NCBI RefSeq assembly: GCF_013394855.1
Contig: NZ_JABMLK010000001.1
Coordinates: 1,755,501 to 1,819,500, forward strand
From: Limnobaculum xujianqingii
GTDB taxonomy: Bacteria > Pseudomonadota > Gammaproteobacteria > Enterobacterales > Enterobacteriaceae
Direction of reading: 5' to 3'
DNA length: 64,000 nt
The notes below the pieces were generated by a model that was given only the letters and a program-made list of their open reading frames with translations, was not told where the DNA came from and made no database searches. Of the stretch, positions 1 to 64,000 are shown piece after piece (within the stretch, counting starts at the first letter, position 1; every line of letters starts with the position of its first letter). A program made the position numbers and the translations under genes.

Positions 1-1252
1 ATGCGTAAACCGGATAACGTTTACAAATATCCAGAACTTTAGCTTTTACTGCAGCAATGGTGGCGTCATCATTGATGTTGTCCAGCACGTCACAGATCCA
101 ACCGGCCAGTTCGCGTACTTCTGCTTCTTTAAAGCCACGACGAGTCACCGCAGGTGTACCGATACGCACACCTGAAGTAACAAACGGGCTTCTTGGATCG
201 TTTGGTACGCTGTTTTTGTTTACTGTGATGTTTGCTCTGCCTAAAGCAGCATCAGCATCTTTACCGGTGATATCTTTATCCACCAGATCCAGTAGCATCA
301 GGTGGTTTTCAGTTCCACCAGAAACAATCTTATATCCGCGAGATTTAAATACTTCCACCATCGCTTTTGCGTTTTTAGCAACTTGCTGCTGGTAAGTTTT
401 AAACTCAGGCTCCATGGCTTCTTTTAACGCTACCGCTTTTGCTGCAATCACGTGCATTAACGGACCGCCCTGACCACCCGGGAATACCGCAGAGTTCAGT
501 TTTTTATACAGCTCTTCATCACCGCCTTTCGCTAAAATCAGGCCGCCACGAGGACCCGCTAACGTTTTATGCGTAGTGGTAGTGACTACATGAGCATGAG
601 GAACCGGGTTTGGATAGACATCAGCAGCAATCAGACCTGCAACGTGAGCCATATCAACAAACAGGTAAGCACCAATTTTATCTGCAATTTCACGCATTTT
701 TGCCCAGTCAACGATACCGGAATAGGCAGAGAAGCCACCGATAATCATTTTTGGTTTGTGAATTTCAGCCTGACGAGCCAGATCGTTATAGTCAATCTGA
801 CCACTCTCATCAATACCATAAGGGACGATGTTATATAACTTACCGGAAAAGTTAACTGGTGAACCGTGGGTCAGGTGACCGCCGTGTGCCAGATTCATCC
901 CCAGTACGGTATCTCCCGGATTCAGTAACGCCATATAAACTGCAGAGTTAGCCTGTGAACCTGAATGTGGTTGCACGTTAGCATAGTCAGCACCAAACAG
1001 CTCTTTGGCACGATCGATAGCTAACTGCTCAACAATATCAACATACTCACAGCCGCCGTAATAACGCTTACCCGGGTACCCTTCGGCATATTTATTGGTT
1101 AATTGAGTTCCCTGAGCCTGCATTACGCGTGGGCTGGTATAGTTTTCAGAAGCAATCAACTCGATATGCTCTTCCTGGCGAACATTCTCTTTTTGTATGG
1201 CCTGCCATAATTCGGCATCATAATCGGCAATGTTCATGTCTCGCTTTAACAT
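1..1252 (-). CDS. glyA: Serine hydroxymethyltransferase (stop codon cut off by window edge)
   Basis: GlyA is a cytoplasmic PLP enzyme that converts serine and tetrahydrofolate to glycine and methylene-THF, the main source of one-carbon units. Read on the minus strand from ATG at 1252, the frame gives 417 residues, the usual enterobacterial length. It begins [16 protein letters not shown] and ends [10 protein letters not shown], nearly identical in style to E. coli GlyA. The PLP-lysine motif [14 protein letters not shown] is present. Only the stop codon lies outside the window. It is divergent from hmp, and a PurR palindrome lies about 110 bp upstream of the start, as expected for a PurR-regulated glyA. 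Confidence 0.97.
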
Positions 1253-1360
1253 CCGCATCTCCTGAGTAAGCTAATTAACTGGTAAAGGTGCAACTAAGTA
1301 CAACATCGAACCAGTGTAATATGTTTTCATCTTGTTAAATAGACCCAAATTAAGGTTTTT

Positions 1361-1376
1361 ACGCAAACGTTTGCTT
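1361..1376. promoter_or_regulatory. PurR operator of glyA
   Basis: The sequence ACGCAAACGTTTGCTT is an essentially perfect PurR palindrome (core GCAAACGTTTGC). It lies in the 328-bp gap between divergent glyA and hmp, on the glyA side. PurR control of glyA is established in E. coli; use of this site here is inferred from the match and its position. Confidence 0.8.
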
Positions 1377-1511
1377 TTCATCCAATAAACAGACAAAGCC
1401 CCCATAAGACAACTTAAAACACTGTTTTCCACTCATACTAAAAATCATCTTACTGATTTAATTGCTGATTTAATTGCTAATTTATCTGCTATTTTTGTAT
1501 GGGTAAAACTA

Positions 1512-1549
1512 TTGACATGGATCAATTAAAACATGTATTTTAAATATAT
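1512..1549 (+). promoter_or_regulatory. hmp promoter with overlapping NsrR-like operator
   Basis: A -35 TTGACA lies at 1512-1517 and a possible -10 TATTTT at 1536-1541 (18-bp spacer). Overlapping the -10 is ATGTATTTTAAATATAT (1533-1549), close to the NsrR consensus of two ATGYATTT-like half sites in inverted orientation. NsrR is the nitric-oxide-sensing repressor of hmp in enterobacteria. The site sits where binding would block RNA polymerase. Inferred from sequence only. Confidence 0.55.
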
Positions 1550-1580
1550 GTTAATTAATCCCTATCAAAAGGATATGAGA

Positions 1581-2768
1581 ATGCTTGATAGTCAAACGAT
1601 TGCCACCATTAAAGCTACCATCCCCGTATTAACTGCTACTGGCCCATCGTTAACCGCTCATTTTTACGATCGCATGTTTCAGCACAATCCTGAGTTGAAA
1701 GATATTTTTAACCTAAGCCATCAATTCAGCGGTGCCCAACGTGAAGCATTATTTAATGCGATATGTGCCTATGCGGTAAACATTGAAAATTTAGCGGCCA
1801 TCCTTCCGGCAGTTGAACGTATTGCCCATAAACACACCAGCTTTAACATTCAACCAGAGCAATATGCCATTGTTGGCGAACACTTACTTGCCACTCTGGA
1901 TGAAATGTTGAGCCCCGGTGAAGAAGTACTAAATGCCTGGGGGAAAGCCTATCAGGTACTGGCTGATGTATTTATCAAACGGGAAAATGAAATTTATCAG
2001 CAGGTCGCTGATAAACAGGGTGGTTGGGAAGGATTACGTCCATTCCGTATTGCTAAAAAACAGCAAGAAAGCGAGATTATTACCAGCTTTGAACTGGAGC
2101 CAGTCGACGGCAAACCAGTAGCTGATTTTATACCGGGTCAATATATTGCCCTTTATCTGCAAAGCGACAGTCTGGAATACCAGGAGATTCGTCAGTACTC
2201 ATTAACCCATGCACCAAACGGTAAATATTACCGTATTGCCGTTAAACGCGAGCCGCAGGGCAAAGCCTCAAACTATCTTCATGATATTGCTCGGCAGGGA
2301 GATATTCTCAATCTGGCGCCACCTTATGGCGATTTTCATCTGGATGTTAAACCTGACACCCCGGTTGCATTAATCTCTGGTGGTGTCGGCCTGACACCAA
2401 TGTTAGGCATGCTAAATACGCTAAAAGTACAAACACACCAAAGTCCGGTTTACTGGCTGCACGCCACTGAACGTTCAGGTGTTCATGCTTTCCGTCAGGA
2501 AGTAAACCAGTTGCTCGATAGCATGCCAGATACCGAAGCTCACGTTTGGTACCAGCATCCTCAGGATAGCGATCTGAATGCATCCAACCATTATCAGGGT
2601 TTGATGGACCTTGATAAACTGAAGTCCACACTTAACCAGTCTGATATGCACTATTACTTCTGTGGGCCAGTGCCATTTATGCAGCACGTTGCTCAACAGT
2701 TAATCAATTGGGGAGTTAAACCACAACAGCTCCATTACGAGTGTTTTGGTCCACATAAAGTGTTATAG
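1581..2768 (+). CDS. hmp: Flavohemoglobin / nitric oxide dioxygenase
   Basis: Hmp oxidises nitric oxide to nitrate using O2 and NAD(P)H and protects the cytoplasm from nitrosative stress. The domains run globin (about 1-140), FAD-binding (about 150-255, with the RQYSL motif) and NAD-binding (about 262-395, with GGVGLTPML and the C-terminal ECFGPHKVL). I place the start at the ATG at 1581 ([11 protein letters not shown]), which follows an AAGGA ribosome site and matches the E. coli start, giving 395 residues. The frame is open upstream to 1533, but those 16 codons have no counterpart in the family. An NsrR-like site covers its promoter. Confidence 0.96.
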
Positions 2769-2788
2769 CCTGTAGTACAACAAGATGA

Positions 2789-2820
2789 ATGAACCGTTGC
2801 CTGTAAAGGTAACGGTTCAT
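2789..2820. terminator. Hairpin between convergent hmp and glnB
   Basis: A perfect 10-bp inverted repeat (ATGAACCGTT / AACGGTTCAT, 12-nt loop) lies between the hmp stop and the glnB stop. There is no real U-tract on either side, so termination efficiency is uncertain. Its place between two converging genes suggests a shared terminator. Confidence 0.5.
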
Positions 2821-2833
2821 AAAGGGAGAGTTC

Positions 2834-4805
<1,972 letters not shown>

Positions 4806-4882
4806 ATCAATTCACTGTTCGCTATCAGGTTACAAAGGCGGCAGTATAAATGACTGTCGCCCGGATTAAAAAAGATTAAACG

Positions 4883-6220
4883 CTACTCTTTAAAATCGTT
4901 CGCATCTAACTCATGGCGTGACAACAATTTATAAAATTCAGTTCGGTTTCGTCCTGCCATACGGGCAGCATGGGTAACGTTACCTTTAGTCATCTGTAAA
5001 AGCTTGCGTAAATAGAGCAATTCAAACTGATTACGCGCTTCGACAAAGGTTGGTAGTGCGGTATTCTCGCCATCCAAAGCCTGTTGAACCAATGCTTCAT
5101 TGATAACCGGTGTACTGGTCAACGCTACGCACTGCTCAATGACGTTGACCAGTTGACGTACGTTACCCGGCCAACTGGCGGCCATTAAACGTTTCATCGC
5201 ATCAGTAGAAAAGCTGCGTACAAAAGGCTTATGGCGTTTCGCTGACTCGCGCAACAGATGGTCAGCTAACAGCGGAATATCTTCTGCCCGTTCATTTAAC
5301 GCAGGAATTTTTAGGGTAACCACATTCAGGCGATAATAGAGATCTTCACGGAACTCCCCTTTTGCCATGGCTTTTGGCAAATCACGGTGAGTCGCCGAAA
5401 TAATCCGCACATCGATGTCCAGATCGCGATTACTGCCCAAAGGACGTACCTTACGCTCTTGCAACACCCGTAGCAGTTTTACCTGCAGCGGTAACGGCAT
5501 ATCACCGATCTCATCCAAAAACAGTGTGCCGCCGGTTGCGGCCTGAAACAGGCCATCACGGCTGCTGACTGCGCCAGTGAATGCACCTTTGGCATGTCCA
5601 AATAACTCGGACTCCAGAAGTTGTTCCGGTAATGCGCCACAGTTAATCGCAATAAAAGGCTTATTTCCCCGTGGGCTGGCGCTATGTATTGCTTTGGCTA
5701 ATACCTCTTTACCGGTTCCACTCAGACCATTAATCAGCACGCTCACATCAGACTGAGCCACCATTTTGGCTTGCTCAAGCAGACGTAACATCAGCGGGCT
5801 GCGGGTCACTATATTTTCTCGCCAGCTTTCATCACCCGCCGGCACTTTCATCACCAGCGCATCATCAATGGCTTTATACAGCGCATCGCGATCTACCGGT
5901 TTAGTCAGGAAACTAAAGACACCCTGCTGTGTCGCGGCAACCGCATCAGGAATAGAGCCATGGGCGGTAAGAATAATAACCGGCATACCTGGCTGATGTT
6001 TTTGAATTTCATTAAACAGCGCCATGCCGTCCATTTCATCCATCCGCAGATCGCTGATAACTAAATCTATCTGCTCACGACCTAAACGACGCAATGCTTC
6101 TTGTCCACTCTCCGCCGTTGTGACATTGAAACCTTCACTGGTTAAACGCATTCCCAGTAGCTTTAACAGACTGGGATCGTCATCAACCAGTAATAAATTG
6201 GCAGGCTTACGCGATGTCAT
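4883..6220 (-). CDS. glrR: Sigma-54-dependent response regulator GlrR (YfhA/QseF)
   Basis: GlrR is an NtrC-type activator that drives sigma-54 transcription of glmY and, in some species, rpoE after phosphorylation by GlrK. The 445 residues contain a receiver domain with Asp57, an AAA+ domain with Walker A GLSGTGKE (165-172) and the sigma-54 contact loop GAFTGA (212-217), and a Fis-like C-terminal helix-turn-helix (NVTHAARMAGRNRTEFYKLL). It is the last gene of the glrK-qseG-glrR operon. Two GlrR boxes and a sigma-54 promoter lie upstream of the operon at glmY. Confidence 0.95.
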   Translation of the reverse strand: MTSRKPANLLLVDDDPSLLKLLGMRLTSEGFNVTTAESGQEALRRLGREQIDLVISDLRMDEMDGMALFNEIQKHQPGMPVIILTAHGSIPDAVAATQQGVFSFLTKPVDRDALYKAIDDALVMKVPAGDESWRENIVTRSPLMLRLLEQAKMVAQSDVSVLINGLSGTGKEVLAKAIHSASPRGNKPFIAINCGALPEQLLESELFGHAKGAFTGAVSSRDGLFQAATGGTLFLDEIGDMPLPLQVKLLRVLQERKVRPLGSNRDLDIDVRIISATHRDLPKAMAKGEFREDLYYRLNVVTLKIPALNERAEDIPLLADHLLRESAKRHKPFVRSFSTDAMKRLMAASWPGNVRQLVNVIEQCVALTSTPVINEALVQQALDGENTALPTFVEARNQFELLYLRKLLQMTKGNVTHAARMAGRNRTEFYKLLSRHELDANDFKE

Positions 6221-6249
6221 ATCAACTAAACTCCTTAATAACGGCTGGT

Positions 6250-7326
6250 CTATTTTTTCTCTGCTGCTGGAGTATCTACTTTAGCCGGAGCAGCTGTTGC
6301 CGGTGGCTGTGCTGGTTTAGCACTCTCTTTTTCTGCTTTACTCTGAGGCGCTGCTGGTTTATCTACTGCGGGTGCGGCGGTTTTTGCAGGCTCCGCAGGT
6401 TTCTCACTCACAGCAGGCTTAGCCTCTGGTGCAGGTTTAGCTTCTGGCGTAGATTTTGCGGGCTCAACCGCTTTTTCGTTTGCTGCTGGTTTAGCATCGG
6501 GAGCTACTTTCTGAGCTGCTGACGCTGGCTGCGTTACCCCTGCTGGCTTTTCTGGCACCACCGGAGGTGGCGGAATAATAACGGGTGCAGGTTCAACTTT
6601 TGCGCCACTACCGATAGTGCTATCGGCCGGAAGATTTTTACGTGATGAGAGCTGACGTTCAATATCGGTCAGGTTCTCCAGCTTGCGCGTCATTTCATTA
6701 AGCTGATGTTTGGTATCCTGTAACTGAGCGTGCAGCGCGTCCATTTGTGTATCATTACTTTCTTTTTGGCGCTGATGGCGAACTCTTTCATCCGACAGGC
6801 TAAGTTCCATGGACTGTTCATCAGTCCAGAGTTGAATCAGAGAATAGACGGTATCCGGATACATGGAACGGTAATTCTTTAGCTGTTCCAGTGAACGTCG
6901 ACGTTCTGAATTATTGACCTCAACCCGGGACAACAAGACGGCGCGCTTCATTACACCATCCCAGGTTGTCGTTTCGTATTCAGCGGATTGAGCCTGAGCC
7001 CGGGAAGCCGGAAGCGCCTGAGAACAGGTAATCAGGCGTAGCCAATATAATGAGTTAGCATAAGTTTCATTATCCTGAGCTTTCCAGATATTACCGTCAC
7101 AACTCACTCGTGAATAATCACTGACTTTACGATTTGGCGTTTCATAGCGGATTTCACCCGATGCACTTTCAGTAAACGACTGATAGCTACATCCGGCCAA
7201 CATTACAGGCAACATAAAAACAGAAAGCGTTAATACTTTCTGCCATCGGCCCGTCACCCCGTGCGTATTCACCGGGCTAAGCGTAGAATGATAATTTAAA
7301 TCTTGTTTGGTAAACCTTTTAGGCAT
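6250..7326 (-). CDS. qseG: Outer-membrane lipoprotein QseG (YfhG) with long Pro/Ala-rich tail
   Basis: QseG is a lipoprotein that contacts the sensor kinase GlrK/QseE. The signal peptide ends in the lipobox LAGC, so Cys46 would be lipidated. The conserved globular part (about 46-235) includes a coiled-coil-like stretch near residues 190-225. After about residue 245 comes a low-complexity tail of PAPE/KPAEPAK type repeats running to the end. The protein is 358 residues against about 237 in E. coli, and the extra length is this tail. It lies 6 bp after glrK and 29 bp before glrR, so it is translated within the operon. Confidence 0.88.
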   Translation of the reverse strand: MPKRFTKQDLNYHSTLSPVNTHGVTGRWQKVLTLSVFMLPVMLAGCSYQSFTESASGEIRYETPNRKVSDYSRVSCDGNIWKAQDNETYANSLYWLRLITCSQALPASRAQAQSAEYETTTWDGVMKRAVLLSRVEVNNSERRRSLEQLKNYRSMYPDTVYSLIQLWTDEQSMELSLSDERVRHQRQKESNDTQMDALHAQLQDTKHQLNEMTRKLENLTDIERQLSSRKNLPADSTIGSGAKVEPAPVIIPPPPVVPEKPAGVTQPASAAQKVAPDAKPAANEKAVEPAKSTPEAKPAPEAKPAVSEKPAEPAKTAAPAVDKPAAPQSKAEKESAKPAQPPATAAPAKVDTPAAEKK

Positions 7327-7332
7327 TATGCA

Positions 7333-8757
7333 TTACTTCTCAGCAGTTAACGGTAGTTCAATTCGAAAGCACACATCGGCATAGTCTACATCGACCAGCA
7401 GCAATTCACCGTCCATCTGACGGATACAATCACGGGCAATGCTCAATCCCAGGCCACTGCCTTTTACCGCCCCTTTTCGCTGGCGACTCCCCTGATAAAA
7501 GGGTTCAAACAGCATCGTTTTTTCCTGAGGCAGGATTTTTTCTCCGGTATTGGCGATATCTATTTGAATAGATTGTCCAACCTGACGACTAATAACCCAA
7601 ATGGTACCGGATTCCGCACCATAGTGCACTGCATTGGAATAGAGATTATCAAGAACACGCATTAATAATACCGATTCCGCCCAACAATGGCTCAGCGCCA
7701 ACTGACATTCCGTGCGCATAAGTTTAGCCCTTGCAGGCAAACTATGGGCGGAAATTACCGCAGAAACCATAACCTGTAGGTCAAGATGCTCTTTTTCGGT
7801 ACGTACGTCTGTCTGATTGCGGTTGTAGTCCAGCAATTGTTCAATCAGTTGTTGTAAATGTCGGCTACTGTTATCCAGTATAGAGACGACTTCTTTTTGA
7901 TCGTCGGTTAACGGTCCGACAACCTGATCGAGCAATAATTCCGTACCTTCACGCATGCTGGCCAGCGGTGTTTTCAGTTCATGAGAAATGTGCCGTAAAA
8001 ATTCATGACGTTGTGATTCCAGCCACGAAAGGCGTTCACTCAGCCAGACAATACGTTGAGCGAGCGACTGGATCTCCCTGGGACCTTTAAATGCAGTGAG
8101 ATTACTCAGTGACTTCCCTTCTCCCAAACGGTTAATCATACGCTCAACCCGTTTCACCGGCCCAATGATCATTCGGGTAAACAGGAAAACTAAGAATACG
8201 CTAAGTAAAAACAGCAATAACGCCTGCTGCCCAAAAAAGTAGCCTTTATCCGCAATGGCCTGCTGTAGTTTTTCACCACGAGAGAAAATAATGGCTCGCG
8301 TCGCCTGAACCATATCCGCGTTTGCTTTAGAAAACTGCTCTAATAAAATGGATGACTCTTCATTTGGACCACTGTTCTTACAGTGAATTTCGGCCAGCCC
8401 TGCCTGCTGCTGCTTGAGCGTTTTATAATAGTTTTGATCGGGGATAATCGCCGCGTGCATCTCCAGCATTTCAGCATATTGCTGACGCTGATTCAGGTAG
8501 AGTGTCTCCAGTGTTTTATCGCCCAGCACACAATATTGCCGATAGCTGCGTTCCATACTTAATGCCAGATTGGTCATTGCTTCGCTACGTCGCGCATCTT
8601 TTAGGGTCGTATTATTGCTATCCGCCGCCTGTTCACTCAACAAATCTAAACTTTTATATGCCTGATAAGCCAAAATCAGCAATGGTAATAGCACCAACAG
8701 GAAGGCCAGTAACACCAGTTGACGAAGGGAATGAGGAAAACGGCTCAATTTTTTCAA
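7333..8757 (-). CDS. glrK: Sensor histidine kinase GlrK (YfhK/QseE)
   Basis: This membrane sensor phosphorylates GlrR in response to envelope stress. It has two membrane segments flanking a periplasmic region of about 150 residues, then a HAMP-like stretch, a dimerisation domain with the phospho-acceptor HISHELKTP and an ATPase domain ending with GSGLGLSIARDC. The frame opens at a TTG at 8781. The TTG at 8757 aligns with the E. coli start (…KKLSRFPHSLRQ) and gives 474 residues against 475 in E. coli, so I prefer it. No ATG start is available nearby. Confidence 0.93.
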   Translation of the reverse strand: MKKLSRFPHSLRQLVLLAFLLVLLPLLILAYQAYKSLDLLSEQAADSNNTTLKDARRSEAMTNLALSMERSYRQYCVLGDKTLETLYLNQRQQYAEMLEMHAAIIPDQNYYKTLKQQQAGLAEIHCKNSGPNEESSILLEQFSKANADMVQATRAIIFSRGEKLQQAIADKGYFFGQQALLLFLLSVFLVFLFTRMIIGPVKRVERMINRLGEGKSLSNLTAFKGPREIQSLAQRIVWLSERLSWLESQRHEFLRHISHELKTPLASMREGTELLLDQVVGPLTDDQKEVVSILDNSSRHLQQLIEQLLDYNRNQTDVRTEKEHLDLQVMVSAVISAHSLPARAKLMRTECQLALSHCWAESVLLMRVLDNLYSNAVHYGAESGTIWVISRQVGQSIQIDIANTGEKILPQEKTMLFEPFYQGSRQRKGAVKGSGLGLSIARDCIRQMDGELLLVDVDYADVCFRIELPLTAEK

Positions 8758-8951
8758 CCTGATACTCTCACGGTAAATCAATCGATAACGATGCTAACTG
8801 ACCCCGATGGAAGAAAATAGCTCTTTAACCTGTTTCATCAAAGATTTTCTTACGCCCGGATTGTTCTGCATCTGTCCATTAAGGGCATAATAACTCAAAA
8901 ATTGCTTTCAGGCTTTTTTGTGTTATCTCGCTCTACTGCTGTATCGCAGCC

Positions 8952-8985
8952 AAAAAAAAAGCACTTAACCAAGAATGGTAAGTGC
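8952..8985 (-). terminator. Intrinsic terminator upstream of glrK
   Basis: On the minus strand GCACTTA and TAAGTGC form a 7-bp stem with an 11-nt loop, followed by nine consecutive U residues (8952-8960). This is a strong rho-independent terminator. It lies between glmY and glrK, so readthrough from glmY into glrK would be limited. Confidence 0.85.
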
Positions 8986-9018
8986 CTAACGAATTTCGTT
9001 TACTTTAGTACGTGAGTT

Positions 9019-9044
9019 CCCGAAGGACGTTTCCGTCCTTCGGG
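9019..9044. repeat. Perfect 11-bp hairpin in glmY-glrK gap
   Basis: CCCGAAGGACG and CGTCCTTCGGG form a perfect 11-bp stem around a 4-nt loop (TTTC on plus, GAAA on minus, a GNRA-type tetraloop). TACGTG sequences occur on both outer sides. There is no U-tract next to it. It resembles a small repetitive palindromic element or an RNA stability stem; which one cannot be decided from one copy. Confidence 0.6.
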
Positions 9045-9159
9045 AGAAATACGTGGATGTCCTGAGTTTTCGTCTTCTGAGTGATGGAGGCATAACCTGA
9101 CATCGATAGACCTGACGAATAACATCCATATGTGTCAATAATTGATGAAGTGTTGTTCA

Positions 9160-9345
9160 TAACAGCAGGTTCATCACAACCTGACACAGGCTGGCACCTC
9201 ACTCAACGTGTCGTCTGATGTTTGATAAGCTGCCGAAGCAGTGAATATCGGGTTGGTAGACGATAGGTACCATGGCTTTGGCATCATTCTAAGGCTTATG
9301 TAGCACCACAAATTGTGTTCTGACATAAAAAGGTGAATGAGCGAC
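9160..9345 (-). ncRNA. glmY: Small regulatory RNA GlmY
   Basis: GlmY is a decoy RNA that binds RapZ and so stabilises GlmZ and raises glmS expression (amino-sugar synthesis). Between glrK and purL, on the glrK strand, the sequence contains the GlmY/GlmZ signatures GCTCATTCACC, TTATGTCAG, GTGCTACATAA and GTTGAGTGAGG. The 5' end is placed about 12 nt after a sigma-54 -12 element. A 3' hairpin at 9166-9183 gives a transcript of about 185 nt, the E. coli GlmY size. The 3' end is less certain because the hairpin lacks a strong U-tract. GlmZ is the alternative identity, but the neighbourhood is that of glmY. Confidence 0.85.
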
Positions 9346-9356
9346 GCATAAAATAA

Positions 9357-9372
9357 TGCACATAGCGTGCCA
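9357..9372 (-). promoter_or_regulatory. Sigma-54 promoter of glmY
   Basis: Minus-strand TGGCACGCTATGTGCA fits the -24/-12 consensus TGGCAC-N5-TTGCA with one mismatch (GTGCA). It lies at the right distance from the GlmY 5' end. Together with the IHF site and GlrR boxes upstream, it reproduces the known GlrR-controlled glmY promoter layout. Confidence 0.85.
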
Positions 9373-9390
9373 CATTTAAAATAAAAATTA

Positions 9391-9403
9391 CAATCAATTG
9401 ATA
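9391..9403 (-). promoter_or_regulatory. IHF site in glmY promoter
   Basis: Minus-strand TATCAATTGATTG matches the IHF consensus WATCAANNNNTTR at every defined position. It lies between the sigma-54 promoter and the GlrR boxes, where a bend is needed to bring the activator to the polymerase. Confidence 0.7.
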
Positions 9404-9479
9404 AACAATGAATTTTATTTAAATTCATCTACTCATATAATTTAATCGTTCTGTCCTTGCGGTGAATTCTTGCCCGAAC

Positions 9480-9497
9480 CGTCTCTAAAAACCGACA
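9480..9497. promoter_or_regulatory. GlrR box, promoter-proximal
   Basis: CGTC-N10-GACA, one mismatch from the GlrR activator box TGTC-N10-GACA. It lies about 110 bp upstream of the sigma-54 promoter and 63 bp (six helical turns) from the second box. Confidence 0.6.
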
Positions 9498-9542
9498 CTG
9501 TTTTACTGCTCTTTAATTATTTAATGAAATCATATAATTATG

Positions 9543-9560
9543 TGTCTCTTATTTGAGACA
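9543..9560. promoter_or_regulatory. GlrR box, promoter-distal
   Basis: TGTC-TCTTATTTGA-GACA is an exact TGTC-N10-GACA activator box on the same helix face as the box at 9480. E. coli glmY has three such boxes; I find only two convincing ones here. Confidence 0.7.
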
Positions 9561-9625
9561 GCCTATCAGACCAATTGTCTGCATTTACCAACAGCAATAA
9601 GAAATTCTTTATTATTCATAAAATT

Positions 9626-9651
9626 AAAAAGGCGACTTTCGTCGCCTTTTT
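9626..9651 (-). terminator. purL terminator
   Basis: GGCGAC / GTCGCC form a 6-bp stem with a 4-nt loop, with five A residues on one side and five T on the other, just after the purL stop. The symmetry would let it work in both directions. Confidence 0.88.
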
Positions 9652-9669
9652 ATCATTAATAATGTTCTA

Positions 9670-12600
9670 TTAACCTAGCTGCTTGCGCGCATTACGGAAC
9701 AAGCGCATCCATGGACCATCTTCGCCCCACTCGGCAGGATGCCAGGAATTACTCACCGTACGGAAAACACGCTCAGGGTGAGGCATCATCAGAGTAATGC
9801 GTCCATCCCGGTTGGTAATAGCCGTGATTCCTTTTGGTGAACCATTCGGGTTAGCCGGATAGTTTTCGGTAACCTGACCAAAATTATCCACATAACGCAT
9901 AGAAACAAGTCCGGATTGATCTAACGCCGTCAGATGTTGTGCATCACGAACTTCAACCCGCCCTTCGCCATGAGAAACGACTATCGGCAGGCGCGAACCC
10001 TCCATCCCTTGCAACAGTAATGATGGGCTACGGGTCACTTCTACCAGACTAAAGCGCGCTTCAAAACGCTCTGACAGGTTGCGCACAAAACGCGGCCAAT
10101 GTTCAGATCCCGGAATCAACTCATTCAGATTAGACATCATCTGACAGCCATTACATACGCCAAGAGACAATGTATCCTGACGATTAAAGAAAGCATCAAA
10201 TTGGTCACGTACCCGATTATTGAACAGTACCGATTTAGCCCATCCTTCCCCGGCACCTAATACGTCACCATAAGAGAAGCCGCCACAAGCTACCAGCGTA
10301 TGGAAACCATCCAACTGAATGCTTCCCGACAATAAATCACTCATATGTACATCAACAGCATCAAAGCTTGCCCGATGGAAAGCAGCTGCCATCTCAACAT
10401 GAGAGTTCACCCCTTGCTCACGTAGTACCGCAACCCGAGGACGCGATTGTTTAGCAATGTAAGGGGCTGCAATATCATCTTTAGCATCAAAGCTCAGATT
10501 AACATTCAGACCCGGATCATTTGCCTGCTGTTTTGCCTGATGTTCCATATCAGCACAATCCGGGTTATCACGCAGGCGTTGCATCTGCCATGTTGTTTCA
10601 GCCCACCACATACGTAGTGTTTGACGGCTTTGCTTATACACTGGCTTCTCAGCGTAACGAATATCTATCTCATCGCCCGACACTGCACAACCAATATGGT
10701 GTACACAGTCAGTTAATCCGAATGATGACAGGCAAGCGTTCACTTCGGTCAACTTATCCTGAGAAACCTGAATAACAGCCCCCAGCTCTTCATTAAACAG
10801 AACGGATAACATATCGCTATCCAGTGATTGCAGATCGATCTTTAATCCACAATGACCAGCAAATGCCATTTCTGCCAGAGTCACCATCAATCCACCGTCA
10901 GAACGATCGTGATAAGCCAAAAGTGAACGACTGGCAACCAGAGCCTGGATAGCATTAAAGAACGCTGCCAGCTTATCTGCGTTATGTACGTCTGCCGGCT
11001 TATCACCCAATTGACGATATACCTGAGCTAATGCTGTCGCACCCAACCCATTTCGCCCTTCACCAAGATCGATAAGCAATAAAGCATTATCTTCTCCGGT
11101 ATGCAGTTGTGGAGTCACCGTACTACGTACATCCTCCACTCGGGCAAAAGCAGTAATCACCAGAGAAAGTGGTGACGTCATTTCAACCGTTTCACCTTCT
11201 TGCTGCCAACGAGTTTTCATTGACATCGAATCTTTGCCCACCGGAATAGTGATACCTAATGCAGGGCACAGCTCCTCTCCTACCGCTTTTACAGCAGCAT
11301 AAAGACCTGCGTCTTCGCCCGGATGACCGGCAGCAGCCATCCAGTTAGCAGAAAGCTTAATGCGTTTCAGTTCACCAATTTGAGTCGCGGCAATATTGGT
11401 TAACGCTTCTCCTACAGCCAGACGCGCTGAAGCGGAGAAATCCAGTAACGCAACCGGCGCTCGCTCACCCAGAGACATCGCTTCGCCATAATAGCTGTCA
11501 TAGCTGGCGGTAGTTACAGCACAATCCGCAACCGGAATTTGCCATGGGCCAACCATTTGATCGCGAGCAACCATACCGGTGACTGAACGGTCACCAATGG
11601 TAATCAGGAAGGTTTTTTCTGCTACCGTTGGCAAATGCAATACACGATTAACCGCTTCTTCCAGTGAAATATCTGCTTTCACCAGCGGTTGAGAGACTGA
11701 ATTTAATGTTTTGACATCCCGTACCATTTTTGGTGTTTTGCCCAGCAGAACATCTAACGGCAGGTCAATTGGATCGTTATCAAAATGACGATCGTGAAGG
11801 GTAAGCTGCTTTTCTTCTGTTGCTTCACCAATCACCGCATAAGGTGCACGTTCGCGACGGCACAGGCGATCAAATAACGCTAATTTTTCTGGCGCTACGG
11901 CCAGAACATAGCGTTCCTGAGATTCATTACACCAAACTTCCAATGGGCTCATTCCCGGCTCATCGTTAAGAATGTCGCGTAATTCAAACTTACCGCCACG
12001 ATTACCATCGCTGACTAATTCAGGCATCGCATTGGATAAACCACCAGCACCAACGTCATGAATAAACAGAATCGGGTTGTCATCGCCCAACTGCCAACAG
12101 CGATCAATCACTTCCTGGCAGCGGCGTTCCATCTCCGGGTTATCACGCTGTACCGATGCAAAATCCAAATCTGCATCAGACTGGCCCGAAGCCATTGAAG
12201 ATGCAGCACCACCACCAAGACCAATGTTCATCGCCGGGCCGCCCAACACGATTAGTTTGGCTCCAACGGTAATCTCACCCTTTTGTACGTGGTCGGCTCG
12301 AATGTTACCAATGCCGCCCGCTAACATAATTGGTTTATGGTAGCCACGCAGCTCAAGACCGTTATGGCTGTTCACCTGCTCTTCATAAGTACGGAAATAG
12401 CCTAATAATGCAGGGCGACCAAATTCGTTATTAAACGCAGCACCACCAAGCGGACCGTCGGTCATAATATCCAGCGCGGTAACGATACGATCTGGTTTAC
12501 CGAAATCTTGCTCCCATGGTTGTTCAAAACCAGGAATACGCAGGTTAGAAACTGAAAAACCAACCAGACCTGCTTTAGGTTTCGCACCACGCCCGGTTGC

Positions 12601-13557
12601 ACCCTCATCACGAATTTCACCGCCGGAGCCCGTGGCTGCTCCTGGCCACGGTGAAATAGCCGTTGGGTGGTTATGGGTTTCTACCTTCATCAGAATATGC
12701 GCGACTTCCTGATGGTAGTCATAAACACCACTGTCAGGTTTAGCAAAAAAGCGCCCAACTTCTGAGCCCTCCATGACGGCGGCATTATCTTTATAAGCAG
12801 ACAGAACGTAGTCCGGCGTCTGCTCATAGGTATTCTTAATCATTTTAAACAGCGATTTTGGCTGTGTTTTGCCATCAATCACCCAGTCAGCATTAAAGAT
12901 TTTATGCCGACAGTGCTCAGAGTTAGCCTGAGCAAACATATACAACTCAATATCGGTTGGATTGCGCTGCAAACCAGTAAAAGCATCCAGCAGATAGTCA
13001 ATTTCATCGGGTGCTAACGCCAGCCCTAGCTTTTCGTTAGCTTTCTCCAGCGCCTGACGACCTTCAGTGAGTACATCAATCACCACAAATGGAGCTGGCT
13101 GATGCTGGGAAAACAACGCTTGCGCTTGCTGAGGTTCAGTAAACACACATTCCATCATTCGATCGTGCAACAAACCGGACAAAATGTGCCATTGAGACTC
13201 AGAAAGATTTTCCGCCTGAATGTAATAGGCAATCCCCCGCTCTAAACGGTGGATCGATGATAACCCACAGTTATGTGCAATATCTGTCGCTTTTGATGCC
13301 CAGGGTGAAATGGTTCCCGGTCTTGGTGTCACCAGTAACAGACGCCCCTGTGGATCATGTTCTGCCAGTGATGGACCATATTTCAGCAACCGTTTTAACT
13401 TTGTCAGCTCATCATCTGACAATGGTGTGATCAAGTCCGCAAAGTGTACATATTCAGCATAAATAGCGCTGACCGGCAGTTGGAGGTCCTGACAAAGTGA
13501 CAGTAACTTATTGATACGAAAAGCAGATAACGCAGGAGAGCCACGCAAAATTTCCAT
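9670..13557 (-). CDS. purL: Phosphoribosylformylglycinamidine synthase
   Basis: This large FGAR amidotransferase performs the fourth step of purine synthesis with glutamine as nitrogen donor. ATG at 13557 ([15 protein letters not shown]) gives 1295 residues, exactly the E. coli length. The frame is open a further 21 codons upstream, but that part is the transcribed leader. Seen in order: PurS-like N-terminal region, two AIRS-type halves (the [15 protein letters not shown] region is the nucleotide site) and a C-terminal glutaminase domain with the nucleophile in [10 protein letters not shown] and a late His-Pro-Glu (MMPHPERVF). A PurR box lies upstream. Confidence 0.97.
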
Positions 13558-13578
13558 AGTAGAATTTCTCTGGTCTAA

Positions 13579-13663
13579 AGAGGCCATCACAATAGGTACT
13601 TTAATCGCAATCGGTTTCAAATTTAGTAAAACCCCCGAAAAACCGCCTATTGTGATGACCTCT
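13579..13663 (-). promoter_or_regulatory. Long inverted repeat in purL leader
   Basis: AGAGGCCATCACAATAGG (13579-13596) and CCTATTGTGATGACCTCT (13646-13663) are complementary at 17 of 18 positions, separated by 49 nt. In the purL mRNA they would form a long stem ending about 20 nt before the start codon, close to the ribosome site. A regulatory role is inferred only from stability and position. Confidence 0.55.
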
Positions 13664-13713
13664 AAGGCTTAAGCGGAAAAAACTGTGCCTATTATAGAGA
13701 ATCAAACTCAATG

Positions 13714-13729
13714 ACGAAACCGTTTGCGT
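13714..13729. promoter_or_regulatory. PurR operator of purL
   Basis: Minus-strand ACGCAAACGGTTTCGT matches the PurR consensus ACGCAAACGTTTNCNT with one central difference. It lies about 157 bp upstream of the purL start, in the promoter region. PurR control of purL is established in E. coli. Confidence 0.75.
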
Positions 13730-13982
13730 AGCTATTATTTTTCGCCTGAATAACGAGTCCGATGAAACATAGTATTTGCTATGTTGTCTTTAGTTAAGCA
13801 AAATGCCTGTCTATAAATTCAGGCTTATCCTTTTCCTGATACAAATTAACCGAGAATTCCATTTATTATCAAACGATAAGCAGCTATACGAGATAACCCA
13901 AACTAGAGTGATTTCAAAGCCCATGAATGTTTAACTCTATTCGTATTCAGCAAAAAAATTCACCTGATTTAGAGAACCATAT

Positions 13983-15476
13983 TTGAAGCCATTAAAGATT
14001 AACTATCTGTTTATTGGTGTTGTTACCCTGCTACTGGCTTTAGCCATGTGGCCAACGCTGCAATGGCGCGGCGATAACAGCACTCAATTACAGAAAATTA
14101 AGCAACGAGGCGTGCTCAATGTTGCCACTCTCAACGTTACTCCCTACTACTATCAAAGTAGCACCGGGATTGACGGTCTTGACTATGAGCTGGCGAAACA
14201 GTTTGCCGACTATCTTGGTGTTAAATTAAATATTGAAACTGAGCATAACGTTACCAGCCTGTTTACTCAGTTAGAAAATGGTGATGCCGATATGCTGGCT
14301 GCCGGGCTTATCTTTAACCCTGAGCGCATGAAAAACCTGAATGTTGGCCCTGCCTACTATTCGGTTTCACAACAGTTGGTTTATCGCCAAAATACGCCTA
14401 AGCCTCAATCACTGGCCAATATTAAAGGTAAATTAACGGTCGTAGCGGGTGCAGCCAGTATTTCTACATTGCATCAGCTTAAAAAAAGTAAATATCCAAA
14501 CCTCAATTGGGATGCTACACCCTCTGACTCTTCTGTCGATCTGTTAAAACAGGTAGCTGATGGAAAACTGGATTACACCATTGCGGATTCGGTCACTATC
14601 GCTATGATTCAGCGGATTTATCCTAATCTGGCTGTTGCTTTCGATGTCACGGAAGAAGAGCCGGTGATGTGGTACGTGCGTAAAACTGAGGATAATAGCC
14701 TGGATGCCGCCATGCTGAACTTCTTCAATCAAATTAATGAAGATGGCACTCTGGCAAAACTGGAAGAGAAATATCTGGGACATGTTGGTGAATTTGACTA
14801 TGTCGACACCAAAACCTTTCTAAACGCTATTGATAATACGCTTCCTGGTCTGAAGCCGCTGTTTGAGAAATATGCAAAAGGGATCGACTGGCGTCTGGCC
14901 GCAGCCATTGCCTATCAGGAATCACACTGGAACCCAACTGCAACCTCAGCGACCGGCGTACGCGGTATTATGATGCTGACCCGTAATACGGCTGATTCAT
15001 TAGGTGTTACCGATCGTCTGGATCCAGAGCAAAGCATTCGTGGAGGGTTAACTTATTTAGAGCAACTGATGGCAAAAATTCCGGATAGCGTTCCCGAAGA
15101 GGAAAAAATCTGGTTTGCCCTGATTGCTTATAATATGGGATATGCCCATATGCTGGATGCCAGAAGTCTGACAGCCCAACAGGGTGGAAATCCGGACAGT
15201 TGGGTAGATGTTAAAAAGCGTCTGACCATGCTCACGCAAAAGCAATATTACAGTAAAACCCGTTATGGCTATGCACGTGGTTATCAGGCTTATCAATTTG
15301 TTGAGAATATTCGACGTTATCAACTTAGTCTGGAAGGTTACCTGCAGGAAAAAGATCGTCAGTTGGCTAAAGCCCAACAAACTGCAGCACAGGACGCCGA
15401 ACTGGGTAAGTCTTACCCTGCAATTAAACCTAATCAATTTCAACTCAGGCAGCCAATACCTCAAGAGCAAAACTAA
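13983..15476 (+). CDS. mltF: Membrane-bound lytic transglycosylase F
   Basis: MltF cleaves peptidoglycan to anhydromuropeptides at the inner face of the outer membrane. The 497 residues begin at a TTG ([11 protein letters not shown] follows) that aligns with the E. coli start. A signal/anchor segment (about 8-26) is followed by a solute-binding-like regulatory domain (about 40-265) and a lysozyme-like domain with catalytic Glu313 in AYQESHW. No ATG start is available near this position. It is divergent from purL and convergent with tadA. Confidence 0.95.
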
Positions 15477-15491
15477 AAGTTGATGTGGTAA

Positions 15492-15998
<507 letters not shown>

Positions 15999-16042
15999 TT
16001 ACTCTACTTTTTATATTAATCACTACCATCGGTTAGCGATGG

Positions 16043-16684
16043 CTACTCCAGCTCTTTAAGATTACCCTGCTCATCAACCCGCCAGCGATGCTGGCAGCAG
16101 GCAAGCACCGGATCGTCCTGAATACTGTCGCTGTAACCACTGTATAATGACAGCGGTTTGCCCAAACGTTGCTCCAGTTCAACAACTTTTTGTTTGCCTA
16201 AACAGCGCATATCAATAACCCAACCGCCGTAGCGACTAACCATTTGACTACCAATCAGATTAACTTTTCCCAGAAAGAAAGAATCAGCATACGCCTCTTC
16301 AACCAGGCGCTGAGGTGAACCCGTCAGTAACCATACTTGAGTGTTCTCATCATTCAAATACTCCGCCAGACGCCCCTGAACAACTGGAAAAGGAACCACA
16401 TCCTGCCGGAAATTTTGAATAAACTGCTGTTCCAGCCATTTCAAGCGTGCTTCATTCTGACCTGCAGTGATTGCCCACAGCATTAGACTCATTGGCCAAC
16501 GGCTATTTCGCCCATTAATCAGTAATCCTAAAACAATCACGGGTAACAGAGGTATAAGGATAATCAGATTAGCGGGTAAGCGGCGAATCATATAGCGGAT
16601 AAAGCAACCAAACAGATCCTGTTGATGCAATGTTCCATCCAGATCGAAAAACACATTCCTTTTTTGCGATTGATGCTCTGACAC
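16043..16684 (-). CDS. pgpC: Phosphatidylglycerophosphatase C (YfhB)
   Basis: This inner-membrane HAD-type phosphatase removes phosphate from phosphatidylglycerophosphate in phospholipid synthesis. The HAD motif FFDLDGTLH lies near the N-terminus, a hydrophobic segment follows (LIILIPLLPVIVLGLLI) and LLTGSPQ is motif II. I choose GTG at 16684 (VSEHQSQKRNVFFDLDG) because AGGAG lies just upstream and the resulting length matches E. coli PgpC. The longer frame from 16756 adds 24 residues with no family counterpart. Confidence 0.9.
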   Translation of the reverse strand: MSEHQSQKRNVFFDLDGTLHQQDLFGCFIRYMIRRLPANLIILIPLLPVIVLGLLINGRNSRWPMSLMLWAITAGQNEARLKWLEQQFIQNFRQDVVPFPVVQGRLAEYLNDENTQVWLLTGSPQRLVEEAYADSFFLGKVNLIGSQMVSRYGGWVIDMRCLGKQKVVELEQRLGKPLSLYSGYSDSIQDDPVLACCQHRWRVDEQGNLKELE

Positions 16685-16884
16685 TCTGACTCCTGAAGAA
16701 TTTTCTGTCTGAAGCCTGCTGTTAGTATTGGCTAATATCCGGCTATTCAGCGGCATATATAACCAGTATACCGTTTATTACTGTTTTTATCGCAGGGAAA
16801 AGGAATACCCATTGTGAAGATGCGGTATTCGCTATCCTTACCATCCTTGATATAGTTAGTGAATACCATTAGGAGATTTATCTT

Positions 16885-17688
16885 ATGACCAGAATTCATT
16901 ATGCACATGCCCATAAGACCTATACACCGGGTCTGGAAATGATGTCTCTGGTTTCAAACAGTACATTTCCCCGCCACTTTCATGGGTTATTCGGTATTGG
17001 CATGATTAGAAGCGGAGGCCACCGCTCATGGAGTGGCATAGGCCAGATTCAAGCTCTCCCCGGAGATTTGATTACGGTTAACCCTGGAGAAATACACGAT
17101 GGAATGTCAATTGGCAGCCATGTGAGGCAGTGGGATATGTTCTATTTTGATCCTATCTTTGTCGCCAATACGCTAGCAGACGAATCTGACAGATATAGCG
17201 AAATTACTCTCCCGGCGCTGAATGATATCCGATTTGCCAGGATATTTTCAGCGTTCTGCAACGTTATTAACACCAAAACTCCGGACATGATGGCAATAGA
17301 AGAGATGAACCAGTTGCTGTTGCACTACACTTTTAGCCATTATGGAACCAGACGCTATCAGCCTGTTACTCATTCTCCGGCAGTTACTTTAGCGCGACAA
17401 CGTCTTGATGATGCTCCTGAACAACCGGTTTCACTTCAGGAATTAGCACACCTTACTAACCTAAGTCGTTTCCAGCTATTGCGTGGATTCGCCAAAGAAG
17501 TGGGATTACCTCCACACGCTTATTTGCTTCAACAACGCGTTCATTTAGCCCGCAAATTACTGGCAACCAATAAAAGCCTCAGCGATACAGCTCTTGAGGC
17601 TGGCTTTGCCGATCAAAGCCATATGACCCGCGCTTTTACCCGTTTATTAGGAATCACTCCGGGTCGCTTACGCCAGTCACTTATCTGA
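16885..17688 (+). CDS. AraC-family transcriptional regulator
   Basis: The 267-residue protein has an N-terminal cupin-like sensor part (about 10-150, with HFHGLFGIG and PGEIHDG) and a C-terminal pair of helix-turn-helix motifs (about 170-265; SLQELAHLTNLSRFQLLRGF and SDTALEAGFADQSHMTRAF). AGGAGA precedes the ATG. It is 90 bp upstream of a LysE-family exporter gene in the same direction, a common pairing in which the regulator controls the exporter. The ligand is unknown. E. coli has the RpiR-type yfhH at about this place instead. Confidence 0.88.
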   Translation: MTRIHYAHAHKTYTPGLEMMSLVSNSTFPRHFHGLFGIGMIRSGGHRSWSGIGQIQALPGDLITVNPGEIHDGMSIGSHVRQWDMFYFDPIFVANTLADESDRYSEITLPALNDIRFARIFSAFCNVINTKTPDMMAIEEMNQLLLHYTFSHYGTRRYQPVTHSPAVTLARQRLDDAPEQPVSLQELAHLTNLSRFQLLRGFAKEVGLPPHAYLLQQRVHLARKLLATNKSLSDTALEAGFADQSHMTRAFTRLLGITPGRLRQSLI

Positions 17689-17778
17689 TAGCTTTCTGCA
17701 ATTTCGTTCAAGACACCTCCCGGTCCATTCTGCCATCTTCAGCATCAAATAAACGTCTTACCTGATTCAGGAGAAAAA

Positions 17779-18489
17779 ATGAGTGCTGAATTTCTAATAA
17801 CGGCTCTGGTCATTGCCATTTTACCGGGTGCTGGTGTTTTTTATACTTTAGCCTGTGGATTGTCTGGCGGTCATAAGGCAAGCTTTGCGGCTTCATTTGG
17901 AGGTACACTGGGTATTGTTCCCCATATGCTGGCTGCTATTTCTGGCTTAGCTATTATTTTACATACCCATAGCTATCTTTTTGAGGTATTAAAATATGCC
18001 GGAGTGGTCTATTTAATCGTGATGGCATGGAATATGTTGAAATCCAAAGGTTCTTTTACTATTGAACTGAATAGCCCTCCATCATCCTCGCGAAAAATTA
18101 TCGTTTCTGGCGTATTACTAAATATTTTAAACCCAAAATTAACGCTATTTTTCTTTGCCCTCTTACCACAGTTTATCGACCCGAATGATAATGATTATTT
18201 ACAGGAAATGATGGCTATGAGTACGGTATTTATGCTGATTACCTTTATTGTATTTATTATTTATGGCCTGTTTGCTTCGGGCATTAGAGGTTATATGAGG
18301 TTATATCGCCACTCGTCCACATCTCATAGAAATAATGAGACGCAGCTTTGCCGGGATATTTTTACTGTTGGCAATAAAACTGGCTATCACCCCCAGATAA
18401 ATGATGCTTTAGCTGCAACCATCATTGGAACTGAGCTGCATGGATGGCTCAGTTCCAATTTGCTCTACACTATGGTTATTGGGCTATAA
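17779..18489 (+). pseudogene. LysE-family amino-acid exporter, frameshifted near 3' end
   Basis: The protein is a hydrophobic LysE/RhtB-type exporter with about five membrane segments and the conserved N-terminal segment ending LPGAGVFYTLACGLSGG. After residue about 170 the reading frame becomes atypical (RLYRHSSTSHRNN…). The cause is visible: GAGGTTATAT occurs twice in tandem (18287-18296 and 18297-18306). Removing one copy restores a normal ending, …IEIMRRSFAGIFLLLAIK…, with a stop at 18398-18400 and a family-typical length near 204 residues. As it stands the product has 236 residues with a foreign tail. The first five-sixths are intact, so partial function cannot be excluded. Confidence 0.85.
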
Positions 18490-18497
18490 CCAGTTTT

Positions 18498-18530
18498 ATG
18501 CTACAGTGCGCGGCATTCATCTCCCCCCTG
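18498..18530 (-). pseudogene. Remnant of an integrase 5' end
   Basis: Minus-strand ATGCCGCGCACTGTA (from 18516) encodes MPRTV, the same five codons that open the prophage integrase at 59750, and then runs to a stop. The identical 14 bp ACAGTGCGCGGCAT is followed on both sides by a similar C-rich stretch. It sits on the host side of the left attachment site, in the orientation and order seen at the right end (integrase start, then the yfhL 5' end). I read it as the scar of an earlier related element. Confidence 0.55.
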
Positions 18531-18601
18531 CATTGACAGGCCCCGATCAACTACATTTTTAGTTAACCGAAATGGATAGCATCTTTAGGTAATGTATTAA
18601 A

Positions 18602-18648
18602 ATGGCTTTACTCATTACAAAGCGCTGTATCAACTGTGATATGTGCGA
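18602..18648 (+). other. attL with displaced native yfhL 5' end
   Basis: This stretch encodes MALLITKRCINCDMCE and then diverges into phage sequence and a stop. It matches the first 16 codons of the intact yfhL at 59966. The 14 bp TGTGATATGTGCGA (18635-18648) are identical to 59999-60012, and both lie exactly 33 bp after the ATG. This is the host half of the attachment site, where the prophage separated yfhL from its original start. Confidence 0.85.
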
Positions 18649-18666
18649 GCATGGGTATTTTTTTAT

Positions 18667-18734
18667 TTAAAAACATATAGTTATTTCCATGTGTTATAAG
18701 CTGCAAGCAACACAATTCAACTATATGTTTTTAA
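18667..18734. repeat. Perfect 16-bp inverted repeat next to attL
   Basis: TTAAAAACATATAGTT (18667-18682) and AACTATATGTTTTTAA (18719-18734) are perfectly complementary, with a 36-nt spacer. They lie 19-86 bp inside the left end. There is no following U-tract. Candidate roles are integrase arm-type or excisionase binding sites, or a cruciform. Confidence 0.7.
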
Positions 18735-18831
18735 GTAATACGCTCCGTAACACAAAAAAACCTCACCCCCTATATTCAAACCGCTTGACAAAAAACAATA
18801 AACCCGAAGGTGTAAAAAATTACAAGATTAT

Positions 18832-18861
18832 TTGACAATCGATTTAAATATCGCCTATGCT
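18832..18861 (+). promoter_or_regulatory. Promoter of the antirepressor leader
   Basis: TTGACA at 18832-18837 and TATGCT at 18856-18861 are separated by 18 bp. Initiation would fall near 18868, exactly where the first leader repeat begins. Confidence 0.6.
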
Positions 18862-18867
18862 GATCGG

Positions 18868-19082
18868 ACTAGAAATTCACAAGCGGTCATACCGCACCCG
18901 ATAGTTTTGCGGCTTTTTTATGCCTGAAAGTCAGGTATACTATCGCTCCTACGTCGGGTGGAGAGGCGTAATACAATACCCGTAAGGGGAATATGCCCGG
19001 AGCGTCTTGTGAAGCTCTAGTTGACACCCGGCACCCAACTACTAATTGGGTGAGGTAACTAAAATTCACAAGAGGTCAGACT
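18868..19082 (+). ncRNA. Structured P4/C4-like leader RNA of the antirepressor
   Basis: The leader carries two direct repeats, ACTAGAAATTCACAAG (18868-18883) and ACTAAAATTCACAAG (19058-19072). The second overlaps the ribosome site of the antirepressor. Between them CTTGTGAA (19006-19013), inside a longer match that includes TCTAGT (19016-19021), is complementary to both, so only one pairing can form at a time. Inside are a GC hairpin followed by six U (18892-18919), a CCTGA/TCAGG hairpin (18923-18935) and a CACCCAA/TTGGGTG hairpin (19032-19052). This resembles the seqA-seqB-seqC design of phage P4 immunity and the C4 RNA of P1/P7. An unstarted frame here (…HTAPDSFAAFLCLK…) looks like the Ash/Icd leader ORFs. 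Identity with either Rfam family is not proven. Confidence 0.55.
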
Positions 19083-19844
19083 ATGGCTATTAAAATTTTC
19101 AAATTCCATAATCACCCATTAAAAGCCCACTACATAGATAACCAAATTTGGTTTGAATCAGCCGATATTGCTAAAGCATTAGGCTATTCAAATCCTAAAG
19201 CAGTAACAGGCCTTTATGCCCGCTATAAAAAGGAATTTGAAGGGGGTATGTCCAAGGTACTTGATTCGAGTACCTCGGCGAATTTAAAGGCTCGCAAGCG
19301 TATTTTCTCCCTTCGCGGTGTTCATCTAATAGCAATGTTTGCTCGGACTCCCGTAGCCGAAGATTTTCGCAAATGGGTCTTAGACCTACTCGACAAAGAG
19401 GTTAAGCCTACCGTCAAAAGCAGAGGGCCTTACAAGAACAGAAAATCCGAATTACCTTGCGGTGTTTATCATCACCAGAGCAAATATAATCCCTATCGTG
19501 CTTATGCATGGAATGGCGAAAGCACTGTTTATGTTGGCTGCTTCCCTACAGTAGACGATGCTGTTGCTGCCATAGAACATTTTCGCACTACTGCGACAGT
19601 TCAGCGGCTTCCGGCAAGCGAGATAAACATCACCGGTTTAGTACCACACACTAAAGACCTATCTACCAACGCTGCGGTATCCGCGGACGGTACCCACCTT
19701 ATAGCGCCTAGTGATATGGTCGATCATTTTGCGGTATTGTTGGAAGCTGCGCAGTTTTTAGCGTGCTACAAACATGGAAAAGATCTCGCATGGGAATTGG
19801 TCGCCTTTACCCAAGAAACGGCTAAGGGTTCAGCCTCACTATAA
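19083..19844 (+). CDS. BRO-N family phage antirepressor with AP2-like domain
   Basis: A 253-residue protein. Residues about 1-110 form a BRO-N domain (IWFESADIAKALGYSNPKAV, SLRGVHLIAMFARTP, FRKWVLDLLD), the DNA- or repressor-binding part of many phage antirepressors. Residues about 125-165 (GVYHHQSKYNPYRAYAW…YVGCFPTVDDAVAA) look like an AP2-type DNA-binding fold. The C-terminal part is unassigned. AGAGGT precedes the ATG and is part of the leader repeat. It stands alone on the plus strand at the far left end, separate from CI, which resembles the immI position of P22-type phages. The likely role is inactivation of a repressor. Confidence 0.75.
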   Translation: MAIKIFKFHNHPLKAHYIDNQIWFESADIAKALGYSNPKAVTGLYARYKKEFEGGMSKVLDSSTSANLKARKRIFSLRGVHLIAMFARTPVAEDFRKWVLDLLDKEVKPTVKSRGPYKNRKSELPCGVYHHQSKYNPYRAYAWNGESTVYVGCFPTVDDAVAAIEHFRTTATVQRLPASEINITGLVPHTKDLSTNAAVSADGTHLIAPSDMVDHFAVLLEAAQFLACYKHGKDLAWELVAFTQETAKGSASL

Positions 19845-19855
19845 CTTAGCAAGTA

Positions 19856-19875
19856 TAGCCCGTTTCGGCGGGCTA
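19856..19875 (+). terminator. Hairpin after the antirepressor gene
   Basis: TAGCCCG and CGGGCTA form a 7-bp stem with a 6-nt loop, 12 bp after the antirepressor stop. The U-tract is short, so this is at best a weak terminator before the Mig-14-like gene. Confidence 0.4.
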
Positions 19876-19912
19876 TTAACCACAGCTACAATCAGCGGGT
19901 ACTACCGAGATA

Positions 19913-20833
19913 ATGAGATATTTTTTAACATCAAAAATTTTGAAATGGGAAGTTGGGACAGAAGTAGACTACAAACAGTGCCACCAACTATACGGTGGCA
20001 GCTTTGCCACTCATCCTGAAGTGCTGAATTTTCTACATTCCCGATTTGACTGTCAGCCACAATATTATGTGAGGCGTGATAATAACGGTAAGCTGCTCGG
20101 CTCCTATTGCACATGGCGAAGAAACCACCTTGCAGGGGATACAAAAGTCACAAAAATGTTAGATATGGAATATTATCCGTTCAATAAAGATGAGTTGATT
20201 TTACCCATACAAGATCAACTTAGCGTCATTATTCCAATAAAAAGTAAAATTCTGTCCCGAATAAATGCGAACGCAATACTTAATTCCTGCTTTAAAATGA
20301 ATAGTCAAAGAGGAATTTGCATTGCAAAAGGATGTGGCAAAAACGGTTTTTCATCGTCCACAAAAAACAGCAGAAACAGGGAGCTAAAGCGGTTTATAAA
20401 GGCGGGAGGGGAGATAAAAGATCAATCTGAATTATCCCCGGAAGAACTGGTGTCACTTTATTTCGAACTATTCTTTAAGCGCTGGAACAAACACCATACC
20501 AATTACGATCAGCTTGTCGATATGTTAAAAAACCTGCGCTCCTTTTTCTTCGGCCACGTGCTTTTCATCGATGGTAAGCCGTGCGCATTTCAACTGATAA
20601 TGAAAGCTGAAAGCCCTGAATGGATTAATTTTGATTACATTAATGGTGGTTACGATACTACACATAAATCGTTTTGCCCTGGAACCATTGTAACATGGCT
20701 CAACATTCAGTCCGCTTACTCATTATGTGAATCGCTTGGTAAAAAAATGCGTTATTCATTTGGTCGCCCTACTGCCGCCTATAAAAATAGATGGTGTGTG
20801 ACTGAGCCAGTAGGGCGTATTCTTTCATTATGA
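19913..20833 (+). CDS. Mig-14-like protein (prophage cargo gene)
   Basis: The 306-residue protein resembles the Mig-14 family: YGGSFATHPEV near residue 30, a DELILPI segment, RNRELKRFIKAGGEI, ELSPEELVSLYFELFFKRW, INFDYINGGYD and FCPGTIVTWLNIQSA. Salmonella Mig-14 is needed for resistance to antimicrobial peptides and for persistence in macrophages; its biochemical activity is not settled. There is no signal peptide or membrane segment, so it would be cytoplasmic or peripherally membrane-bound. It is convergent with the tail-fibre chaperone gene (5 bp apart) and oriented against the structural operon, typical of a lysogenic-conversion gene. Identification rests on recalled family motifs. Confidence 0.65.
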   Translation: MRYFLTSKILKWEVGTEVDYKQCHQLYGGSFATHPEVLNFLHSRFDCQPQYYVRRDNNGKLLGSYCTWRRNHLAGDTKVTKMLDMEYYPFNKDELILPIQDQLSVIIPIKSKILSRINANAILNSCFKMNSQRGICIAKGCGKNGFSSSTKNSRNRELKRFIKAGGEIKDQSELSPEELVSLYFELFFKRWNKHHTNYDQLVDMLKNLRSFFFGHVLFIDGKPCAFQLIMKAESPEWINFDYINGGYDTTHKSFCPGTIVTWLNIQSAYSLCESLGKKMRYSFGRPTAAYKNRWCVTEPVGRILSL

Positions 20834-20838
20834 GTTAA

Positions 20839-21354
20839 CTATTCTGGTATTTTTGGCCACTCAGGTTTTGATGTGTCTACGCGACTAAGTAAGACTCGGT
20901 ATTTACGCAATTCATCATAACGAGTCTTTTCTTCATCTGTGGCTATGCCTAAATCTACAGCATCAGATAACGGGGCTATTAAAACGGTAACCTCAGATAA
21001 TCTACAAGATTTATCTAACTCAGCCGCTCGTACTGCCTCCGATCCTGATAAAACCCGTTTAACAATTTCATCATTAGCGTTAATCATCCATGTACCGTCA
21101 TTCTGTAAACTATCAGGAACGCTCTCAGGTGCTATTTCTGTTACGTTAAAACCCATCGGAGTTAACATCGATACATCACGCTCAATCGATACAATGTTAC
21201 TGTCATTATCAGTTGCTATTTTTAGCGTATCTGATTTAAATAATTTCTGTAATTCATACCAATCGTTACCATCGTCATCTTGTAAATAGCTAACCCCCAG
21301 ACCGAATTTCGGATTTTCCGGCTGATAACTCTTCAAATTCTTTAGCTTAATCAT
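20839..21354 (-). CDS. Tail fibre assembly protein (Tfa family)
   Basis: A 171-residue protein whose C-terminal half is the typical Tfa signature: regularly spaced residues in TVLIAPLSDAVDLGIATDEE, KTRYDELRKYRVLLSRVD and the end KPEWPKIPE. Tfa proteins fold or cap the tip of the tail fibre. The start overlaps the stop of the tail fibre gene, so the pair is translationally coupled. It is the last gene of the minus-strand structural operon. Confidence 0.88.
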   Translation of the reverse strand: MIKLKNLKSYQPENPKFGLGVSYLQDDDGNDWYELQKLFKSDTLKIATDNDSNIVSIERDVSMLTPMGFNVTEIAPESVPDSLQNDGTWMINANDEIVKRVLSGSEAVRAAELDKSCRLSEVTVLIAPLSDAVDLGIATDEEKTRYDELRKYRVLLSRVDTSKPEWPKIPE

Positions 21355-22688
21355 ACTGTCCCCGCATTAACCCATTGACCGTTAATTAAATATTGCAAGT
21401 GTGTATATGCTCCCCAGTAAGCGGGATTGTAGTTTGCACCGGACATCCCGTTATACACAGCACCCGAAGGCAAATCTATTCGACCTCCAGTATCAGCGAT
21501 ATTCACACGTCCAGCAAAACGAACACCGGACACAAAATTAGCGTACATCCAGCCGTTGATAGTCCCACCCCATACAGGCCCGGCTACCATGCCGTCATTT
21601 CTGAGATACGCATTTCCACCACCGGCATAAAGATGGTAAGCAGCATAAACGTGCGCCCCACATCTCAATGAGCCGGGTGCATGGTAATCGCCGTTTGTAC
21701 TCCACGAAAACATAGTCCCCGTTCCGGAGCTGTTAATAATATGCAGCTTGAAATCCTGGCTGCCATCGCCACCATTAAGAACGCCAAATGTATATGTATA
21801 TGCGCTATGGCCGGGAATATGAAACTGTTGTTTCACGACCGGCCAAAACTCACTATTTGGCGCGCGGGTTACCGTATTATAAAAAGGAGCTGCCGTGGCA
21901 TATTGATAACCAAAACCGTTACTCTCCGTATACGTTGCTGATATCGCGCCACCATAATGCCCCCCCTTTGAGGCCGATACCGCATCAACATCAGAGGCAG
22001 ATAAGGTTACAACCCCCTGCTTACCATTCACGGATACCACTTTGCTGTTTGCAGCAAGTAAAGCGGCATCTGCTTTGTCGCTAACCGCCTTAACCGCTTT
22101 TGGCGTTGCCGCCAAAGTTTCATTGTCAAAATTGGTTGAACTACTTAACTGCACAAGCCCTTTCTGCGTTGTCGTTCCATCAGGAACGCCGGATAGCTTA
22201 CTGGCAGCAAGATCATAGGCAGTTTTAACCGCCTTTGAACTTGCTACCGTCACACTGGAGCTTGATGCCACGCTGTCAGATATCTGAGTCTTATCCACTT
22301 TACTGGCTAAATCGGCACTAATATCGGCCTTAAGTCCGTGCCAGCTACTACCCTCCGCTGGCTCGTCATTATTATTCGCGATCTTCGATTGCCACATCTT
22401 ATTGTCGTGATAAACAAGTCCCATCAGGGGATAAGGCTTTCCCTCAATACTCCACTTAGCAGCCCCATAGACCTGCATTTCTCCGGTTGCCTCAGTAATA
22501 TCATGAAAGACATCATTCATCTTCTCGCGTTCGATATCTTTCGCTGCCGGATCGGTAGTCTGGTCGCGCTCGTAGTCATACCCGTAGCCCTGGGTATAGG
22601 AAACGGAACCGTCCACTTGCGTTTCTACGGGTATGGAAACCCGATCCCCTTGTGTTGCAAAGGGGACTTTAAATACTTTAGTCATCAA
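21351..22688 (-). CDS. Tail fibre protein
   Basis: A 445-residue fibre. The N-terminal 130 residues (VFKVPFATQGDRVSIPV…, YDYERDQTTDPAAKD) form the virion-attachment part found in related myoviruses. The middle repeats AVK/AVSDKADAALLAANSKV motifs common in trimeric fibres. The Gly/Tyr/Asn-rich C-terminal region (after about 240) is probably the receptor-binding tip. The following Tfa gene supports this reading. The receptor cannot be predicted. Confidence 0.85.
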   Translation of the reverse strand: MMTKVFKVPFATQGDRVSIPVETQVDGSVSYTQGYGYDYERDQTTDPAAKDIEREKMNDVFHDITEATGEMQVYGAAKWSIEGKPYPLMGLVYHDNKMWQSKIANNNDEPAEGSSWHGLKADISADLASKVDKTQISDSVASSSSVTVASSKAVKTAYDLAASKLSGVPDGTTTQKGLVQLSSSTNFDNETLAATPKAVKAVSDKADAALLAANSKVVSVNGKQGVVTLSASDVDAVSASKGGHYGGAISATYTESNGFGYQYATAAPFYNTVTRAPNSEFWPVVKQQFHIPGHSAYTYTFGVLNGGDGSQDFKLHIINSSGTGTMFSWSTNGDYHAPGSLRCGAHVYAAYHLYAGGGNAYLRNDGMVAGPVWGGTINGWMYANFVSGVRFAGRVNIADTGGRIDLPSGAVYNGMSGANYNPAYWGAYTHLQYLINGQWVNAGTV

Positions 22689-23348
22689 TTACGCTCCGAA
22701 GTTACTGCTATAGAAGTTTTTCCGTTTATCACCAAAACCAAACGACATCTTAGTCACAATACGGTATTTGACACCGACACCCGCCGGGCGCGGCATGAGG
22801 TCGAAGTTTTCAAGTAATAACCGGAGTTTCTCATCCGGGTTAAAATTGAAAACGTAATACATGTAAGTCATATCCAGCGGATCAAGCACAAAAACTTTGC
22901 TATCCCCTTGCCAGAAAAAGCGCTGCAGGAAGGCGTTGACATTGGTCACTGTCGGCGATGTCGTTAAATTAAAATGACGCATCCTCACTAACAGCCGTTT
23001 TTGGCTGGTTGTCAGGGATAATGTGAAGTCTGAATTACGCCTAAAGTTTGAGTTGTTGAAGTTAGCTTTATGGGCTCCGAAACCGAACCCTTTTTTAGTC
23101 CGGTCGCTGGCGGGAACATCGATACCGAGTGGCACATCTAATATTCTGGCCCACACCGACAAACCAAAATCGTTTGCGGTATTGATATCGAAAACATCAC
23201 GGTACCAGTTAGTCCAGAACGCCGATGTACTTCGGTTAAAATACGCCTCTTTAAACCGGGCCAACTGCTGTAACCTCTCCGCCCCTTCATACTGCCAAAG
23301 AATGGCTTTTATCAGGTCAGAATGCAGGGTGATTTCTTGTATATTCAT
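22689..23348 (-). CDS. DUF2612 baseplate/tail protein
   Basis: A 219-residue protein of the DUF2612 kind (ILWQYEGAERLQQLARFKEAYFN, DVFDINTANDFGLSVWARIL, GFGFGAHKANFNNSNF, and a C-terminal repeat of that motif, SFGFGDKRKNFYSSNFGA). It sits between baseplate J and the tail fibre, the position of P2 gpI-like proteins that join the fibre to the baseplate. The start overlaps the baseplate J stop by 4 bp. Function is inferred from position. Confidence 0.75.
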   Translation of the reverse strand: MNIQEITLHSDLIKAILWQYEGAERLQQLARFKEAYFNRSTSAFWTNWYRDVFDINTANDFGLSVWARILDVPLGIDVPASDRTKKGFGFGAHKANFNNSNFRRNSDFTLSLTTSQKRLLVRMRHFNLTTSPTVTNVNAFLQRFFWQGDSKVFVLDPLDMTYMYYVFNFNPDEKLRLLLENFDLMPRPAGVGVKYRIVTKMSFGFGDKRKNFYSSNFGA

Positions 23349-24532
23349 ATGACAATCACCTGAACCGCGCTTTTATTCAGCCGCGCAACCTGATTGATTT
23401 TTATCGGTATCGTATCCGTTGACCAAATGGTGCCATCCGTTGATAACTCAACTCGAGTGACAAACAATCTCGGCTCAACAAAATTCACTGCTGCGGACAG
23501 CTCGAAAGGCGATACCTCCCGCCCCACTCTAAGACCGCCATCCCCTTCTATTTCCCCCTCAGTAAACTGTGATATTGCGTTAGGGATAATTGTCTGTGCG
23601 TCAAGTGCCGAACTTTTTACCGTCACGCGACAGAAAACGATTACCACCTCTGGCCGGTCAAAAGCAACGTCATACACCTGCCCGCTAATATTGTCAGTAA
23701 CCGACACCGTGACATCGCCGTTATATCCCGCACCGATGGTTTTAGTCCGTAGTAACGACTGCGCAATGTCCGCCAGCTCACCGCCTTCCACACACACATA
23801 GATACTGTGAGGTTTAAGCGTAATACCATCAAATACAAGGGGAGCGTCTGAGTAATTCTCTCGATACGATAACGAGCGGACACCCTCAAGAGCATATAAA
23901 GAACTGGTGATGGCTTCGCTGACACTAACAGTATTTAGCGCTAAGGTTTGCGCCCGGCGACGGCGGGCACTGACATCTGACTCGGTAACGCGCCCGACAG
24001 CCGCATCAGTAGGATTAACAACCGTTTCCCACCCAAGCACGGAACTTGCGACTTTTGTCAGTTCACCCGCGAGGCAGGTTACCGCACCGGTATTGAGTGC
24101 CCGCATGCTTCCGGTTGTTCGTCCATCGCCTCCCAACCTCAGAACGGCAGTGGTGACAAATTTATCGCCTGAGACCGTTTCAGCGATTGAACCGGTGGGA
24201 ATTATCGTATCCGGTACACCGGTAAAAATAACCCCGGAGAGAGACGAATGTGTAGCACCTGACCGGGCACCGCCCATCAGAGACCACAGACCATCAAGGA
24301 AAATCCCACCAGCAATATCGGGGTTAATCTGATTGGCCAGTTCCGCATTATTCCGGACAAGCGCGTCCCTGTTCTCTATTTCCATGGTCACTAACACGCC
24401 TTGCGGCGTTTCAGGGGACAAATCGATACTTTGACCGAATACCGCCCGGTATTCTGCTTCAACTTGCGTTCGTATTTCGGCAGTATCAGGCACGATCACA
24501 CCGGTAGAATTAATATATCTATAATCGGGCAT
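23345..24532 (-). CDS. Baseplate J-like protein
   Basis: The 395-residue protein carries the baseplate wedge J pattern: LSPETPQGVLVTMEIENRDALVRNNAELANQINP, GIFLDGLWSLMGGAR, GRVTESDVSARRRRAQTLALNTVS and ALEGVRSLSYRENYSD (each seen in order). These proteins form the wedge ring around the spike. The gene overlaps its upstream neighbour, the gp25-like gene, by 14 bp. Confidence 0.9.
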   Translation of the reverse strand: MPDYRYINSTGVIVPDTAEIRTQVEAEYRAVFGQSIDLSPETPQGVLVTMEIENRDALVRNNAELANQINPDIAGGIFLDGLWSLMGGARSGATHSSLSGVIFTGVPDTIIPTGSIAETVSGDKFVTTAVLRLGGDGRTTGSMRALNTGAVTCLAGELTKVASSVLGWETVVNPTDAAVGRVTESDVSARRRRAQTLALNTVSVSEAITSSLYALEGVRSLSYRENYSDAPLVFDGITLKPHSIYVCVEGGELADIAQSLLRTKTIGAGYNGDVTVSVTDNISGQVYDVAFDRPEVVIVFCRVTVKSSALDAQTIIPNAISQFTEGEIEGDGGLRVGREVSPFELSAAVNFVEPRLFVTRVELSTDGTIWSTDTIPIKINQVARLNKSAVQVIVI

Positions 24533-24872
24533 TGGTCACCTCTGTCGTTCCGTATTGCGTCCTGATAATCGCTTCATATTTCACGGTATTGTCTATAACT
24601 TCCGCGCTGAATGAAACGACCTCCAGCACTTCGGGGATCTCTCGCATGCGTTCACGAAATGAGGATTCAAACAGGGCCAAGTCCACATTAGGACAAAAAA
24701 CGCTATTCCAGAACGGGATCCCTTTATCCCGCTTATGAAGCATTTCCCCGCGTTTAGCCAGGGCGTAATGCTCACATAATCGCAATGTTGCCTGCTCATC
24801 CCGACATATCGATAAATTACCGTCACGCCCGATAAACAGGTCATTATTTGCGTCTACATCAAATGTCATCAT
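24519..24872 (-). CDS. gp25/W-like baseplate wedge protein
   Basis: A 117-residue protein (FDVDANNDLFIGRDGNLSI, HYALAKRGEMLHKRDKGIPFW, RMREIPEVLEVVSFSAEV) with the size and location of gp25/GPW-type lysozyme-fold wedge proteins, between spike and J. Identity is from size, context and the EIPEV pattern. DUF2634-type is the alternative name. Confidence 0.65.
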   Translation of the reverse strand: MMTFDVDANNDLFIGRDGNLSICRDEQATLRLCEHYALAKRGEMLHKRDKGIPFWNSVFCPNVDLALFESSFRERMREIPEVLEVVSFSAEVIDNTVKYEAIIRTQYGTTEVTNARL

Positions 24873-25561
24873 ATGGGTACCCCTGATGTATCGCTTCCGT
24901 GTTGAACACCGTTATGCTGATGATCTGAACCAATGTTTTTCCCGTTGTGCCGCATTGAGCCGCCACTTGATTCACTGTTGCCATTTACGGCATGGTTACC
25001 GTTAATCGTGACGTTACCGGTGTAAATAGTTTCCTCTGCGTTAACTTCAAACTTGGGCGTATCGAGTACCGCTTTATCTGAATGCAGCGAAAAACAAACC
25101 GTGCCGTCCATCGACTGGATCACCAACGCATCAATGTTTTTACCATCGATAACCCATTCTTTTAAGGTGTCAGGGAAAAACATGGCATCGCTAAACGAAT
25201 GTAATCGCTCAGTATTAGGCCAGTCCTCCAGCCCGCCACGCTGGAATATCAGGCTGATATCGCGATCGTTGGCTTTTAACCAGCCAAAATCACCCGGTTT
25301 AATGGGTGCCCGGATAAAGAAACCGCCCCCACCGAACCGGAACACCGGTATATTAGCGACCGCCCCGCGGCTGATTTTTTGGCCTTCCGTGGTACCCATC
25401 ATCACCAACGGTTTAATCACCGCTCGATTACTGACATCGTCATAGCTCACGACGCTGGCCGGAAGCATATCTTCCATTTCCATCATTATGCTTTTCAGCG
25501 CATGGTTAAGCTGACCCGCAAGGCTCCCCTCACTGGCCGGATCGTCATTAGGTTTATTCAT
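24869..25561 (-). CDS. Gp138-type membrane-puncturing spike
   Basis: The 230-residue protein has an N-terminal OB-fold region (LPASVVSYDDVSNRAVIKPLV, IPVFRFGGGGFFIRAPIKPGDFGWL) followed by a beta-helix-like part. It ends in a Gly/His/Asn-rich tip (MRHNGKNIGSDHQHNGVQ) whose HxH arrangement resembles the iron-binding apex of P2 gpV spikes. It would form the needle that pierces the outer membrane. It overlaps the gp25-like gene by 4 bp. Confidence 0.8.
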   Translation of the reverse strand: MNKPNDDPASEGSLAGQLNHALKSIMMEMEDMLPASVVSYDDVSNRAVIKPLVMMGTTEGQKISRGAVANIPVFRFGGGGFFIRAPIKPGDFGWLKANDRDISLIFQRGGLEDWPNTERLHSFSDAMFFPDTLKEWVIDGKNIDALVIQSMDGTVCFSLHSDKAVLDTPKFEVNAEETIYTGNVTINGNHAVNGNSESSGGSMRHNGKNIGSDHQHNGVQHGSDTSGVPI

Positions 25562-25563
25562 GG

Positions 25564-26385
25564 TTATGCTCGTTTACAGGTAGCCTGGTAAAAAAAGGGT
25601 TCATCGTGGGAGGCAATATCAAACTTCAATTGCTCAATGATATAGTCGCCATTCAGGGATTTATTGACCTTACTATCGAGTCGAAGCATCCCACCCAGCA
25701 CCGATTCACCATCAATCAGAAACCGGACGTCTAACCCCTTCTCTGTGGCCTTCGGTATGCCAACCATGCCGGTATTCATTGAAAGTAGGCGGATACGTCC
25801 GCTTAGGGCTTTATCGCTGTCTTTAACGAGCAGTACATCATCATCGATAAACGCCTTAACGCCCCCGGCTTCCTGCAGGCGGTTGACTTGTTTGAGCGCG
25901 GCGCCGCAAAAATACCAGTTGGCAATATTTTTATCGGTTGCCTGAAAATCCAATTTCACTTTGCAGGCGTCTGCTACGGTCTGAGCCAGTTCACTGAGCT
26001 TTTGCATAGCCTGACCGGAGGATGAAACAACATCCATTGCACTGGAGTTATTGGTCTTTGCCTTGATGGTTAATGTGACGTCTGGCGGGGAGGCTATTTC
26101 CGCGCTGACAATATCACCGATAAATACCGTGAATACGCCAGAGCTAACCCGACCCGCTTCCAGCACGATCCGTCGGGGCTGTTTGTTACCGTTGTATGGG
26201 CTGGTTTCAGTCAGTATAAAATCACGAGTCTCAGCATTGAGGCCGTCAATCGTGACACTGCACTCGTTTTGTAACGGGTTAGCATACTTTGTGCCGCTGG
26301 CCTTGATCCGCATCCCTTCATACCAGTTCATTTTCCCGTTAACTTCTAACCCTAACCTTACTCGCCTTAAATCAATCACTGTCAT
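25564..26385 (-). CDS. Baseplate hub protein
   Basis: A hub protein upstream of the spike gene. I start it at ATG 26385 (MTVIDLRRVRLGLEV), which follows a CTGGAGTG ribosome site; the open frame from 26445 adds 20 basic residues and a deeper overlap with the upstream gene. The 273 residues include a conserved N-terminal beta domain (ANPLQNECSVTIDGL) and a C-terminal domain with NSDYIIEQ-like ending (GDYIIEQLKFDIASHDEPF). Function is assigned from homologous gene order, since the proteins of this family are divergent. Confidence 0.7.
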   Translation of the reverse strand: MTVIDLRRVRLGLEVNGKMNWYEGMRIKASGTKYANPLQNECSVTIDGLNAETRDFILTETSPYNGNKQPRRIVLEAGRVSSGVFTVFIGDIVSAEIASPPDVTLTIKAKTNNSSAMDVVSSSGQAMQKLSELAQTVADACKVKLDFQATDKNIANWYFCGAALKQVNRLQEAGGVKAFIDDDVLLVKDSDKALSGRIRLLSMNTGMVGIPKATEKGLDVRFLIDGESVLGGMLRLDSKVNKSLNGDYIIEQLKFDIASHDEPFFYQATCKRA

Positions 26386-26668
26386 CACTCCAGTAAATAA
26401 GTACCTGATTCGTGTTGAAACTCTCCCACCACGGTAAATCATCATTTTCGGTCAGAATGGCAAAGTTACGGCCGGAACTCAGGTACGCAGAGGGGATAAT
26501 CGGCGCGTTGGCAACAATGCGGGTACCGCGAACCAAATATTCATCATTTAGCATGACGTCACAGACCATCATTCCCCGCGCTTGCTTGATCGTGAGTTCC
26601 CATCGTTGATCATCAAGCGTGACCGTCAGACGCTGGTTAGGGGTGCTGTTCAGTTCGATTGTTCTCAC
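26372..26668 (-). CDS. Small baseplate (plug-type) protein
   Basis: A 98-residue protein (TIELNSTPNQRLTVTLDDQ at the start, NFAILTENDDLPWWESF later). The pattern of a beta-rich N-terminus and a C-terminal loop fits the small baseplate proteins (plug type) encoded between the Dit-like and hub genes in this group of phages. No catalytic motif. Assigned mainly by position. Confidence 0.55.
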   Translation of the reverse strand: MRTIELNSTPNQRLTVTLDDQRWELTIKQARGMMVCDVMLNDEYLVRGTRIVANAPIIPSAYLSSGRNFAILTENDDLPWWESFNTNQVLIYWSDDSD

Positions 26669-26669
26669 G

Positions 26670-27197
26670 TTAATCCCCCTTAGACCAGTCTTCTATTTTG
26701 GTTAATACCGAGCCTTTACGCTGCGTTTTCTCGTCAGCTTCTTGGGTTTGCACTTTTCCGCGGTTGACGGTACCGGATTGCTCCTTTTTCTCTACCTTAC
26801 GCGGCGGAAGTTCACCGTATTCGGGCTCTACCATCCGCCACTCAGCAAACCGGAGTGATAGCTTGATGGCATCCAGCATTTCGGCTGACTCATCATGATA
26901 GAAATTGACCAGCAACATCGGGGAGTACGTGCGAACCCGCGTCTGTATCCCTAATAACTGATGGTTGTCGTAAGCCTGCCGGATGGACTCATAAGCATTC
27001 TTCATATCACCGGTAAGTAATAACTCCATCCCGATTTCGATTGCTTCGATAACAACGTGATCGCTTCGGGTTTCACCGTTCTCTACCTGAAACTTTGTAG
27101 CCTTATGCTCATCCCTGACGTTGACCTGCATCGGGCTGGCAGAGGCAAATAGGGTACTAAAAGACTCAATGTCAAAAATCTTCACATCAGTGATCAT
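26670..27197 (-). CDS. Dit-like tail hub protein
   Basis: A 175-residue protein (SMQVNVRDEHKATKFQVENGETRSDHVV, LQG-type central region YDNHQLLGIQTRVRTYSPML) with the features of the Dit-like family that caps the tail tube. The charged, disordered-looking last 40 residues (KVEKKEQSGTVNRGKVQTQ) are unusual. It overlaps the tape-measure gene by 4 bp, which fits a coupled tail-tip operon. Confidence 0.6.
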   Translation of the reverse strand: MITDVKIFDIESFSTLFASASPMQVNVRDEHKATKFQVENGETRSDHVVIEAIEIGMELLLTGDMKNAYESIRQAYDNHQLLGIQTRVRTYSPMLLVNFYHDESAEMLDAIKLSLRFAEWRMVEPEYGELPPRKVEKKEQSGTVNRGKVQTQEADEKTQRKGSVLTKIEDWSKGD

Positions 27198-29131
27198 CGT
27201 GATACCCCCGTCGCGCTCTGCTGGCCTAAATCTTTGAGTTGAGCGCTCAATTCGCCTTTAACATCCCCGCTAATACCTTGAGCGTCCTCCGCCTTAGTGT
27301 TAATGATGATATCGCCGGTCTGTACGTTGGTTTCATTGGTCTGGTTTGACTGGTTAGAAATGGCGCTACTGGTGACCGGGTTCATGGGATTACCGGCCAT
27401 ATTAACCAACCCCATATTGAGCGCTTTTATCTGGCTATCTACCGTTGCTGTCTCACGCTTTGTCTGCTCCGGCGTGACAGGCTTGCTAATATTTCCGCTC
27501 TCATCAACAGACCGGATAACGTTCTCATTAACCGTGACGTCTTCATCACCGAAGCCAAAGAAACTTTTAGCAGAATTAAGGCCGCTTTTGACCGCATCAA
27601 TCCCTTTAGTAATGAAGCCGATAACTTTTTCTACCTGTTCCCACATCCACTGAAACACGCTAACCACGGATTTAGACACGCTATCAAACACTCCGCGGAA
27701 GTCATCACCCCATTTCGCCAGCAGCTTAATAACGCCCCATAGCCAGTTAAAAAAGGCTTCCTGCTTTTCTTGCATCACGTCATACGCAGCGACAAGAACA
27801 TCCGCAACCACCCCGACAACTCCCATGATGAAGTCAAACAAGGTTTTAAAGACGTCGAACAACGCCATGATGACTTTTTCAAGCATCGGGTACTTTTCGA
27901 ATAAGCGCCCGATCATCGAATCGTTGCCCTCGATAAAGTTCATGATGTCGTCATAGACTAATGCGAACGCCGCAGCCAGTGCCGCAATAATGGCGATAAT
28001 GAGTAATATCGGCCACGTAGCCGCAAGCGTCGCGGCGGCGGCGGACAGCATCGGCGGAACGTAATATGCCAATATGGCCGCGCCAATAACCGTGAAGAAT
28101 CCAACAATAAAATGCCTGTTTTCCTTAGCAAACTGAACCAGCTTACTAAGCCACTCGACGGCAACCGTTAGCACAGGGATAACCGCATTCATGAAATCAC
28201 GGGACAGGCTGTCAGTGGCGTTACTTAGCCCGCCTAATGCAGCTTTTAATGCTATCGCCTTTTCTACGCTCTCTTTCGTGATGACACCCTGCTCTTTTTG
28301 TATTTTAAGTAATCGCTCAAGCTCTTTACGCCCTTTCAACACCATTTCAACAGTACGGTTATCAGTGACACCCAGCTCTTTAATCCGAAATATGGCCTCT
28401 TCTTTGCTCATGGATTTAACGGAGTCTGCCAGACGTAACATGCCTTCTACTGCATCAATAGATTGTCCCTTTACATCTTTAAGCGATATCCCTAACTTTT
28501 TGAATGTCTTTGCCCTGCCTGATTCCACATCCTGTAATGCTTCACCAATAGACTCAGCCATATCAGTTAGAGAATCACGAGCACCCTCGGCATCACCACC
28601 CAATGCAACGGCTGCTTTGCCGAAAGCATCCAGCTCCTCAACAGCTACCCCCAAACTATCAGCAGTTTGAGCAAGAGCACTCACGTCATTCGCTTCTGAA
28701 ATTGCATTACTGACTAAAGCCCCGACAGATAGCGCTATCCCCAATGCACCAAGCGCCCGCTTGGCAAAGCCGGATACAATCTTTTCCCCTTTCTGAAAGG
28801 TTTCATTGCTCTTTTTAGTGCTTTCATCCAATTTTTTGGTCGCGTCTGCTGCTGCTTTGACTTCCTTCTCCAGCTCGCCTGTAGCCTTCGCAGCGTCCTT
28901 TATCCGTCCGGTTAAAGCGTCAACACTGCCATCTACGCCGGACTCGATAAAGGCATCCCCCATTGCATCTAACAAATCACCAAACCCTGCCGTGGAATTC
29001 ATCACGGTTTTATTGGCCATTTTCATAGAATTAATGATGTCATCCGTCGATTTACGGGTATCATCAAAGCCTTGCTTCATGCGTGAGGTATCGGCTTCAA
29101 ATACCGTAACGAAAGTATCTAAAAGTGACAT
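27194..29131 (-). CDS. Tape measure protein
   Basis: At 645 residues it is the longest tail protein. Long coiled-coil N-terminal part (about 1-130, KEVKAAADATKKLDESTKKS), a central hydrophobic region with several membrane-type segments (about 330-400: FFTVIGAAILAYYVPPML, LLIIAIIAALAAAFALVY) and a flexible C-terminal part. Tape-measure proteins set tail length and help DNA entry through the inner membrane. It follows the frameshifted tail chaperone gene, the universal order. Confidence 0.88.
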   Translation of the reverse strand: MSLLDTFVTVFEADTSRMKQGFDDTRKSTDDIINSMKMANKTVMNSTAGFGDLLDAMGDAFIESGVDGSVDALTGRIKDAAKATGELEKEVKAAADATKKLDESTKKSNETFQKGEKIVSGFAKRALGALGIALSVGALVSNAISEANDVSALAQTADSLGVAVEELDAFGKAAVALGGDAEGARDSLTDMAESIGEALQDVESGRAKTFKKLGISLKDVKGQSIDAVEGMLRLADSVKSMSKEEAIFRIKELGVTDNRTVEMVLKGRKELERLLKIQKEQGVITKESVEKAIALKAALGGLSNATDSLSRDFMNAVIPVLTVAVEWLSKLVQFAKENRHFIVGFFTVIGAAILAYYVPPMLSAAAATLAATWPILLIIAIIAALAAAFALVYDDIMNFIEGNDSMIGRLFEKYPMLEKVIMALFDVFKTLFDFIMGVVGVVADVLVAAYDVMQEKQEAFFNWLWGVIKLLAKWGDDFRGVFDSVSKSVVSVFQWMWEQVEKVIGFITKGIDAVKSGLNSAKSFFGFGDEDVTVNENVIRSVDESGNISKPVTPEQTKRETATVDSQIKALNMGLVNMAGNPMNPVTSSAISNQSNQTNETNVQTGDIIINTKAEDAQGISGDVKGELSAQLKDLGQQSATGVSR

Positions 29132-29141
29132 AAACTATCCT

Positions 29142-29677
29142 TTATTGGCTGGCCAACGCCTCGTTGTAACGGTTAGTGATAGCGATTTCCCACAGGTCCA
29201 TTGCATCTTCGAGATCTACGGACGTTTGGAGGTCTTTGAGGCTGGCGAATTTTGCGGTAATGATGACGGCAAGGAATCCATCAGCGTTTTTATAATCGAC
29301 GGGAGCGAACCGCTGACCTTTTGCAGCAGGTAACGCAGGAAACCTGGGCTCCCGTCTTTCCCGAAAAAACTGGTGTTGTACTTCAACATTTCGATTTCAA
29401 GCCGAATTAAGGCTTCACCATCCGGAACGTGGTTATCGATTAAGGTCTGCGTCTTGAGTGCAATTTCATTGCCTTCAATATCAACGGCAACATACCGCAT
29501 CATTTTGAGCATCGCTTCGTGGCTGACATCGTAGTCACCAATTTTAGGCGCATTAGAGAGTGGGTATTTAGCAAGAATTTCACGCCCGACAGTGGCCGGT
29601 AGACGGCTGATGATAAACGGGTATTCATTTTTATCGGCGTCAGTGACTGTAATTGCTTTTGGTTTAATCAGATCCAT
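29142..29677 (-). CDS. Tail assembly chaperone with -1 programmed frameshift extension
   Basis: The first frame runs 29677-29216 (153 residues, MDLIKPKAITVTDADKNEY). At codons 103-105 it contains T TTT TTC (29369-29363), a classical slippery heptamer in the correct register. A -1 slip there opens a second frame that is clear of stops to 29142 and encodes a plausible extension ending NRYNEALASQ, giving about 178 residues in total. Lambda G/GT and most tailed phages make such a pair of chaperones immediately upstream of the tape-measure gene, which is the position here. The short product is certain as an ORF; the fusion is predicted. Confidence 0.75.
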
Positions 29678-29687
29678 GTGTTACCTC

Positions 29688-29712
29688 AAAAAAAAAGGCG
29701 GGAAACCCCGCC
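29688..29712 (-). terminator. Intrinsic terminator after tail tube gene
   Basis: Minus-strand GGCGGG / CCCGCC stem (6 bp or more) followed by nine U. It lies between the tail tube gene and the chaperone gene in the middle of the structural operon, so it would lower expression of the downstream chaperone, tape measure and baseplate genes relative to the tube. Confidence 0.8.
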
Positions 29713-29721
29713 CTTAGATGC

Positions 29722-30174
29722 TTACTTAGCGCGGGTGCGGTCAAAATCCTGAGCCACAAACGTATAGGGTTTGGATTTAAGTCGCCCGGCACTGGCGACC
29801 GAATTACCCCGACTGCCGTTAGTCAATTTTGCGTTTCGTGCGGTCATTGTTGAACCATCGCCATAAGTCGCAACGACAGTAATAACGTCCCCCGCATGGC
29901 GGCGACCGCGTTTGGCGGTATTCGCTTCCAGCAAAATAGACAGATTTTCATCTTCTTCGCTGCCGGGTAGTACGTTAATGGTAAATGCCTGCGGCGTTGG
30001 CGTAGACCATGACACCATATTCCCGTTAACGTCAGAACCGGTTGCGGCAATATCCACGGCGGGCAGATCAAACGGATCCGCATCATCTGCAAAGGTATTC
30101 ACCAGAATGCCTGACGGGAATGTTTTTGTTGCTTTGACAACGAGGCCAAAACCCGTTGCTGATACATCATTCAT
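29722..30174 (-). CDS. Tail tube protein (DUF3277 type)
   Basis: A 150-residue protein (NDVSATGFGLVVKATKTFPSG, FADDADPFDLPAVDIAATG, NLSILLEANTAKRGRRHAG). Size, beta-rich composition and its place directly after the sheath gene identify the inner tube protein that stacks as hexameric rings. A strong terminator follows, as expected for a highly expressed product. Confidence 0.78.
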   Translation of the reverse strand: MNDVSATGFGLVVKATKTFPSGILVNTFADDADPFDLPAVDIAATGSDVNGNMVSWSTPTPQAFTINVLPGSEEDENLSILLEANTAKRGRRHAGDVITVVATYGDGSTMTARNAKLTNGSRGNSVASAGRLKSKPYTFVAQDFDRTRAK

Positions 30175-30183
30175 ATTTTCACC

Positions 30184-31671
30184 TTAAACAAGATTATGAG
30201 AGCCTTCGACCTTACGCACCCAATCACCTTTACCGTAAATGAGTATGTATTTCATGACGTATTCAGGGAGCATCGACTCACCTGTATTTTCAACAATCTG
30301 GACGTCATACCAGTAACCTTTATCCTGCACGTCAAACCACGCCAAATCGTCGCCGGACGCGTCCGCAATGGCGATTTGTTGGTTAACAGTGATGGTCTTA
30401 CCAGGTAGAATGGTGCCGTTATCTAGCGCCCTGGTTACCGTATCCGCGATAATCATTCGCGCCCGCGCTTCGCCGTCTTGGTTTGCCGGTATGCCGCGGG
30501 TAGCGAGTTGCAACGTAAACCATTGCTGAGTGATGTAGGCTTTTAGCCATTGCTCATTAGCATGGACACTCATATCCAACGGATTTGAAGAGCCGCCGCA
30601 CAGGAAACCACGCTGATAAAACTTGATGACCGAACCGGCCACCGCGGTTTCACCATAATAGTTAACGCGTAACTTATCCATGTTGTCAGCGTCCATGTCT
30701 GTACTGACTTGCGACGGGAACGTTACCCCAAACTGACGATACATATAGTTAGTGGTCGCGTTAGTCCGGTCGTAGTCCGTTGCAGCCATGACCGCCATCG
30801 GGAGCGCTTGAGCGAAAAATCCTGCGTCGGTATAAAGGTTTAACCCTGTTGACGCCGTACCGATTAATGCGGCGCTGTAATCCTCGGCATTTTCGAGCGT
30901 GGTCATCAGATGAAGCTGATATTTTACATTCTCACCGGCAACATACTCGGCAAGCTCAACCGCCTGGCTAAGCGCCAGTTCGGTTAAGAACGTCGCGCTG
31001 CCGAATGAATCACTCACTTTCTCAGCGGCTATAAAAGCATTAAGCGGAGATTGTGAAGAGTTACCACTTGAGGTGATGCCGGACGACAACCCCATTAAGT
31101 CGGATAACTCAGAGAATAAAACGGAGATAGTCGCCTGTTCCTGAACGCCACCCATTAAGGTGAACGCAGAACTTAAAGAATCAAAAGTGATATAGCCCGT
31201 TTTAAACTGCGGTTCGGGTTGAGCATTCATCTTAGCCTGCACAATTGATGCGACATCGGCATATGAGGTAGCACTGGTTAAATCAATCGCTGACAGGGTT
31301 TTATTCACACCACCAATAGTCAGGATCAGACTGCCATTCGACACAGCCTGTAAATCCGCAAGCGAACCGGCTCTGACACCAAAAATCGTCGGATTGCGGC
31401 CTACTGGCTCATACGATGCAATTTGTAACTCGCGGGGTTTATTGACTGGCGCAGGACTAACATAACTAAAATACTGCCGGGCAAATTTTGCTTCGGGAGA
31501 ATCCGTACCGAGTAGTTCATCAACCTGACCGGAGGAAAATTCCAGAACTTTACCTGCGGGAATTCGAGGATCAGTCGAGAATATCCGCGCGGTGAGTTTT
31601 CGCATCGGTACCGCCGTTGCTCCAATAACCGCACTGGCAATATCGACGTAACGATTTTGCTTCATTGACAT
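30184..31671 (-). CDS. Tail sheath protein (DUF3383)
   Basis: A 495-residue DUF3383 protein, the contractile sheath of this phage group. Recognisable segments include NRYVDIASAVIGATAVPMRKL at the start, the TSATSYADVASIVQAKMNA region, a central domain (ALPMAVMAATDYDRTNATTNYMYRQ) and the C-terminal half (PEYVMKYILIYGKGDWVRKVEGSH) that holds the sheath together. Its presence defines the phage as a myovirus. Confidence 0.88.
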   Translation of the reverse strand: MSMKQNRYVDIASAVIGATAVPMRKLTARIFSTDPRIPAGKVLEFSSGQVDELLGTDSPEAKFARQYFSYVSPAPVNKPRELQIASYEPVGRNPTIFGVRAGSLADLQAVSNGSLILTIGGVNKTLSAIDLTSATSYADVASIVQAKMNAQPEPQFKTGYITFDSLSSAFTLMGGVQEQATISVLFSELSDLMGLSSGITSSGNSSQSPLNAFIAAEKVSDSFGSATFLTELALSQAVELAEYVAGENVKYQLHLMTTLENAEDYSAALIGTASTGLNLYTDAGFFAQALPMAVMAATDYDRTNATTNYMYRQFGVTFPSQVSTDMDADNMDKLRVNYYGETAVAGSVIKFYQRGFLCGGSSNPLDMSVHANEQWLKAYITQQWFTLQLATRGIPANQDGEARARMIIADTVTRALDNGTILPGKTITVNQQIAIADASGDDLAWFDVQDKGYWYDVQIVENTGESMLPEYVMKYILIYGKGDWVRKVEGSHNLV

Positions 31672-31681
31672 AAATGAATAC

Positions 31682-32203
31682 CTATATCTGTTTAATTTGA
31701 TGGGTAATAACGCGTATAACAGGCGTTTTTGGTTTGATAGAACGATCGAAGGTCACGTTAAAATCAAAAGAGGGGTTCATTTCATAGTCGCCGCGGTCAT
31801 TCTCAAAAAACGGCGTTCGCACAACGCCCGCACGTTGGATACCAACGCCGGATTTCTTTAGTGCTTCAACAAAAGGGAGCGAATTAACAATCATTCGGAC
31901 AGTTGCAGTTAAATCTAACGCGGTTAAATCTGATGAATCGTCGTAAAAACCTTGTACCTGAATGGTTTTCTCGGCTTTCTGCACTTCGACATGATTAGCG
32001 TTATCACCTATCGGGTTATACCGACGCCCTTGCCATCCATGCCCGCCTTCAACAGCGTTAAAAAACATCACAAATCTGTTTTCTCTGCCTGCTTTCTTAG
32101 ATTGATAACCTGCAATAACGGGAACAATTATATTTTGTTCCGTCAACTGCTTAAGTATCTGTTTACGCAGCGCGGTATTGACTTCGTTATCCGTCATCGT
32201 CAC
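31682..32203 (-). CDS. Neck/tail terminator protein (LIC_12616 type)
   Basis: A 173-residue protein with the pattern of gp12-like terminators (NTALRKQILKQLTEQ, FNAVEGGHGWQGRRYNPIG, VQKAEKTIQVQGFYDDSSD). It lies immediately upstream of the sheath gene in the usual tail-terminator position. It caps the tail and connects it to the neck. It overlaps its upstream neighbour by 17 bp. Confidence 0.6.
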   Translation of the reverse strand: MTMTDNEVNTALRKQILKQLTEQNIIVPVIAGYQSKKAGRENRFVMFFNAVEGGHGWQGRRYNPIGDNANHVEVQKAEKTIQVQGFYDDSSDLTALDLTATVRMIVNSLPFVEALKKSGVGIQRAGVVRTPFFENDRGDYEMNPSFDFNVTFDRSIKPKTPVIRVITHQIKQI

Positions 32204-32555
32204 CTGCCTCTATGCAAACAAGCCCCTTCCAGCCATCCTGAACGTACCAATCCGCATCGCCGACAACTTCATAGCGCTTACCATTGAAAACTACGTAGTC
32301 AGGCGCTTTTCCACGGTTAACACCCTGTATATAATGTGAGGTGTATAGCTGGCGGTATACTTTCGCCAAATCTAACCCCATATTTTTAATATCCTGAGTA
32401 TCGACCGCTTGCCAGCTTCCTGATATCAGCACAGGTTCTTTGTAACGGTTAATCCATTTACCTAAGTCATCCGCTTCTCTGTCCTGAAACTGGTACCATT
32501 GCGCCTTTTGCTGCGGGATAACTTTTGCCGCGATATTGAGTAGATTTCCAAACAT
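32187..32555 (-). CDS. Phage neck/collar protein
   Basis: A 122-residue protein (WYQFQDREADDLGKWINRYKE, YTSHYIQGVNRGKAPDYVVFNGKRYEVVGD). Small neck proteins with a beta-barrel fold are encoded here between the HK97gp10-like gene and the tail terminator. I recognise the gene position rather than a conserved motif. Confidence 0.5.
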   Translation of the reverse strand: MFGNLLNIAAKVIPQQKAQWYQFQDREADDLGKWINRYKEPVLISGSWQAVDTQDIKNMGLDLAKVYRQLYTSHYIQGVNRGKAPDYVVFNGKRYEVVGDADWYVQDGWKGLVCIEAGDDDG

Positions 32556-33016
32556 TATTTATCCTCCACAACACTGGTCACGGCCTGCAACATTAATCCG
32601 GAATACACCAGAGGTTTGGCGGTCGCTTTGCCTTTGCTGTGCTTTCTCGCTCTGGCCGCAACGGTCGCCGGTTTTAGCGCTGGCGTTGTTACTGCTTGAA
32701 TACCGAGCTGAATATCTCCTGCAGCAACTTGACCGATAATCGCTAATCCTGAGGTAACATCTGATTCACCGCTTAACGCTTTTTTCGCAGCACTACCGAA
32801 GCCGTTAGCGTATTTGCGCTGATTATCATTCACTGATGGGCGCATAAACGGTCTGGGAGGAATTCCCCCCGCCGGATGACCCAGTTCCTGAATGGCGGCA
32901 ACATAAGCAATCGGTGTATCGTCTGGATATTTCGAGTGTTCAAAAAAGCCGACTTTGATTTGCTTTTTACCTAGCTCATCAAAGACGGCCGCGAGCCTTG
33001 CCAATTTATCCGTCAT
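32555..33016 (-). CDS. HK97 gp10-like neck protein
   Basis: A 153-residue protein with the conserved segment VGFFEHSKYPDDTPIAYVAAIQELGHP…IPPRPFMRPSV (read in two parts), typical of HK97gp10/T4 gp14-like neck proteins, and a Lys/Ala-rich C-terminal part. It links portal and tail. It overlaps the DUF4054 gene by 4 bp and abuts the collar gene. Confidence 0.65.
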   Translation of the reverse strand: MTDKLARLAAVFDELGKKQIKVGFFEHSKYPDDTPIAYVAAIQELGHPAGGIPPRPFMRPSVNDNQRKYANGFGSAAKKALSGESDVTSGLAIIGQVAAGDIQLGIQAVTTPALKPATVAARARKHSKGKATAKPLVYSGLMLQAVTSVVEDK

Positions 33017-33447
33017 CGTATTCGCCCCCTGTTAGGAAAACGGCCTCCGACGCTTCGAAACGCGGAACGTTCAGACATAGAGCCAACATAGAAAGGCACG
33101 CCGCCACAGCGTTGTACTAAAGCCAGATATTCCATGCCGTGCGGCGATAAGTTATACCAGTGCGCAGCGTTTGAACTGGTTGGGGGGGCAGTGAATGACA
33201 CACTCACCTTATCGATAGAAGCACTGGCAATTGCGCCCGGTGCCGCCATACCCTGTTCAGCTTCGTTACGCAGATAAAGCATGTGAGCAACAACAAGCAT
33301 CCACAATTGGTTAGTACACACCCCCTTACACGGTGAAAAATAACACCTGGCCTTCTCTGCTATCACATAAACCACATCGTTTCCGATGCTGGCATATAGT
33401 GGATATAGAGTACGAAATGACGTGATCGGGAAGGTGTCTGTGCTCAT
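33013..33447 (-). CDS. DUF4054 head-tail adaptor
   Basis: A 144-residue DUF4054 protein (FRTLYPLYASIGNDVVYVIAEKA, LWMLVVAHMLYLRNEAEQ, LVQRCGGVPFYVGS). These are head completion adaptors of the gp15/gp6 type that extend the portal channel. The stop of its upstream neighbour and its own start share a base. Confidence 0.7.
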   Translation of the reverse strand: MSTDTFPITSFRTLYPLYASIGNDVVYVIAEKARCYFSPCKGVCTNQLWMLVVAHMLYLRNEAEQGMAAPGAIASASIDKVSVSFTAPPTSSNAAHWYNLSPHGMEYLALVQRCGGVPFYVGSMSERSAFRSVGGRFPNRGRIR

Positions 33448-33788
33448 TATTTTTTCGCCTTGCCGGTCTTTGGTACTGTCTTACCTTCCGCCTCTAAAGA
33501 CTCTGGCGTATCCGGCGCAGACTGATCGCTGGCCATCATATTTGTGGCGACTTTTTCCGGATCGTCTTTACGCTGATCAACATGGATAAAGCCATTTTGG
33601 ACATGCAACTTAAAGACGTGATTATCTTTTAGCTGTGCGTACTCCTCCGGAGAGATCGGCGTGACGATACCGCGAGGGGTTAACATGTACTTGTCAGCAA
33701 TATTTGCTTTGCCCGCGATGAAAACAGTACCGTTCTTCACGGCATAACGCTGATCGTTCGATAAGGTGCTATAAACGTATAATTTCAT
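33447..33788 (-). CDS. Hypothetical protein of head module
   Basis: A 113-residue protein with a compact N-terminal half (MKLYVYSTLSNDQRYAVKNG, ITPRG-like PRGIVTPISPEEYAQLK) and a charged, probably disordered C-terminal half. The first half looks like a small beta domain found beside capsid genes. I do not recognise a function. It follows the capsid gene after a terminator. Confidence 0.6.
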   Translation of the reverse strand: MKLYVYSTLSNDQRYAVKNGTVFIAGKANIADKYMLTPRGIVTPISPEEYAQLKDNHVFKLHVQNGFIHVDQRKDDPEKVATNMMASDQSAPDTPESLEAEGKTVPKTGKAKK

Positions 33789-33801
33789 TTAATACTCCAA
33801 C

Positions 33802-33824
33802 AAAAAGCCCCCGAACAGGGGGCT
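33802..33824 (-). terminator. Intrinsic terminator after major capsid gene
   Basis: AGCCCCC / GGGGGCT 7-bp stem with 5-nt loop and five U on the minus strand, 6 bp after the capsid stop. It would make capsid mRNA more abundant than the downstream genes. Confidence 0.78.
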
Positions 33825-33829
33825 ATGCA

Positions 33830-34900
33830 TCAAATACCGGTTAGTCGAGTCATCGCCCACGGACGGGTAACAAATACGCCAGCGGTCGCGTTCGTCGCAT
33901 CTTCCAGATAACCTTTAATTTGGTTTTCTGAACCCAGTAATTGGTATTTTACTGGCACGACTTGCAGGATAGTGGCACTGGTTGCGGTAGAGCCATCATC
34001 AACACTGTCCGCAAACATGTAAGTTACATCAGCACCACCATTAGCACCTTTGAATTCAGGAGAGAAAACAAAGCGCAAGTTTGGATAGTTTTCACTGACC
34101 CATTGCTTAACCGTCTCTCCTTTCGCTACCGAATTGGCCTTACTCAATACTGATCGATAGCCCAACGGAAGAACCTGAGTCAGGTTGGTGCTATCTTGAA
34201 TGATACCGCCGGAAGCCAGTTCAATACGGGAGAACATACTGTTAATATCCCCGGTGATCTGCTCAAACGTTGCCGTTAACCACTTTGCTTTAGCCGTTTC
34301 ATACGCCGGTAAGTTCGGATCGTTTAACAAACCGAATATGCGAGTATCAGGCCCGTTAAAACCAAAGTAGCCGACACGTTCACGGGAGGATTCTAATGAT
34401 TCAGCCGCCGCATTACGCTTCTCTGCAGCCGCTTCAAAGCCCGCCGCGCTCTGGCGCGCTTCTTCCAGCTTACCGACCTGAAAACCTTGCTCAAATCGCA
34501 CGATGCCACGTTTTTCCAGATCCTGCATATACGATGCAAGAGGAATATTACTGTTATCGCCGTACAGTTCCGCTGTTCCGGTAGGTGTCGCTACGTTCAG
34601 AATGATTTCTTCATCGTGCCATTCGCCCGCATTCATCACGCCGGTGATTTCATCTAAAACGCGAACGCGGGTTGCGGTACGGATTAAGCCGGGTAACACA
34701 TGCTGCAGCATTTCACGATGGATCAAACCACCGTTCATTGCGGGCCCGGTTAATGCAGAGTCCATTGCATCCAGACCACCAAAGCCGATCTGCGCCATTT
34801 CGTCGTACGTCCATTTATGATTACCTTTGGAAACATCCAGAGGACCGCGCTGACGAATTTCACGGCCAGACATATAAAACTTTTCTTTACTCATCGCCAT
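33830..34900 (-). CDS. Major capsid protein (DUF2184 type)
   Basis: The 356-residue protein has the features of DUF2184 capsids of the HK97 fold: HKWTYDEMAQIGFGGLDAMD, a long alpha spine (GKLEEARQSAAGFEAAAEKR), YFGFNGPDTRIFGLLNDPNL and a conserved C-terminal ATAGVFVTRPWAMTRLTG. GGTGA precedes the ATG. The gene follows the cement protein gene by 2 bp. No obvious prohead-protease cleavage motif could be fixed. Confidence 0.82.
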   Translation of the reverse strand: MAMSKEKFYMSGREIRQRGPLDVSKGNHKWTYDEMAQIGFGGLDAMDSALTGPAMNGGLIHREMLQHVLPGLIRTATRVRVLDEITGVMNAGEWHDEEIILNVATPTGTAELYGDNSNIPLASYMQDLEKRGIVRFEQGFQVGKLEEARQSAAGFEAAAEKRNAAAESLESSRERVGYFGFNGPDTRIFGLLNDPNLPAYETAKAKWLTATFEQITGDINSMFSRIELASGGIIQDSTNLTQVLPLGYRSVLSKANSVAKGETVKQWVSENYPNLRFVFSPEFKGANGGADVTYMFADSVDDGSTATSATILQVVPVKYQLLGSENQIKGYLEDATNATAGVFVTRPWAMTRLTGI

Positions 34901-34902
34901 GA

Positions 34903-35397
34903 TTATTCACCTTCAGTCGTAGCGGTTGGAAAGGGGATTTCAGTCAGTCGGATAGCACACAGCAAAGGCGTTTCTACCGACTCAAGATGACGGGTAACAA
35001 AACCGATCACCTTGTCACCTACAGCAATACTTTCTTTGGCTTCCAGTTCGCCAACGGCGTTATACACCACGGGGGCATTGATTTTTTTCACACCGGCGGA
35101 CAGCTTAACGAAAACCTCCCCCATAGAGAGAAACTCGCCTACCGTACCATTTCGGGCGTACTCTTCTTCGATTCGGTACGCTTTGGGGTTAATCATAATC
35201 CCCGCAAACGAACCCTCGCCCCCTGCTTCAACGGTGCCGGATGCATCTTCTACGTGGGTAAATACTCGACCGAAAAGGTTTTCTTTTTCATCCGCTGAGT
35301 CCAGAACGGCAGTTAGCACGCGGGTTGGGCCATGATGAGAAATTTCACCAATGACACCACCGATTAATCCGGTCGACACGGTTTTAGGAATAGCCAT
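34903..35397 (-). CDS. Head decoration/cement protein
   Basis: From ATG at 35397 (MAIPKTVSTGLIGGVIGEISHHG) the protein has 164 residues. The start shares bases with the stop of the DUF2213 gene (TAATG), which indicates translational coupling; the open frame extends only five codons further. It is a Gly/Val-rich beta protein (AGGEGSFAGIMINPKAYRIE) like the cement proteins that stabilise capsids in this family. Confidence 0.65.
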   Translation of the reverse strand: MAIPKTVSTGLIGGVIGEISHHGPTRVLTAVLDSADEKENLFGRVFTHVEDASGTVEAGGEGSFAGIMINPKAYRIEEEYARNGTVGEFLSMGEVFVKLSAGVKKINAPVVYNAVGELEAKESIAVGDKVIGFVTRHLESVETPLLCAIRLTEIPFPTATTEGE

Positions 35398-36656
35398 TAT
35401 TTCGTACCCCATTTTTCTTTGATGGATGACTGACCAACGGCTGAGTCCATCGCAGCCCGTGGTTGTTGTGAATCCGGTGTGCGACCTTGCATCCAGACAT
35501 CTAGCGCGACGGTCTCAGAACCTTTCGGGCATTGGATACCTAGCTTTTCAACGCCGTACTCTGCGACTTGCTGATGCGTCATGGTGGCGCTATCAAACGT
35601 ACCGATAAAATTACTGACCTTTTTAGCCAGTTCGTCACGCCCTGCCAGTTGCTTGATCAGCTCACCAGTGTCCATTGTTGGTTTGTCCTTTTCCAGCCGG
35701 GCGACTTTGCGCTTTAAGACTGAAATGGTGTCCATCGTGCCAATACCTTTACGCAGGTGTTTTAGACGACGACATAAGCTGTCAGTTGTGGCTTGCGCTA
35801 ATTCTTCTTTGGCTTCTTCCACTGCGGTTTCAGCAGCTTCGATAGCGATTTCTGCCTTTTCAACCGCTTCGGCCTCACCACTTTCCGCCGCTTCCGTTGC
35901 AACTTCTGCGGCTTCTACCGCCGCCTCGGCTGCTTCTTCCACATCGTCGGTAGTGTTCTCTTCTTTAGTCTTATCACCTTCAGCTGCAGGTGTGTCGTCA
36001 GTCGTCGGGCTGGCACTTGTTACCTCGACAATCAGCGCTTTAATCTGAGCTAATTGCTCAGGGGTAAAGCCGCCTTCATCTTGGGTTGGTTTGTCTTTCT
36101 CTGCTTCGCTCATACTTACTAGCTCCATCGTATCGATAGTAATGATGTTGTGGTCTTGCACAGAGACATCTGGGCCTGTTCGCCCCTCGTCTACCAATGC
36201 AAGGTGGTTGCCCCTTAAATCTCTCTGGATAACATCGTAGTGCTCACCCTCAAAATTTCCAGATATGAACTCATAGCGGCTTCGATATCCGGGGGAAAGG
36301 TCTATTTTCCCGCCATCGATAAGATTCAAGGCGGCGTTTGATAACACTTTCAGATTGCCGCGAAGGTAAGGGGGATCGAAATAGACTTGTTCGCCTATCA
36401 TCCCCTGTACACCTTTGCGCTCTGCTGGCGTTGCGTTTTTCCCTATCATTTCGTGCTCATCAATGAAGGGGAGCAACTTAAAGGAATTAATCGTCTCTGG
36501 TTTTTCCAGCTCTTCCGCTGGACGGTAGACCATATAGACCTTGTTTGGCTCAGGTGCGCCTATCTCTTTGCCAAGATAGGGAAATACCCCGACTTTGGTG
36601 ATCGGGTTATCCTTGACCTCAAGCCATCCGTTATTGTCATACTGACGTTTAGTCAT
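35397..36656 (-). CDS. DUF2213 prohead protease fused to scaffold-like region
   Basis: A 419-residue protein. Residues about 1-185 form the DUF2213 domain (YLGKEIGAPEPNKVYMVYRP, LPFIDEHEMIGKNATP, YRSRYEFISGNFEGEHYDV), a prohead-protease type. Residues about 230-300 are an Ala/Glu-only coiled region (EAAEAAVEAAEVATEA). The remaining 110 residues look like a scaffold C-terminus. An internal ATG at 35735, after AAAGG on the minus strand, could give a separate 112-residue scaffold as lambda Nu3 does inside C. The latter is inference. Confidence 0.75.
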   Translation of the reverse strand: MTKRQYDNNGWLEVKDNPITKVGVFPYLGKEIGAPEPNKVYMVYRPAEELEKPETINSFKLLPFIDEHEMIGKNATPAERKGVQGMIGEQVYFDPPYLRGNLKVLSNAALNLIDGGKIDLSPGYRSRYEFISGNFEGEHYDVIQRDLRGNHLALVDEGRTGPDVSVQDHNIITIDTMELVSMSEAEKDKPTQDEGGFTPEQLAQIKALIVEVTSASPTTDDTPAAEGDKTKEENTTDDVEEAAEAAVEAAEVATEAAESGEAEAVEKAEIAIEAAETAVEEAKEELAQATTDSLCRRLKHLRKGIGTMDTISVLKRKVARLEKDKPTMDTGELIKQLAGRDELAKKVSNFIGTFDSATMTHQQVAEYGVEKLGIQCPKGSETVALDVWMQGRTPDSQQPRAAMDSAVGQSSIKEKWGTK

Positions 36657-36658
36657 GT

Positions 36659-37510
36659 TTATTCACCGAAATCGACGACAGGAGTCCAAAAGCATTTGCA
36701 GTGGGGTAGCTCGCCGGGTAAACCTCGCTGTCCGGTTTTCTCGTCAATGATTGGAGGGTTGTCTAAATCAAACTCAGTACCATCAAGTTTAAGTTTGTGT
36801 AGCTTTCGGGGTTCAGCGCTACCGCCTGAGTGGTGCCAAATCCCCTTGCGTATACCGGCTGACTTTGCACGCTCAAGGTTCGACGCGGTTGTGATTTTCC
36901 GCGTCTGATCTTCTGCAATAAACTTCGCCCTCTTTTCCGTCACCCCGCCAATATCCTTTATCTCATCAAATATCGTCTTAGCCCCTTCACCAGACTGGCT
37001 GACGGAGCGTAAGGCCGCGTTTTCGATTCGAGAATGGAATTGCTGAGGTATGGATTTAATGAGGGCTACGTTTTCAGCGGTTGCCGCGATGATTTTGTCT
37101 TTCATCGCATCCGGCATATCTGGCGTCTTGATGGTTAACCCGCCGGATAGTTCTTTTAGTGACTGATTCAGACTACGTTTGGCGCTGCTATCAACTTGAG
37201 AAATAAATTTGTTTGCAAGACTGACTGACCGTTTACTGAATATTGATAACCACTTTCGCCGTAGCTTACTCAACAATATTCGGGTCTGGCTGGCTATGCT
37301 CGCATCTGTCGTGATAACGCCTATGTCCTTTTCGAGTTGCTTAAATTCCTTTTCGTAATCCTTTGTCATGTCACTAACAAGTTTAGCCAGACCTGCCTGA
37401 TATCGGGCTTTAACGGGTGCCGGATAGTGAAGCGGTTCCCCCTTCATTACGGCTTTCCGTTGTGTCGCCCAGCGCTCCCTCTTCGGTTTCAGGCGTATAT
37501 TCTTCGCCAT
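36659..37510 (-). CDS. Head morphogenesis / minor capsid protein (SPP1 gp7-like)
   Basis: A 283-residue protein with the C-terminal Mu-F/SPP1 gp7 pattern: KAKFIAEDQTRKITTASNLERA, GIRKGIWHHSGGSAEPRKLH and a GELPHCKCFWTPV ending with a Cys pair. It is a minor head protein injected or placed at the portal. The first 21 residues overlap the portal gene by about 100 bp; the ATG at 37447 is an alternative start that shortens the overlap to 38 bp. Confidence 0.75.
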   Translation of the reverse strand: MAKNIRLKPKRERWATQRKAVMKGEPLHYPAPVKARYQAGLAKLVSDMTKDYEKEFKQLEKDIGVITTDASIASQTRILLSKLRRKWLSIFSKRSVSLANKFISQVDSSAKRSLNQSLKELSGGLTIKTPDMPDAMKDKIIAATAENVALIKSIPQQFHSRIENAALRSVSQSGEGAKTIFDEIKDIGGVTEKRAKFIAEDQTRKITTASNLERAKSAGIRKGIWHHSGGSAEPRKLHKLKLDGTEFDLDNPPIIDEKTGQRGLPGELPHCKCFWTPVVDFGE

Positions 37511-38915
37511 AATCGCTCCCCTCTGGATCGTCTGTTTCTTCCGGCTGCTCTAGCCCGAAATAGCTGGATTCCTTATCCGTTGATATCTTCTGGAAAATAA
37601 TCTCCCCGTCGATTGCGCCCGTATTGGCGTATATCTGATCGGTTTGAGCTTTCTTCAATTCGATATCGGCATACTCCGCCGCAGTTGGGCTATCCAGTGG
37701 ACGCCATGTAATACCGACTTCAATATCCTTCACGCCAGCATTACGTAATGAAATGCTGTGATGACGGTTCACAAATTCGTCCAAATCATTGAGCTGTATG
37801 CTCTCCAGAACTTCCCGATAACTTGCCGCCTCATAGTCCCCCGTTGAGTTAAACCCTTTTGGTGTGGTTTCAATGAGCTTTGTTGCAGGCACGTTAGCGG
37901 ATGCAGCTACCAACTGGTATTGCGTCATGATGGTGGCATCGAGATCGGCCAGTGAAGTATCGAACTGATTTACGGTGTCGGCGCTATCCGTTACCTGTAC
38001 CCCATAGTTATCACGCATGTTCATAAAATAGGCCATATTCTCCATTACGATATCGTTATCCGACGTCTCCATGTTTGCCATGCCTATTGTTAACAGACGT
38101 TTCGTCATCGCTAATTGAGGCGCTTCATTAGCCGTACGCTCAGCTGCATACACGCGCTCATAAATACGCTCAGGAACCGACACGCCGAAATAGTTATATT
38201 GAGGCTTTAGAACATCCGGTACCGGGTAGGGAATATATTTAATTAAATGCGTTTTGTGATATCGGCGACCACCTAACATGTAATAGGTCGGCTCATAGAA
38301 TTCCTTTGATGCAGGGTCTTGAATATTCTCTGCTATCAAGTCCGGAGTTACCCATTGTGGATCAACTTGGCTAATCCCCCGGTAAGAACCCGGCGTGACA
38401 CCATCAATGTTAAAGGGCTTCTCGTAGTATTCAGGGTCGGTCGAGTCGATAATAAACAACGCGACACGCCCACCATACACACGCCCGAAGTGAATAAGCT
38501 CACGCATGGCCGCATTGATTTTTCGCTTCTTATCCGCCTTTTTCAGTAGTTCAATAGCGTCGTTATCATCACAATCAATTTCATACCCCTGACGGATAGC
38601 ATCACGCGCGGGCATATTGCAGGCCTTCTCAACCAGCCAATGCCGGGCGATGACTGCGCACATGTTGTACCCGATAAAGGACTGGCTGGCATACCAACAC
38701 GCTTGCGCCTCCGGAACGCCGAAAAACGGATTGCCCTTAAAGCTGGGTACCGTGCCATCAATGGAGTCCATAGCGACACCGGCGATTGTGGGTTGCTCCA
38801 GTTCCAGACCGGAAAAACCCTTATCTTTTGTCAGACTCTTATAGTAATCCGTTGTAAATGCCGACACCGGCGGGGGTGCTGGCTGTGTTTTTTTCTTACG
38901 ATTAAACCAGCTCAT
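37410..38915 (-). CDS. Portal protein (DUF1073)
   Basis: A 501-residue DUF1073 portal. Seen: the N-terminal WYASQSFIGYNMCAVIARHWLVEKACNMPARDA segment (in two parts), ELIHFGRVYGGRVALFI, DPQWVTPDLIAENIQDP and QYQLVAASANVPATKLIETTPKG. Portals form the dodecameric DNA channel at a capsid vertex. The acidic C-terminal 50 residues (EETDDPEGSDYGEEYTPETEE) are probably exposed. It overlaps TerL by one base. Confidence 0.85.
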   Translation of the reverse strand: MSWFNRKKKTQPAPPPVSAFTTDYYKSLTKDKGFSGLELEQPTIAGVAMDSIDGTVPSFKGNPFFGVPEAQACWYASQSFIGYNMCAVIARHWLVEKACNMPARDAIRQGYEIDCDDNDAIELLKKADKKRKINAAMRELIHFGRVYGGRVALFIIDSTDPEYYEKPFNIDGVTPGSYRGISQVDPQWVTPDLIAENIQDPASKEFYEPTYYMLGGRRYHKTHLIKYIPYPVPDVLKPQYNYFGVSVPERIYERVYAAERTANEAPQLAMTKRLLTIGMANMETSDNDIVMENMAYFMNMRDNYGVQVTDSADTVNQFDTSLADLDATIMTQYQLVAASANVPATKLIETTPKGFNSTGDYEAASYREVLESIQLNDLDEFVNRHHSISLRNAGVKDIEVGITWRPLDSPTAAEYADIELKKAQTDQIYANTGAIDGEIIFQKISTDKESSYFGLEQPEETDDPEGSDYGEEYTPETEEGALGDTTESRNEGGTASLSGTR

Positions 38916-40342
38916 TAGTGCCTCTTTGTTGTGAAGAAACCGCCACGCTTCTGATATAAATCACGTAGCGCCTGCGTCATGGCATCAACAACGTCATCAT
39001 TAGCCGCAGCAGGGAACGTAGTAATTTCCTCCACCGCATCTTTTATCCACGGCGCGGTTTCAGGGTGTGGTAACCAAACGTTACCCGCTTCCCACTCTGC
39101 CGTAACTGCATGCGCACGGGCTATTTTGCTACCATCCGGCTCTACTGGTATTAACCCCGGCACGGTGCTTTTTAGCGAATCAATGACCGCGGGGCCGTTT
39201 GCCTTATCTTCGACCAGCTTTCTACGGCCTTCGGGATAATCCTCATACATTCGCTTAACAGCGCTCTTCGTTGCGGTAAAACTCATCCTCTCCCGAACCT
39301 GGTGAAGTAAGTACGCATTAGCACCGGCCTTGCCCCATACCTGACCGACCACATAGTCGGTACCGTCGGTATCCTTGAAAGTCATATCCCAACTGTGAAT
39401 AACCTTGTCGAACTTCTTCGGCAAATCTTTCGGAAGGTAATATTTAACCCAACTTTCTTTAAATATCGTTTCACCCTGCGGTACTGGCGATTGCTGATAT
39501 ATGGCTGACCAGAAGTAACTACCCAGTGTCGCTTTAGTTTCCAGTAGCTTGTCGATTGGATGTAACTCAGGTACCAACGCTCCACCGGCCTTGTTAATAG
39601 CCGGAAACGAAAGCACCTTTGCGCGTCCGTTGGAACTAATAATTTTTCCGGACAGGTCATCAGTGGCCCAGCGAGTAGCCATAATGATTTCACCGCTATT
39701 CTTTGACAGGCGCGTTTTGAAAGTAGAAACATACCAATCCCATACGCCTTTTTTAATCGTTGGACTTAGTGCCTCTTTGGCGTTCTTTATCGGGTCGTCG
39801 ATAATGCCAAGATCAACTTTTTTACCCGTCAACGGACCACCGACGCCCTGAGAAATATAGGTACCCTTTCGCCCTACAATTTCGAACGTTTCAGAATTCC
39901 GTTTTGCCTCAACGTCAATCGTTACAACTCGCTTGGCATTAAGCGCGGATTTCGGAAATAGTATCTTGTACTCGTCCGACATCATGATCCGCTGGACATC
40001 ACGGTTCATATCGCTGGCTAAGTCTTTAGCATAAGACAGGCCCGCGGTGCGTAAGTCTGGGTAGTTACCAAAAACATATGCTGGCAGGTACCTAGAGACA
40101 ATATCCGATTTACCGTGCTGTGGTGGTGCGGCCAGAATCAGAACCGGTCTTGCTCCTTCAGCCATTTTAATGATGAAGTCATCTAATGCAGCGCAAACCG
40201 CCTTGGAAAAATCACTAACAATATATTCGGGGTTTATGTACTGAATAAACGCGTGGAGATTGCCCCTGGCTTCTCGGCGACGTAACAGTTCTGTTGCGGC
40301 ATCTTCACGACTTATTTGTGATGATTGCTGCAAGTTGGTCAT
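38915..40342 (-). CDS. Terminase large subunit
   Basis: A 475-residue packaging motor. The ATPase domain has Walker [14 protein letters not shown] and a GIIDD Walker B-like motif. The nuclease domain contains [18 protein letters not shown] and the late acidic stretch [14 protein letters not shown]. It pumps DNA into the prohead and cuts concatemers. Its start overlaps the small subunit gene by 38 bp. Confidence 0.92.
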
Positions 40343-40883
40343 CTGTTAATTCAGCGGCGTTTACGACCTGTATTGGTCCGCCTTCTGCTCCGGTTAGTTC
40401 ATTTTTAACGTTATCTCTAAACGCCTGAACACTGATATGTTTACCCAGTAATTCAAGATTCTTGACTTTGTCAGGCCATTTTATTTTTTTAAGTATCCCG
40501 ACCATTTCCCGATCGTCACCACGACCTTCGAACATTTCAGCCATATCGAAACCACTGAGATATCGCCGCCAAACAGATGGCCACTCAGACACGTTTTTTA
40601 TACTCATGTCTTCGTGCAAGATGTCTGCTACATCCATGTTGTCAATTTCATACAGACGCAACAGCACATAGTTAGCGTCTATGTCTAATGTCTTAACCCG
40701 ATCGCTTTTGAGTATATTTATTCTTTCAAGTACATCAGGTTCCTGTAGTAAACAAGGGCCTTTGCTGTATGCTGTTTTGGGGCTATACCCCGCACGAATA
40801 GCCGCCGGCCCGGCTTTTAAATCAATAATGTATTCGTGGCAAAACAGCTCTTTACGTGCCGGGAGCTTTTTTACCTTGTCCAT
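40305..40883 (-). CDS. Terminase small subunit
   Basis: The 192-residue protein opens with the DNA-recognition pattern of small terminases ([30 protein letters not shown]). A central segment [20 protein letters not shown] is typical of the Terminase_2 family. It binds pac/cos DNA and hands it to TerL. It precedes TerL and follows the lysis genes. Confidence 0.88.
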
Positions 40884-40887
40884 GTTG

Positions 40888-41205
40888 TTACCTTAATTCT
40901 TCTATCTTCTCAATTGCAGATAGTTGGTTATTACACTGCTCGATAACGGCGAAAAGCTCGGCAATATAACCGGGATACTCACCGTAATGTTGAACATGGT
41001 AATCAGGTACCAAGCAGGGTTTAAACAGGCTATTTGGTACCGGTAGCGGCGACGTTGACTTCTCCGGCGCGTTCACGCAACCGTTTAGTAACAGCATCAG
41101 GCACAGGAACGCTAAAGCACTTGCTGTTGGCCTGCGCTGCGACAAGCTGTTTTTGCAGCTCTTTGGCCCGACTATCACTAGCCTGCTTTTGTTCTGCGAC
41201 TCCAT
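40888..41205 (-). CDS. Rz1-type outer-membrane spanin lipoprotein
   Basis: This frame overlaps the end of the Rz gene in another phase, the usual Rz/Rz1 nesting. It contains a hydrophobic signal stretch and a lipobox LLNGC ([17 protein letters not shown]), so the mature lipoprotein begins at that Cys and has about 63 residues with a Pro-rich start. The true start is unclear: the ATG at 41205 gives a long signal region; a TTG shortly before LSQRR is possible. It pairs with Rz to fuse membranes at lysis. Confidence 0.75.
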
Positions 41206-41404
41206 CCATGACCTCTTGAATCTGTATATATTGCGTTCTGATTCTGGCTGAGTAGGCCCGTTCTTCTGCCAGTGCTACCACTGCCTGTTGCTTCTCATTC
41301 CTGAGCTGATTGAGCTGATGATTCAACCAGCGGCAATAGAGCAGCAATACAACAATGCATAACGACGCTAATGCAGCGGTAATCCATTTATTGGCAAAAC
41401 TCAT
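41030..41404 (-). CDS. Rz-type inner-membrane spanin
   Basis: A 124-residue protein with one N-terminal membrane anchor (WITAALASLCIVVLLLYC) and a long periplasmic coiled coil ([33 protein letters not shown]). This is the standard inner spanin form. It overlaps the endolysin stop by 4 bp and contains the start of rz1. Confidence 0.82.
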   Translation of the reverse strand: MSFANKWITAALASLCIVVLLLYCRWLNHQLNQLRNEKQQAVVALAEERAYSARIRTQYIQIQEVMDGVAEQKQASDSRAKELQKQLVAAQANSKCFSVPVPDAVTKRLRERAGEVNVAATGTK

Positions 41405-41838
41405 GACAAAAATAACTCGCGTTCAGCCTGGCGACGATTATAAAGGCCCTGCATAAACTTATTATTGGCATACACCCAACGAGTGAACTGGTCAGCGGCA
41501 GAGTGGAAGTTACCCTCATTAAGACGCTTCAGAAGTGTTGAGCCTTTTAGTGCGTTGCTTCCCAAGTTAAAAGCAAAGGAGACAAGCGCATCAAACTGAT
41601 TCTGATTAATTGAAACCTTAACCAGTCTTGATACTTCGGCTTCAAATAGCTTGAGGTCATCTTTCAAAAACTCCTCTGCTTCTAGTTCCGATATCTTATC
41701 GCCCTGTTTTACGTCTTCGGTATGCCCGTAACCGATAGTCCACGGTTTCCCGCCAGTTGCCGGATCGGGGTATGCTTTTAATTCCAGCCCTTCAAACTGC
41801 TTAATCAGGTCTATACCTTTTTGACTAGTTATCATCAC
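41401..41838 (-). CDS. Endolysin, T4-type lysozyme (GH24)
   Basis: A 145-residue muramidase with the catalytic set Glu16, Asp25 and Thr34 (FEGLELKAYPDPATGG and WTIGYGHT). There is no signal or signal-anchor segment, so it depends on the holin to reach the wall. The NQNQFDALVSFAFNLGS motif is typical of the family. It overlaps the holin gene by 14 bp. Confidence 0.92.
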   Translation of the reverse strand: MMITSQKGIDLIKQFEGLELKAYPDPATGGKPWTIGYGHTEDVKQGDKISELEAEEFLKDDLKLFEAEVSRLVKVSINQNQFDALVSFAFNLGSNALKGSTLLKRLNEGNFHSAADQFTRWVYANNKFMQGLYNRRQAERELFLS

Positions 41839-42133
41839 CTGCCAGCCTCTTAATCCGGTTAATCAGTATCTTTTCCAAGACTTTAATCAGCTCTGCACCA
41901 GCCCAACCAGCAACGCCAGCGACACCACCTGCTACTTCCGGGTCCCATTTGTAATAGTTAGCTGCCAGCACCACCATTGCACCAGCGAATATTGATATCA
42001 GTACCTGTAGTGTCAGTGTTTTAAAGCTGAACTCCTGCCCGTTCAATACTCGATGCGCATAACTGGCCATTGCACCAAAGAGCGTCATCAGTGCGGCAAT
42101 CAGTGTCGTTTCATTTTTCCAAGGCATACGCAT
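41825..42133 (-). CDS. Holin
   Basis: From ATG at 42133 (MRMPWKNETTLIAALM), placed 5 nt after GGAGG, the protein has 102 residues. Three hydrophobic segments are visible (about 10-25, 42-60, 70-85) followed by a charged C-terminus (KILINRIKRLAGDDN). A second ATG two codons later (MPW…) makes a dual-start arrangement possible, as in lambda S. It opens the inner membrane to release the endolysin. Confidence 0.75.
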   Translation of the reverse strand: MRMPWKNETTLIAALMTLFGAMASYAHRVLNGQEFSFKTLTLQVLISIFAGAMVVLAANYYKWDPEVAGGVAGVAGWAGAELIKVLEKILINRIKRLAGDDN

Positions 42134-42236
42134 TTGCACCTCCATTGGAAGTGTCCGTGTTTAGTTAATAGGGTTAGCCCTCAGTCGTTTTCTGATAGAT
42201 GAGGGTGTGTTGGTTTTGACGGAGCTAGAATGTAGG

Positions 42237-42264
42237 AAAGCCCCAACGATTAGGTCGGGGCTTT
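42237..42264 (-). terminator. Terminator after hicB
   Basis: AAAGCCCC / GGGGCTTT, perfect 8-bp stem with 12-nt loop, between hicB and the holin gene. Its U-tract is short (three), so late transcripts may read through. Confidence 0.6.
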
Positions 42265-42285
42265 GATTTCAGAGTAATTAAGCAG

Positions 42286-42708
42286 CTATTCGACGGATAT
42301 TGTTAATCTGTGCCCTAAGCTCGTTAGAGCCTGTTCTATCGTGTCTATCTTGGTCGTGTGGTAAACATCAAGAAGCTGTTTTACATTTTGTTTTTTAATA
42401 CCAACGCGCCGCCCCAGTTCTGAGCGGCTAACGCCTGAGTTAACCATCGCATTAAGCAAGAGAATTTTAGCAGCCACACTAGCCGGAACATCAATATAGT
42501 GCTCTGACTCAATATCGCTTGGTAACGGGATCTCTTTACTCTCATCCTCAAAATACATAGAGAACGCAGTTAATAACGCGTCATAGGCCATGAATTTAGC
42601 ATCAGCCAAATCATCGCCACATGTGAGCGCTTCCGGTATATCAGGGAACGATACAAAAAGGCTTGTACCGTCTGGCTCTATATTTACTGGATATCGCATA
42701 TTGTGCAA
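42286..42708 (-). CDS. hicB: HicB-family antitoxin
   Basis: A 140-residue antitoxin: an N-terminal HicB fold (MRYPVNIEPDGTSLFVSFPDIPEALTCGDD, seen in parts) and a C-terminal helix-turn-helix (GVSRSELGRRVGIKKQNVKQLL) for autoregulation. It neutralises HicA. The frame starts at a TTG at 42708; an ATG three codons later (42699) is equally possible. It lies 43 bp downstream of hicA. Confidence 0.9.
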   Translation of the reverse strand: MHNMRYPVNIEPDGTSLFVSFPDIPEALTCGDDLADAKFMAYDALLTAFSMYFEDESKEIPLPSDIESEHYIDVPASVAAKILLLNAMVNSGVSRSELGRRVGIKKQNVKQLLDVYHTTKIDTIEQALTSLGHRLTISVE

Positions 42709-42751
42709 TGAAATCCGGTGGTTCAGGAACCAGCCCCGAAAGGCTGGTTAG

Positions 42752-42928
42752 TTATTTGAGATTTAACTGCTTTAAAATCGCTTTCCTTAGCTTTTCGTTA
42801 ATCTCTTTGCTTGGGTGCCTTGGCATTGCGCTTCGTCCGTTTGGTCCTAGTAGTATTAAGTGGTTTGTTCCGTTCTTAACAACTACACCCTGGGACTCAA
42901 GATACCGCCTGAACTCACTTTGTTTCAC
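42752..42928 (-). CDS. hicA: HicA-family mRNA interferase toxin
   Basis: A 58-residue protein (KQSEFRRYLESQGVVVKNG, then NHLILLGPNGRSAMPRHPSK, then EINEKLRKAILKQLNLK). The double-stranded-RNA-binding fold and the catalytic His in the GTNHLI segment are those of HicA, which cleaves mRNA. The start is GTG at 42928, just after an AGGGGAG ribosome site. It precedes hicB, the common toxin-first order. This toxin-antitoxin pair is probably a stability or defence moron. Confidence 0.88.
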   Translation of the reverse strand: MKQSEFRRYLESQGVVVKNGTNHLILLGPNGRSAMPRHPSKEINEKLRKAILKQLNLK

Positions 42929-42961
42929 TTACTCCCCTTGTTTGTTGAACATGGGATTATA

Positions 42962-43013
42962 GTAATATTTTTATATTACCCAGTCAACATAAAAAGTAAT
43001 ATTTTTTCATTAC
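42962..43013. promoter_or_regulatory. Pair of hicAB operator palindromes
   Basis: GTAATATTTTTATATTAC (42962-42979) and GTAATATTTTTTCATTAC (42996-43013) are two similar 18-bp inverted repeats 34 bp apart, directly upstream of hicA. They are natural binding sites for the HicB helix-turn-helix dimer and cover the expected promoter. Confidence 0.65.
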
Positions 43014-43353
43014 CTTTTAATTGTATTAAGTAGGTCGAGTCCCCTCGGGATAAATGCACCTTTTTGAAGGCTATTTAACATAATGGATCTTACACGCCCC
43101 ATCAAAAATAGGTTCATGTAAAATGCGGGGCTCAGGCCCTGAAATTCTAAGTTATCTAACCAGAATCGTGATGATTGTCGTTATAACATTTCTGTAACAA
43201 ATTGCGGGTATTGTGGTTCAACCCGATCAACAGGCAAACGGTCTGTTTTTGACAGTTTTACATTTTCGATAGACCAGAAACACGAAAGCCCCGCATCCGA
43301 AGAGGGGGAGGCTTTAAAATTGAGGTCATAAAATTAAATCATAATTCTAGATG
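43014..43353. other. 340-bp gap between hicAB control region and Q
   Basis: No protein-coding gene is convincing here. It holds the terminator at 43285 and a possible 24-codon plus-strand frame (43123-43197, MRGSGPEILSYLTRIVMIVV) with a hydrophobic second half but no clear ribosome site. By position it should also contain the late promoter pR' controlled by Q; I could not fix its elements. Confidence 0.4.
43285..43315 (-). terminator. Terminator downstream of Q
   Basis: AAAGCCCC pairs imperfectly with GGGGAGGCTTT just after the Q gene. A terminator in this position is where a Q-type antiterminator acts to allow late transcription. Confidence 0.5.
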
Positions 43354-43776
43354 CTAGAAGATTAGCATAGGTTTTTGTGCGCACGCAAGAGGTACGGGTA
43401 AAATAACCTCAGGATCCATATTCAACTGGATCCCTTGTACCACCAAACACCCCTCCAAAAACTCCTCAGAAGCGCGGAGCGATGTTCGGACACCAAACAT
43501 AGGCAAGCACATTATCTCCGCGATTTGTCGCAATGAGCGGCCACCTATGAAGCGTAAACCTAAGATCAGAATATCTTCCTCGCTGCGAACAGTGCTCATA
43601 TGCGCGACGCAGGTATCAATCACCAGCCCGTCTTCGTCAGAACACACAGGCTTACCGGATGTCGGTTTACATCCCGGAATAACCGACAGCGCGGGCCAGT
43701 CAACCAGCGAGCAATATTCCTCACTCTCAGCCCATCGCCCCCACCGTTCTAGCACACTTTGCATATCTCGACGCAT
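43354..43776 (-). CDS. Late antitermination protein Q
   Basis: A 140-residue protein of the lambdoid antiterminator Q type (MQSVLERWGRWAESEEYCSL, CVAHMSTVRSEEDILILGLRFIGGRSLRQIA in parts). The ERWGRWA motif and the sigma-like helix-turn-helix (SLRQIAEIMCLPMFGVRTSL) are characteristic. It would let RNA polymerase pass terminators into lysis, packaging and morphogenesis genes, all of which lie downstream on the same strand. Confidence 0.8.
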   Translation of the reverse strand: MRRDMQSVLERWGRWAESEEYCSLVDWPALSVIPGCKPTSGKPVCSDEDGLVIDTCVAHMSTVRSEEDILILGLRFIGGRSLRQIAEIMCLPMFGVRTSLRASEEFLEGCLVVQGIQLNMDPEVILPVPLACAQKPMLIF

Positions 43777-43930
43777 TAGTCTGGCCTCTACGTTTTGCTA
43801 CTACTGGAATTTTAGTTACCCATAAACCCAGGTGATGGTTTGTCCTAGATATCGATAAGTGCTGCTTCCATGTCGCATAATCTTAAACCTCAACTTTTCT
43901 CAACTTTGTAAAAATTTACGTAATCGCTTT

Positions 43931-44214
43931 TGACACAGTGCCTGACACACCTATTCTTAGGTACTGTGTCAGCCTGCAAGCCGCGCCTTTACTGTGTTTA
44001 ATACCGTTTTTGAAGCAGTGACACACTAAAACGCCTAAAACCCTATATACGTGTATGTGTGCGTGACATGTATACATATACTTTTATTCCTATACCCTTT
44101 AATTAGTTATTTAGTGTGTCACTGTGTCTTTTCTTTTTTATTTACTGATTTATCTATATTTTTAATGACACACCGCCTTGTTTTTACTGTGTCATTCACT
44201 GTGTCACTGTGTCA
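43931..44214. repeat. TGACACA iteron cluster, possible replication origin
   Basis: Nine exact copies of TGACACA or its complement TGTGTCA occur in 284 bp (starts 43931, 43943, 43965, 44019, 44115, 44166, 44188, 44200, 44208), with near matches besides. The middle holds a run of alternating pyrimidine-purine bases (44044-44065, then 44066-44081), and AT-rich DNA follows. It is non-coding and directly abuts the primase-helicase gene. This looks like an iteron origin with an unwinding element. Confidence 0.6.
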
Positions 44215-44217
44215 TTC

Positions 44218-46485
44218 CTAAAAACCACTTTGTAATTTTTCGCAGGTTTCCAGCGCCGTTTTAATGTCGTTGTTACTTAACTTGTTATTTTTTACCAATA
44301 ACCAAGGGCGAACCTGTACCCCGTTAACCCGCGGTTGATACGTTAGCCACTGCGCCGGGCTGTTCTGCAGTACCTTTTTTGCAACGCCTTCGTCTAAAAT
44401 AAAGTCAATCCCTCCACGTTGGCGTAGCTCATAAAAAATTTGGTGTTGGGCCATCGCGGGGTATGGGGGATCGGATAGCAGCTCTAATAACAGCTTTTCG
44501 GTATCAGTTTGGTTACTTTCGATCATTTCTCGACGTGCTGGAGTATCAAAAGAGCGCTTCCAATTGAATGATGAGAGGTCCATTTGAATTAAATAGCTGT
44601 ACACCTGCGCTAAAAACGTATGGACGTTTAAGGCACCATACAGGCGGTCGTAATACTTAGCGTTCTTAGGTTCGTCGGGACCTGAAAATACGTTTATCCG
44701 CCGGTCTTCTTGCGGAATGACCAGGGCGTCAGTGTGGTTGGTCATCATGAAAAAATTGGTGAAAACATCGATAGTGCCTTTGGCCCCGTATTTAAGGTTC
44801 ACCTCCAGCCGCTTCTCTGTCAGTATGCTGCGGATACTCGCGTTAATAGAAAACCGGTTTTTACCCCCTTCTTTCGACTCTTCTACGCTACATATAAGCG
44901 ATTGATTAAGACAGTTACCAAAACTACCGGTAGCCAAGTCCTTCAACTCGGTTTTGGTACAATTCCATGCACCGAGTAGCGCTTCCATCAATTCCACAAT
45001 CCACCCGCGGCCCGTGCCTTGAGTCTTGGCCACCAGCAACGGAGTAACCTTACAACGGGTTTCAGGGCGCTGTAGCGTAAACGCCATCCACTGAATGAAC
45101 CAATTGCGTTCGACCTCAACCGGCAGGATATAGGCCATGTGATCGAGGAAAACGCCGAGCTGGTCGATACTATCGGTTAGCGTAAACTCGGGCATGTAAA
45201 AAGTATTTATCCAGTTCAGCCCGTAAGTATCCGTAATCAGCCGTTCTTGACCAGGTAGGTACTTACTCCCCCTTGCCGTTTTACGTAGAGGGTGAGATAA
45301 CCATTTATTGCTTACTGCGACATCGACAAAGGTTTTACCCTTCGCCTCTACGATCTGGATGTTGGCGGTAGTGCGGGAAAACTCGGTGTATTTCAGGACT
45401 CCGTGCTGTGGGGGAAGTAATAAATCGCAAACTAGATCCCCCTCAGCTATCTGAATATATCTTGCTAAGAAGTGGCCTACTTTATCGGTTTCCAGCGCGG
45501 GGATATCCTGCTCTTCCGATATGGCCACAGGTTCCAGATCGTCAAAGTCATCATTACGAAAACCTATTTGATTCAGATAATCGCCATCGTTACGATGCGC
45601 ACAACTGGCATGTAGGCATTTGAAATGGCCTAATTCGAAACCCGCCGTACCGGCAGGAAAATAAACGGTAGAGGTAGGATCCGATAACCCGCTATGTCCA
45701 TCCTCAAACGGACAAGTTATATAGCGTTCACCATTGGCGCCGTAATCCAGCGTCCAATTACTGGCATCCAGATATTCAGATACTTCGTCAGTGGCATTAG
45801 GTGTATAAGTGCTTCGGTCACGTAAACGGCCTATACCGTCTTCGGTCGAGGACACCACAGGCAGTCCTTCCGCCAGCGCAGACCAGAAGATCTCTAACTG
45901 TTCTGGTGTGATAACCGCGGGCTCATCAGGTAAACCGCCATCCCACTCAATACGGGCACCACTTGGATGGGTACCCGCTATAACAGCCTGCCGACCGTCC
46001 GCCAGTAACTCAATAATGCCGTTATCAGCACTCAACTTGTGAATACGTCTACGGTATTCACCCGGTACCGCCAACAAGTAAAGACACCTATTACTATTCA
46101 CTCGGTACCGACGCGGTGGTAGTTCTCCAAAATGAGTAAATAATAATGCTCGTACCGCATCCTGAATATCAGGCGATTCGCTATCACAATCCAACGCTAA
46201 CCAACCTTTCCCCATACGAGAGCAGATACCGTAATCCCTCTCTTGGCTCCAGCGTTCAATGTTGGCATCGCTTATTTCGCGTTTAGCCCAGTTGGTCAGG
46301 CCAACAACGTGACGGTTGCCGTTGTACTGGCTTGGGGTTTTACCTAAAGCCTTTAGTTTACTGTCAGGAGATAGCGCCGCATCGGGGTTACATACGACGG
46401 GTAGCAGGTCATGAGTACGCCCTAATACCAAATCGAAATGAAACCATTCCTCAGGTGTCGCCCCCCATTGGTTGATCTGCGACAT
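44218..46485 (-). CDS. Primase-polymerase / superfamily 3 helicase (DUF5906 type)
   Basis: A 755-residue replication protein. The N-terminal 200 residues resemble a prim-pol domain (DYGICSRMGKGWLALDCDSESP, RRYRVNSNRCLYLLA, VIAGTHPSGARIEWDGGLP). A Cys/His pair motif follows (HFKCLHASCAHRND), a likely zinc site. The C-terminal half is an AAA-type helicase with a modified P-loop (LLVAKTQGTGRGW) and MMTNHTDALVIPQEDRRI (sensor). It would prime and unwind DNA at the adjacent iteron cluster. It follows the Cro-like gene by 3 bp. Confidence 0.85.
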   Translation of the reverse strand: MSQINQWGATPEEWFHFDLVLGRTHDLLPVVCNPDAALSPDSKLKALGKTPSQYNGNRHVVGLTNWAKREISDANIERWSQERDYGICSRMGKGWLALDCDSESPDIQDAVRALLFTHFGELPPRRYRVNSNRCLYLLAVPGEYRRRIHKLSADNGIIELLADGRQAVIAGTHPSGARIEWDGGLPDEPAVITPEQLEIFWSALAEGLPVVSSTEDGIGRLRDRSTYTPNATDEVSEYLDASNWTLDYGANGERYITCPFEDGHSGLSDPTSTVYFPAGTAGFELGHFKCLHASCAHRNDGDYLNQIGFRNDDFDDLEPVAISEEQDIPALETDKVGHFLARYIQIAEGDLVCDLLLPPQHGVLKYTEFSRTTANIQIVEAKGKTFVDVAVSNKWLSHPLRKTARGSKYLPGQERLITDTYGLNWINTFYMPEFTLTDSIDQLGVFLDHMAYILPVEVERNWFIQWMAFTLQRPETRCKVTPLLVAKTQGTGRGWIVELMEALLGAWNCTKTELKDLATGSFGNCLNQSLICSVEESKEGGKNRFSINASIRSILTEKRLEVNLKYGAKGTIDVFTNFFMMTNHTDALVIPQEDRRINVFSGPDEPKNAKYYDRLYGALNVHTFLAQVYSYLIQMDLSSFNWKRSFDTPARREMIESNQTDTEKLLLELLSDPPYPAMAQHQIFYELRQRGGIDFILDEGVAKKVLQNSPAQWLTYQPRVNGVQVRPWLLVKNNKLSNNDIKTALETCEKLQSGF

Positions 46486-46488
46486 GGG

Positions 46489-46692
46489 CTACGCCTTCTT
46501 CGCGTCAGTTATTCGTTCTGAGTAAAGCTCTTCCAACGCTCTGACAGTAGAAAACCTCGGGTCTGTGTGGACTCCTGTAAGCATTCGGCTAACAGAAGAC
46601 TGCTGAACCCCTATATTCTCCGCAATCTGGTGTTGGGTGTAACCTGCATCAACCAGGCTTTTGACCATTTCCTGCGGTGTTAATCCAGACAT
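46489..46692 (-). CDS. Cro-like HTH regulator
   Basis: A 67-residue protein almost entirely a helix-turn-helix (YTQHQIAENIGVQQSSVSRML). It is divergent from the CI gene across a 143-bp operator region and is the first gene of the leftward operon, the Cro position. ATG follows a GGAGG ribosome site. Confidence 0.85.
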   Translation of the reverse strand: MSGLTPQEMVKSLVDAGYTQHQIAENIGVQQSSVSRMLTGVHTDPRFSTVRALEELYSERITDAKKA

Positions 46693-46835
46693 TATTAGTC
46701 CTCCAGTAATATTTCAGGAATCTAATTTATACGAAAACGGATTGATCATCAATACAGTAAAGCGATAACACTTTGGATTACAATATCCGATAACGCATAA
46801 TCATCCCTTCCAACTTACTGCAAGGATGAAACTAC
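46693..46835. promoter_or_regulatory. Divergent cro/cI operator region
   Basis: It contains the palindrome TTGATCATCAA (46742-46752), two copies of CGATAAC (about 46763 and 46788) and TAACGCATAATC near the cI side. A leftward promoter with ATTGAT and TATAAA-like elements overlaps the palindrome. These are candidate CI and Cro sites; their exact borders cannot be set by eye. Confidence 0.5.
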
Positions 46836-47510
46836 ATGATTGATACCAGCGACATACTGTCTCAAAACATCAAATATCTAATGGTCAAAGCCCGAATAAA
46901 CTCCATAACTGAGCTTGCGCGTCGGCTACAAATAAATCAGCCTACACTACATAGACTAGTTTCTGGGGAGGTCAAAGACCCTAAGTACGCCACACTTAAG
47001 CAGATAGCTGAATACTTTCAGGTGTCCCCTATTGACCTCGCCGAGAAAAAGCTACATGAGCTGGATGAGGGGCACGAACTCCCTCCCGAGGCTTATATTT
47101 CCCTCCAGTTTAATAAAGTACCGGTTCTAGGAAATACTCAGCTAGGTGTTGGGGGTTTATGGAGCGATACGCCTTATTCCGTGGGAAGTAGCGACGGCTT
47201 CATTTACTGGCCTACAAAAGACGTAGATGCATATGCACTTAAGTGCGTGGGGGATTCAATGATGCCACGTATTAAAGAGGGGGAATTTGTGATCGTAGAA
47301 CCAAACCACAGCTACAACTCAGGGGATGAAGTGCTTGTAGTCACCCAAGACGGGGAGGTTATGGTTAAAACTTTTTTATTTGAGCGAGATGGGCTTCTCC
47401 ACTTAATGTCCGTCAACGAGGACCATCCACCAGTCAGAGTATCCCGTGAAAGTGTCGAAAAGGTACACTATGTCGCCGGCATAGCTAAATCCGCACTACG
47501 CATGTACTAA
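46836..47510 (+). CDS. CI-type prophage repressor with S24 peptidase domain
   Basis: A 224-residue repressor: N-terminal helix-turn-helix (SITELARRLQINQPTLHRLVSG) and C-terminal LexA/S24 self-cleavage domain with Ser141 (GDSMMPRIKEGEF) and Lys178 (VMVKTF). It keeps the prophage silent and should be cleaved through RecA on DNA damage. It is monocistronic, being followed by its own terminator. Confidence 0.92.
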   Translation: MIDTSDILSQNIKYLMVKARINSITELARRLQINQPTLHRLVSGEVKDPKYATLKQIAEYFQVSPIDLAEKKLHELDEGHELPPEAYISLQFNKVPVLGNTQLGVGGLWSDTPYSVGSSDGFIYWPTKDVDAYALKCVGDSMMPRIKEGEFVIVEPNHSYNSGDEVLVVTQDGEVMVKTFLFERDGLLHLMSVNEDHPPVRVSRESVEKVHYVAGIAKSALRMY

Positions 47511-47530
47511 CCCCACTTAAGTTCCCCTCT

Positions 47531-47565
47531 AAGAAAACCGTTCCTCGCCTGAGCGGTTTTCTTAT
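47531..47565 (+). terminator. cI terminator
   Basis: AAGAAAACCG / CGGTTTTCTT, perfect 10-bp stem with 13-nt loop, U-rich 3' arm, 20 bp after the cI stop. Confidence 0.85.
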
Positions 47566-47588
47566 TCGCAAAATAATACATTTACGCA

Positions 47589-47617
47589 TTGACATGAAAT
47601 CCCATTACGCATATAAA
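47589..47617 (+). promoter_or_regulatory. Strong early rightward promoter
   Basis: TTGACA (47589-47594), 17-bp spacer, TATAAA (47612-47617). The motif TTACGCAT occurs at 47583 and 47602, with ATCGCATAAT just downstream, similar to TAACGCATAATC in the cI/cro operator region. The repeats suggest that the same repressor controls both places. It drives the plus-strand nucleic-acid operon. Confidence 0.7.
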
Positions 47618-47949
47618 TACGCCATCGCATAATTTATTCTTTTTTGCGATTTAAATTTTACATAAAAACACCTTCCCATAGGTGAAGACAGCGAGCACGA
47701 ATTGTTTGCATAGATGGGATAGCCGGACAGTGGGCAATAAACGTAGCTGGGCTCAGGGCGGGAACATGATGTTCTTCGACGAACAGGGCGACTAACGCGG
47801 TAGGTAGCACTATCAGGGTTAGCAATCTGAGTAACAATGAATTTATAACAGAAGGTCTTGGTATCAGGGCCTTCGATTATAAAAACCCAACACATAACTT
47901 CGCCCTGCATCCACAGGGCTTTTTTATATATGAAAAGGTCATCCCGCAA
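47618..47949 (+). other. Early operon leader with internal terminator
   Basis: About 330 nt lie between the promoter and the first clear gene. A 37-codon frame from GTG 47682 to 47795 (ending GGNMMFFDEQGD) has no ribosome site and low support. A perfect terminator, GCCCTG / CAGGGC then six U, lies at 47901-47924. The leader therefore looks built for attenuation or antitermination. The minus-strand frame across it is judged spurious. Confidence 0.5.
47901..47924 (+). terminator. Leader terminator of early operon
   Basis: 6-bp GC-rich stem GCCCTG / CAGGGC, 6-nt loop, six U. It stands upstream of all genes of the operon. Confidence 0.75.
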
Positions 47950-48099
47950 ATGAAACCCGAAAACTTCCACAGGTTAACCGGTAAGGATGTACTTCGTTAC
48001 CGACGGAAACGCACATTTGATTTAGTCACTTTTCTGGCCTACGCCACCGCAGCCGGCCTGATGGTGTCCATTCTACTTATCACCGTAAGGACTCTCTAA
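47950..48099 (+). CDS. Small single-pass membrane protein
   Basis: A 49-residue protein: basic N-terminus (NFHRLTGKDVLRYRRKRTFD) and one hydrophobic segment (FLAYATAAGLMVSILLITV). Its stop overlaps the next start (TAATG), which supports real, coupled translation. It is unrecognised. Such proteins at the head of early operons may affect superinfection or host membrane functions, but nothing shows which. Confidence 0.6.
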   Translation: MKPENFHRLTGKDVLRYRRKRTFDLVTFLAYATAAGLMVSILLITVRTL

Positions 48100-49064
48100 T
48101 GCAAATCACTAAAGAACAAGTTAAGTCTTGGGACGCCTGCGCCTCTGGTTATCGTTGGTTCCTTGAAAGATTTCCCCAAGGCGGTGCATACGCTGATGTT
48201 CATCAAGCCCTGACAAAAGACAAACGCTTTGACGATGCGTCTTGGTTAGTTAACCAGATGTACGACACCTTCCTAAACGAGCCGGGCTTCGTTAAAGCCG
48301 AAACTGACGCAACAGACTTACAGGTCGAATATTTGAACAGTATGGAACACCCAACCGATCAGACCGAAGGAGAGATTAGCTCTGGCGACGACGCCCAAAT
48401 CGGCAGCTCTGGCTACAACGCCCAAATCGGCAGCTCTGGCTACAACGCCCGAATCGGCAGCTCCGGTGACGGGGCGCGAATCGGTAGCTCCGGTGTCAGG
48501 GCGCGAATCGGTAGCTCCGGTGTCAGGGCGCAAATCGGTAGCTCCGGTGACGGGGCGCAAATCGGTAGCTCCGGTGACGGGGCGCGAATCGGTAGCTCCG
48601 GTGACGGGGCGCAAATCGGTAGCTCCGGTGTCAGGGCGCAAATCGGTAGCTCCGGTGACGGGGCGCAAATCGGTAGCTCCGGTGACGGGGCGCGAATCGG
48701 TAGCTCCGGTGACGGGGCGCAAATCGGTAGCTCCGGTGACGGGGCGCGAATCGGTAGCTCCGGTGACGGGGCGCGAATCGGTAGCTCCGGTGTCAGGGCG
48801 CAAATCGGTAGCTCCGGTGACGGGGCGCAAATCGGTAGCTCCGGTGACGGGGCGCGAATCAACGCTACTGGAGAAAATGCAGTAGTTGCAGCAGCAGGAT
48901 CTGTTTCACGCATCGTGTTAGGTGAAGGTGGTTGCGCGGCTATTCCGTACAACGACGGCGACCGCATTCGTTTTGCAGTCGCCTATGTCGGTGAAAACGG
49001 CATTACGGCCAACACCCCGTATTACATCAACGACGAAGGCCAATTCGTTCAAATTGAGGAATAA
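48099..49064 (+). CDS. IGSSG nine-residue repeat protein
   Basis: A 321-residue protein in three parts. Residues 1-85 form a helical head (KEQVKSWDACASGYRWFLERF, DASWLVNQMYDTFL). Residues about 93-255 contain 17 tandem nine-residue units of the form A(Q/R)IGSSG(D/V/Y)(G/R/N) with degenerate flanking units, expected to fold as a flat beta-solenoid. The C-terminal 65 residues (ENAVVAAAGSVSRIVLGEGG, GDRIRFAVAYVGENGI) form a beta cap. Similar repeat proteins occur in other enterobacterial phages; I know of no established function. Nearly identical DNA repeats mean that the copy number can change readily. Confidence 0.75.
   Translation: MQITKEQVKSWDACASGYRWFLERFPQGGAYADVHQALTKDKRFDDASWLVNQMYDTFLNEPGFVKAETDATDLQVEYLNSMEHPTDQTEGEISSGDDAQIGSSGYNAQIGSSGYNARIGSSGDGARIGSSGVRARIGSSGVRAQIGSSGDGAQIGSSGDGARIGSSGDGAQIGSSGVRAQIGSSGDGAQIGSSGDGARIGSSGDGAQIGSSGDGARIGSSGDGARIGSSGVRAQIGSSGDGAQIGSSGDGARINATGENAVVAAAGSVSRIVLGEGGCAAIPYNDGDRIRFAVAYVGENGITANTPYYINDEGQFVQIEE
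48376..48860 (+). repeat. 27-bp tandem repeat array within a gene
   Basis: About 18 copies of a 27-bp unit (core GCGCRAATCGGTAGCTCCGG plus GTGACGGG or GTGTCAGG). The first units use other synonymous codons; the inner ones are nearly identical. All are multiples of three, so the frame is kept. Because of it, three other reading frames are also open here; they are artefacts. Confidence 0.95.
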
Positions 49065-49067
49065 GAC

Positions 49068-49826
49068 ATGAGCTTAGAATTAGCTATTACCGAAAATACC
49101 GAAGTTATGCGCCAACTCATCGCGGTAATGCAAAACGCCGGTAGTACAGGAGGTTTTACCCCGAACGAAAAGCCTGAACCTAAAAAGGATGAAGTTACCG
49201 ATGTAACTATCGAGGCTGAAAGTAATAAAAAACAAGATATCGAAGCGTTAGACCGCGCAAAAATTATTGCTCTTGCACTTCTGTATGGCGAGAACACTAC
49301 CGACCTAACCGCCGAAAAGCTAGCCGCCGTAGATGCGTTCGTCACAGCCGAAAGCGGTAGCGAGCTTTCGGAAAAGTCAGACGATCTGTATATGGCTTTA
49401 GCGGGAGTAGAAGCCTCCAAGCACTTACACAAACCGGTATTGCTCGACCTATGTATCCAGATGTTTAAGTACTGGGATGCAATTCCGGATATAGCATCCC
49501 GACGTGCGTACGCGGATTTATTACTCCGTACCCCGCAAGATGAGCGTTCAAGCGTTAAGCCTAAAGTGAAAAAGGCCGATAAAGTAAATAAGGAGGTTAA
49601 GGAAGATAAACCTCCAGTCGCAGACACCTCCGTAACCACTACCGAAGAAGATCCTAAAGCCATTTTTGATACCGCCTCCGCTTTAATTCTTAAACTGGCC
49701 AAAGGAGGGTACCGTAGTGAAGCCGTGGAAATTCTGGCCACGTTCGGCGCGACTAAGTTAGGTCAAGTCCCCGCGGATAAATTGCCAGAGGTTATTACAC
49801 TGGCTGAAAAAGCGTTGGAGGGGTAA
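49068..49826 (+). CDS. Hypothetical phage protein (early operon)
   Basis: A 252-residue protein. It has a short N-terminal helix (LELAITENTEVMRQLIAVMQNA), charged linkers (NEKPEPKKDEVTD; KVKKADKVNKEVKEDKPPV), a central helical domain (residues about 65-150) and a C-terminal helical domain (AEILATFGATKLGQVP-like, ending LPEVITLAEKALEG). It lies 2 bp before the DUF2800 gene, so it is probably an accessory of the replication/recombination set. Function not recognised. Confidence 0.7.
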   Translation: MSLELAITENTEVMRQLIAVMQNAGSTGGFTPNEKPEPKKDEVTDVTIEAESNKKQDIEALDRAKIIALALLYGENTTDLTAEKLAAVDAFVTAESGSELSEKSDDLYMALAGVEASKHLHKPVLLDLCIQMFKYWDAIPDIASRRAYADLLLRTPQDERSSVKPKVKKADKVNKEVKEDKPPVADTSVTTTEEDPKAIFDTASALILKLAKGGYRSEAVEILATFGATKLGQVPADKLPEVITLAEKALEG

Positions 49827-49828
49827 TC

Positions 49829-51121
49829 ATGCCAGACTCACACGCAAAATTATCACCCTCTTCCGCCCATCGGTGGATGCGCTGTGAGGGAAGCCTAGCA
49901 TTAGAAGCGGGTTGCGAAGACAAAAGATCCCCCTTCGCCGTTGAAGGTACCGCCGCACATGCGTTGGCTGAAATGGTATTAAGTAACCGGTTAAACCCCT
50001 TGCTGTTAGGGATTGAGCTAACAGGAGGGCAACAAGCATCTGATTACCTTGGTACATACCCGTTAGGTGAACCTAATACTCCCAAAGTTGATCAGGAAAT
50101 GGCCGAATTTGTTCAGGTCTATGTCGATACCGTTTGGGCTCTGGCACAAGGACATGAGCTCCTTATCGAGCAACGTGTCGATTTCTCCAGCGTGGTTGAT
50201 GTACCCGATCAGTTCGGTACTGCGGACGCCATCATTATCAAAGGTACTGAACTACAGGTTCACGACTTGAAATTTGGTAGAGGGGTAAAAGTTGATGCCG
50301 AAGAGAATGAACAGCTCCAACTTTACGCCCTTGGCGCTCTCGAAGAGTTCAGTCTGATTTATGATTTCGAAACTGTTCGAATGTTCATCCACCAGCCTCG
50401 CCTCTATCACGTATCCGAATGGGTCATATCTGTTGCAGAGTTAAGAGCCTTTGGAGAACGTGCAAAAGAGGCTGCGACCAAGGCAACTATCGCAGTGGCA
50501 ATTGTTGAGTGCGAAGGGGTAAATTCATTACCGGCGGATGCATTCACTCCGGGTGAAAAACAATGTTGGTTCTGTAAGGCTAAGGCGTCATGTGATGCTT
50601 TAAAGCAACACAACCTGAACACCGCTAAAGGCGATTTTGTCGACCTGACCCAACCATTAGCACCACAGTTGGAAGGTATAAAGGAACAGGTCGGTACCCA
50701 CGATAACACCAAATTAGGGGAATTATTGGGCCAACTCGACTTAATCGAAAGTTGGTGTAGCGCGGTTCGAGCTAAAGCCAATAATGAACTCAATCAGGGG
50801 TACTCAGTACCAGGCTACAAATTAGTTACCGGTAAGCAAGGTAACCGAGCCTGGAGCAATGAAGAAGTTGCCAAAGCCCTGTTAAAAGACCAGTTCCGAT
50901 ACAAAAATGAAGAGGTCTATAACTTCAAACTAATCAGTCCAACCCAGGCGGAAAAACTGATTAAGAAAGCCAGCCCCCGCCGCTGGCCAAAAGTGGAAGC
51001 TCTTATCTCACGTGCCGAAGGTAAAAACACCCTGGTACCGGAATCCGATCCACGCCCTGCAGTCATTATTAACCCTGTAAACGACTTTGACGATATCGAA
51101 GCCGCAGAATCCCTCATTTAA
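49829..51121 (+). CDS. DUF2800 protein, Cas4/RecB-like nuclease
   Basis: A 430-residue DUF2800 protein: SPSSAHRWMRCEGSLALEAGC at the start, VEGTAAHALAEMVL (RecB-type His), DQFGTADAIII followed by VHDLKFGRGVKVDAEENEQLQLYALGAL (Asp…Lys and QL, the PD-(D/E)xK core), and a late Cys motif (CWFCKAKASCDALKQ) that may bind a metal cluster. It would process DNA ends for phage recombination, paired with the DUF2815 gene that follows. Confidence 0.82.
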   Translation: MPDSHAKLSPSSAHRWMRCEGSLALEAGCEDKRSPFAVEGTAAHALAEMVLSNRLNPLLLGIELTGGQQASDYLGTYPLGEPNTPKVDQEMAEFVQVYVDTVWALAQGHELLIEQRVDFSSVVDVPDQFGTADAIIIKGTELQVHDLKFGRGVKVDAEENEQLQLYALGALEEFSLIYDFETVRMFIHQPRLYHVSEWVISVAELRAFGERAKEAATKATIAVAIVECEGVNSLPADAFTPGEKQCWFCKAKASCDALKQHNLNTAKGDFVDLTQPLAPQLEGIKEQVGTHDNTKLGELLGQLDLIESWCSAVRAKANNELNQGYSVPGYKLVTGKQGNRAWSNEEVAKALLKDQFRYKNEEVYNFKLISPTQAEKLIKKASPRRWPKVEALISRAEGKNTLVPESDPRPAVIINPVNDFDDIEAAESLI

Positions 51122-51137
51122 TTAAAAGGTATAAATC

Positions 51138-51686
51138 ATGAAAGTAAAATTAAACAACGTCCGTATGGCCTTCCCTGCTTTGTTCGAACCAAAAACAGTA
51201 AACGGTGAAGGTGAACCTCGTTTTAGCGCTGCGTTTATCTTTGCGCCTGACCATCCTTGTGTTGCTGACATTGAGGCAGCCATCGAGCAAGTAGCGAAAG
51301 AAAAATGGGGACCTAAAGCGGAGGGCGTCCTTAAATCCCTACGTACCGGTTTAAAGGTCTGCTTACACAACGGTGATGAAAAATCCGAGTACGAAGGTTA
51401 CCCCGGCAATATGTTCATTTCTGCCAGTAATAAAGCCCGCCCTTTAGTTGTCGATCGTGACCGTTCAGTGCTAACCGCGGCAGACGGTAAACCCTACGCA
51501 GGCTGCTACGTTAACGTATCTCTGGATATTTGGGCGATGGATAACAACTTCGGCAAACGTATTAATGCCTCACTTGGCGGTGTTCAGTTCCTACGTGATG
51601 GCGATGCATTCGCCGGCGGTGGCGTAGCGTCAGAAGACGAGTTTGACGATGTAAGCGAAGGCGCGGACGCAGAGTCTTTAGTTTAA
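51138..51686 (+). CDS. DUF2815 single-strand-binding-like protein
   Basis: A 182-residue DUF2815 protein (VKLNNVRMAFPALFEPKTVN, HNGDEKSEYEGYPGNMFISA, YAGCYVNVSLDIWAMDNNFG), with an acidic C-terminal tail (DEFDDVSEGADAESLV) as in SSB proteins. DUF2815 genes nearly always sit beside DUF2800 and a family A polymerase, as here. Probably binds ssDNA during replication or annealing. Confidence 0.8.
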   Translation: MKVKLNNVRMAFPALFEPKTVNGEGEPRFSAAFIFAPDHPCVADIEAAIEQVAKEKWGPKAEGVLKSLRTGLKVCLHNGDEKSEYEGYPGNMFISASNKARPLVVDRDRSVLTAADGKPYAGCYVNVSLDIWAMDNNFGKRINASLGGVQFLRDGDAFAGGGVASEDEFDDVSEGADAESLV

Positions 51687-51693
51687 CTAATAC

Positions 51694-51721
51694 CCCCGCC
51701 ACCGCGCGGGGAAGTTTTTTT
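51694..51721 (+). terminator. Terminator after DUF2815 gene
   Basis: CCCCGC / GCGGGG, 6-bp GC stem, 6-nt loop, followed by AAG and seven U. Confidence 0.75.
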
Positions 51722-51737
51722 AAAGGATGTAAACATA

Positions 51738-51866
51738 ATGAGCTGGGCCGAAGATGAAGGAATCGACGCCTACGATTGGGAAGATTTAGAAGCGTACGAG
51801 CGTCAACAAAAACACGGGCAGGTATCGTCACCCGATGAATTTGAAGATTTAGACACTCAAGAATAA
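51738..51866 (+). CDS. Small highly acidic protein
   Basis: A 42-residue protein starting MSWAEDEGIDAYDWEDLEAY, with a TAAAGGATG ribosome site. It has 15 Asp/Glu against 2 Lys/Arg, a net charge near -13. It stands alone between two terminators. Acidic miniproteins of phages can mimic DNA and block nucleases or repressors, but nothing further is shown here. No homologue recognised. Confidence 0.6.
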   Translation: MSWAEDEGIDAYDWEDLEAYERQQKHGQVSSPDEFEDLDTQE

Positions 51867-51877
51867 CGCACCAATCA

Positions 51878-51905
51878 CTCTGCCCCTGTGGGGAGTTTTT
51901 TTTTG
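51878..51905 (+). terminator. Terminator after the acidic miniprotein gene
   Basis: ACTCTGCCCC / GGGGAGT stem with TGT loop, followed by nine U. Confidence 0.75.
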
Positions 51906-51918
51906 GAGACCTAAATAA

Positions 51919-52542
51919 ATGTCACAGGTTATTTTAACGAAAGATTTTAAAGAACAAATCATACGAAATGCGTTAACTAAGGCGGGTATTGCTCAAAGAA
52001 AATCCGCATTACGCGCAGCCCGAGTTGTGTGGGCCGAACGAGTACGCATCGCGGCTATAGGAGGCCAGGATGTGGAAAATGCAGTTAAAGCAGGTTTGAA
52101 GAAAATAGAAGCGCTGGCAAATAAATTCCCTGAAGCGCTCAGAGCTAATGATATGCCGATAAATATAGACACGGATATTAAGCTAAACCTTGCAGGTTCT
52201 AGGGTATATGCATATTTCAACGGAAACTATACCAGCTACGAACGGAATTCCCCTAAGCACGTGTCTAAAATCACACCGAAGGAATTCACCTTGCTTGCGG
52301 ATGATCCATTAGTAACGGAGTTCTACAGCTTCGATGCGCTCTACAAACAGATCAGCGACGAAGAAGACACCATCCGTCAAAACGTCATCGCGGCGCTGGA
52401 TAAGGTAAGAACCCTTAAACGGTTGCTGGAAATATGGCCAGAAGCAAAAGAGCTGCTTCCCGAAAGCGCCCCTAAAGCGCCGTTACCCCCAGCGATACGC
52501 AGGGAAGCTCTCAACGAAATGATTGGCTTACCTTCTGACTAA
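51919..52542 (+). CDS. Possible Nmad5-family protein
   Basis: A 207-residue protein. The start (LTKDFKEQIIRNALTKAGIAQRKSALRAARV, in parts) and the general layout resemble the nucleotide-modification-associated domain 5 (Nmad5) proteins of phages. The C-terminal part (IRQNVIAALDKVRTLKRLLEIWPEAKELLP) is helical. If right, it would belong to DNA-modification or anti-restriction functions. The match is by memory of the pattern only; otherwise it is a hypothetical early protein. Confidence 0.4.
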   Translation: MSQVILTKDFKEQIIRNALTKAGIAQRKSALRAARVVWAERVRIAAIGGQDVENAVKAGLKKIEALANKFPEALRANDMPINIDTDIKLNLAGSRVYAYFNGNYTSYERNSPKHVSKITPKEFTLLADDPLVTEFYSFDALYKQISDEEDTIRQNVIAALDKVRTLKRLLEIWPEAKELLPESAPKAPLPPAIRREALNEMIGLPSD

Positions 52543-52562
52543 CCCCCCCCGTCTAAATTCAC

Positions 52563-52588
52563 CACCCGGCCGTCACGCCGGGTGTTTT
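52563..52588 (+). terminator. Terminator-like hairpin before the polymerase gene
   Basis: CACCCGGC / GCCGGGTG, perfect 8-bp GC stem, 6-nt loop, four U. Confidence 0.7.
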
Positions 52589-52622
52589 GCAAAGAGGGCT
52601 ACCCGAATTAAAGGATCTCCCC

Positions 52623-54689
52623 ATGTATCAAAAACTCTGGTTCGACTCCGAAACTTTTTGCGAAGTACCTATAAAAAATGGCACCCACGCGTATGCGGAA
52701 CAAGTCGAAGTGATGATTATCACTTATGCCTTAGACGATGAGCCGGTTAAAACATGGGATGTCACCAGAGGCAAACCAATGCCTGCAGATTTAAAAGCTG
52801 CATTAGCCAATGAAACGATACTTATCTACGCTCAGAACTCGCATTTTGATAGAACGGTGATGCGTCATGCTATGCCTAATGTTATCGCGGGGGGCGTTGA
52901 GCGTTGGCGGGATACAATGGTTAAGGCGCTAGCGCATGGTCTTCCTGGCGGGCTTGGTATTCTGTGTGAGGTACTGAACATTGATCAGGACAAAGCCAAG
53001 GATAAGGAAGGTAAAGCCTTAATACAGCTATTCTGCAAACTCCGTCCTAAAAACTCAGTTATCAGGCGGGCCACCAGCAAAACCCACCCGGAAGAATGGC
53101 GCCGGTTTTTATCGTACGCAGGGCTAGATATTGAAGCAATGCGGGCGATTGATAGGAAATTGCCTAACTGGAACTATCAAGGGGTGGAACTGGCGCTATG
53201 GCATCGCGACCAGCAGATTAACGATCGTGGTGTATGTGTCGATGTTCAACTCGCCCAGGCAGCTATCGAAGCAGTAGAGATCGAACAGAAGCGGTTAGCA
53301 AAACGTACGCAGGATATTACCAACGACGAAGTACAGGCCGCCACCCAACGTGACGCACTGTTAAAACATATCGCCAGTTCCTTTGGTATAGAGCTGCCAG
53401 ATATGCAAAAAAGCACATTGGAGCGCAGGATTAACGATCCTGATATCCCGATCGGTTTGCGTGAACTTCTTATTATCCGGCTGCAAGCCAGCACAACCAG
53501 CACCAGCAAATATAAAACGTTAGTGAAAGGCGTTAGCGAAGATGGGCGATTGAGAGGAACTCTTCAATTTTGTGGCGCCAGCAGGACTGGACGCTGGGCG
53601 GGCAGATTATTCCAGCCTCAGAACTTGCCTAGACCGACGCTACCACAACAAGTTATTGATGAAGGTATCGAAGCGCTAAAAGCGGGATGTGCTGATCTGC
53701 TTTACGATGATGTGATGCAACTCACCAGCTCCGCCCTACGCGGCTGCATTATGGCCCCTCCGGGTAAAAAGCTAGTTATATCTGACCTTTCCAATATCGA
53801 GGGCCGAGTGCTTGCTTGGTTGGCGGGTGAGGAATGGAAGTTACAGGCTTTTCGTGATTACGACGCGGGCACCGGCCCTGATCTCTATAAACTGGCCTAT
53901 GCGCGGGCATTTAATATATCACCTGACGAAGTAACTAAAGACCAACGACAGATCGGTAAAGTGATGGAGTTAGGTCTTGGTTATGGAGGCGGCGTGGCGG
54001 CATTTTTAACATTCGCGCTTACTTATGGCTTAGATCTCGATGCGCTGGCCGATGCTGCGCTACCTAATATTTCACTAGATATTCAGCGAGAAGCCCAACG
54101 CTGGTACAAAGCCTCGGTTGAACAAAAAAAGACGTATGGTCTATCTCAACGGGTATTCATTACCTGCGATTCACTTAAACGTATGTGGCGTAACGCGCAC
54201 CCTGAAACAACATCGTTTTGGTATGACTTAGAGAACGCCGTAAAACGTGCCATTGCCTCACCTGGTAATACTTTCGTTTGTCGTAAGTTGAAGGTACGCC
54301 GGGATAAGGCTTGGTTACGTGTAGTTCTTCCATCCGGTCGTGCGCTCTGCTACCCCGCCCCGCGGGTAGACAACGGCCAGATAAGCTATATGGGCGTAAA
54401 CCCTTACTCACGTAAATGGCAACGTCTGAAAACCTATAGCGGAAAGCTAGCGGAGAACGCGACTCAGGCAGCCGCGCGGGATGTTCTAGCCGGTAATATG
54501 CCGTTGGTCGAAGATAACGGTTACCTCATTAACCTTACCGTACACGATGAAATCATCGCCGAAGCGCCGGACACCTCGGATTACTCACATCAACACCTTA
54601 GTGAATTACTCGCTAATAACCCTGCATGGGCTTTAGACCTTCCGCTTAATGCTGGCGGGTTTGAAACACAACACTATAGAAAAGAGTAA
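52623..54689 (+). CDS. Phage family A DNA polymerase with 3'-5' exonuclease
   Basis: From ATG at 52623 ([12 protein letters not shown]), preceded by AAGGA, the protein has 688 residues; the frame opens 12 codons earlier without a ribosome site. An N-terminal DEDD exonuclease (FDSETF; the late [13 protein letters not shown]) precedes polymerase motifs A ([17 protein letters not shown]), B ([20 protein letters not shown]) and C ([12 protein letters not shown]). It is the replicative polymerase of the phage, linked with DUF2800/DUF2815. Confidence 0.93.
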
Positions 54690-54692
54690 GTT

Positions 54693-55169
54693 ATGACACA
54701 AAATGACGCTAAGAAGCTATTCGTCTACGAACAGCTTACGGGAATGCTGCGTCGTATGGGTGGACGTAAACCCTATCCCTGGCACGGAACCGGAAAGGAT
54801 AGAAGGTATTTGGCAACAAGTATCGGTACTAAAACCTACTACCTGCACCAGTTGGTCTGGTTATACCACCATGGCTACATTCCAAAAATGATTGACCACA
54901 TAAACCGTAATCCCCGCGATTGCAGGATAGAAAACCTAAGACCCTGCACAAACGCACAAAACCAATACAACATTGCCAAACGAGGGCACAACACTTCCGG
55001 GTTTAAGGGGGTTGTATTTCACCCTCGATGTTCGCGAAAACCGTGGCAGGCAAAAATCGTTGTTCGGGGCAAAGTGAAAAGCCTCGGATATTACCCAACA
55101 AAAGAACAGGCAGCGGAAGCGTACGCAAAAGGCGCTAGTTTTTACGCTAAAGAATTTGCCAGTTTCTAA
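54693..55169 (+). CDS. HNH endonuclease with AP2 domain
   Basis: A 158-residue protein: HNH motif (YLHQLVWLYHHGYIPKMIDHINRNPRDCRIENLRP, read in parts) and a C-terminal AP2 DNA-binding domain (SGFKGVVFHPRCSRKPWQAKI…LGYYPTKEQAAEAYAKGA). This is the free-standing homing endonuclease form common in phages, inserted here 3 bp after the polymerase gene. Confidence 0.9.
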   Translation: MTQNDAKKLFVYEQLTGMLRRMGGRKPYPWHGTGKDRRYLATSIGTKTYYLHQLVWLYHHGYIPKMIDHINRNPRDCRIENLRPCTNAQNQYNIAKRGHNTSGFKGVVFHPRCSRKPWQAKIVVRGKVKSLGYYPTKEQAAEAYAKGASFYAKEFASF

Positions 55170-55183
55170 CTGAGATAACTTCC

Positions 55184-55414
55184 ATGACATTTAAATATCA
55201 TGACAGCCCCCTGTATTTTCGGGCTGCGCGGGATGCTGCGCAAATTGAACGTGAAGGCGATTATCAACGTGCCGCCAAGGTGTGGATTAAAGCGCTGCGA
55301 TTATCCCGCAGTGCGGATAACCAATTGTGGTGCGAACGGCGATCTGATTTCTGTTTATCTCAAATCCCGCGGGAAAAACTGAAAGAGGCGATTGCTGATG
55401 GCTTACACCCGTGA
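55184..55414 (+). CDS. ANR-family transcriptional regulator
   Basis: A 76-residue protein with the ANR pattern: ARDAAQIEREGDYQRAAKVWIKALRLSR, then NQLWCERRSDFCLSQ. ANR proteins of enterobacteria and their phages bind AraC-type virulence regulators (AggR, Rns) and lower their activity. Its role in this phage is unknown, but host gene control is possible. It overlaps the VRR-NUC gene by 17 bp. Confidence 0.75.
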   Translation: MTFKYHDSPLYFRAARDAAQIEREGDYQRAAKVWIKALRLSRSADNQLWCERRSDFCLSQIPREKLKEAIADGLHP

Positions 55415-55667
55415 AAGCACAATAGAAAAAAACCTCGTTAAACAGGTTAAAGCCGCTGGCGGGATAGCCTTTAAGTTCGTATCACCGGGGCGTCGTTCAG
55501 TACCAGATCGGATCGTGATATTGCCGGGCGGTCGCGTGGTTTTTGTTGAATGCAAAGCACCAGGACAAAACCCACGGCCTGAGCAAGAACGGGAACACAA
55601 ACGGCTTAGGTCTCTCGGCGTTAACGTAGTGGTTTTAGATAGTAATAATCTGGAGGGCATATTGTGA
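55398..55667 (+). CDS. VRR-NUC domain nuclease
   Basis: Starting at ATG 55398 (MAYTRESTIEKNLVKQV), the protein has 89 residues with the complete VRR-NUC core: GGIAFKFVSPGRRSVPDRIV, then GGRVVFVECKAPGQ (Asp, Glu-x-Lys). Such stand-alone nucleases act on branched DNA, a resolvase-like duty. The alternative upstream TTG adds two residues. The stop overlaps the next start. Confidence 0.88.
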   Translation: MAYTRESTIEKNLVKQVKAAGGIAFKFVSPGRRSVPDRIVILPGGRVVFVECKAPGQNPRPEQEREHKRLRSLGVNVVVLDSNNLEGIL

Positions 55668-56278
55668 CTACAAAAGCTAAAACCCGCGAAGAATGGCTGC
55701 ATAACGCAATATTGTTACTCGACCCCATTTTTGAAAATTTAGGCGCCCCACTCCCCGCAAAAATATGTGTGGCAATTGGCTTTCCATCAGGAGGGCTTCG
55801 GGGGAAATCAGTTGGTGAGTGTTGGGATCCTAGCGTATCCCGTGATGGTTGTTACGAAATATTTATACGACCAGATTACGAGTACCCAGAACCACGCGAG
55901 AATTACGATATTCAAATTCTTGCGACCTTAGTACATGAGTTAATCCATGCGGCTTTAGGCCTCAAAGAAGGCCATGGCACCCGATTTAGGAGGATGGCTA
56001 AAACGTTATGTTTAGAGGGTAAACCCACAGCTACCTACGCCGGCGAATCATTCTCGGAATTCATCAAACCTATCGTAGAAAAGATCGGCACGATGCCTCA
56101 TGCGTTAATGCTCACGGATAAAGATACGAGTAAATCATCCCGCCCTAAGAAGCAGAAAGCTCGATATTTAAAATGTATCTGCTCGGAATGCGGCTACACC
56201 GTCCGCGCGGTACGTAAATGGTTAGATATCGGCGCACCGCATTGCCCTTTACATGGTGAAATGGGATTACAAGAATAA
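55664..56278 (+). CDS. SprT-like zinc metalloprotease
   Basis: A 204-residue protein starting at GTG 55664, overlapping the VRR-NUC stop. The HExxH active site is seen in TLVHELIHAALG, followed by GHGTRFRRMAKTL (third ligand). A Cys zinc ribbon is at the C-terminus (KCICSECGYTVRAVRKW, then PHCPLHGEM). SprT/Spartan proteins degrade proteins crosslinked to DNA; a phage copy could clear replication roadblocks or covalent proteins on its DNA. That use is inference. Confidence 0.78.
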   Translation: MTTKAKTREEWLHNAILLLDPIFENLGAPLPAKICVAIGFPSGGLRGKSVGECWDPSVSRDGCYEIFIRPDYEYPEPRENYDIQILATLVHELIHAALGLKEGHGTRFRRMAKTLCLEGKPTATYAGESFSEFIKPIVEKIGTMPHALMLTDKDTSKSSRPKKQKARYLKCICSECGYTVRAVRKWLDIGAPHCPLHGEMGLQE

Positions 56279-56292
56279 CAAAGGAATATCCT

Positions 56293-56748
56293 ATGACTAA
56301 AACGTGTTCTATTTACGGCTGCACAGCCCCCGTTCATGCCAAAAGTCGATGTAATAAACACTATCACGAGCTCAAGAAAGAACGAAAAATGAAGCCCTGT
56401 GCATGTGGTTGTGGTGAATTGACAGCATACCGTTTTAAACATGGGCACCACACTCGCCTTTTTAGTCGCGAAGAACAGGCTCGTCGTGGCCAACTGAACA
56501 CCGGCGATAAACTACGCGATTCAGGTGTAAGAGACAGCTACCGGAAAGTAGGACAGCGCCACGAACATCGAGTAGTCGCAGAAATAAAAATAGGTCGCCC
56601 GTTAACTGCTAACGAAATCGTCCATCATATCAATGGTAACAAAAGGGATAATCGCCCCGAAAATTTAGAAGTGATGACGCAGAGCGAGCACATCAAGTTA
56701 CACCATGTTGAAATGTTGGCAACACGTAAAGCTATTCGGGGGTACTGA
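56293..56748 (+). CDS. HNH endonuclease
   Basis: A 151-residue protein with an N-terminal zinc finger-type Cys region (CSIYGCTAPVHAKSRCNKHYH, and CACGCGELTAYRFKHGHHT) and an HNH motif (HEHRVVAEIKIGRPL, VHHINGNKRDNRPENLEVM). A second free-standing nuclease of the phage, possibly another homing element lying between sprT-like and helicase genes. Confidence 0.88.
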   Translation: MTKTCSIYGCTAPVHAKSRCNKHYHELKKERKMKPCACGCGELTAYRFKHGHHTRLFSREEQARRGQLNTGDKLRDSGVRDSYRKVGQRHEHRVVAEIKIGRPLTANEIVHHINGNKRDNRPENLEVMTQSEHIKLHHVEMLATRKAIRGY

Positions 56749-56749
56749 C

Positions 56750-58144
56750 GTGGCAAAGAAATATACCCCAAGAGCCTATCAGGAATTGATCACAACGTTC
56801 CTCATCGACAACCCTCGCTGCAATGTGTGGGCTGGTATGGGGATGGGCAAAAGTTTAGCAACGCTTACCACCTTAGAAGATCTCTATATGTGTGGTGAAG
56901 AAACACGCCCCGCGTTAGTACTTGCTCCGCTTCGAGTTGCGCGATCGACATGGCCGGATGAAGTCGAAAAATGGAACCACCTTCGTAATATCGAAATGCA
57001 GCCCATAGTTGGCACGGTAAAGGAACGGCTTGCCGCCCTGCAGAATACCAACGCGAGCGTGTACACGACTAACTACGATAATTTGGTTTGGCTTGTAGAA
57101 ACACTGGGCGACCGCTGGCCCTTTGCTACCGTAATCGCGGATGAAAGCACCAGACTAAAATCTTTTCGCTTGCGGCAAGGGGGCAAACGTGCGGCGGCGC
57201 TGGCTAAAGTCGCTCATAAACACGTTCATCGATGGGTAAATTTAACCGGTACACCAGCACCTAACGGCCTAGTTGATCTATGGGGGCAGGCTTGGTTTGT
57301 CGATCAAGGCCAACGCTTAGGCCGCACATTTGGCGCATTCACTTCGCGCTGGTTTAACAGCATCCAAATACCGGGGCAGCAGTGGTCGAAGCTGGAGCCC
57401 TTTCCGTTTGCCCAAGAGCAGATGCAGTCAGCCTTGACAGACGTCACTATTTCTTTAGATGCGGCGGATTGGTTCGATATTGAAGAACCGATCCATAACG
57501 TGATGAAGGTTCAGATACCCCCAAAAGCCCGCCAGCAATACCAAGACATGGAAAAACAGATGTTTTTGGAATTGGACGGGATGGACATCGAAGCGCAGAA
57601 CGCCGCGGCTAAAACGGTTAAGTGCCTGCAACTGGCCAGCGGCGCAATCTATACCGATGACAAAGGTACCTGGTCAGAAATTCATGACGCAAAAATACAG
57701 GCTTTAGAGAGCATCCTTAATGAATCGGGCGGAATGCCGGTGTTAGTTGCTTATCACTTCAAAAGTGACCTGGCTCGACTGCTAAAGGCATTCCCTAAGG
57801 GTAAACAGCTCGATTCAGATCCGCAGACTTTACGCGACTGGAACGCGGGAAAGATACCGGTTTTATTCGCACATCCTGCCAGCGCCGGCCACGGATTGAA
57901 CCTGCAAGACGGCGGCAACATTCTTGCGTTTTTCTCTCACTGGTGGGATTTAGAGCAGTACCAACAAATTATTGAACGTATCGGCCCAACCCGACAAATA
58001 CAGGCGGGACATAACAGGCCGGTATGGATACATCACATTATTGCCGCAGACACGGTAGACGAACTCGTTATGCAGCGGCGCAACTCAAAACGCGAAGTGC
58101 AAGATATCTTGCTCGAGGCTATGAAAAGTAAGGGCTTAAAATGA
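56750..58144 (+). CDS. SNF2-type DEAD/DEAH helicase
   Basis: I start this at GTG 56750 (VAKKYTPRAYQELITTFL), 6 nt after GGGG; the frame extends 15 codons upstream into the HNH gene. The 464 residues show Walker A AGMGMGKSLATL, motif II VIADESTRL, motif III WVNLTGTPAPN, and C-terminal motifs V/VI (HPASAGHGLNLQDGGNI, IIERIGPTRQIQAG). Phage SNF2-type helicases of this length lie after VRR-NUC genes and are thought to work in replication or repair. Confidence 0.9.
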   Translation: MAKKYTPRAYQELITTFLIDNPRCNVWAGMGMGKSLATLTTLEDLYMCGEETRPALVLAPLRVARSTWPDEVEKWNHLRNIEMQPIVGTVKERLAALQNTNASVYTTNYDNLVWLVETLGDRWPFATVIADESTRLKSFRLRQGGKRAAALAKVAHKHVHRWVNLTGTPAPNGLVDLWGQAWFVDQGQRLGRTFGAFTSRWFNSIQIPGQQWSKLEPFPFAQEQMQSALTDVTISLDAADWFDIEEPIHNVMKVQIPPKARQQYQDMEKQMFLELDGMDIEAQNAAAKTVKCLQLASGAIYTDDKGTWSEIHDAKIQALESILNESGGMPVLVAYHFKSDLARLLKAFPKGKQLDSDPQTLRDWNAGKIPVLFAHPASAGHGLNLQDGGNILAFFSHWWDLEQYQQIIERIGPTRQIQAGHNRPVWIHHIIAADTVDELVMQRRNSKREVQDILLEAMKSKGLK

Positions 58145-58353
58145 GCATTCAACAAGAAAAAGACGACGATTTATTAACCCCGGAAGAAGCGTGCGCACTG
58201 TTGGGCGGGATAACAACTAAAACGTTAAGAGATTGGAATAACAAACACCGGCACCGGTCGGTCTTAGCCCCGATCCGGTTTACACATAAAGTAGTACGAT
58301 ATGAGCGCCGTAATGTTCAGGCGTTTAAAGAGAAATGCCGGGGGCAATACTAG
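58141..58353 (+). CDS. Excisionase-like HTH protein
   Basis: A 70-residue protein with a winged-helix/MerR-type motif (LTPEEACALLGGITTKTLRDW) and a basic C-terminal end (VRYERRNVQAFKEKC). It overlaps the helicase stop and meets the integrase gene end to end (4 bp). Size, fold and place make it a likely Xis, but a small regulator is possible. Confidence 0.6.
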   Translation: MSIQQEKDDDLLTPEEACALLGGITTKTLRDWNNKHRHRSVLAPIRFTHKVVRYERRNVQAFKEKCRGQY

Positions 58354-59750
58354 CCCCTCTTTTTACGTATCAACGCAGCCTGCGTCAGTATGCTGGCCTC
58401 ATGCGCTTCGAAAGCCGTCCGCTTCAACGCCATTTCTTCCTGCAGTATCTCATCCGAAAAATCATAATGTTCCGCCATCGGATCCGGCCGCTTATCTGAG
58501 TGGTGCATGCACAAAAGACTTATTTCCCGTGTATCTGACCGTGAATAGCCTTTCGCCCTCATCTGCGCGATGACATTACTTTTCATAAATTTCCGGCACA
58601 TGGTATTAAATGCACCCTCACGACCTTTAACCGTACCATCGTGCCGGATCCCTTTAACTGCATTCTCCGGGCTGTATGTTTTTACCAGCTTATCCAGAGA
58701 TCTTTTAGCAAACGGTTGTTTAGGGTTACGCGGCTGTAAAAACACAAAATCCTTGTTACATCCTTCCACCGAATCCCGCCAATCTTTCTGCTCTTCTAAT
58801 ATTTTTTTCATTGCAGTCGTTACCGGTAGCCTAAACTCTTTTTGGGTTTTCATGGCTCCCCGCATGCCAATAACACCGGCAGGGTATACGATCTCGCGCA
58901 TATCATCGCTCACATATTCCCACTTTAAATTTTCAATGTTTATAGGCCTAACTCCCGTCAGGATCATGAATCTAACTGCATTCTTTTGGTGGGGGGAAGT
59001 ACAGGCGGCTACATTCAGCCAGAGCGTGGCTATAGATTCAATATCCGTAAACAGCCTGGTTGGTGCTGGCTTTTGTACTCTTGATGATACGTAGTCGTCC
59101 GGAACGCCGGCGGCAACATCACGTCCGTTACAGTATAATGGCGCCGCAAACTTCCAAACCCGCCGGAGTTCTGCAAACAATTCCAATACATGGTTATTCG
59201 ATTTAGTCGCTATCCAACTATCAAGCACACAAATCAATTTGTTAAAAGTCACATCACTAAACGTATCCCGACCACTAAAGGCCAGTTGTATCTGCTTTAC
59301 ACGGCAAGCATACGTATCAAAACTATTCTGGCCTAACTTCTGACGTTGAACCTTAGCGGCTAAATTAGCGGTATACGCCTCCAGTACGCTATGAACGGAA
59401 TCAGATGTTAACTCACCCCCCGCCATTTCCAGCGCCTTTTCCCTAGCTATAGGGATCGCAAGCTCGGGCCACTCCCCCAATTTCTTACCTTTCAACCCCA
59501 TTTTTTTAGGGAATTCAGCATACAGAGTTACCTTACCGGCTTTACTGAAATCAATACGTAAATAACTATCCTTTTCATACTTAGATCGTCGAGGTTGGCC
59601 CAAGTGCGCTAATATTGTTTTCGCGGCAGTAACACAGACTCGCATGTGCGAACTAGTATACGGGGGCTTGCATGATTCCCAGCTATCCAATGCGGTTAAA
59701 AAAACATCATTATTGGGCTTTTTTAGGTTTTGTGTTACAGTGCGCGGCAT
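58350..59750 (-). CDS. int: Tyrosine-type site-specific integrase
   Basis: A 466-residue tyrosine recombinase. An N-terminal arm-binding region (residues about 1-110, basic), a core-binding part (about 110-220) and a catalytic domain with Arg268 (LTGVRPINIENLKW), a His/Arg box near 370-380 (IRHDGTVKGREGA) and the final His416…Tyr429 (MHHSDKRPDPMAEHYDF). It reads away from attR, with its start 215 bp from yfhL. It integrates the phage at the yfhL 5' end. Confidence 0.9.
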   Translation of the reverse strand: MPRTVTQNLKKPNNDVFLTALDSWESCKPPYTSSHMRVCVTAAKTILAHLGQPRRSKYEKDSYLRIDFSKAGKVTLYAEFPKKMGLKGKKLGEWPELAIPIAREKALEMAGGELTSDSVHSVLEAYTANLAAKVQRQKLGQNSFDTYACRVKQIQLAFSGRDTFSDVTFNKLICVLDSWIATKSNNHVLELFAELRRVWKFAAPLYCNGRDVAAGVPDDYVSSRVQKPAPTRLFTDIESIATLWLNVAACTSPHQKNAVRFMILTGVRPINIENLKWEYVSDDMREIVYPAGVIGMRGAMKTQKEFRLPVTTAMKKILEEQKDWRDSVEGCNKDFVFLQPRNPKQPFAKRSLDKLVKTYSPENAVKGIRHDGTVKGREGAFNTMCRKFMKSNVIAQMRAKGYSRSDTREISLLCMHHSDKRPDPMAEHYDFSDEILQEEMALKRTAFEAHEASILTQAALIRKKRG

Positions 59751-59965
59751 CCTGATCCCCCGTGTTTATTGAGCCTTAAATTAAAGCTCGCACATGTAGG
59801 TTTTTAAAGGGTTGAAAAACGGTCTGTGTTGCGGTTTTGTGTTACTGATTTGAGTTTTTCAACGTTCAGGACACTGTATGACAATACAGTAAGTACGTAA
59901 AGGAGCGGGATGCGATAGAATGTTAATTCGCTGATATAGATAGGGTTTTTAGGTAAGTTATTGAA
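59751..59965. promoter_or_regulatory. Phage DNA supplying int and yfhL upstream signals
   Basis: This 215-bp stretch is phage-derived. It must hold the int promoter (leftward) and the new upstream region of yfhL. A TTTAGGTAAGTTATTG segment just before the yfhL ATG mirrors TTTAGGTAATGTATTA in front of the displaced native start at 18602, so the ribosome-binding region was also copied. Promoter elements could not be fixed. Confidence 0.5.
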
Positions 59966-60012
59966 ATGGCATTGTTAATAAAAAAGAGTTGTATCAATTG
60001 TGATATGTGCGA
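59966..60012 (+). other. attR: phage-supplied 5' end of yfhL
   Basis: The first 16 codons (MALLIKKSCINCDMCE) differ at the DNA level from the native copy at 18602 but keep the protein, ending in the shared core TGTGATATGTGCGA (59999-60012). The phage attachment site thus encodes a functional replacement for the interrupted gene start. Confidence 0.85.
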
Positions 60013-60226
60013 ACCAGAATGCCCAAATCAGGCGATTGCTATGGGTGCTGAGATTTATGAAATAAATCCCGACCTTTGCACTGAATGTGTTGGTCACTAT
60101 GATGAACCAACCTGCATGAAAGTCTGCCCGATTGATAACACCATCATTCATGATCCTGCACATAAAGAGAGTAATGAACAACTGTGGGATAAGTTTGTAC
60201 TACTTCATCACTCAGATAAACTCTGA
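59966..60226 (+). CDS. yfhL: YfhL-family 2[4Fe-4S] ferredoxin
   Basis: An 86-residue ferredoxin with cluster motif Cys9-x2-Cys12-x2-Cys15-x3-Cys19 and the second set CTECVGHYDEPTCMKVCPI, including the extra spacing typical of Alvin-type ferredoxins. The hybrid gene (phage 5' end, host 3' part) remains open and aligns along its whole length with E. coli YfhL. Its expression may now depend on phage sequences upstream. Confidence 0.95.
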   Translation: MALLIKKSCINCDMCEPECPNQAIAMGAEIYEINPDLCTECVGHYDEPTCMKVCPIDNTIIHDPAHKESNEQLWDKFVLLHHSDKL

Positions 60227-60250
60227 TGAATTGATATCACAATCAGCAAT

Positions 60251-60277
60251 AAAAAAGAGCGCATCGCGCTCTTTTTT
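60251..60277. terminator. Bidirectional terminator yfhL / yfiF
   Basis: GAGCGC / GCGCTC 6-bp stem with ATC loop, six A before and six T after, between convergent yfhL and yfiF. Confidence 0.9.
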
Positions 60278-60298
60278 AGTTTTGGTGATCAACCTCTA

Positions 60299-61342
60299 TT
60301 AGCGAGAGGCGTTTTGACGCCACCACTCTGCCAGTAGGATACCGGTAGCAACAGAAACGTTCAGGCTTTCAACATTACCTGTTCCTGTAATTGATACGCT
60401 TATATCACTTTGTTTCATGGTTACATCTGACAGGCCATCACGCTCTTCACCCAACACTAATACGGTCTTCGCTGGCAAAACAGCCTCTGGTAACGGTGTA
60501 CCTTTATGGCTGGAAGTGGTCACAATGGTATAACCCGCCCGGCGGAACAAATCTAATGCCTGAGGGAAGTCATCAATACCAATAGCGGTTAAATGTTCTG
60601 CTCCACCTTCTGCAGTACGAATTGCAGCACCAGACTCGAGCATTCCAGGCTCACGCAACAGAACGCCTTTTACACCAAAGTGAGCGCAGGATCGCATCAT
60701 GCCACCCAGGTTATGTGGGTTACCTACGTTTTCTAACGCCAGTACACAATCGCTTTTTCCGGCTTTCGCTAAATAGTCCGCCACCGTCAGACCGCCGCGT
60801 TTCTTAATCAGAAAACAGACACCACCGTGGTGCTCAGTACCCGATACGCGAATAAGCTCTTCTTCATCAACCACGTGATAGGCTTTGCGATTAGCCGCCA
60901 TCCAACGTAAAGCTTCGCGGAATCTTGGGGTTACCGACTGAATAAAATAGGCGCGAACGATAGCATCAGGACGGCTTTGGAATAGTGCCTGACAAGCATT
61001 TTCGCCATACACTTTAGTCTCTTCATCGCGCTGGCGACGTAATTGAGCCGGATCGATTTGGCTCTTGCCGCTAATTCCACCATGATCAAAAGGTTCTGGC
61101 TCGCTGACATCTTGCAGCTTCGCCTGCCATGGAGAGCGAGGTGGTTTTTCATTGGCACTACGGACTGGACGATGTGGAAGATCTTTATCTCCCCAACGTG
61201 CATTTTTATCGCCACGATCGTTACTTCTGTTTGCCGGGCGCTTTTTATCTGAGCGACGGTTGTTCTTATCATCTTTGTTGTCGTCACCGCGGACGTACAT
61301 TACTTTAACTTTGCCGTTCTTACCGCTAAAAGAGTCATTCAT
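60299..61342 (-). CDS. yfiF: SpoU-family RNA methyltransferase YfiF
   Basis: A 347-residue protein starting at ATG 61342 ([19 protein letters not shown]), as in E. coli; the frame opens nine codons earlier. A long basic, disordered N-terminal third precedes a substrate-binding domain ([21 protein letters not shown]) and a SPOUT domain with the knot motifs [29 protein letters not shown] and [17 protein letters not shown]. It methylates RNA ribose; its target is not firmly established. Confidence 0.93.
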
Positions 61343-61523
61343 ACCTATATCTCCACTTCCACATCGCATCCGGCGCGCAGATTACCTGATGTTATGTCGG
61401 TAAGCCACCATCATCTGCCAAAAGTCTAAATCTATTATAACTATCGACGAAATCACATTGTTGACAGTTAATCATTTGTACATAATAAGTGAAATCAATG
61501 TGTAATTTCACTGAGGTAACAGC

Positions 61524-61955
61524 ATGAATACCCTTTGTCCTTCTTGTCTGACTACAAATCGAATCCCTGAAGATCGTATTCAGGAAGATGCAAAATGTGG
61601 CCGCTGTGGACATGAGCTTTTTGATGGCGAAGTGATTAACGCTAACAAAGCTTCTTTTGATTCATTATTAAATGACGACCTTCCTGTCGTCGTTGATTTC
61701 TGGGCTCCATGGTGCGGCCCGTGCGTCAATTTTGCCCCGATCTTTGAAGATGTCGCTCAGGAAAGGGAAAGAGAAGTCCGCTTTGTAAAAGTCGACACCG
61801 AAGCCGAACAGGAACTAAGTGCTCGTTTTGGTATCCGTAGTATACCTACCATTATGGTATTCAAGAAGGGACAACGTATAGATATGTTAAACGGTGCCCT
61901 TCCAAAAGCCTCTTTTGACCAGTGGCTGAGTGAAGTTTTAGCTAAAAACAGTTAA
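61524..61955 (+). CDS. trxC: Thioredoxin 2
   Basis: A 143-residue cytoplasmic thioredoxin. Two CxxC pairs in the N-terminal part (Cys5/Cys8 and Cys25/Cys28) bind zinc; the active site is WCGPC (Cys64/Cys67). It reduces disulfides, and in E. coli it is induced by OxyR. It is divergent from yfiF. Confidence 0.96.
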
Positions 61956-61999
61956 CACTTTGCAGTAAAACCTGAGGGTTTCGCTAAAAAATTATCCCA

Positions 62000-62044
62000 G
62001 GGGCGCCAGATAAGATATCATGCGCCCCTTTATTATTTATCGAC
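62000..62044 (+). terminator. trxC terminator
   Basis: GGGGCGC / GCGCCCC 7-bp stem, 25-nt loop, followed by TTTATTATTT, 45 bp after the trxC stop. Confidence 0.7.
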
Positions 62045-62078
62045 TTTAACCCCGACAGATTATCTCAGGTTACCTTTC

Positions 62079-62819
62079 ATGGCTTCTGATATCACATCCC
62101 CCTCTCTTCCTGATAATGCTGTTTTGCAATTAAGGGAACAGCGGCTTGCTCAATCTACCCGGCCTTTTCGCGCCAGAGGATGCAGAGTCATTCGCTGCCA
62201 CCGTTGTCTGTTGCCACGAGTTCACTGCTTGTGTCACTCTTTTTCAGCGACTCTTGCTGAAAGTACTTTTTGTCTGTTGATGTACGACACTGAGCCATTA
62301 AAACCAAGTAATACTGGTCGTCTGATTGCTGATATTTTGCCGGATACTAAAGCATTTCTCTGGTCACGTACCAATATTGACCCTCAACTACTGGCTCTGC
62401 TATCCAACCCGGACTATCAGCCTTATGTGATCTTCCCATCCTCTTATGCAACTTCTGATCGAGTAGTTACCCGTGTAGAAAAACAGAGTAACAAACGCCC
62501 ACTATTTATTATTTTGGACGGTACCTGGACAGAAGCCAGAAAAATGTTTCGCAAAAGCCCCTATCTGGATAACTTCCCGATACTTTCTATAGATAACGAC
62601 CAAAACTCAGATTACCAACTGAGAGAAGCCAGCCGTAAAGAGCAGCTCTGCACCGCTGAAGTCGCTATTCAGATTCTGAGTCAGGTAGGAGATCGGCGTG
62701 CTTCGGAAGGTCTGGAGCGCTACTTTACTGACTTTCGTCAACGTTATCTTGCCGGTAAGGCAAACCGCTCACTGGAAAGCTTCATTGCTTTTTCCACTGG
62801 GGAATCTAATGAAAGTTAG
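62079..62819 (+). CDS. tapT: tRNA-uridine aminocarboxypropyltransferase (YfiP)
   Basis: A 246-residue DTW-domain protein that adds the acp3 group to U47 of tRNAs from SAM. The Cys-rich N-terminal part (CHRCLLPRVHCLCHSF) and the signature DGTWTEARKMFRKSPYL are seen. In E. coli the next gene is patZ, which is absent here. Confidence 0.92.
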   Translation: MASDITSPSLPDNAVLQLREQRLAQSTRPFRARGCRVIRCHRCLLPRVHCLCHSFSATLAESTFCLLMYDTEPLKPSNTGRLIADILPDTKAFLWSRTNIDPQLLALLSNPDYQPYVIFPSSYATSDRVVTRVEKQSNKRPLFIILDGTWTEARKMFRKSPYLDNFPILSIDNDQNSDYQLREASRKEQLCTAEVAIQILSQVGDRRASEGLERYFTDFRQRYLAGKANRSLESFIAFSTGESNES

Positions 62820-62981
62820 AATGTGTAGTTTTAAATATCATTTAATATCAATTAGTTGAAATAGACACTAGTGAGAATTTGTTATGTCAGCGACAGTTTT
62901 GCAATATTAGCGCGGTTTTTTAGTCACAATCTTAGCCAGTGGTGGTAGTATTACCAGATCCAACTAATAATCAATTTGCAT

Positions 62982-63002
62982 GTTATGGCCTGTTGCCATA
63001 AC
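62982..63002 (+). promoter_or_regulatory. Hairpin before pssA
   Basis: GTTATGGC / GCCATAAC, perfect 8-bp stem with 5-nt loop, ending about 25 nt before the pssA start. It has no U-tract. It could affect pssA translation or be an operator. Confidence 0.5.
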
Positions 63003-63026
63003 CCAACAAGAGAAGAATGCTTTGTG

Positions 63027-64000
63027 ATGTTGTCATCATTTAAACGAAAGAAATCTCAACAACACCTTGCACAACTGCCGAAAATTTCCCAACGGATTGA
63101 TGATATTAAAATATTATCAACGCCAGGTGATTATCGTTCTACTTTACTTGACTTGATTAGTCGCGCAGAGCAACGCATATACCTGATCGCGCTTTATCTT
63201 GAGCATGATGATGCAGGTATCGATATCTTATCTGCAATTTATCAGGCCAAAATGCGTCGCCCTGAGTTAGAGGTCGCTATATTAGTAGACTGGCATCGTG
63301 CTCAACGGGGCCGAATTGGTGCAGCCGCTGAAAATACTAATGCTGATTGGTACTGTAAAATGGCTGAACAGCATCCTGGGGTTGAAGTTCCAGTCTATGG
63401 TGTTCCGGTTAATACTCGCGAAGCGCTGGGTGTACTGCACTTAAAAGGTAGCGTCATTGATAATACCGTTGCCTATACCGGTGCCAGCGTCAATGACGTT
63501 TATCTTCACCGCCATGATAAATATCGCTATGACCGCTATCAGCTCATCACCAATGCCGCATTAGCAGATAGCATGATAGGTTATGTTAAACAGTTCCTGT
63601 TACCAGCAGAAGCAGTGCGCAGCTTAGATTGCCAGAATCGACCTCGCGGCCAGGAAATTAAGAACGACATTAAAAAATTCAGACAGAGCCTGCGTGTTCA
63701 TGGTTATGAATTTGAAAACAGCGCAACCAATGAAGAACTCTCTGTTGCTCCATTTGTTGGTTTAGGCCGTCATAGTCCACTGAATAAAGTCATCGATCGG
63801 CTGATGAACAGTACTGAACGCAAGCTGACGTTATGTACTCCCTATTTCAATTTACCTGCGCCATTAGTGAAAAATATTATTTCATTATTACGTCAGGGTA
63901 AGCAGGTTGAAATTATCGTTGGCGATAAAACCGCTAACGACTTTTATATTCCTGAAGACCAGCCGTTTAAAATTATCGGTGCACTGCCCTATCTGTATGA
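63027..64000 (+). CDS. pssA: Phosphatidylserine synthase (3' end outside window)
   Basis: PssA makes phosphatidylserine from CDP-diacylglycerol and serine, the committed step to phosphatidylethanolamine. The 324 visible codons (MLSSFKRKKSQQHLAQLPK…) follow E. coli PssA closely. The first HKD-like catalytic motif (VLHLKGSVIDNT with YTGASVNDVY) and IIVGDKTANDFYIPEDQPF are seen; the second motif lies beyond the edge. GTG at 63024 is immediately before the ATG. Confidence 0.95.
   Translation, partial: MLSSFKRKKSQQHLAQLPKISQRIDDIKILSTPGDYRSTLLDLISRAEQRIYLIALYLEHDDAGIDILSAIYQAKMRRPELEVAILVDWHRAQRGRIGAAAENTNADWYCKMAEQHPGVEVPVYGVPVNTREALGVLHLKGSVIDNTVAYTGASVNDVYLHRHDKYRYDRYQLITNAALADSMIGYVKQFLLPAEAVRSLDCQNRPRGQEIKNDIKKFRQSLRVHGYEFENSATNEELSVAPFVGLGRHSPLNKVIDRLMNSTERKLTLCTPYFNLPAPLVKNIISLLRQGKQVEIIVGDKTANDFYIPEDQPFKIIGALPYLY

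What the first reader, a model, noticed from the sequence alone, without database searches (positions are those of the whole stretch)
18868..19082. Antirepressor leader with two repeats competing for one complementary segment (P4/C4-like RNA switch)
TTCACAAG occurs at 18876-18883 and at 19065-19072, each within a longer direct repeat (ACTA..AATTCACAAG). CTTGTGAA at 19006-19013, with TCTAGT next to it, is complementary to both. One pairing closes a structured domain of about 155 nt; the other covers the ribosome site of the antirepressor. An intrinsic-terminator-like hairpin lies inside. The layout matches seqA/seqB/seqC of P4 immunity and C4 control of ant in P1/P7, but here it sits next to a prophage that also has a CI/Cro switch, so the phage may have two immunity systems. 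The exact RNA and partner appear undescribed to me.
Basis: partly seen in the sequence, partly recalled or inferred. Interest (0 to 1): 0.78.

Follow-up and report, generated by a model that had tools for sequence, protein, structure and literature searches.

The report
Antirepressor leader with antisense RNA loop
A prophage carries a small built-in RNA whose loop matches the start site of the gene behind it, a likely self-made off-switch for the phage's antirepressor, and the same design recurs, with different but matching loops, in many members of an RNA family that some papers have linked to virulence.

Summary
The middle segment is the loop of an 88-nt RNA that Rfam holds as RF02221 'sRNA-Xcc1' (57.7 bits, cut-off 53). 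It is not C4 (RF01695): no hit at E<=5. In 84 of 132 nonredundant RF02221 loci the loop matches its own upstream R1 and its own downstream flank by one shared word of 6 or more nt, against 3.0% of mismatched pairings. Held-out loci: 17 of 41 (2.0% mismatched). Viral backbone-matched loop variants: 11 of 12. Layout: promoter, R1, terminator-like element, RNA, R2, gene. Targets with a known family are mostly antirepressors, some the SymE toxin. A tRNA-like end suggests RNase P release. Best explanation: a C4/P4-CI-type antisense RNA, in a separate RNA family, represses the adjacent antirepressor by covering its ribosome site and perhaps by promoting termination after R1. Layout and covariation are shown; expression, processing and repression here are inferred. 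In the papers searched I found none that links sRNA-Xcc1 to this function.

The parts
18832..18861 (+). predicted sigma-70 promoter: TTGACA (18832-18837), 18-nt spacer, TATGCT (18856-18861); start expected near 18868, so R1 would be at the 5' end of the transcript
   Evidence: 10 of 12 consensus matches; over 84 loci a promoter scoring >=9 of 12 lies in the 60 nt upstream of R1 in 77%, against 6% of 1050 control windows. No start site was mapped.
18868..18883 (+). R1: upstream target ACTAG-AAA-TTCACAAG, followed by CGG (18884-18886)
   Evidence: RNA-R1 duplex -29.3 kcal/mol against -23.7 and -23.9 for the RNAs of the two paralogues
18883..18919 (+). attenuator-like element: GCGGT/ACCGC hairpin (18883-18895) that excludes the terminator-like hairpin CCGCA/TGCGG (18892-18912), then C and T6 (18914-18919)
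   Evidence: a terminator-like stem plus T run lies between R1 and the RNA in 75 of 84 loci (3.0 expected from base shuffles), with stem variants such as CCGC/GCGG, CCAAC/GTTGG, CCACA/TGTGG
18953..19040 (+). antisense RNA domain, Rfam RF02221 (sRNA-Xcc1): closing stem, a hairpin with an AAUACAA internal loop, and the antisense hairpin
   Evidence: 57.7 bits, gathering score 53
19005..19021 (+). antisense arm: loop TCTTGTGAA (19005-19013) plus second block CTCTAGT (19015-19021); can pair with R1 and R2
   Evidence: loop columns are among the most variable of 89 aligned members (1.25-1.88 bits; the 3' tail after the closing stem is as variable)
19058..19075 (+). R2: downstream target ACTAAAATTCACAAG running into the Shine-Dalgarno AAGAGG
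   Evidence: R2 ends 10 nt before the ATG; RNA-R2 duplex -29.4 kcal/mol
19083..19844 (+). target gene: Bro-N antirepressor, 253 aa
   Evidence: Pfam PF02498 E 9.9e-14; PHROG anti-repressor Ant E 1.4e-35

Best explanation
It is a loop-antisense, immunity-type regulator built into the leader of a prophage antirepressor. One promoter makes R1 (5' end) - attenuator - RF02221 RNA - R2/ribosome site - antirepressor. The 88-nt RNA is cut from the transcript, probably by RNase P, and acts on other transcripts. Its hypervariable loop pairs with R2 and hides the Shine-Dalgarno; it also pairs with R1 and the following CGG, which frees the terminator and cuts transcription short, so the RNA limits its own synthesis. 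In a lysogen the antirepressor stays off. Loop, R1 and R2 change together, so each phage type has its own specificity. Shown here: family assignment, layout, three-way covariation, target genes. Inferred: expression, processing, action in trans, repression, attenuation, role in lysogeny.
For: Covariation: 84 of 132 nonredundant loci share a word of >=6 nt between R1, the downstream flank and the loop complement, against 523 of 17292 mismatched pairings; the loop window has >=7 complementary nt in its own downstream 60 nt in 83 of 132 (permutation mean 5.5, maximum 16 in 10000). Held-out phylum sample: 17 of 41 against 32 of 1640. Viral contigs with one of two near-fixed backbones: 11 of 12 loop variants match in R1 and R2 over 6-8 nt (no shuffle control was run on this set). 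R2 is a ribosome site: in 75 of the 84 an ATG starts 4-14 nt (mode 9) after it (searched 3-21 nt after R2, ATG preferred). Pfam families among those 75 products: Bro-N 19, P22_AR_N 9, pRha 8, KilA-N 7, AntA 6, ORF6N 4, SymE 4. Three paralogues in this genome use different loops and each RNA pairs best with its own R1 and R2. Positive control: 24 of 30 C4 loci show >=7 nt in a similar script (8.2% of mismatched pairs), and P4 shows the layout. Processing: U at -1 in 96, G at +1 in 121 and xCC after the closing stem in 117 of 132; sRNA-Xcc1 of Xanthomonas is 88 nt by RACE with a single ~100-nt Northern band (PMC2996969, passages); C4 is an RNase P product (PMC5320573, passages).
Against: 48 of 132 loci lack the three-way word, as do 24 of 41 held-out loci and one of 12 viral variants (L216). 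By another rule 19 of 132 have neither R1 nor R2, and the copy L007 in this genome has no match. Attenuation is weakly supported: blocking R1+CGG raises terminator pairing by more than one pair in 40 of 78 loci, and the paralogue L004 shows almost no competing hairpin. By duplex energy the own loop is in the best 5% for only 67 of 132 downstream flanks, so binding energy alone is not sharply specific. In the window the base at -1 is C, not the usual U. No transcript data exist for this genome. In the related Gifsy-1 locus the short R1-type RNA (IsrK) activates rather than represses (PMC4825925).
Confidence: 0.78

Rival explanations
1. IsrK-like activation: the short R1-terminator RNA is the trans-acting molecule. 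It binds the loop of read-through transcripts (or of the freed RNA), releases the ribosome site and switches the antirepressor on. It could coexist with the best explanation.
For: R1 is predicted near the 5' end of the transcript, just before a terminator-like element, as IsrK is; in Gifsy-1 short IsrK activates orf45-anrP in trans (PMC4825925, abstract, sections read). The RNA arm pairs with the R1 region at -29.3 kcal/mol.
Against: R1 carries the same word as R2, which fits equally a second target for the antisense RNA, as in P4. It does not explain the conserved tRNA-like ends of the RNA domain.
Confidence: 0.25
2. Purely cis-acting switch: the loop pairs with R1 or R2 inside one transcript, with no free small RNA. 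Some cis pairing could coexist with the best explanation.
For: The minimum-energy fold of the leader has R1 paired with the loop.
Against: RNase P-like ends; sRNA-Xcc1 exists as a discrete 88-nt RNA (PMC2996969, passages); modules with R1 and RNA but no R2 exist.
Confidence: 0.15
3. The RNA is a host-targeting trans-acting virulence regulator, as some papers on sRNA-Xcc1 suggest.
For: HrpG/HrpX control in X. campestris is cited from Chen et al. 2011 by PMC12444791 and PMC12189769 (passages; the original was not held).
Against: The loop covaries with the adjacent downstream flank in most of the loci (84 of 132), and the neighbours with a known family are mostly phage antirepressors, some SymE. 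A second role in some hosts is not excluded.
Confidence: 0.05
4. Chance repeats in an A+T-rich leader.
For: The bare 8-mer is not rare in the window.
Against: Covariation over 132 + 41 loci and 12 viral variants.
Confidence: 0.01

Closest known systems
C4 antisense RNA of phages P1/P7 (Rfam RF01695)
   Same: closing stem with two hairpins, the second with the variable loop; loop complementary to the region before the next gene in 24 of 30 C4 loci; RNase P-type 5' end (PMC5320573, passages)
   Different: no RF01695 hit in the window at E<=5; RF02221 has a conserved AAUACAA internal-loop hairpin and a different sequence, and the scans list no clan for it whereas C4 is in CL00128
P4 immunity: CI RNA with seqA and seqC (in P4, minus strand, Rfam finds C4 at 8507-8420, isrK at 8692-8615 and, below its cut-off, c4-a1b1 at 8705-8653)
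   Same: order R1-terminator-RNA-R2, with two-block targets
   Different: the P4 RNA and its leader belong to other Rfam families; no RF02221 hit in P4 at E<=0.5
Gifsy-1 IsrK-STnc1160-AnrP (RF01394)
   Same: short 5' RNA ending at a terminator, a second ~80-nt processed RNA, then an antirepressor (PMC4825925, sections and passages)
   Different: no isrK hit in the window at E<=5; IsrK is reported to activate translation
sRNA-Xcc1 (Rfam RF02221)
   Same: the same RNA family; 88 nt in X. campestris; upstream of symE in integron cassettes (PMC12444791, passages)
   Different: the passages I saw treat it as a virulence-associated or unassigned sRNA; none mentions R1, R2 or antirepressor control

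Membership tests
RF02221 sRNA-Xcc1 | covariance-model score over the gathering cut-off | tested here: met
   57.7 against 53 bits, model positions 1-87
RF01695 C4 antisense RNA | covariance-model match | tested here: not met
   no match at E<=5 in 18600-19400, permissive filters
RF01394 isrK / RF03163 c4-a1b1 leader | covariance-model match upstream of the RNA | tested here: not met
   none at E<=5; in the P4 yardstick isrK is over its cut-off (60.8 against 50) and c4-a1b1 just under (44.1 against 46.7)
C4/P4-CI-type regulation (works like) | RNA loop complementary to the ribosome site of the next gene, with compensatory changes | tested here: met
C4/P4-CI-type regulation (works like) | second copy of the target upstream, before a terminator | tested here: met
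   R1 in 98 of 132 by the rule; terminator-like element in 75 of 84
C4/P4-CI-type regulation (works like) | release of the RNA by RNase P | tested here: inconclusive
   sequence signature only: U-1 in 96, G+1 in 121, xCC in 117 of 132; the window itself has C at -1
C4/P4-CI-type regulation (works like) | repression in trans and superinfection immunity | not testable with these tools
   needs reporters or phage assays

The most novel reading that the evidence does not exclude
RF02221 modules are a portable RNA-only immunity repertoire. Copies that have lost their own target gene (tandem modules with R1 and RNA but no R2, integron-borne copies, orphan copies) persist because their hypervariable loops silence antirepressors of incoming phages with the same word, so that arrays of such modules are a memory of phage specificities without any protein. 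The conserved AAUACAA hairpin would then be a shared docking site for a host factor.
Probability: 0.2. Interest if true: 0.85.

Novelty: new variant of a known kind. Interest (0 to 1): 0.66.

Why it matters
It gives a mechanism, testable by simple loop swaps, to an Rfam family that some papers have tied to virulence (one reads 15 copies in an Aeromonas genome as possibly favouring virulence, PMC8780938, passage). If right, a good share of such calls would mark prophage or toxin-gene regulators. It also indicates that the P4/C4 design exists in at least two RNA families, that the second is spread through the window's phylum (matches in 51 of 299 sampled genomes, 36 over the cut-off), and that it sits before the toxin gene symE as well as antirepressors.

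Tried and rejected
Chance repeats: rejected by covariation. C4, isrK or c4-a1b1 membership: rejected. A check of the founding sRNA-Xcc1 locus itself failed for want of data: the SymE scan of genome contigs returned one locus, on a contig of the same length as that of the query L127; plasmids gave no SymE match and one short DNA match; Chen et al. 2011 is not held. A first duplex-energy script timed out; the smaller one gave a weaker separation than word matching (31 of 132 in the best 1%, 67 in the best 5%). My first terminator count from folds was unspecific and was replaced by pairing probabilities; a constraint had no effect and is not used. The three P1 regions fetched list no c4, so P1 was not used as a yardstick. 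Entropy at the AAUACAA motif is biased because members were selected by a pattern containing ACAA; the unselected count is AATACAA in 83 and AATANAA in 109 of 132. The automatic start-codon choice picked wrong starts in some loci and was replaced.

Full report
What is there. Reading outwards, 18832-18861 is a good sigma-70-type promoter (TTGACA, 18 nt, TATGCT; 10 of 12 matches) that should start transcription near 18868, so the first repeat (R1, ACTAGAAATTCACAAG) would be the 5' end of the transcript. It runs into CGG and then a hairpin pair: GCGGT/ACCGC (18883-18895) excludes CCGCA/TGCGG (18892-18912), which is followed by C and six T. Then comes a structured domain, and then R2, TTCACAAG running into AGG, 10 nt before the ATG of a 253-aa Bro-N antirepressor.

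The RNA is known, its function is not. cmscan of the whole window gives two matches above the cut-offs: GlmY, and RF02221 sRNA-Xcc1 at 18953-19040 (57.7 bits, cut-off 53). A permissive scan of 18600-19400 gives no C4, isrK or c4-a1b1 up to E 5. As a yardstick, a permissive scan of phage P4 (E<=0.5) finds C4 and isrK over their cut-offs and c4-a1b1 just under its own, and no RF02221. So this is not a C4 RNA by family, although the models are built alike: a closing stem and two hairpins, the second carrying the antisense loop.

Covariation, the deciding test. RF02221 was searched in sampled genomes: 37 of 295 (order), 26 of 369 (class) and 22 of 198 (family) have matches at E<=0.001; 34, 12 and 20 are over the cut-off; none of 14 named control genomes has one. 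The samples overlap in some genomes. Of 152 distinct matches listed, 150 were taken (two that lie inside other fetched stretches were left out); 4 were unusable and 14 redundant, leaving 132. In 84 of 132 the same word of 6 or more nt occurs upstream and downstream and is complementary to the RNA's own loop window; with loops and flanks mismatched this happens in 523 of 17292 pairings (3.0%). The loop window has 7 or more complementary nt in its own downstream 60 nt in 83 of 132 (permutation mean 5.5, maximum 16 of 10000) and in its own upstream 150 nt in 88 of 132 (mean 10.0, maximum 24). By duplex energy the mean for downstream flanks is -19.1 kcal/mol against -14.1 permuted, but only 67 of 132 loops rank in the best 5%.

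Replication. A later phylum sample (51 of 299 genomes with a match, 36 over the cut-off) supplied 41 new matches from the upper part of its list, all over the cut-off, 8 of them from one genome and not filtered for redundancy; L217, L218 and other listed rows were not used. With the loop window and word rule unchanged, 17 of 41 pass, against 32 of 1640 mismatched. A scan of viral contigs with two backbone patterns (a few positions left open) gave 26 stretches with 12 distinct loop variants; in 11 of 12 R1, R2 and the loop complement agree over 6-8 nt (no shuffle control on this set). The window's own word, TTCACAAG, recurs in one of them (L202). Two systems with different loops sit in one 45.6-kb viral contig (L199, L200). 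In this genome, three antirepressor leaders use TTCACAAG, CAGTAAG and ATACGAG; in a 3x3 comparison each RNA pairs best with its own R1 and its own R2. As a positive control, 30 C4 loci put through a similar script, with windows adapted, gave 24 of 30 with 7 or more nt against 8.2% of mismatched pairs.

What is controlled. In 75 of the 84 three-way loci an ATG with an open frame stands 4-14 nt (mode 9) after R2 (searched 3-21 nt, ATG preferred to GTG and TTG), so R2 sits at the ribosome site. Pfam on those 75 proteins, by number of members matching: Bro-N 19, P22_AR_N 9, pRha 8, P22_AR_C 8, KilA-N 7, AntA 6, ORF6C 5, ORF6N 4, SymE 4, and six HTH families with one member each (a protein can match several families, and the number with none was not tallied). 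SymE-like starts recur in the held-out set (L239; by eye). BLAST of the leader finds 374 of 5426 E. coli genomes and 16 phage records, among them Stx-converting phages and Vibrio phage VHML; in the five places opened the neighbour is annotated or noted as an antirepressor or Rha gene, some broken.

How it probably works. (1) Release of the RNA: at the predicted 5' end U stands at -1 in 96 of 132 (background T 33%), G at +1 in 121, and xCC follows the closing stem in 117, a tRNA-like signature as RNase P uses (recalled); C4 is known to be cut by RNase P (PMC5320573, passages; PMC11143913, passages). sRNA-Xcc1 was seen as a single ~100-nt Northern band and 88 nt by RACE (PMC2996969, passages). 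In the window the -1 base is C. (2) Pairing with R2 should block ribosome entry; this follows from position. (3) Pairing with R1 and CGG should favour the terminator: a terminator-like element lies between R1 and the RNA in 75 of 84 loci (3.0 expected from base shuffles) and CGG follows R1 in 72. With R1+CGG made unavailable, loci with three or more expected terminator pairs rise from 45 to 69 of 78, but the gain exceeds one pair in only 40 of 78, and paralogue L004 has almost no competing hairpin (6 of the 84 had no suitable T run). This step is plausible, not shown. P4 works by such termination (described in PMC4825925, section read). (4) The alternative that the R1-terminator RNA is the activator, as IsrK is in Gifsy-1 (PMC4825925, abstract, sections), stays open and could coexist.

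Results against. 48 of 132 loci lack the three-way word, 24 of 41 in the held-out set. By another rule, which asks for CGG after R1 and a start codon after R2, 78 have both, 20 only R1, 15 only R2, 19 neither. Five 'only R1' cases are followed within 22-215 nt by a second RNA-like motif and have no R2 (L015, L032, L086, L097, L107b); others have near-matches or R2 shifted to the start codon (L021, L104). One copy in this genome (L007) has no match.

Literature. Searches for sRNA-Xcc1 (18 papers listed), with SymE/RF02221 (3), with antirepressor, C4 antisense RNA, isrK and RF02221 (11), C4 terms (18 listed) and a combined mechanism search (none) showed no paper tying sRNA-Xcc1 to antirepressor control. 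Of the 18 sRNA-Xcc1 papers I saw passages of eight and only the listing of the other ten; subscription papers and preprints are largely not held. So this is not proof that nobody has said it. PMC12444791 (passages) reports sRNA-Xcc1 upstream of symE in integron cassettes and suggests a divergent regulatory mechanism. PMC12189769 (passages) lists seven copies in one Xylella strain, and isrK and C4 beside one copy in another. PMC5331693 (one table passage) lists sRNA-Xcc1 in a section on EHEC ncRNAs with low ribosome coverage. PMC8780938 (passage) reads 15 copies in Aeromonas as possibly favouring virulence. PMC5320573 (passages) already proposed for C4-type RNAs of Acinetobacter that chromosomal copies may act against incoming phages or have adopted host targets; my novel case extends the first idea to RF02221.

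Verdict. The RNA belongs to RF02221, not C4; the new point is that a majority of the sampled near relatives in this family show the C4/P4 layout. New variant of a known kind.

Noticed in passing
L153 1268-1581 (E. coli HY220605): An sRNA-Xcc1 RNA is followed by isrK/c4-a1b1 matches (both under their cut-offs) and a C4 RNA before one antirepressor: modules of two RNA families in tandem.
   Followed up: partly
L015, L032, L086, L097, L107b: Modules with R1 and the RNA but no R2, followed within 22-215 nt by a second RNA-like motif.
   Followed up: partly
L149 (G685:C2:306104-306191): An RF02221-like RNA (52.4 bits, under the cut-off) lies just 3' of what by eye looks like a CRISPR array with type I-E-like repeats (label recalled); no R1/R2 found.
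   Followed up: no
L003 about 3690-4040 (G000:C1 about 971.7-972.0 kb): An RF02221 copy without R1/R2 sits, by eye, between inverted repeats of about 40 nt; a copy with the same downstream flank occurs in another genome of the genus, L082.
   Followed up: partly
G000 C1:1014532, C1:2879174, C1:2713523: The same genome also holds three C4 (RF01695) loci, besides four RF02221 copies.
   Followed up: no
window 19913-20833: A Mig-14 family (GNAT-like) gene lies between the antirepressor and the tail-fibre genes.
   Followed up: no
window 9188-9346 (-): GlmY sRNA, 117.5 bits.
   Followed up: no
L021, L104: In these loci the R2 word sits between AAAAGGAAA and the ATG, rather than on the Shine-Dalgarno itself.
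   Followed up: no
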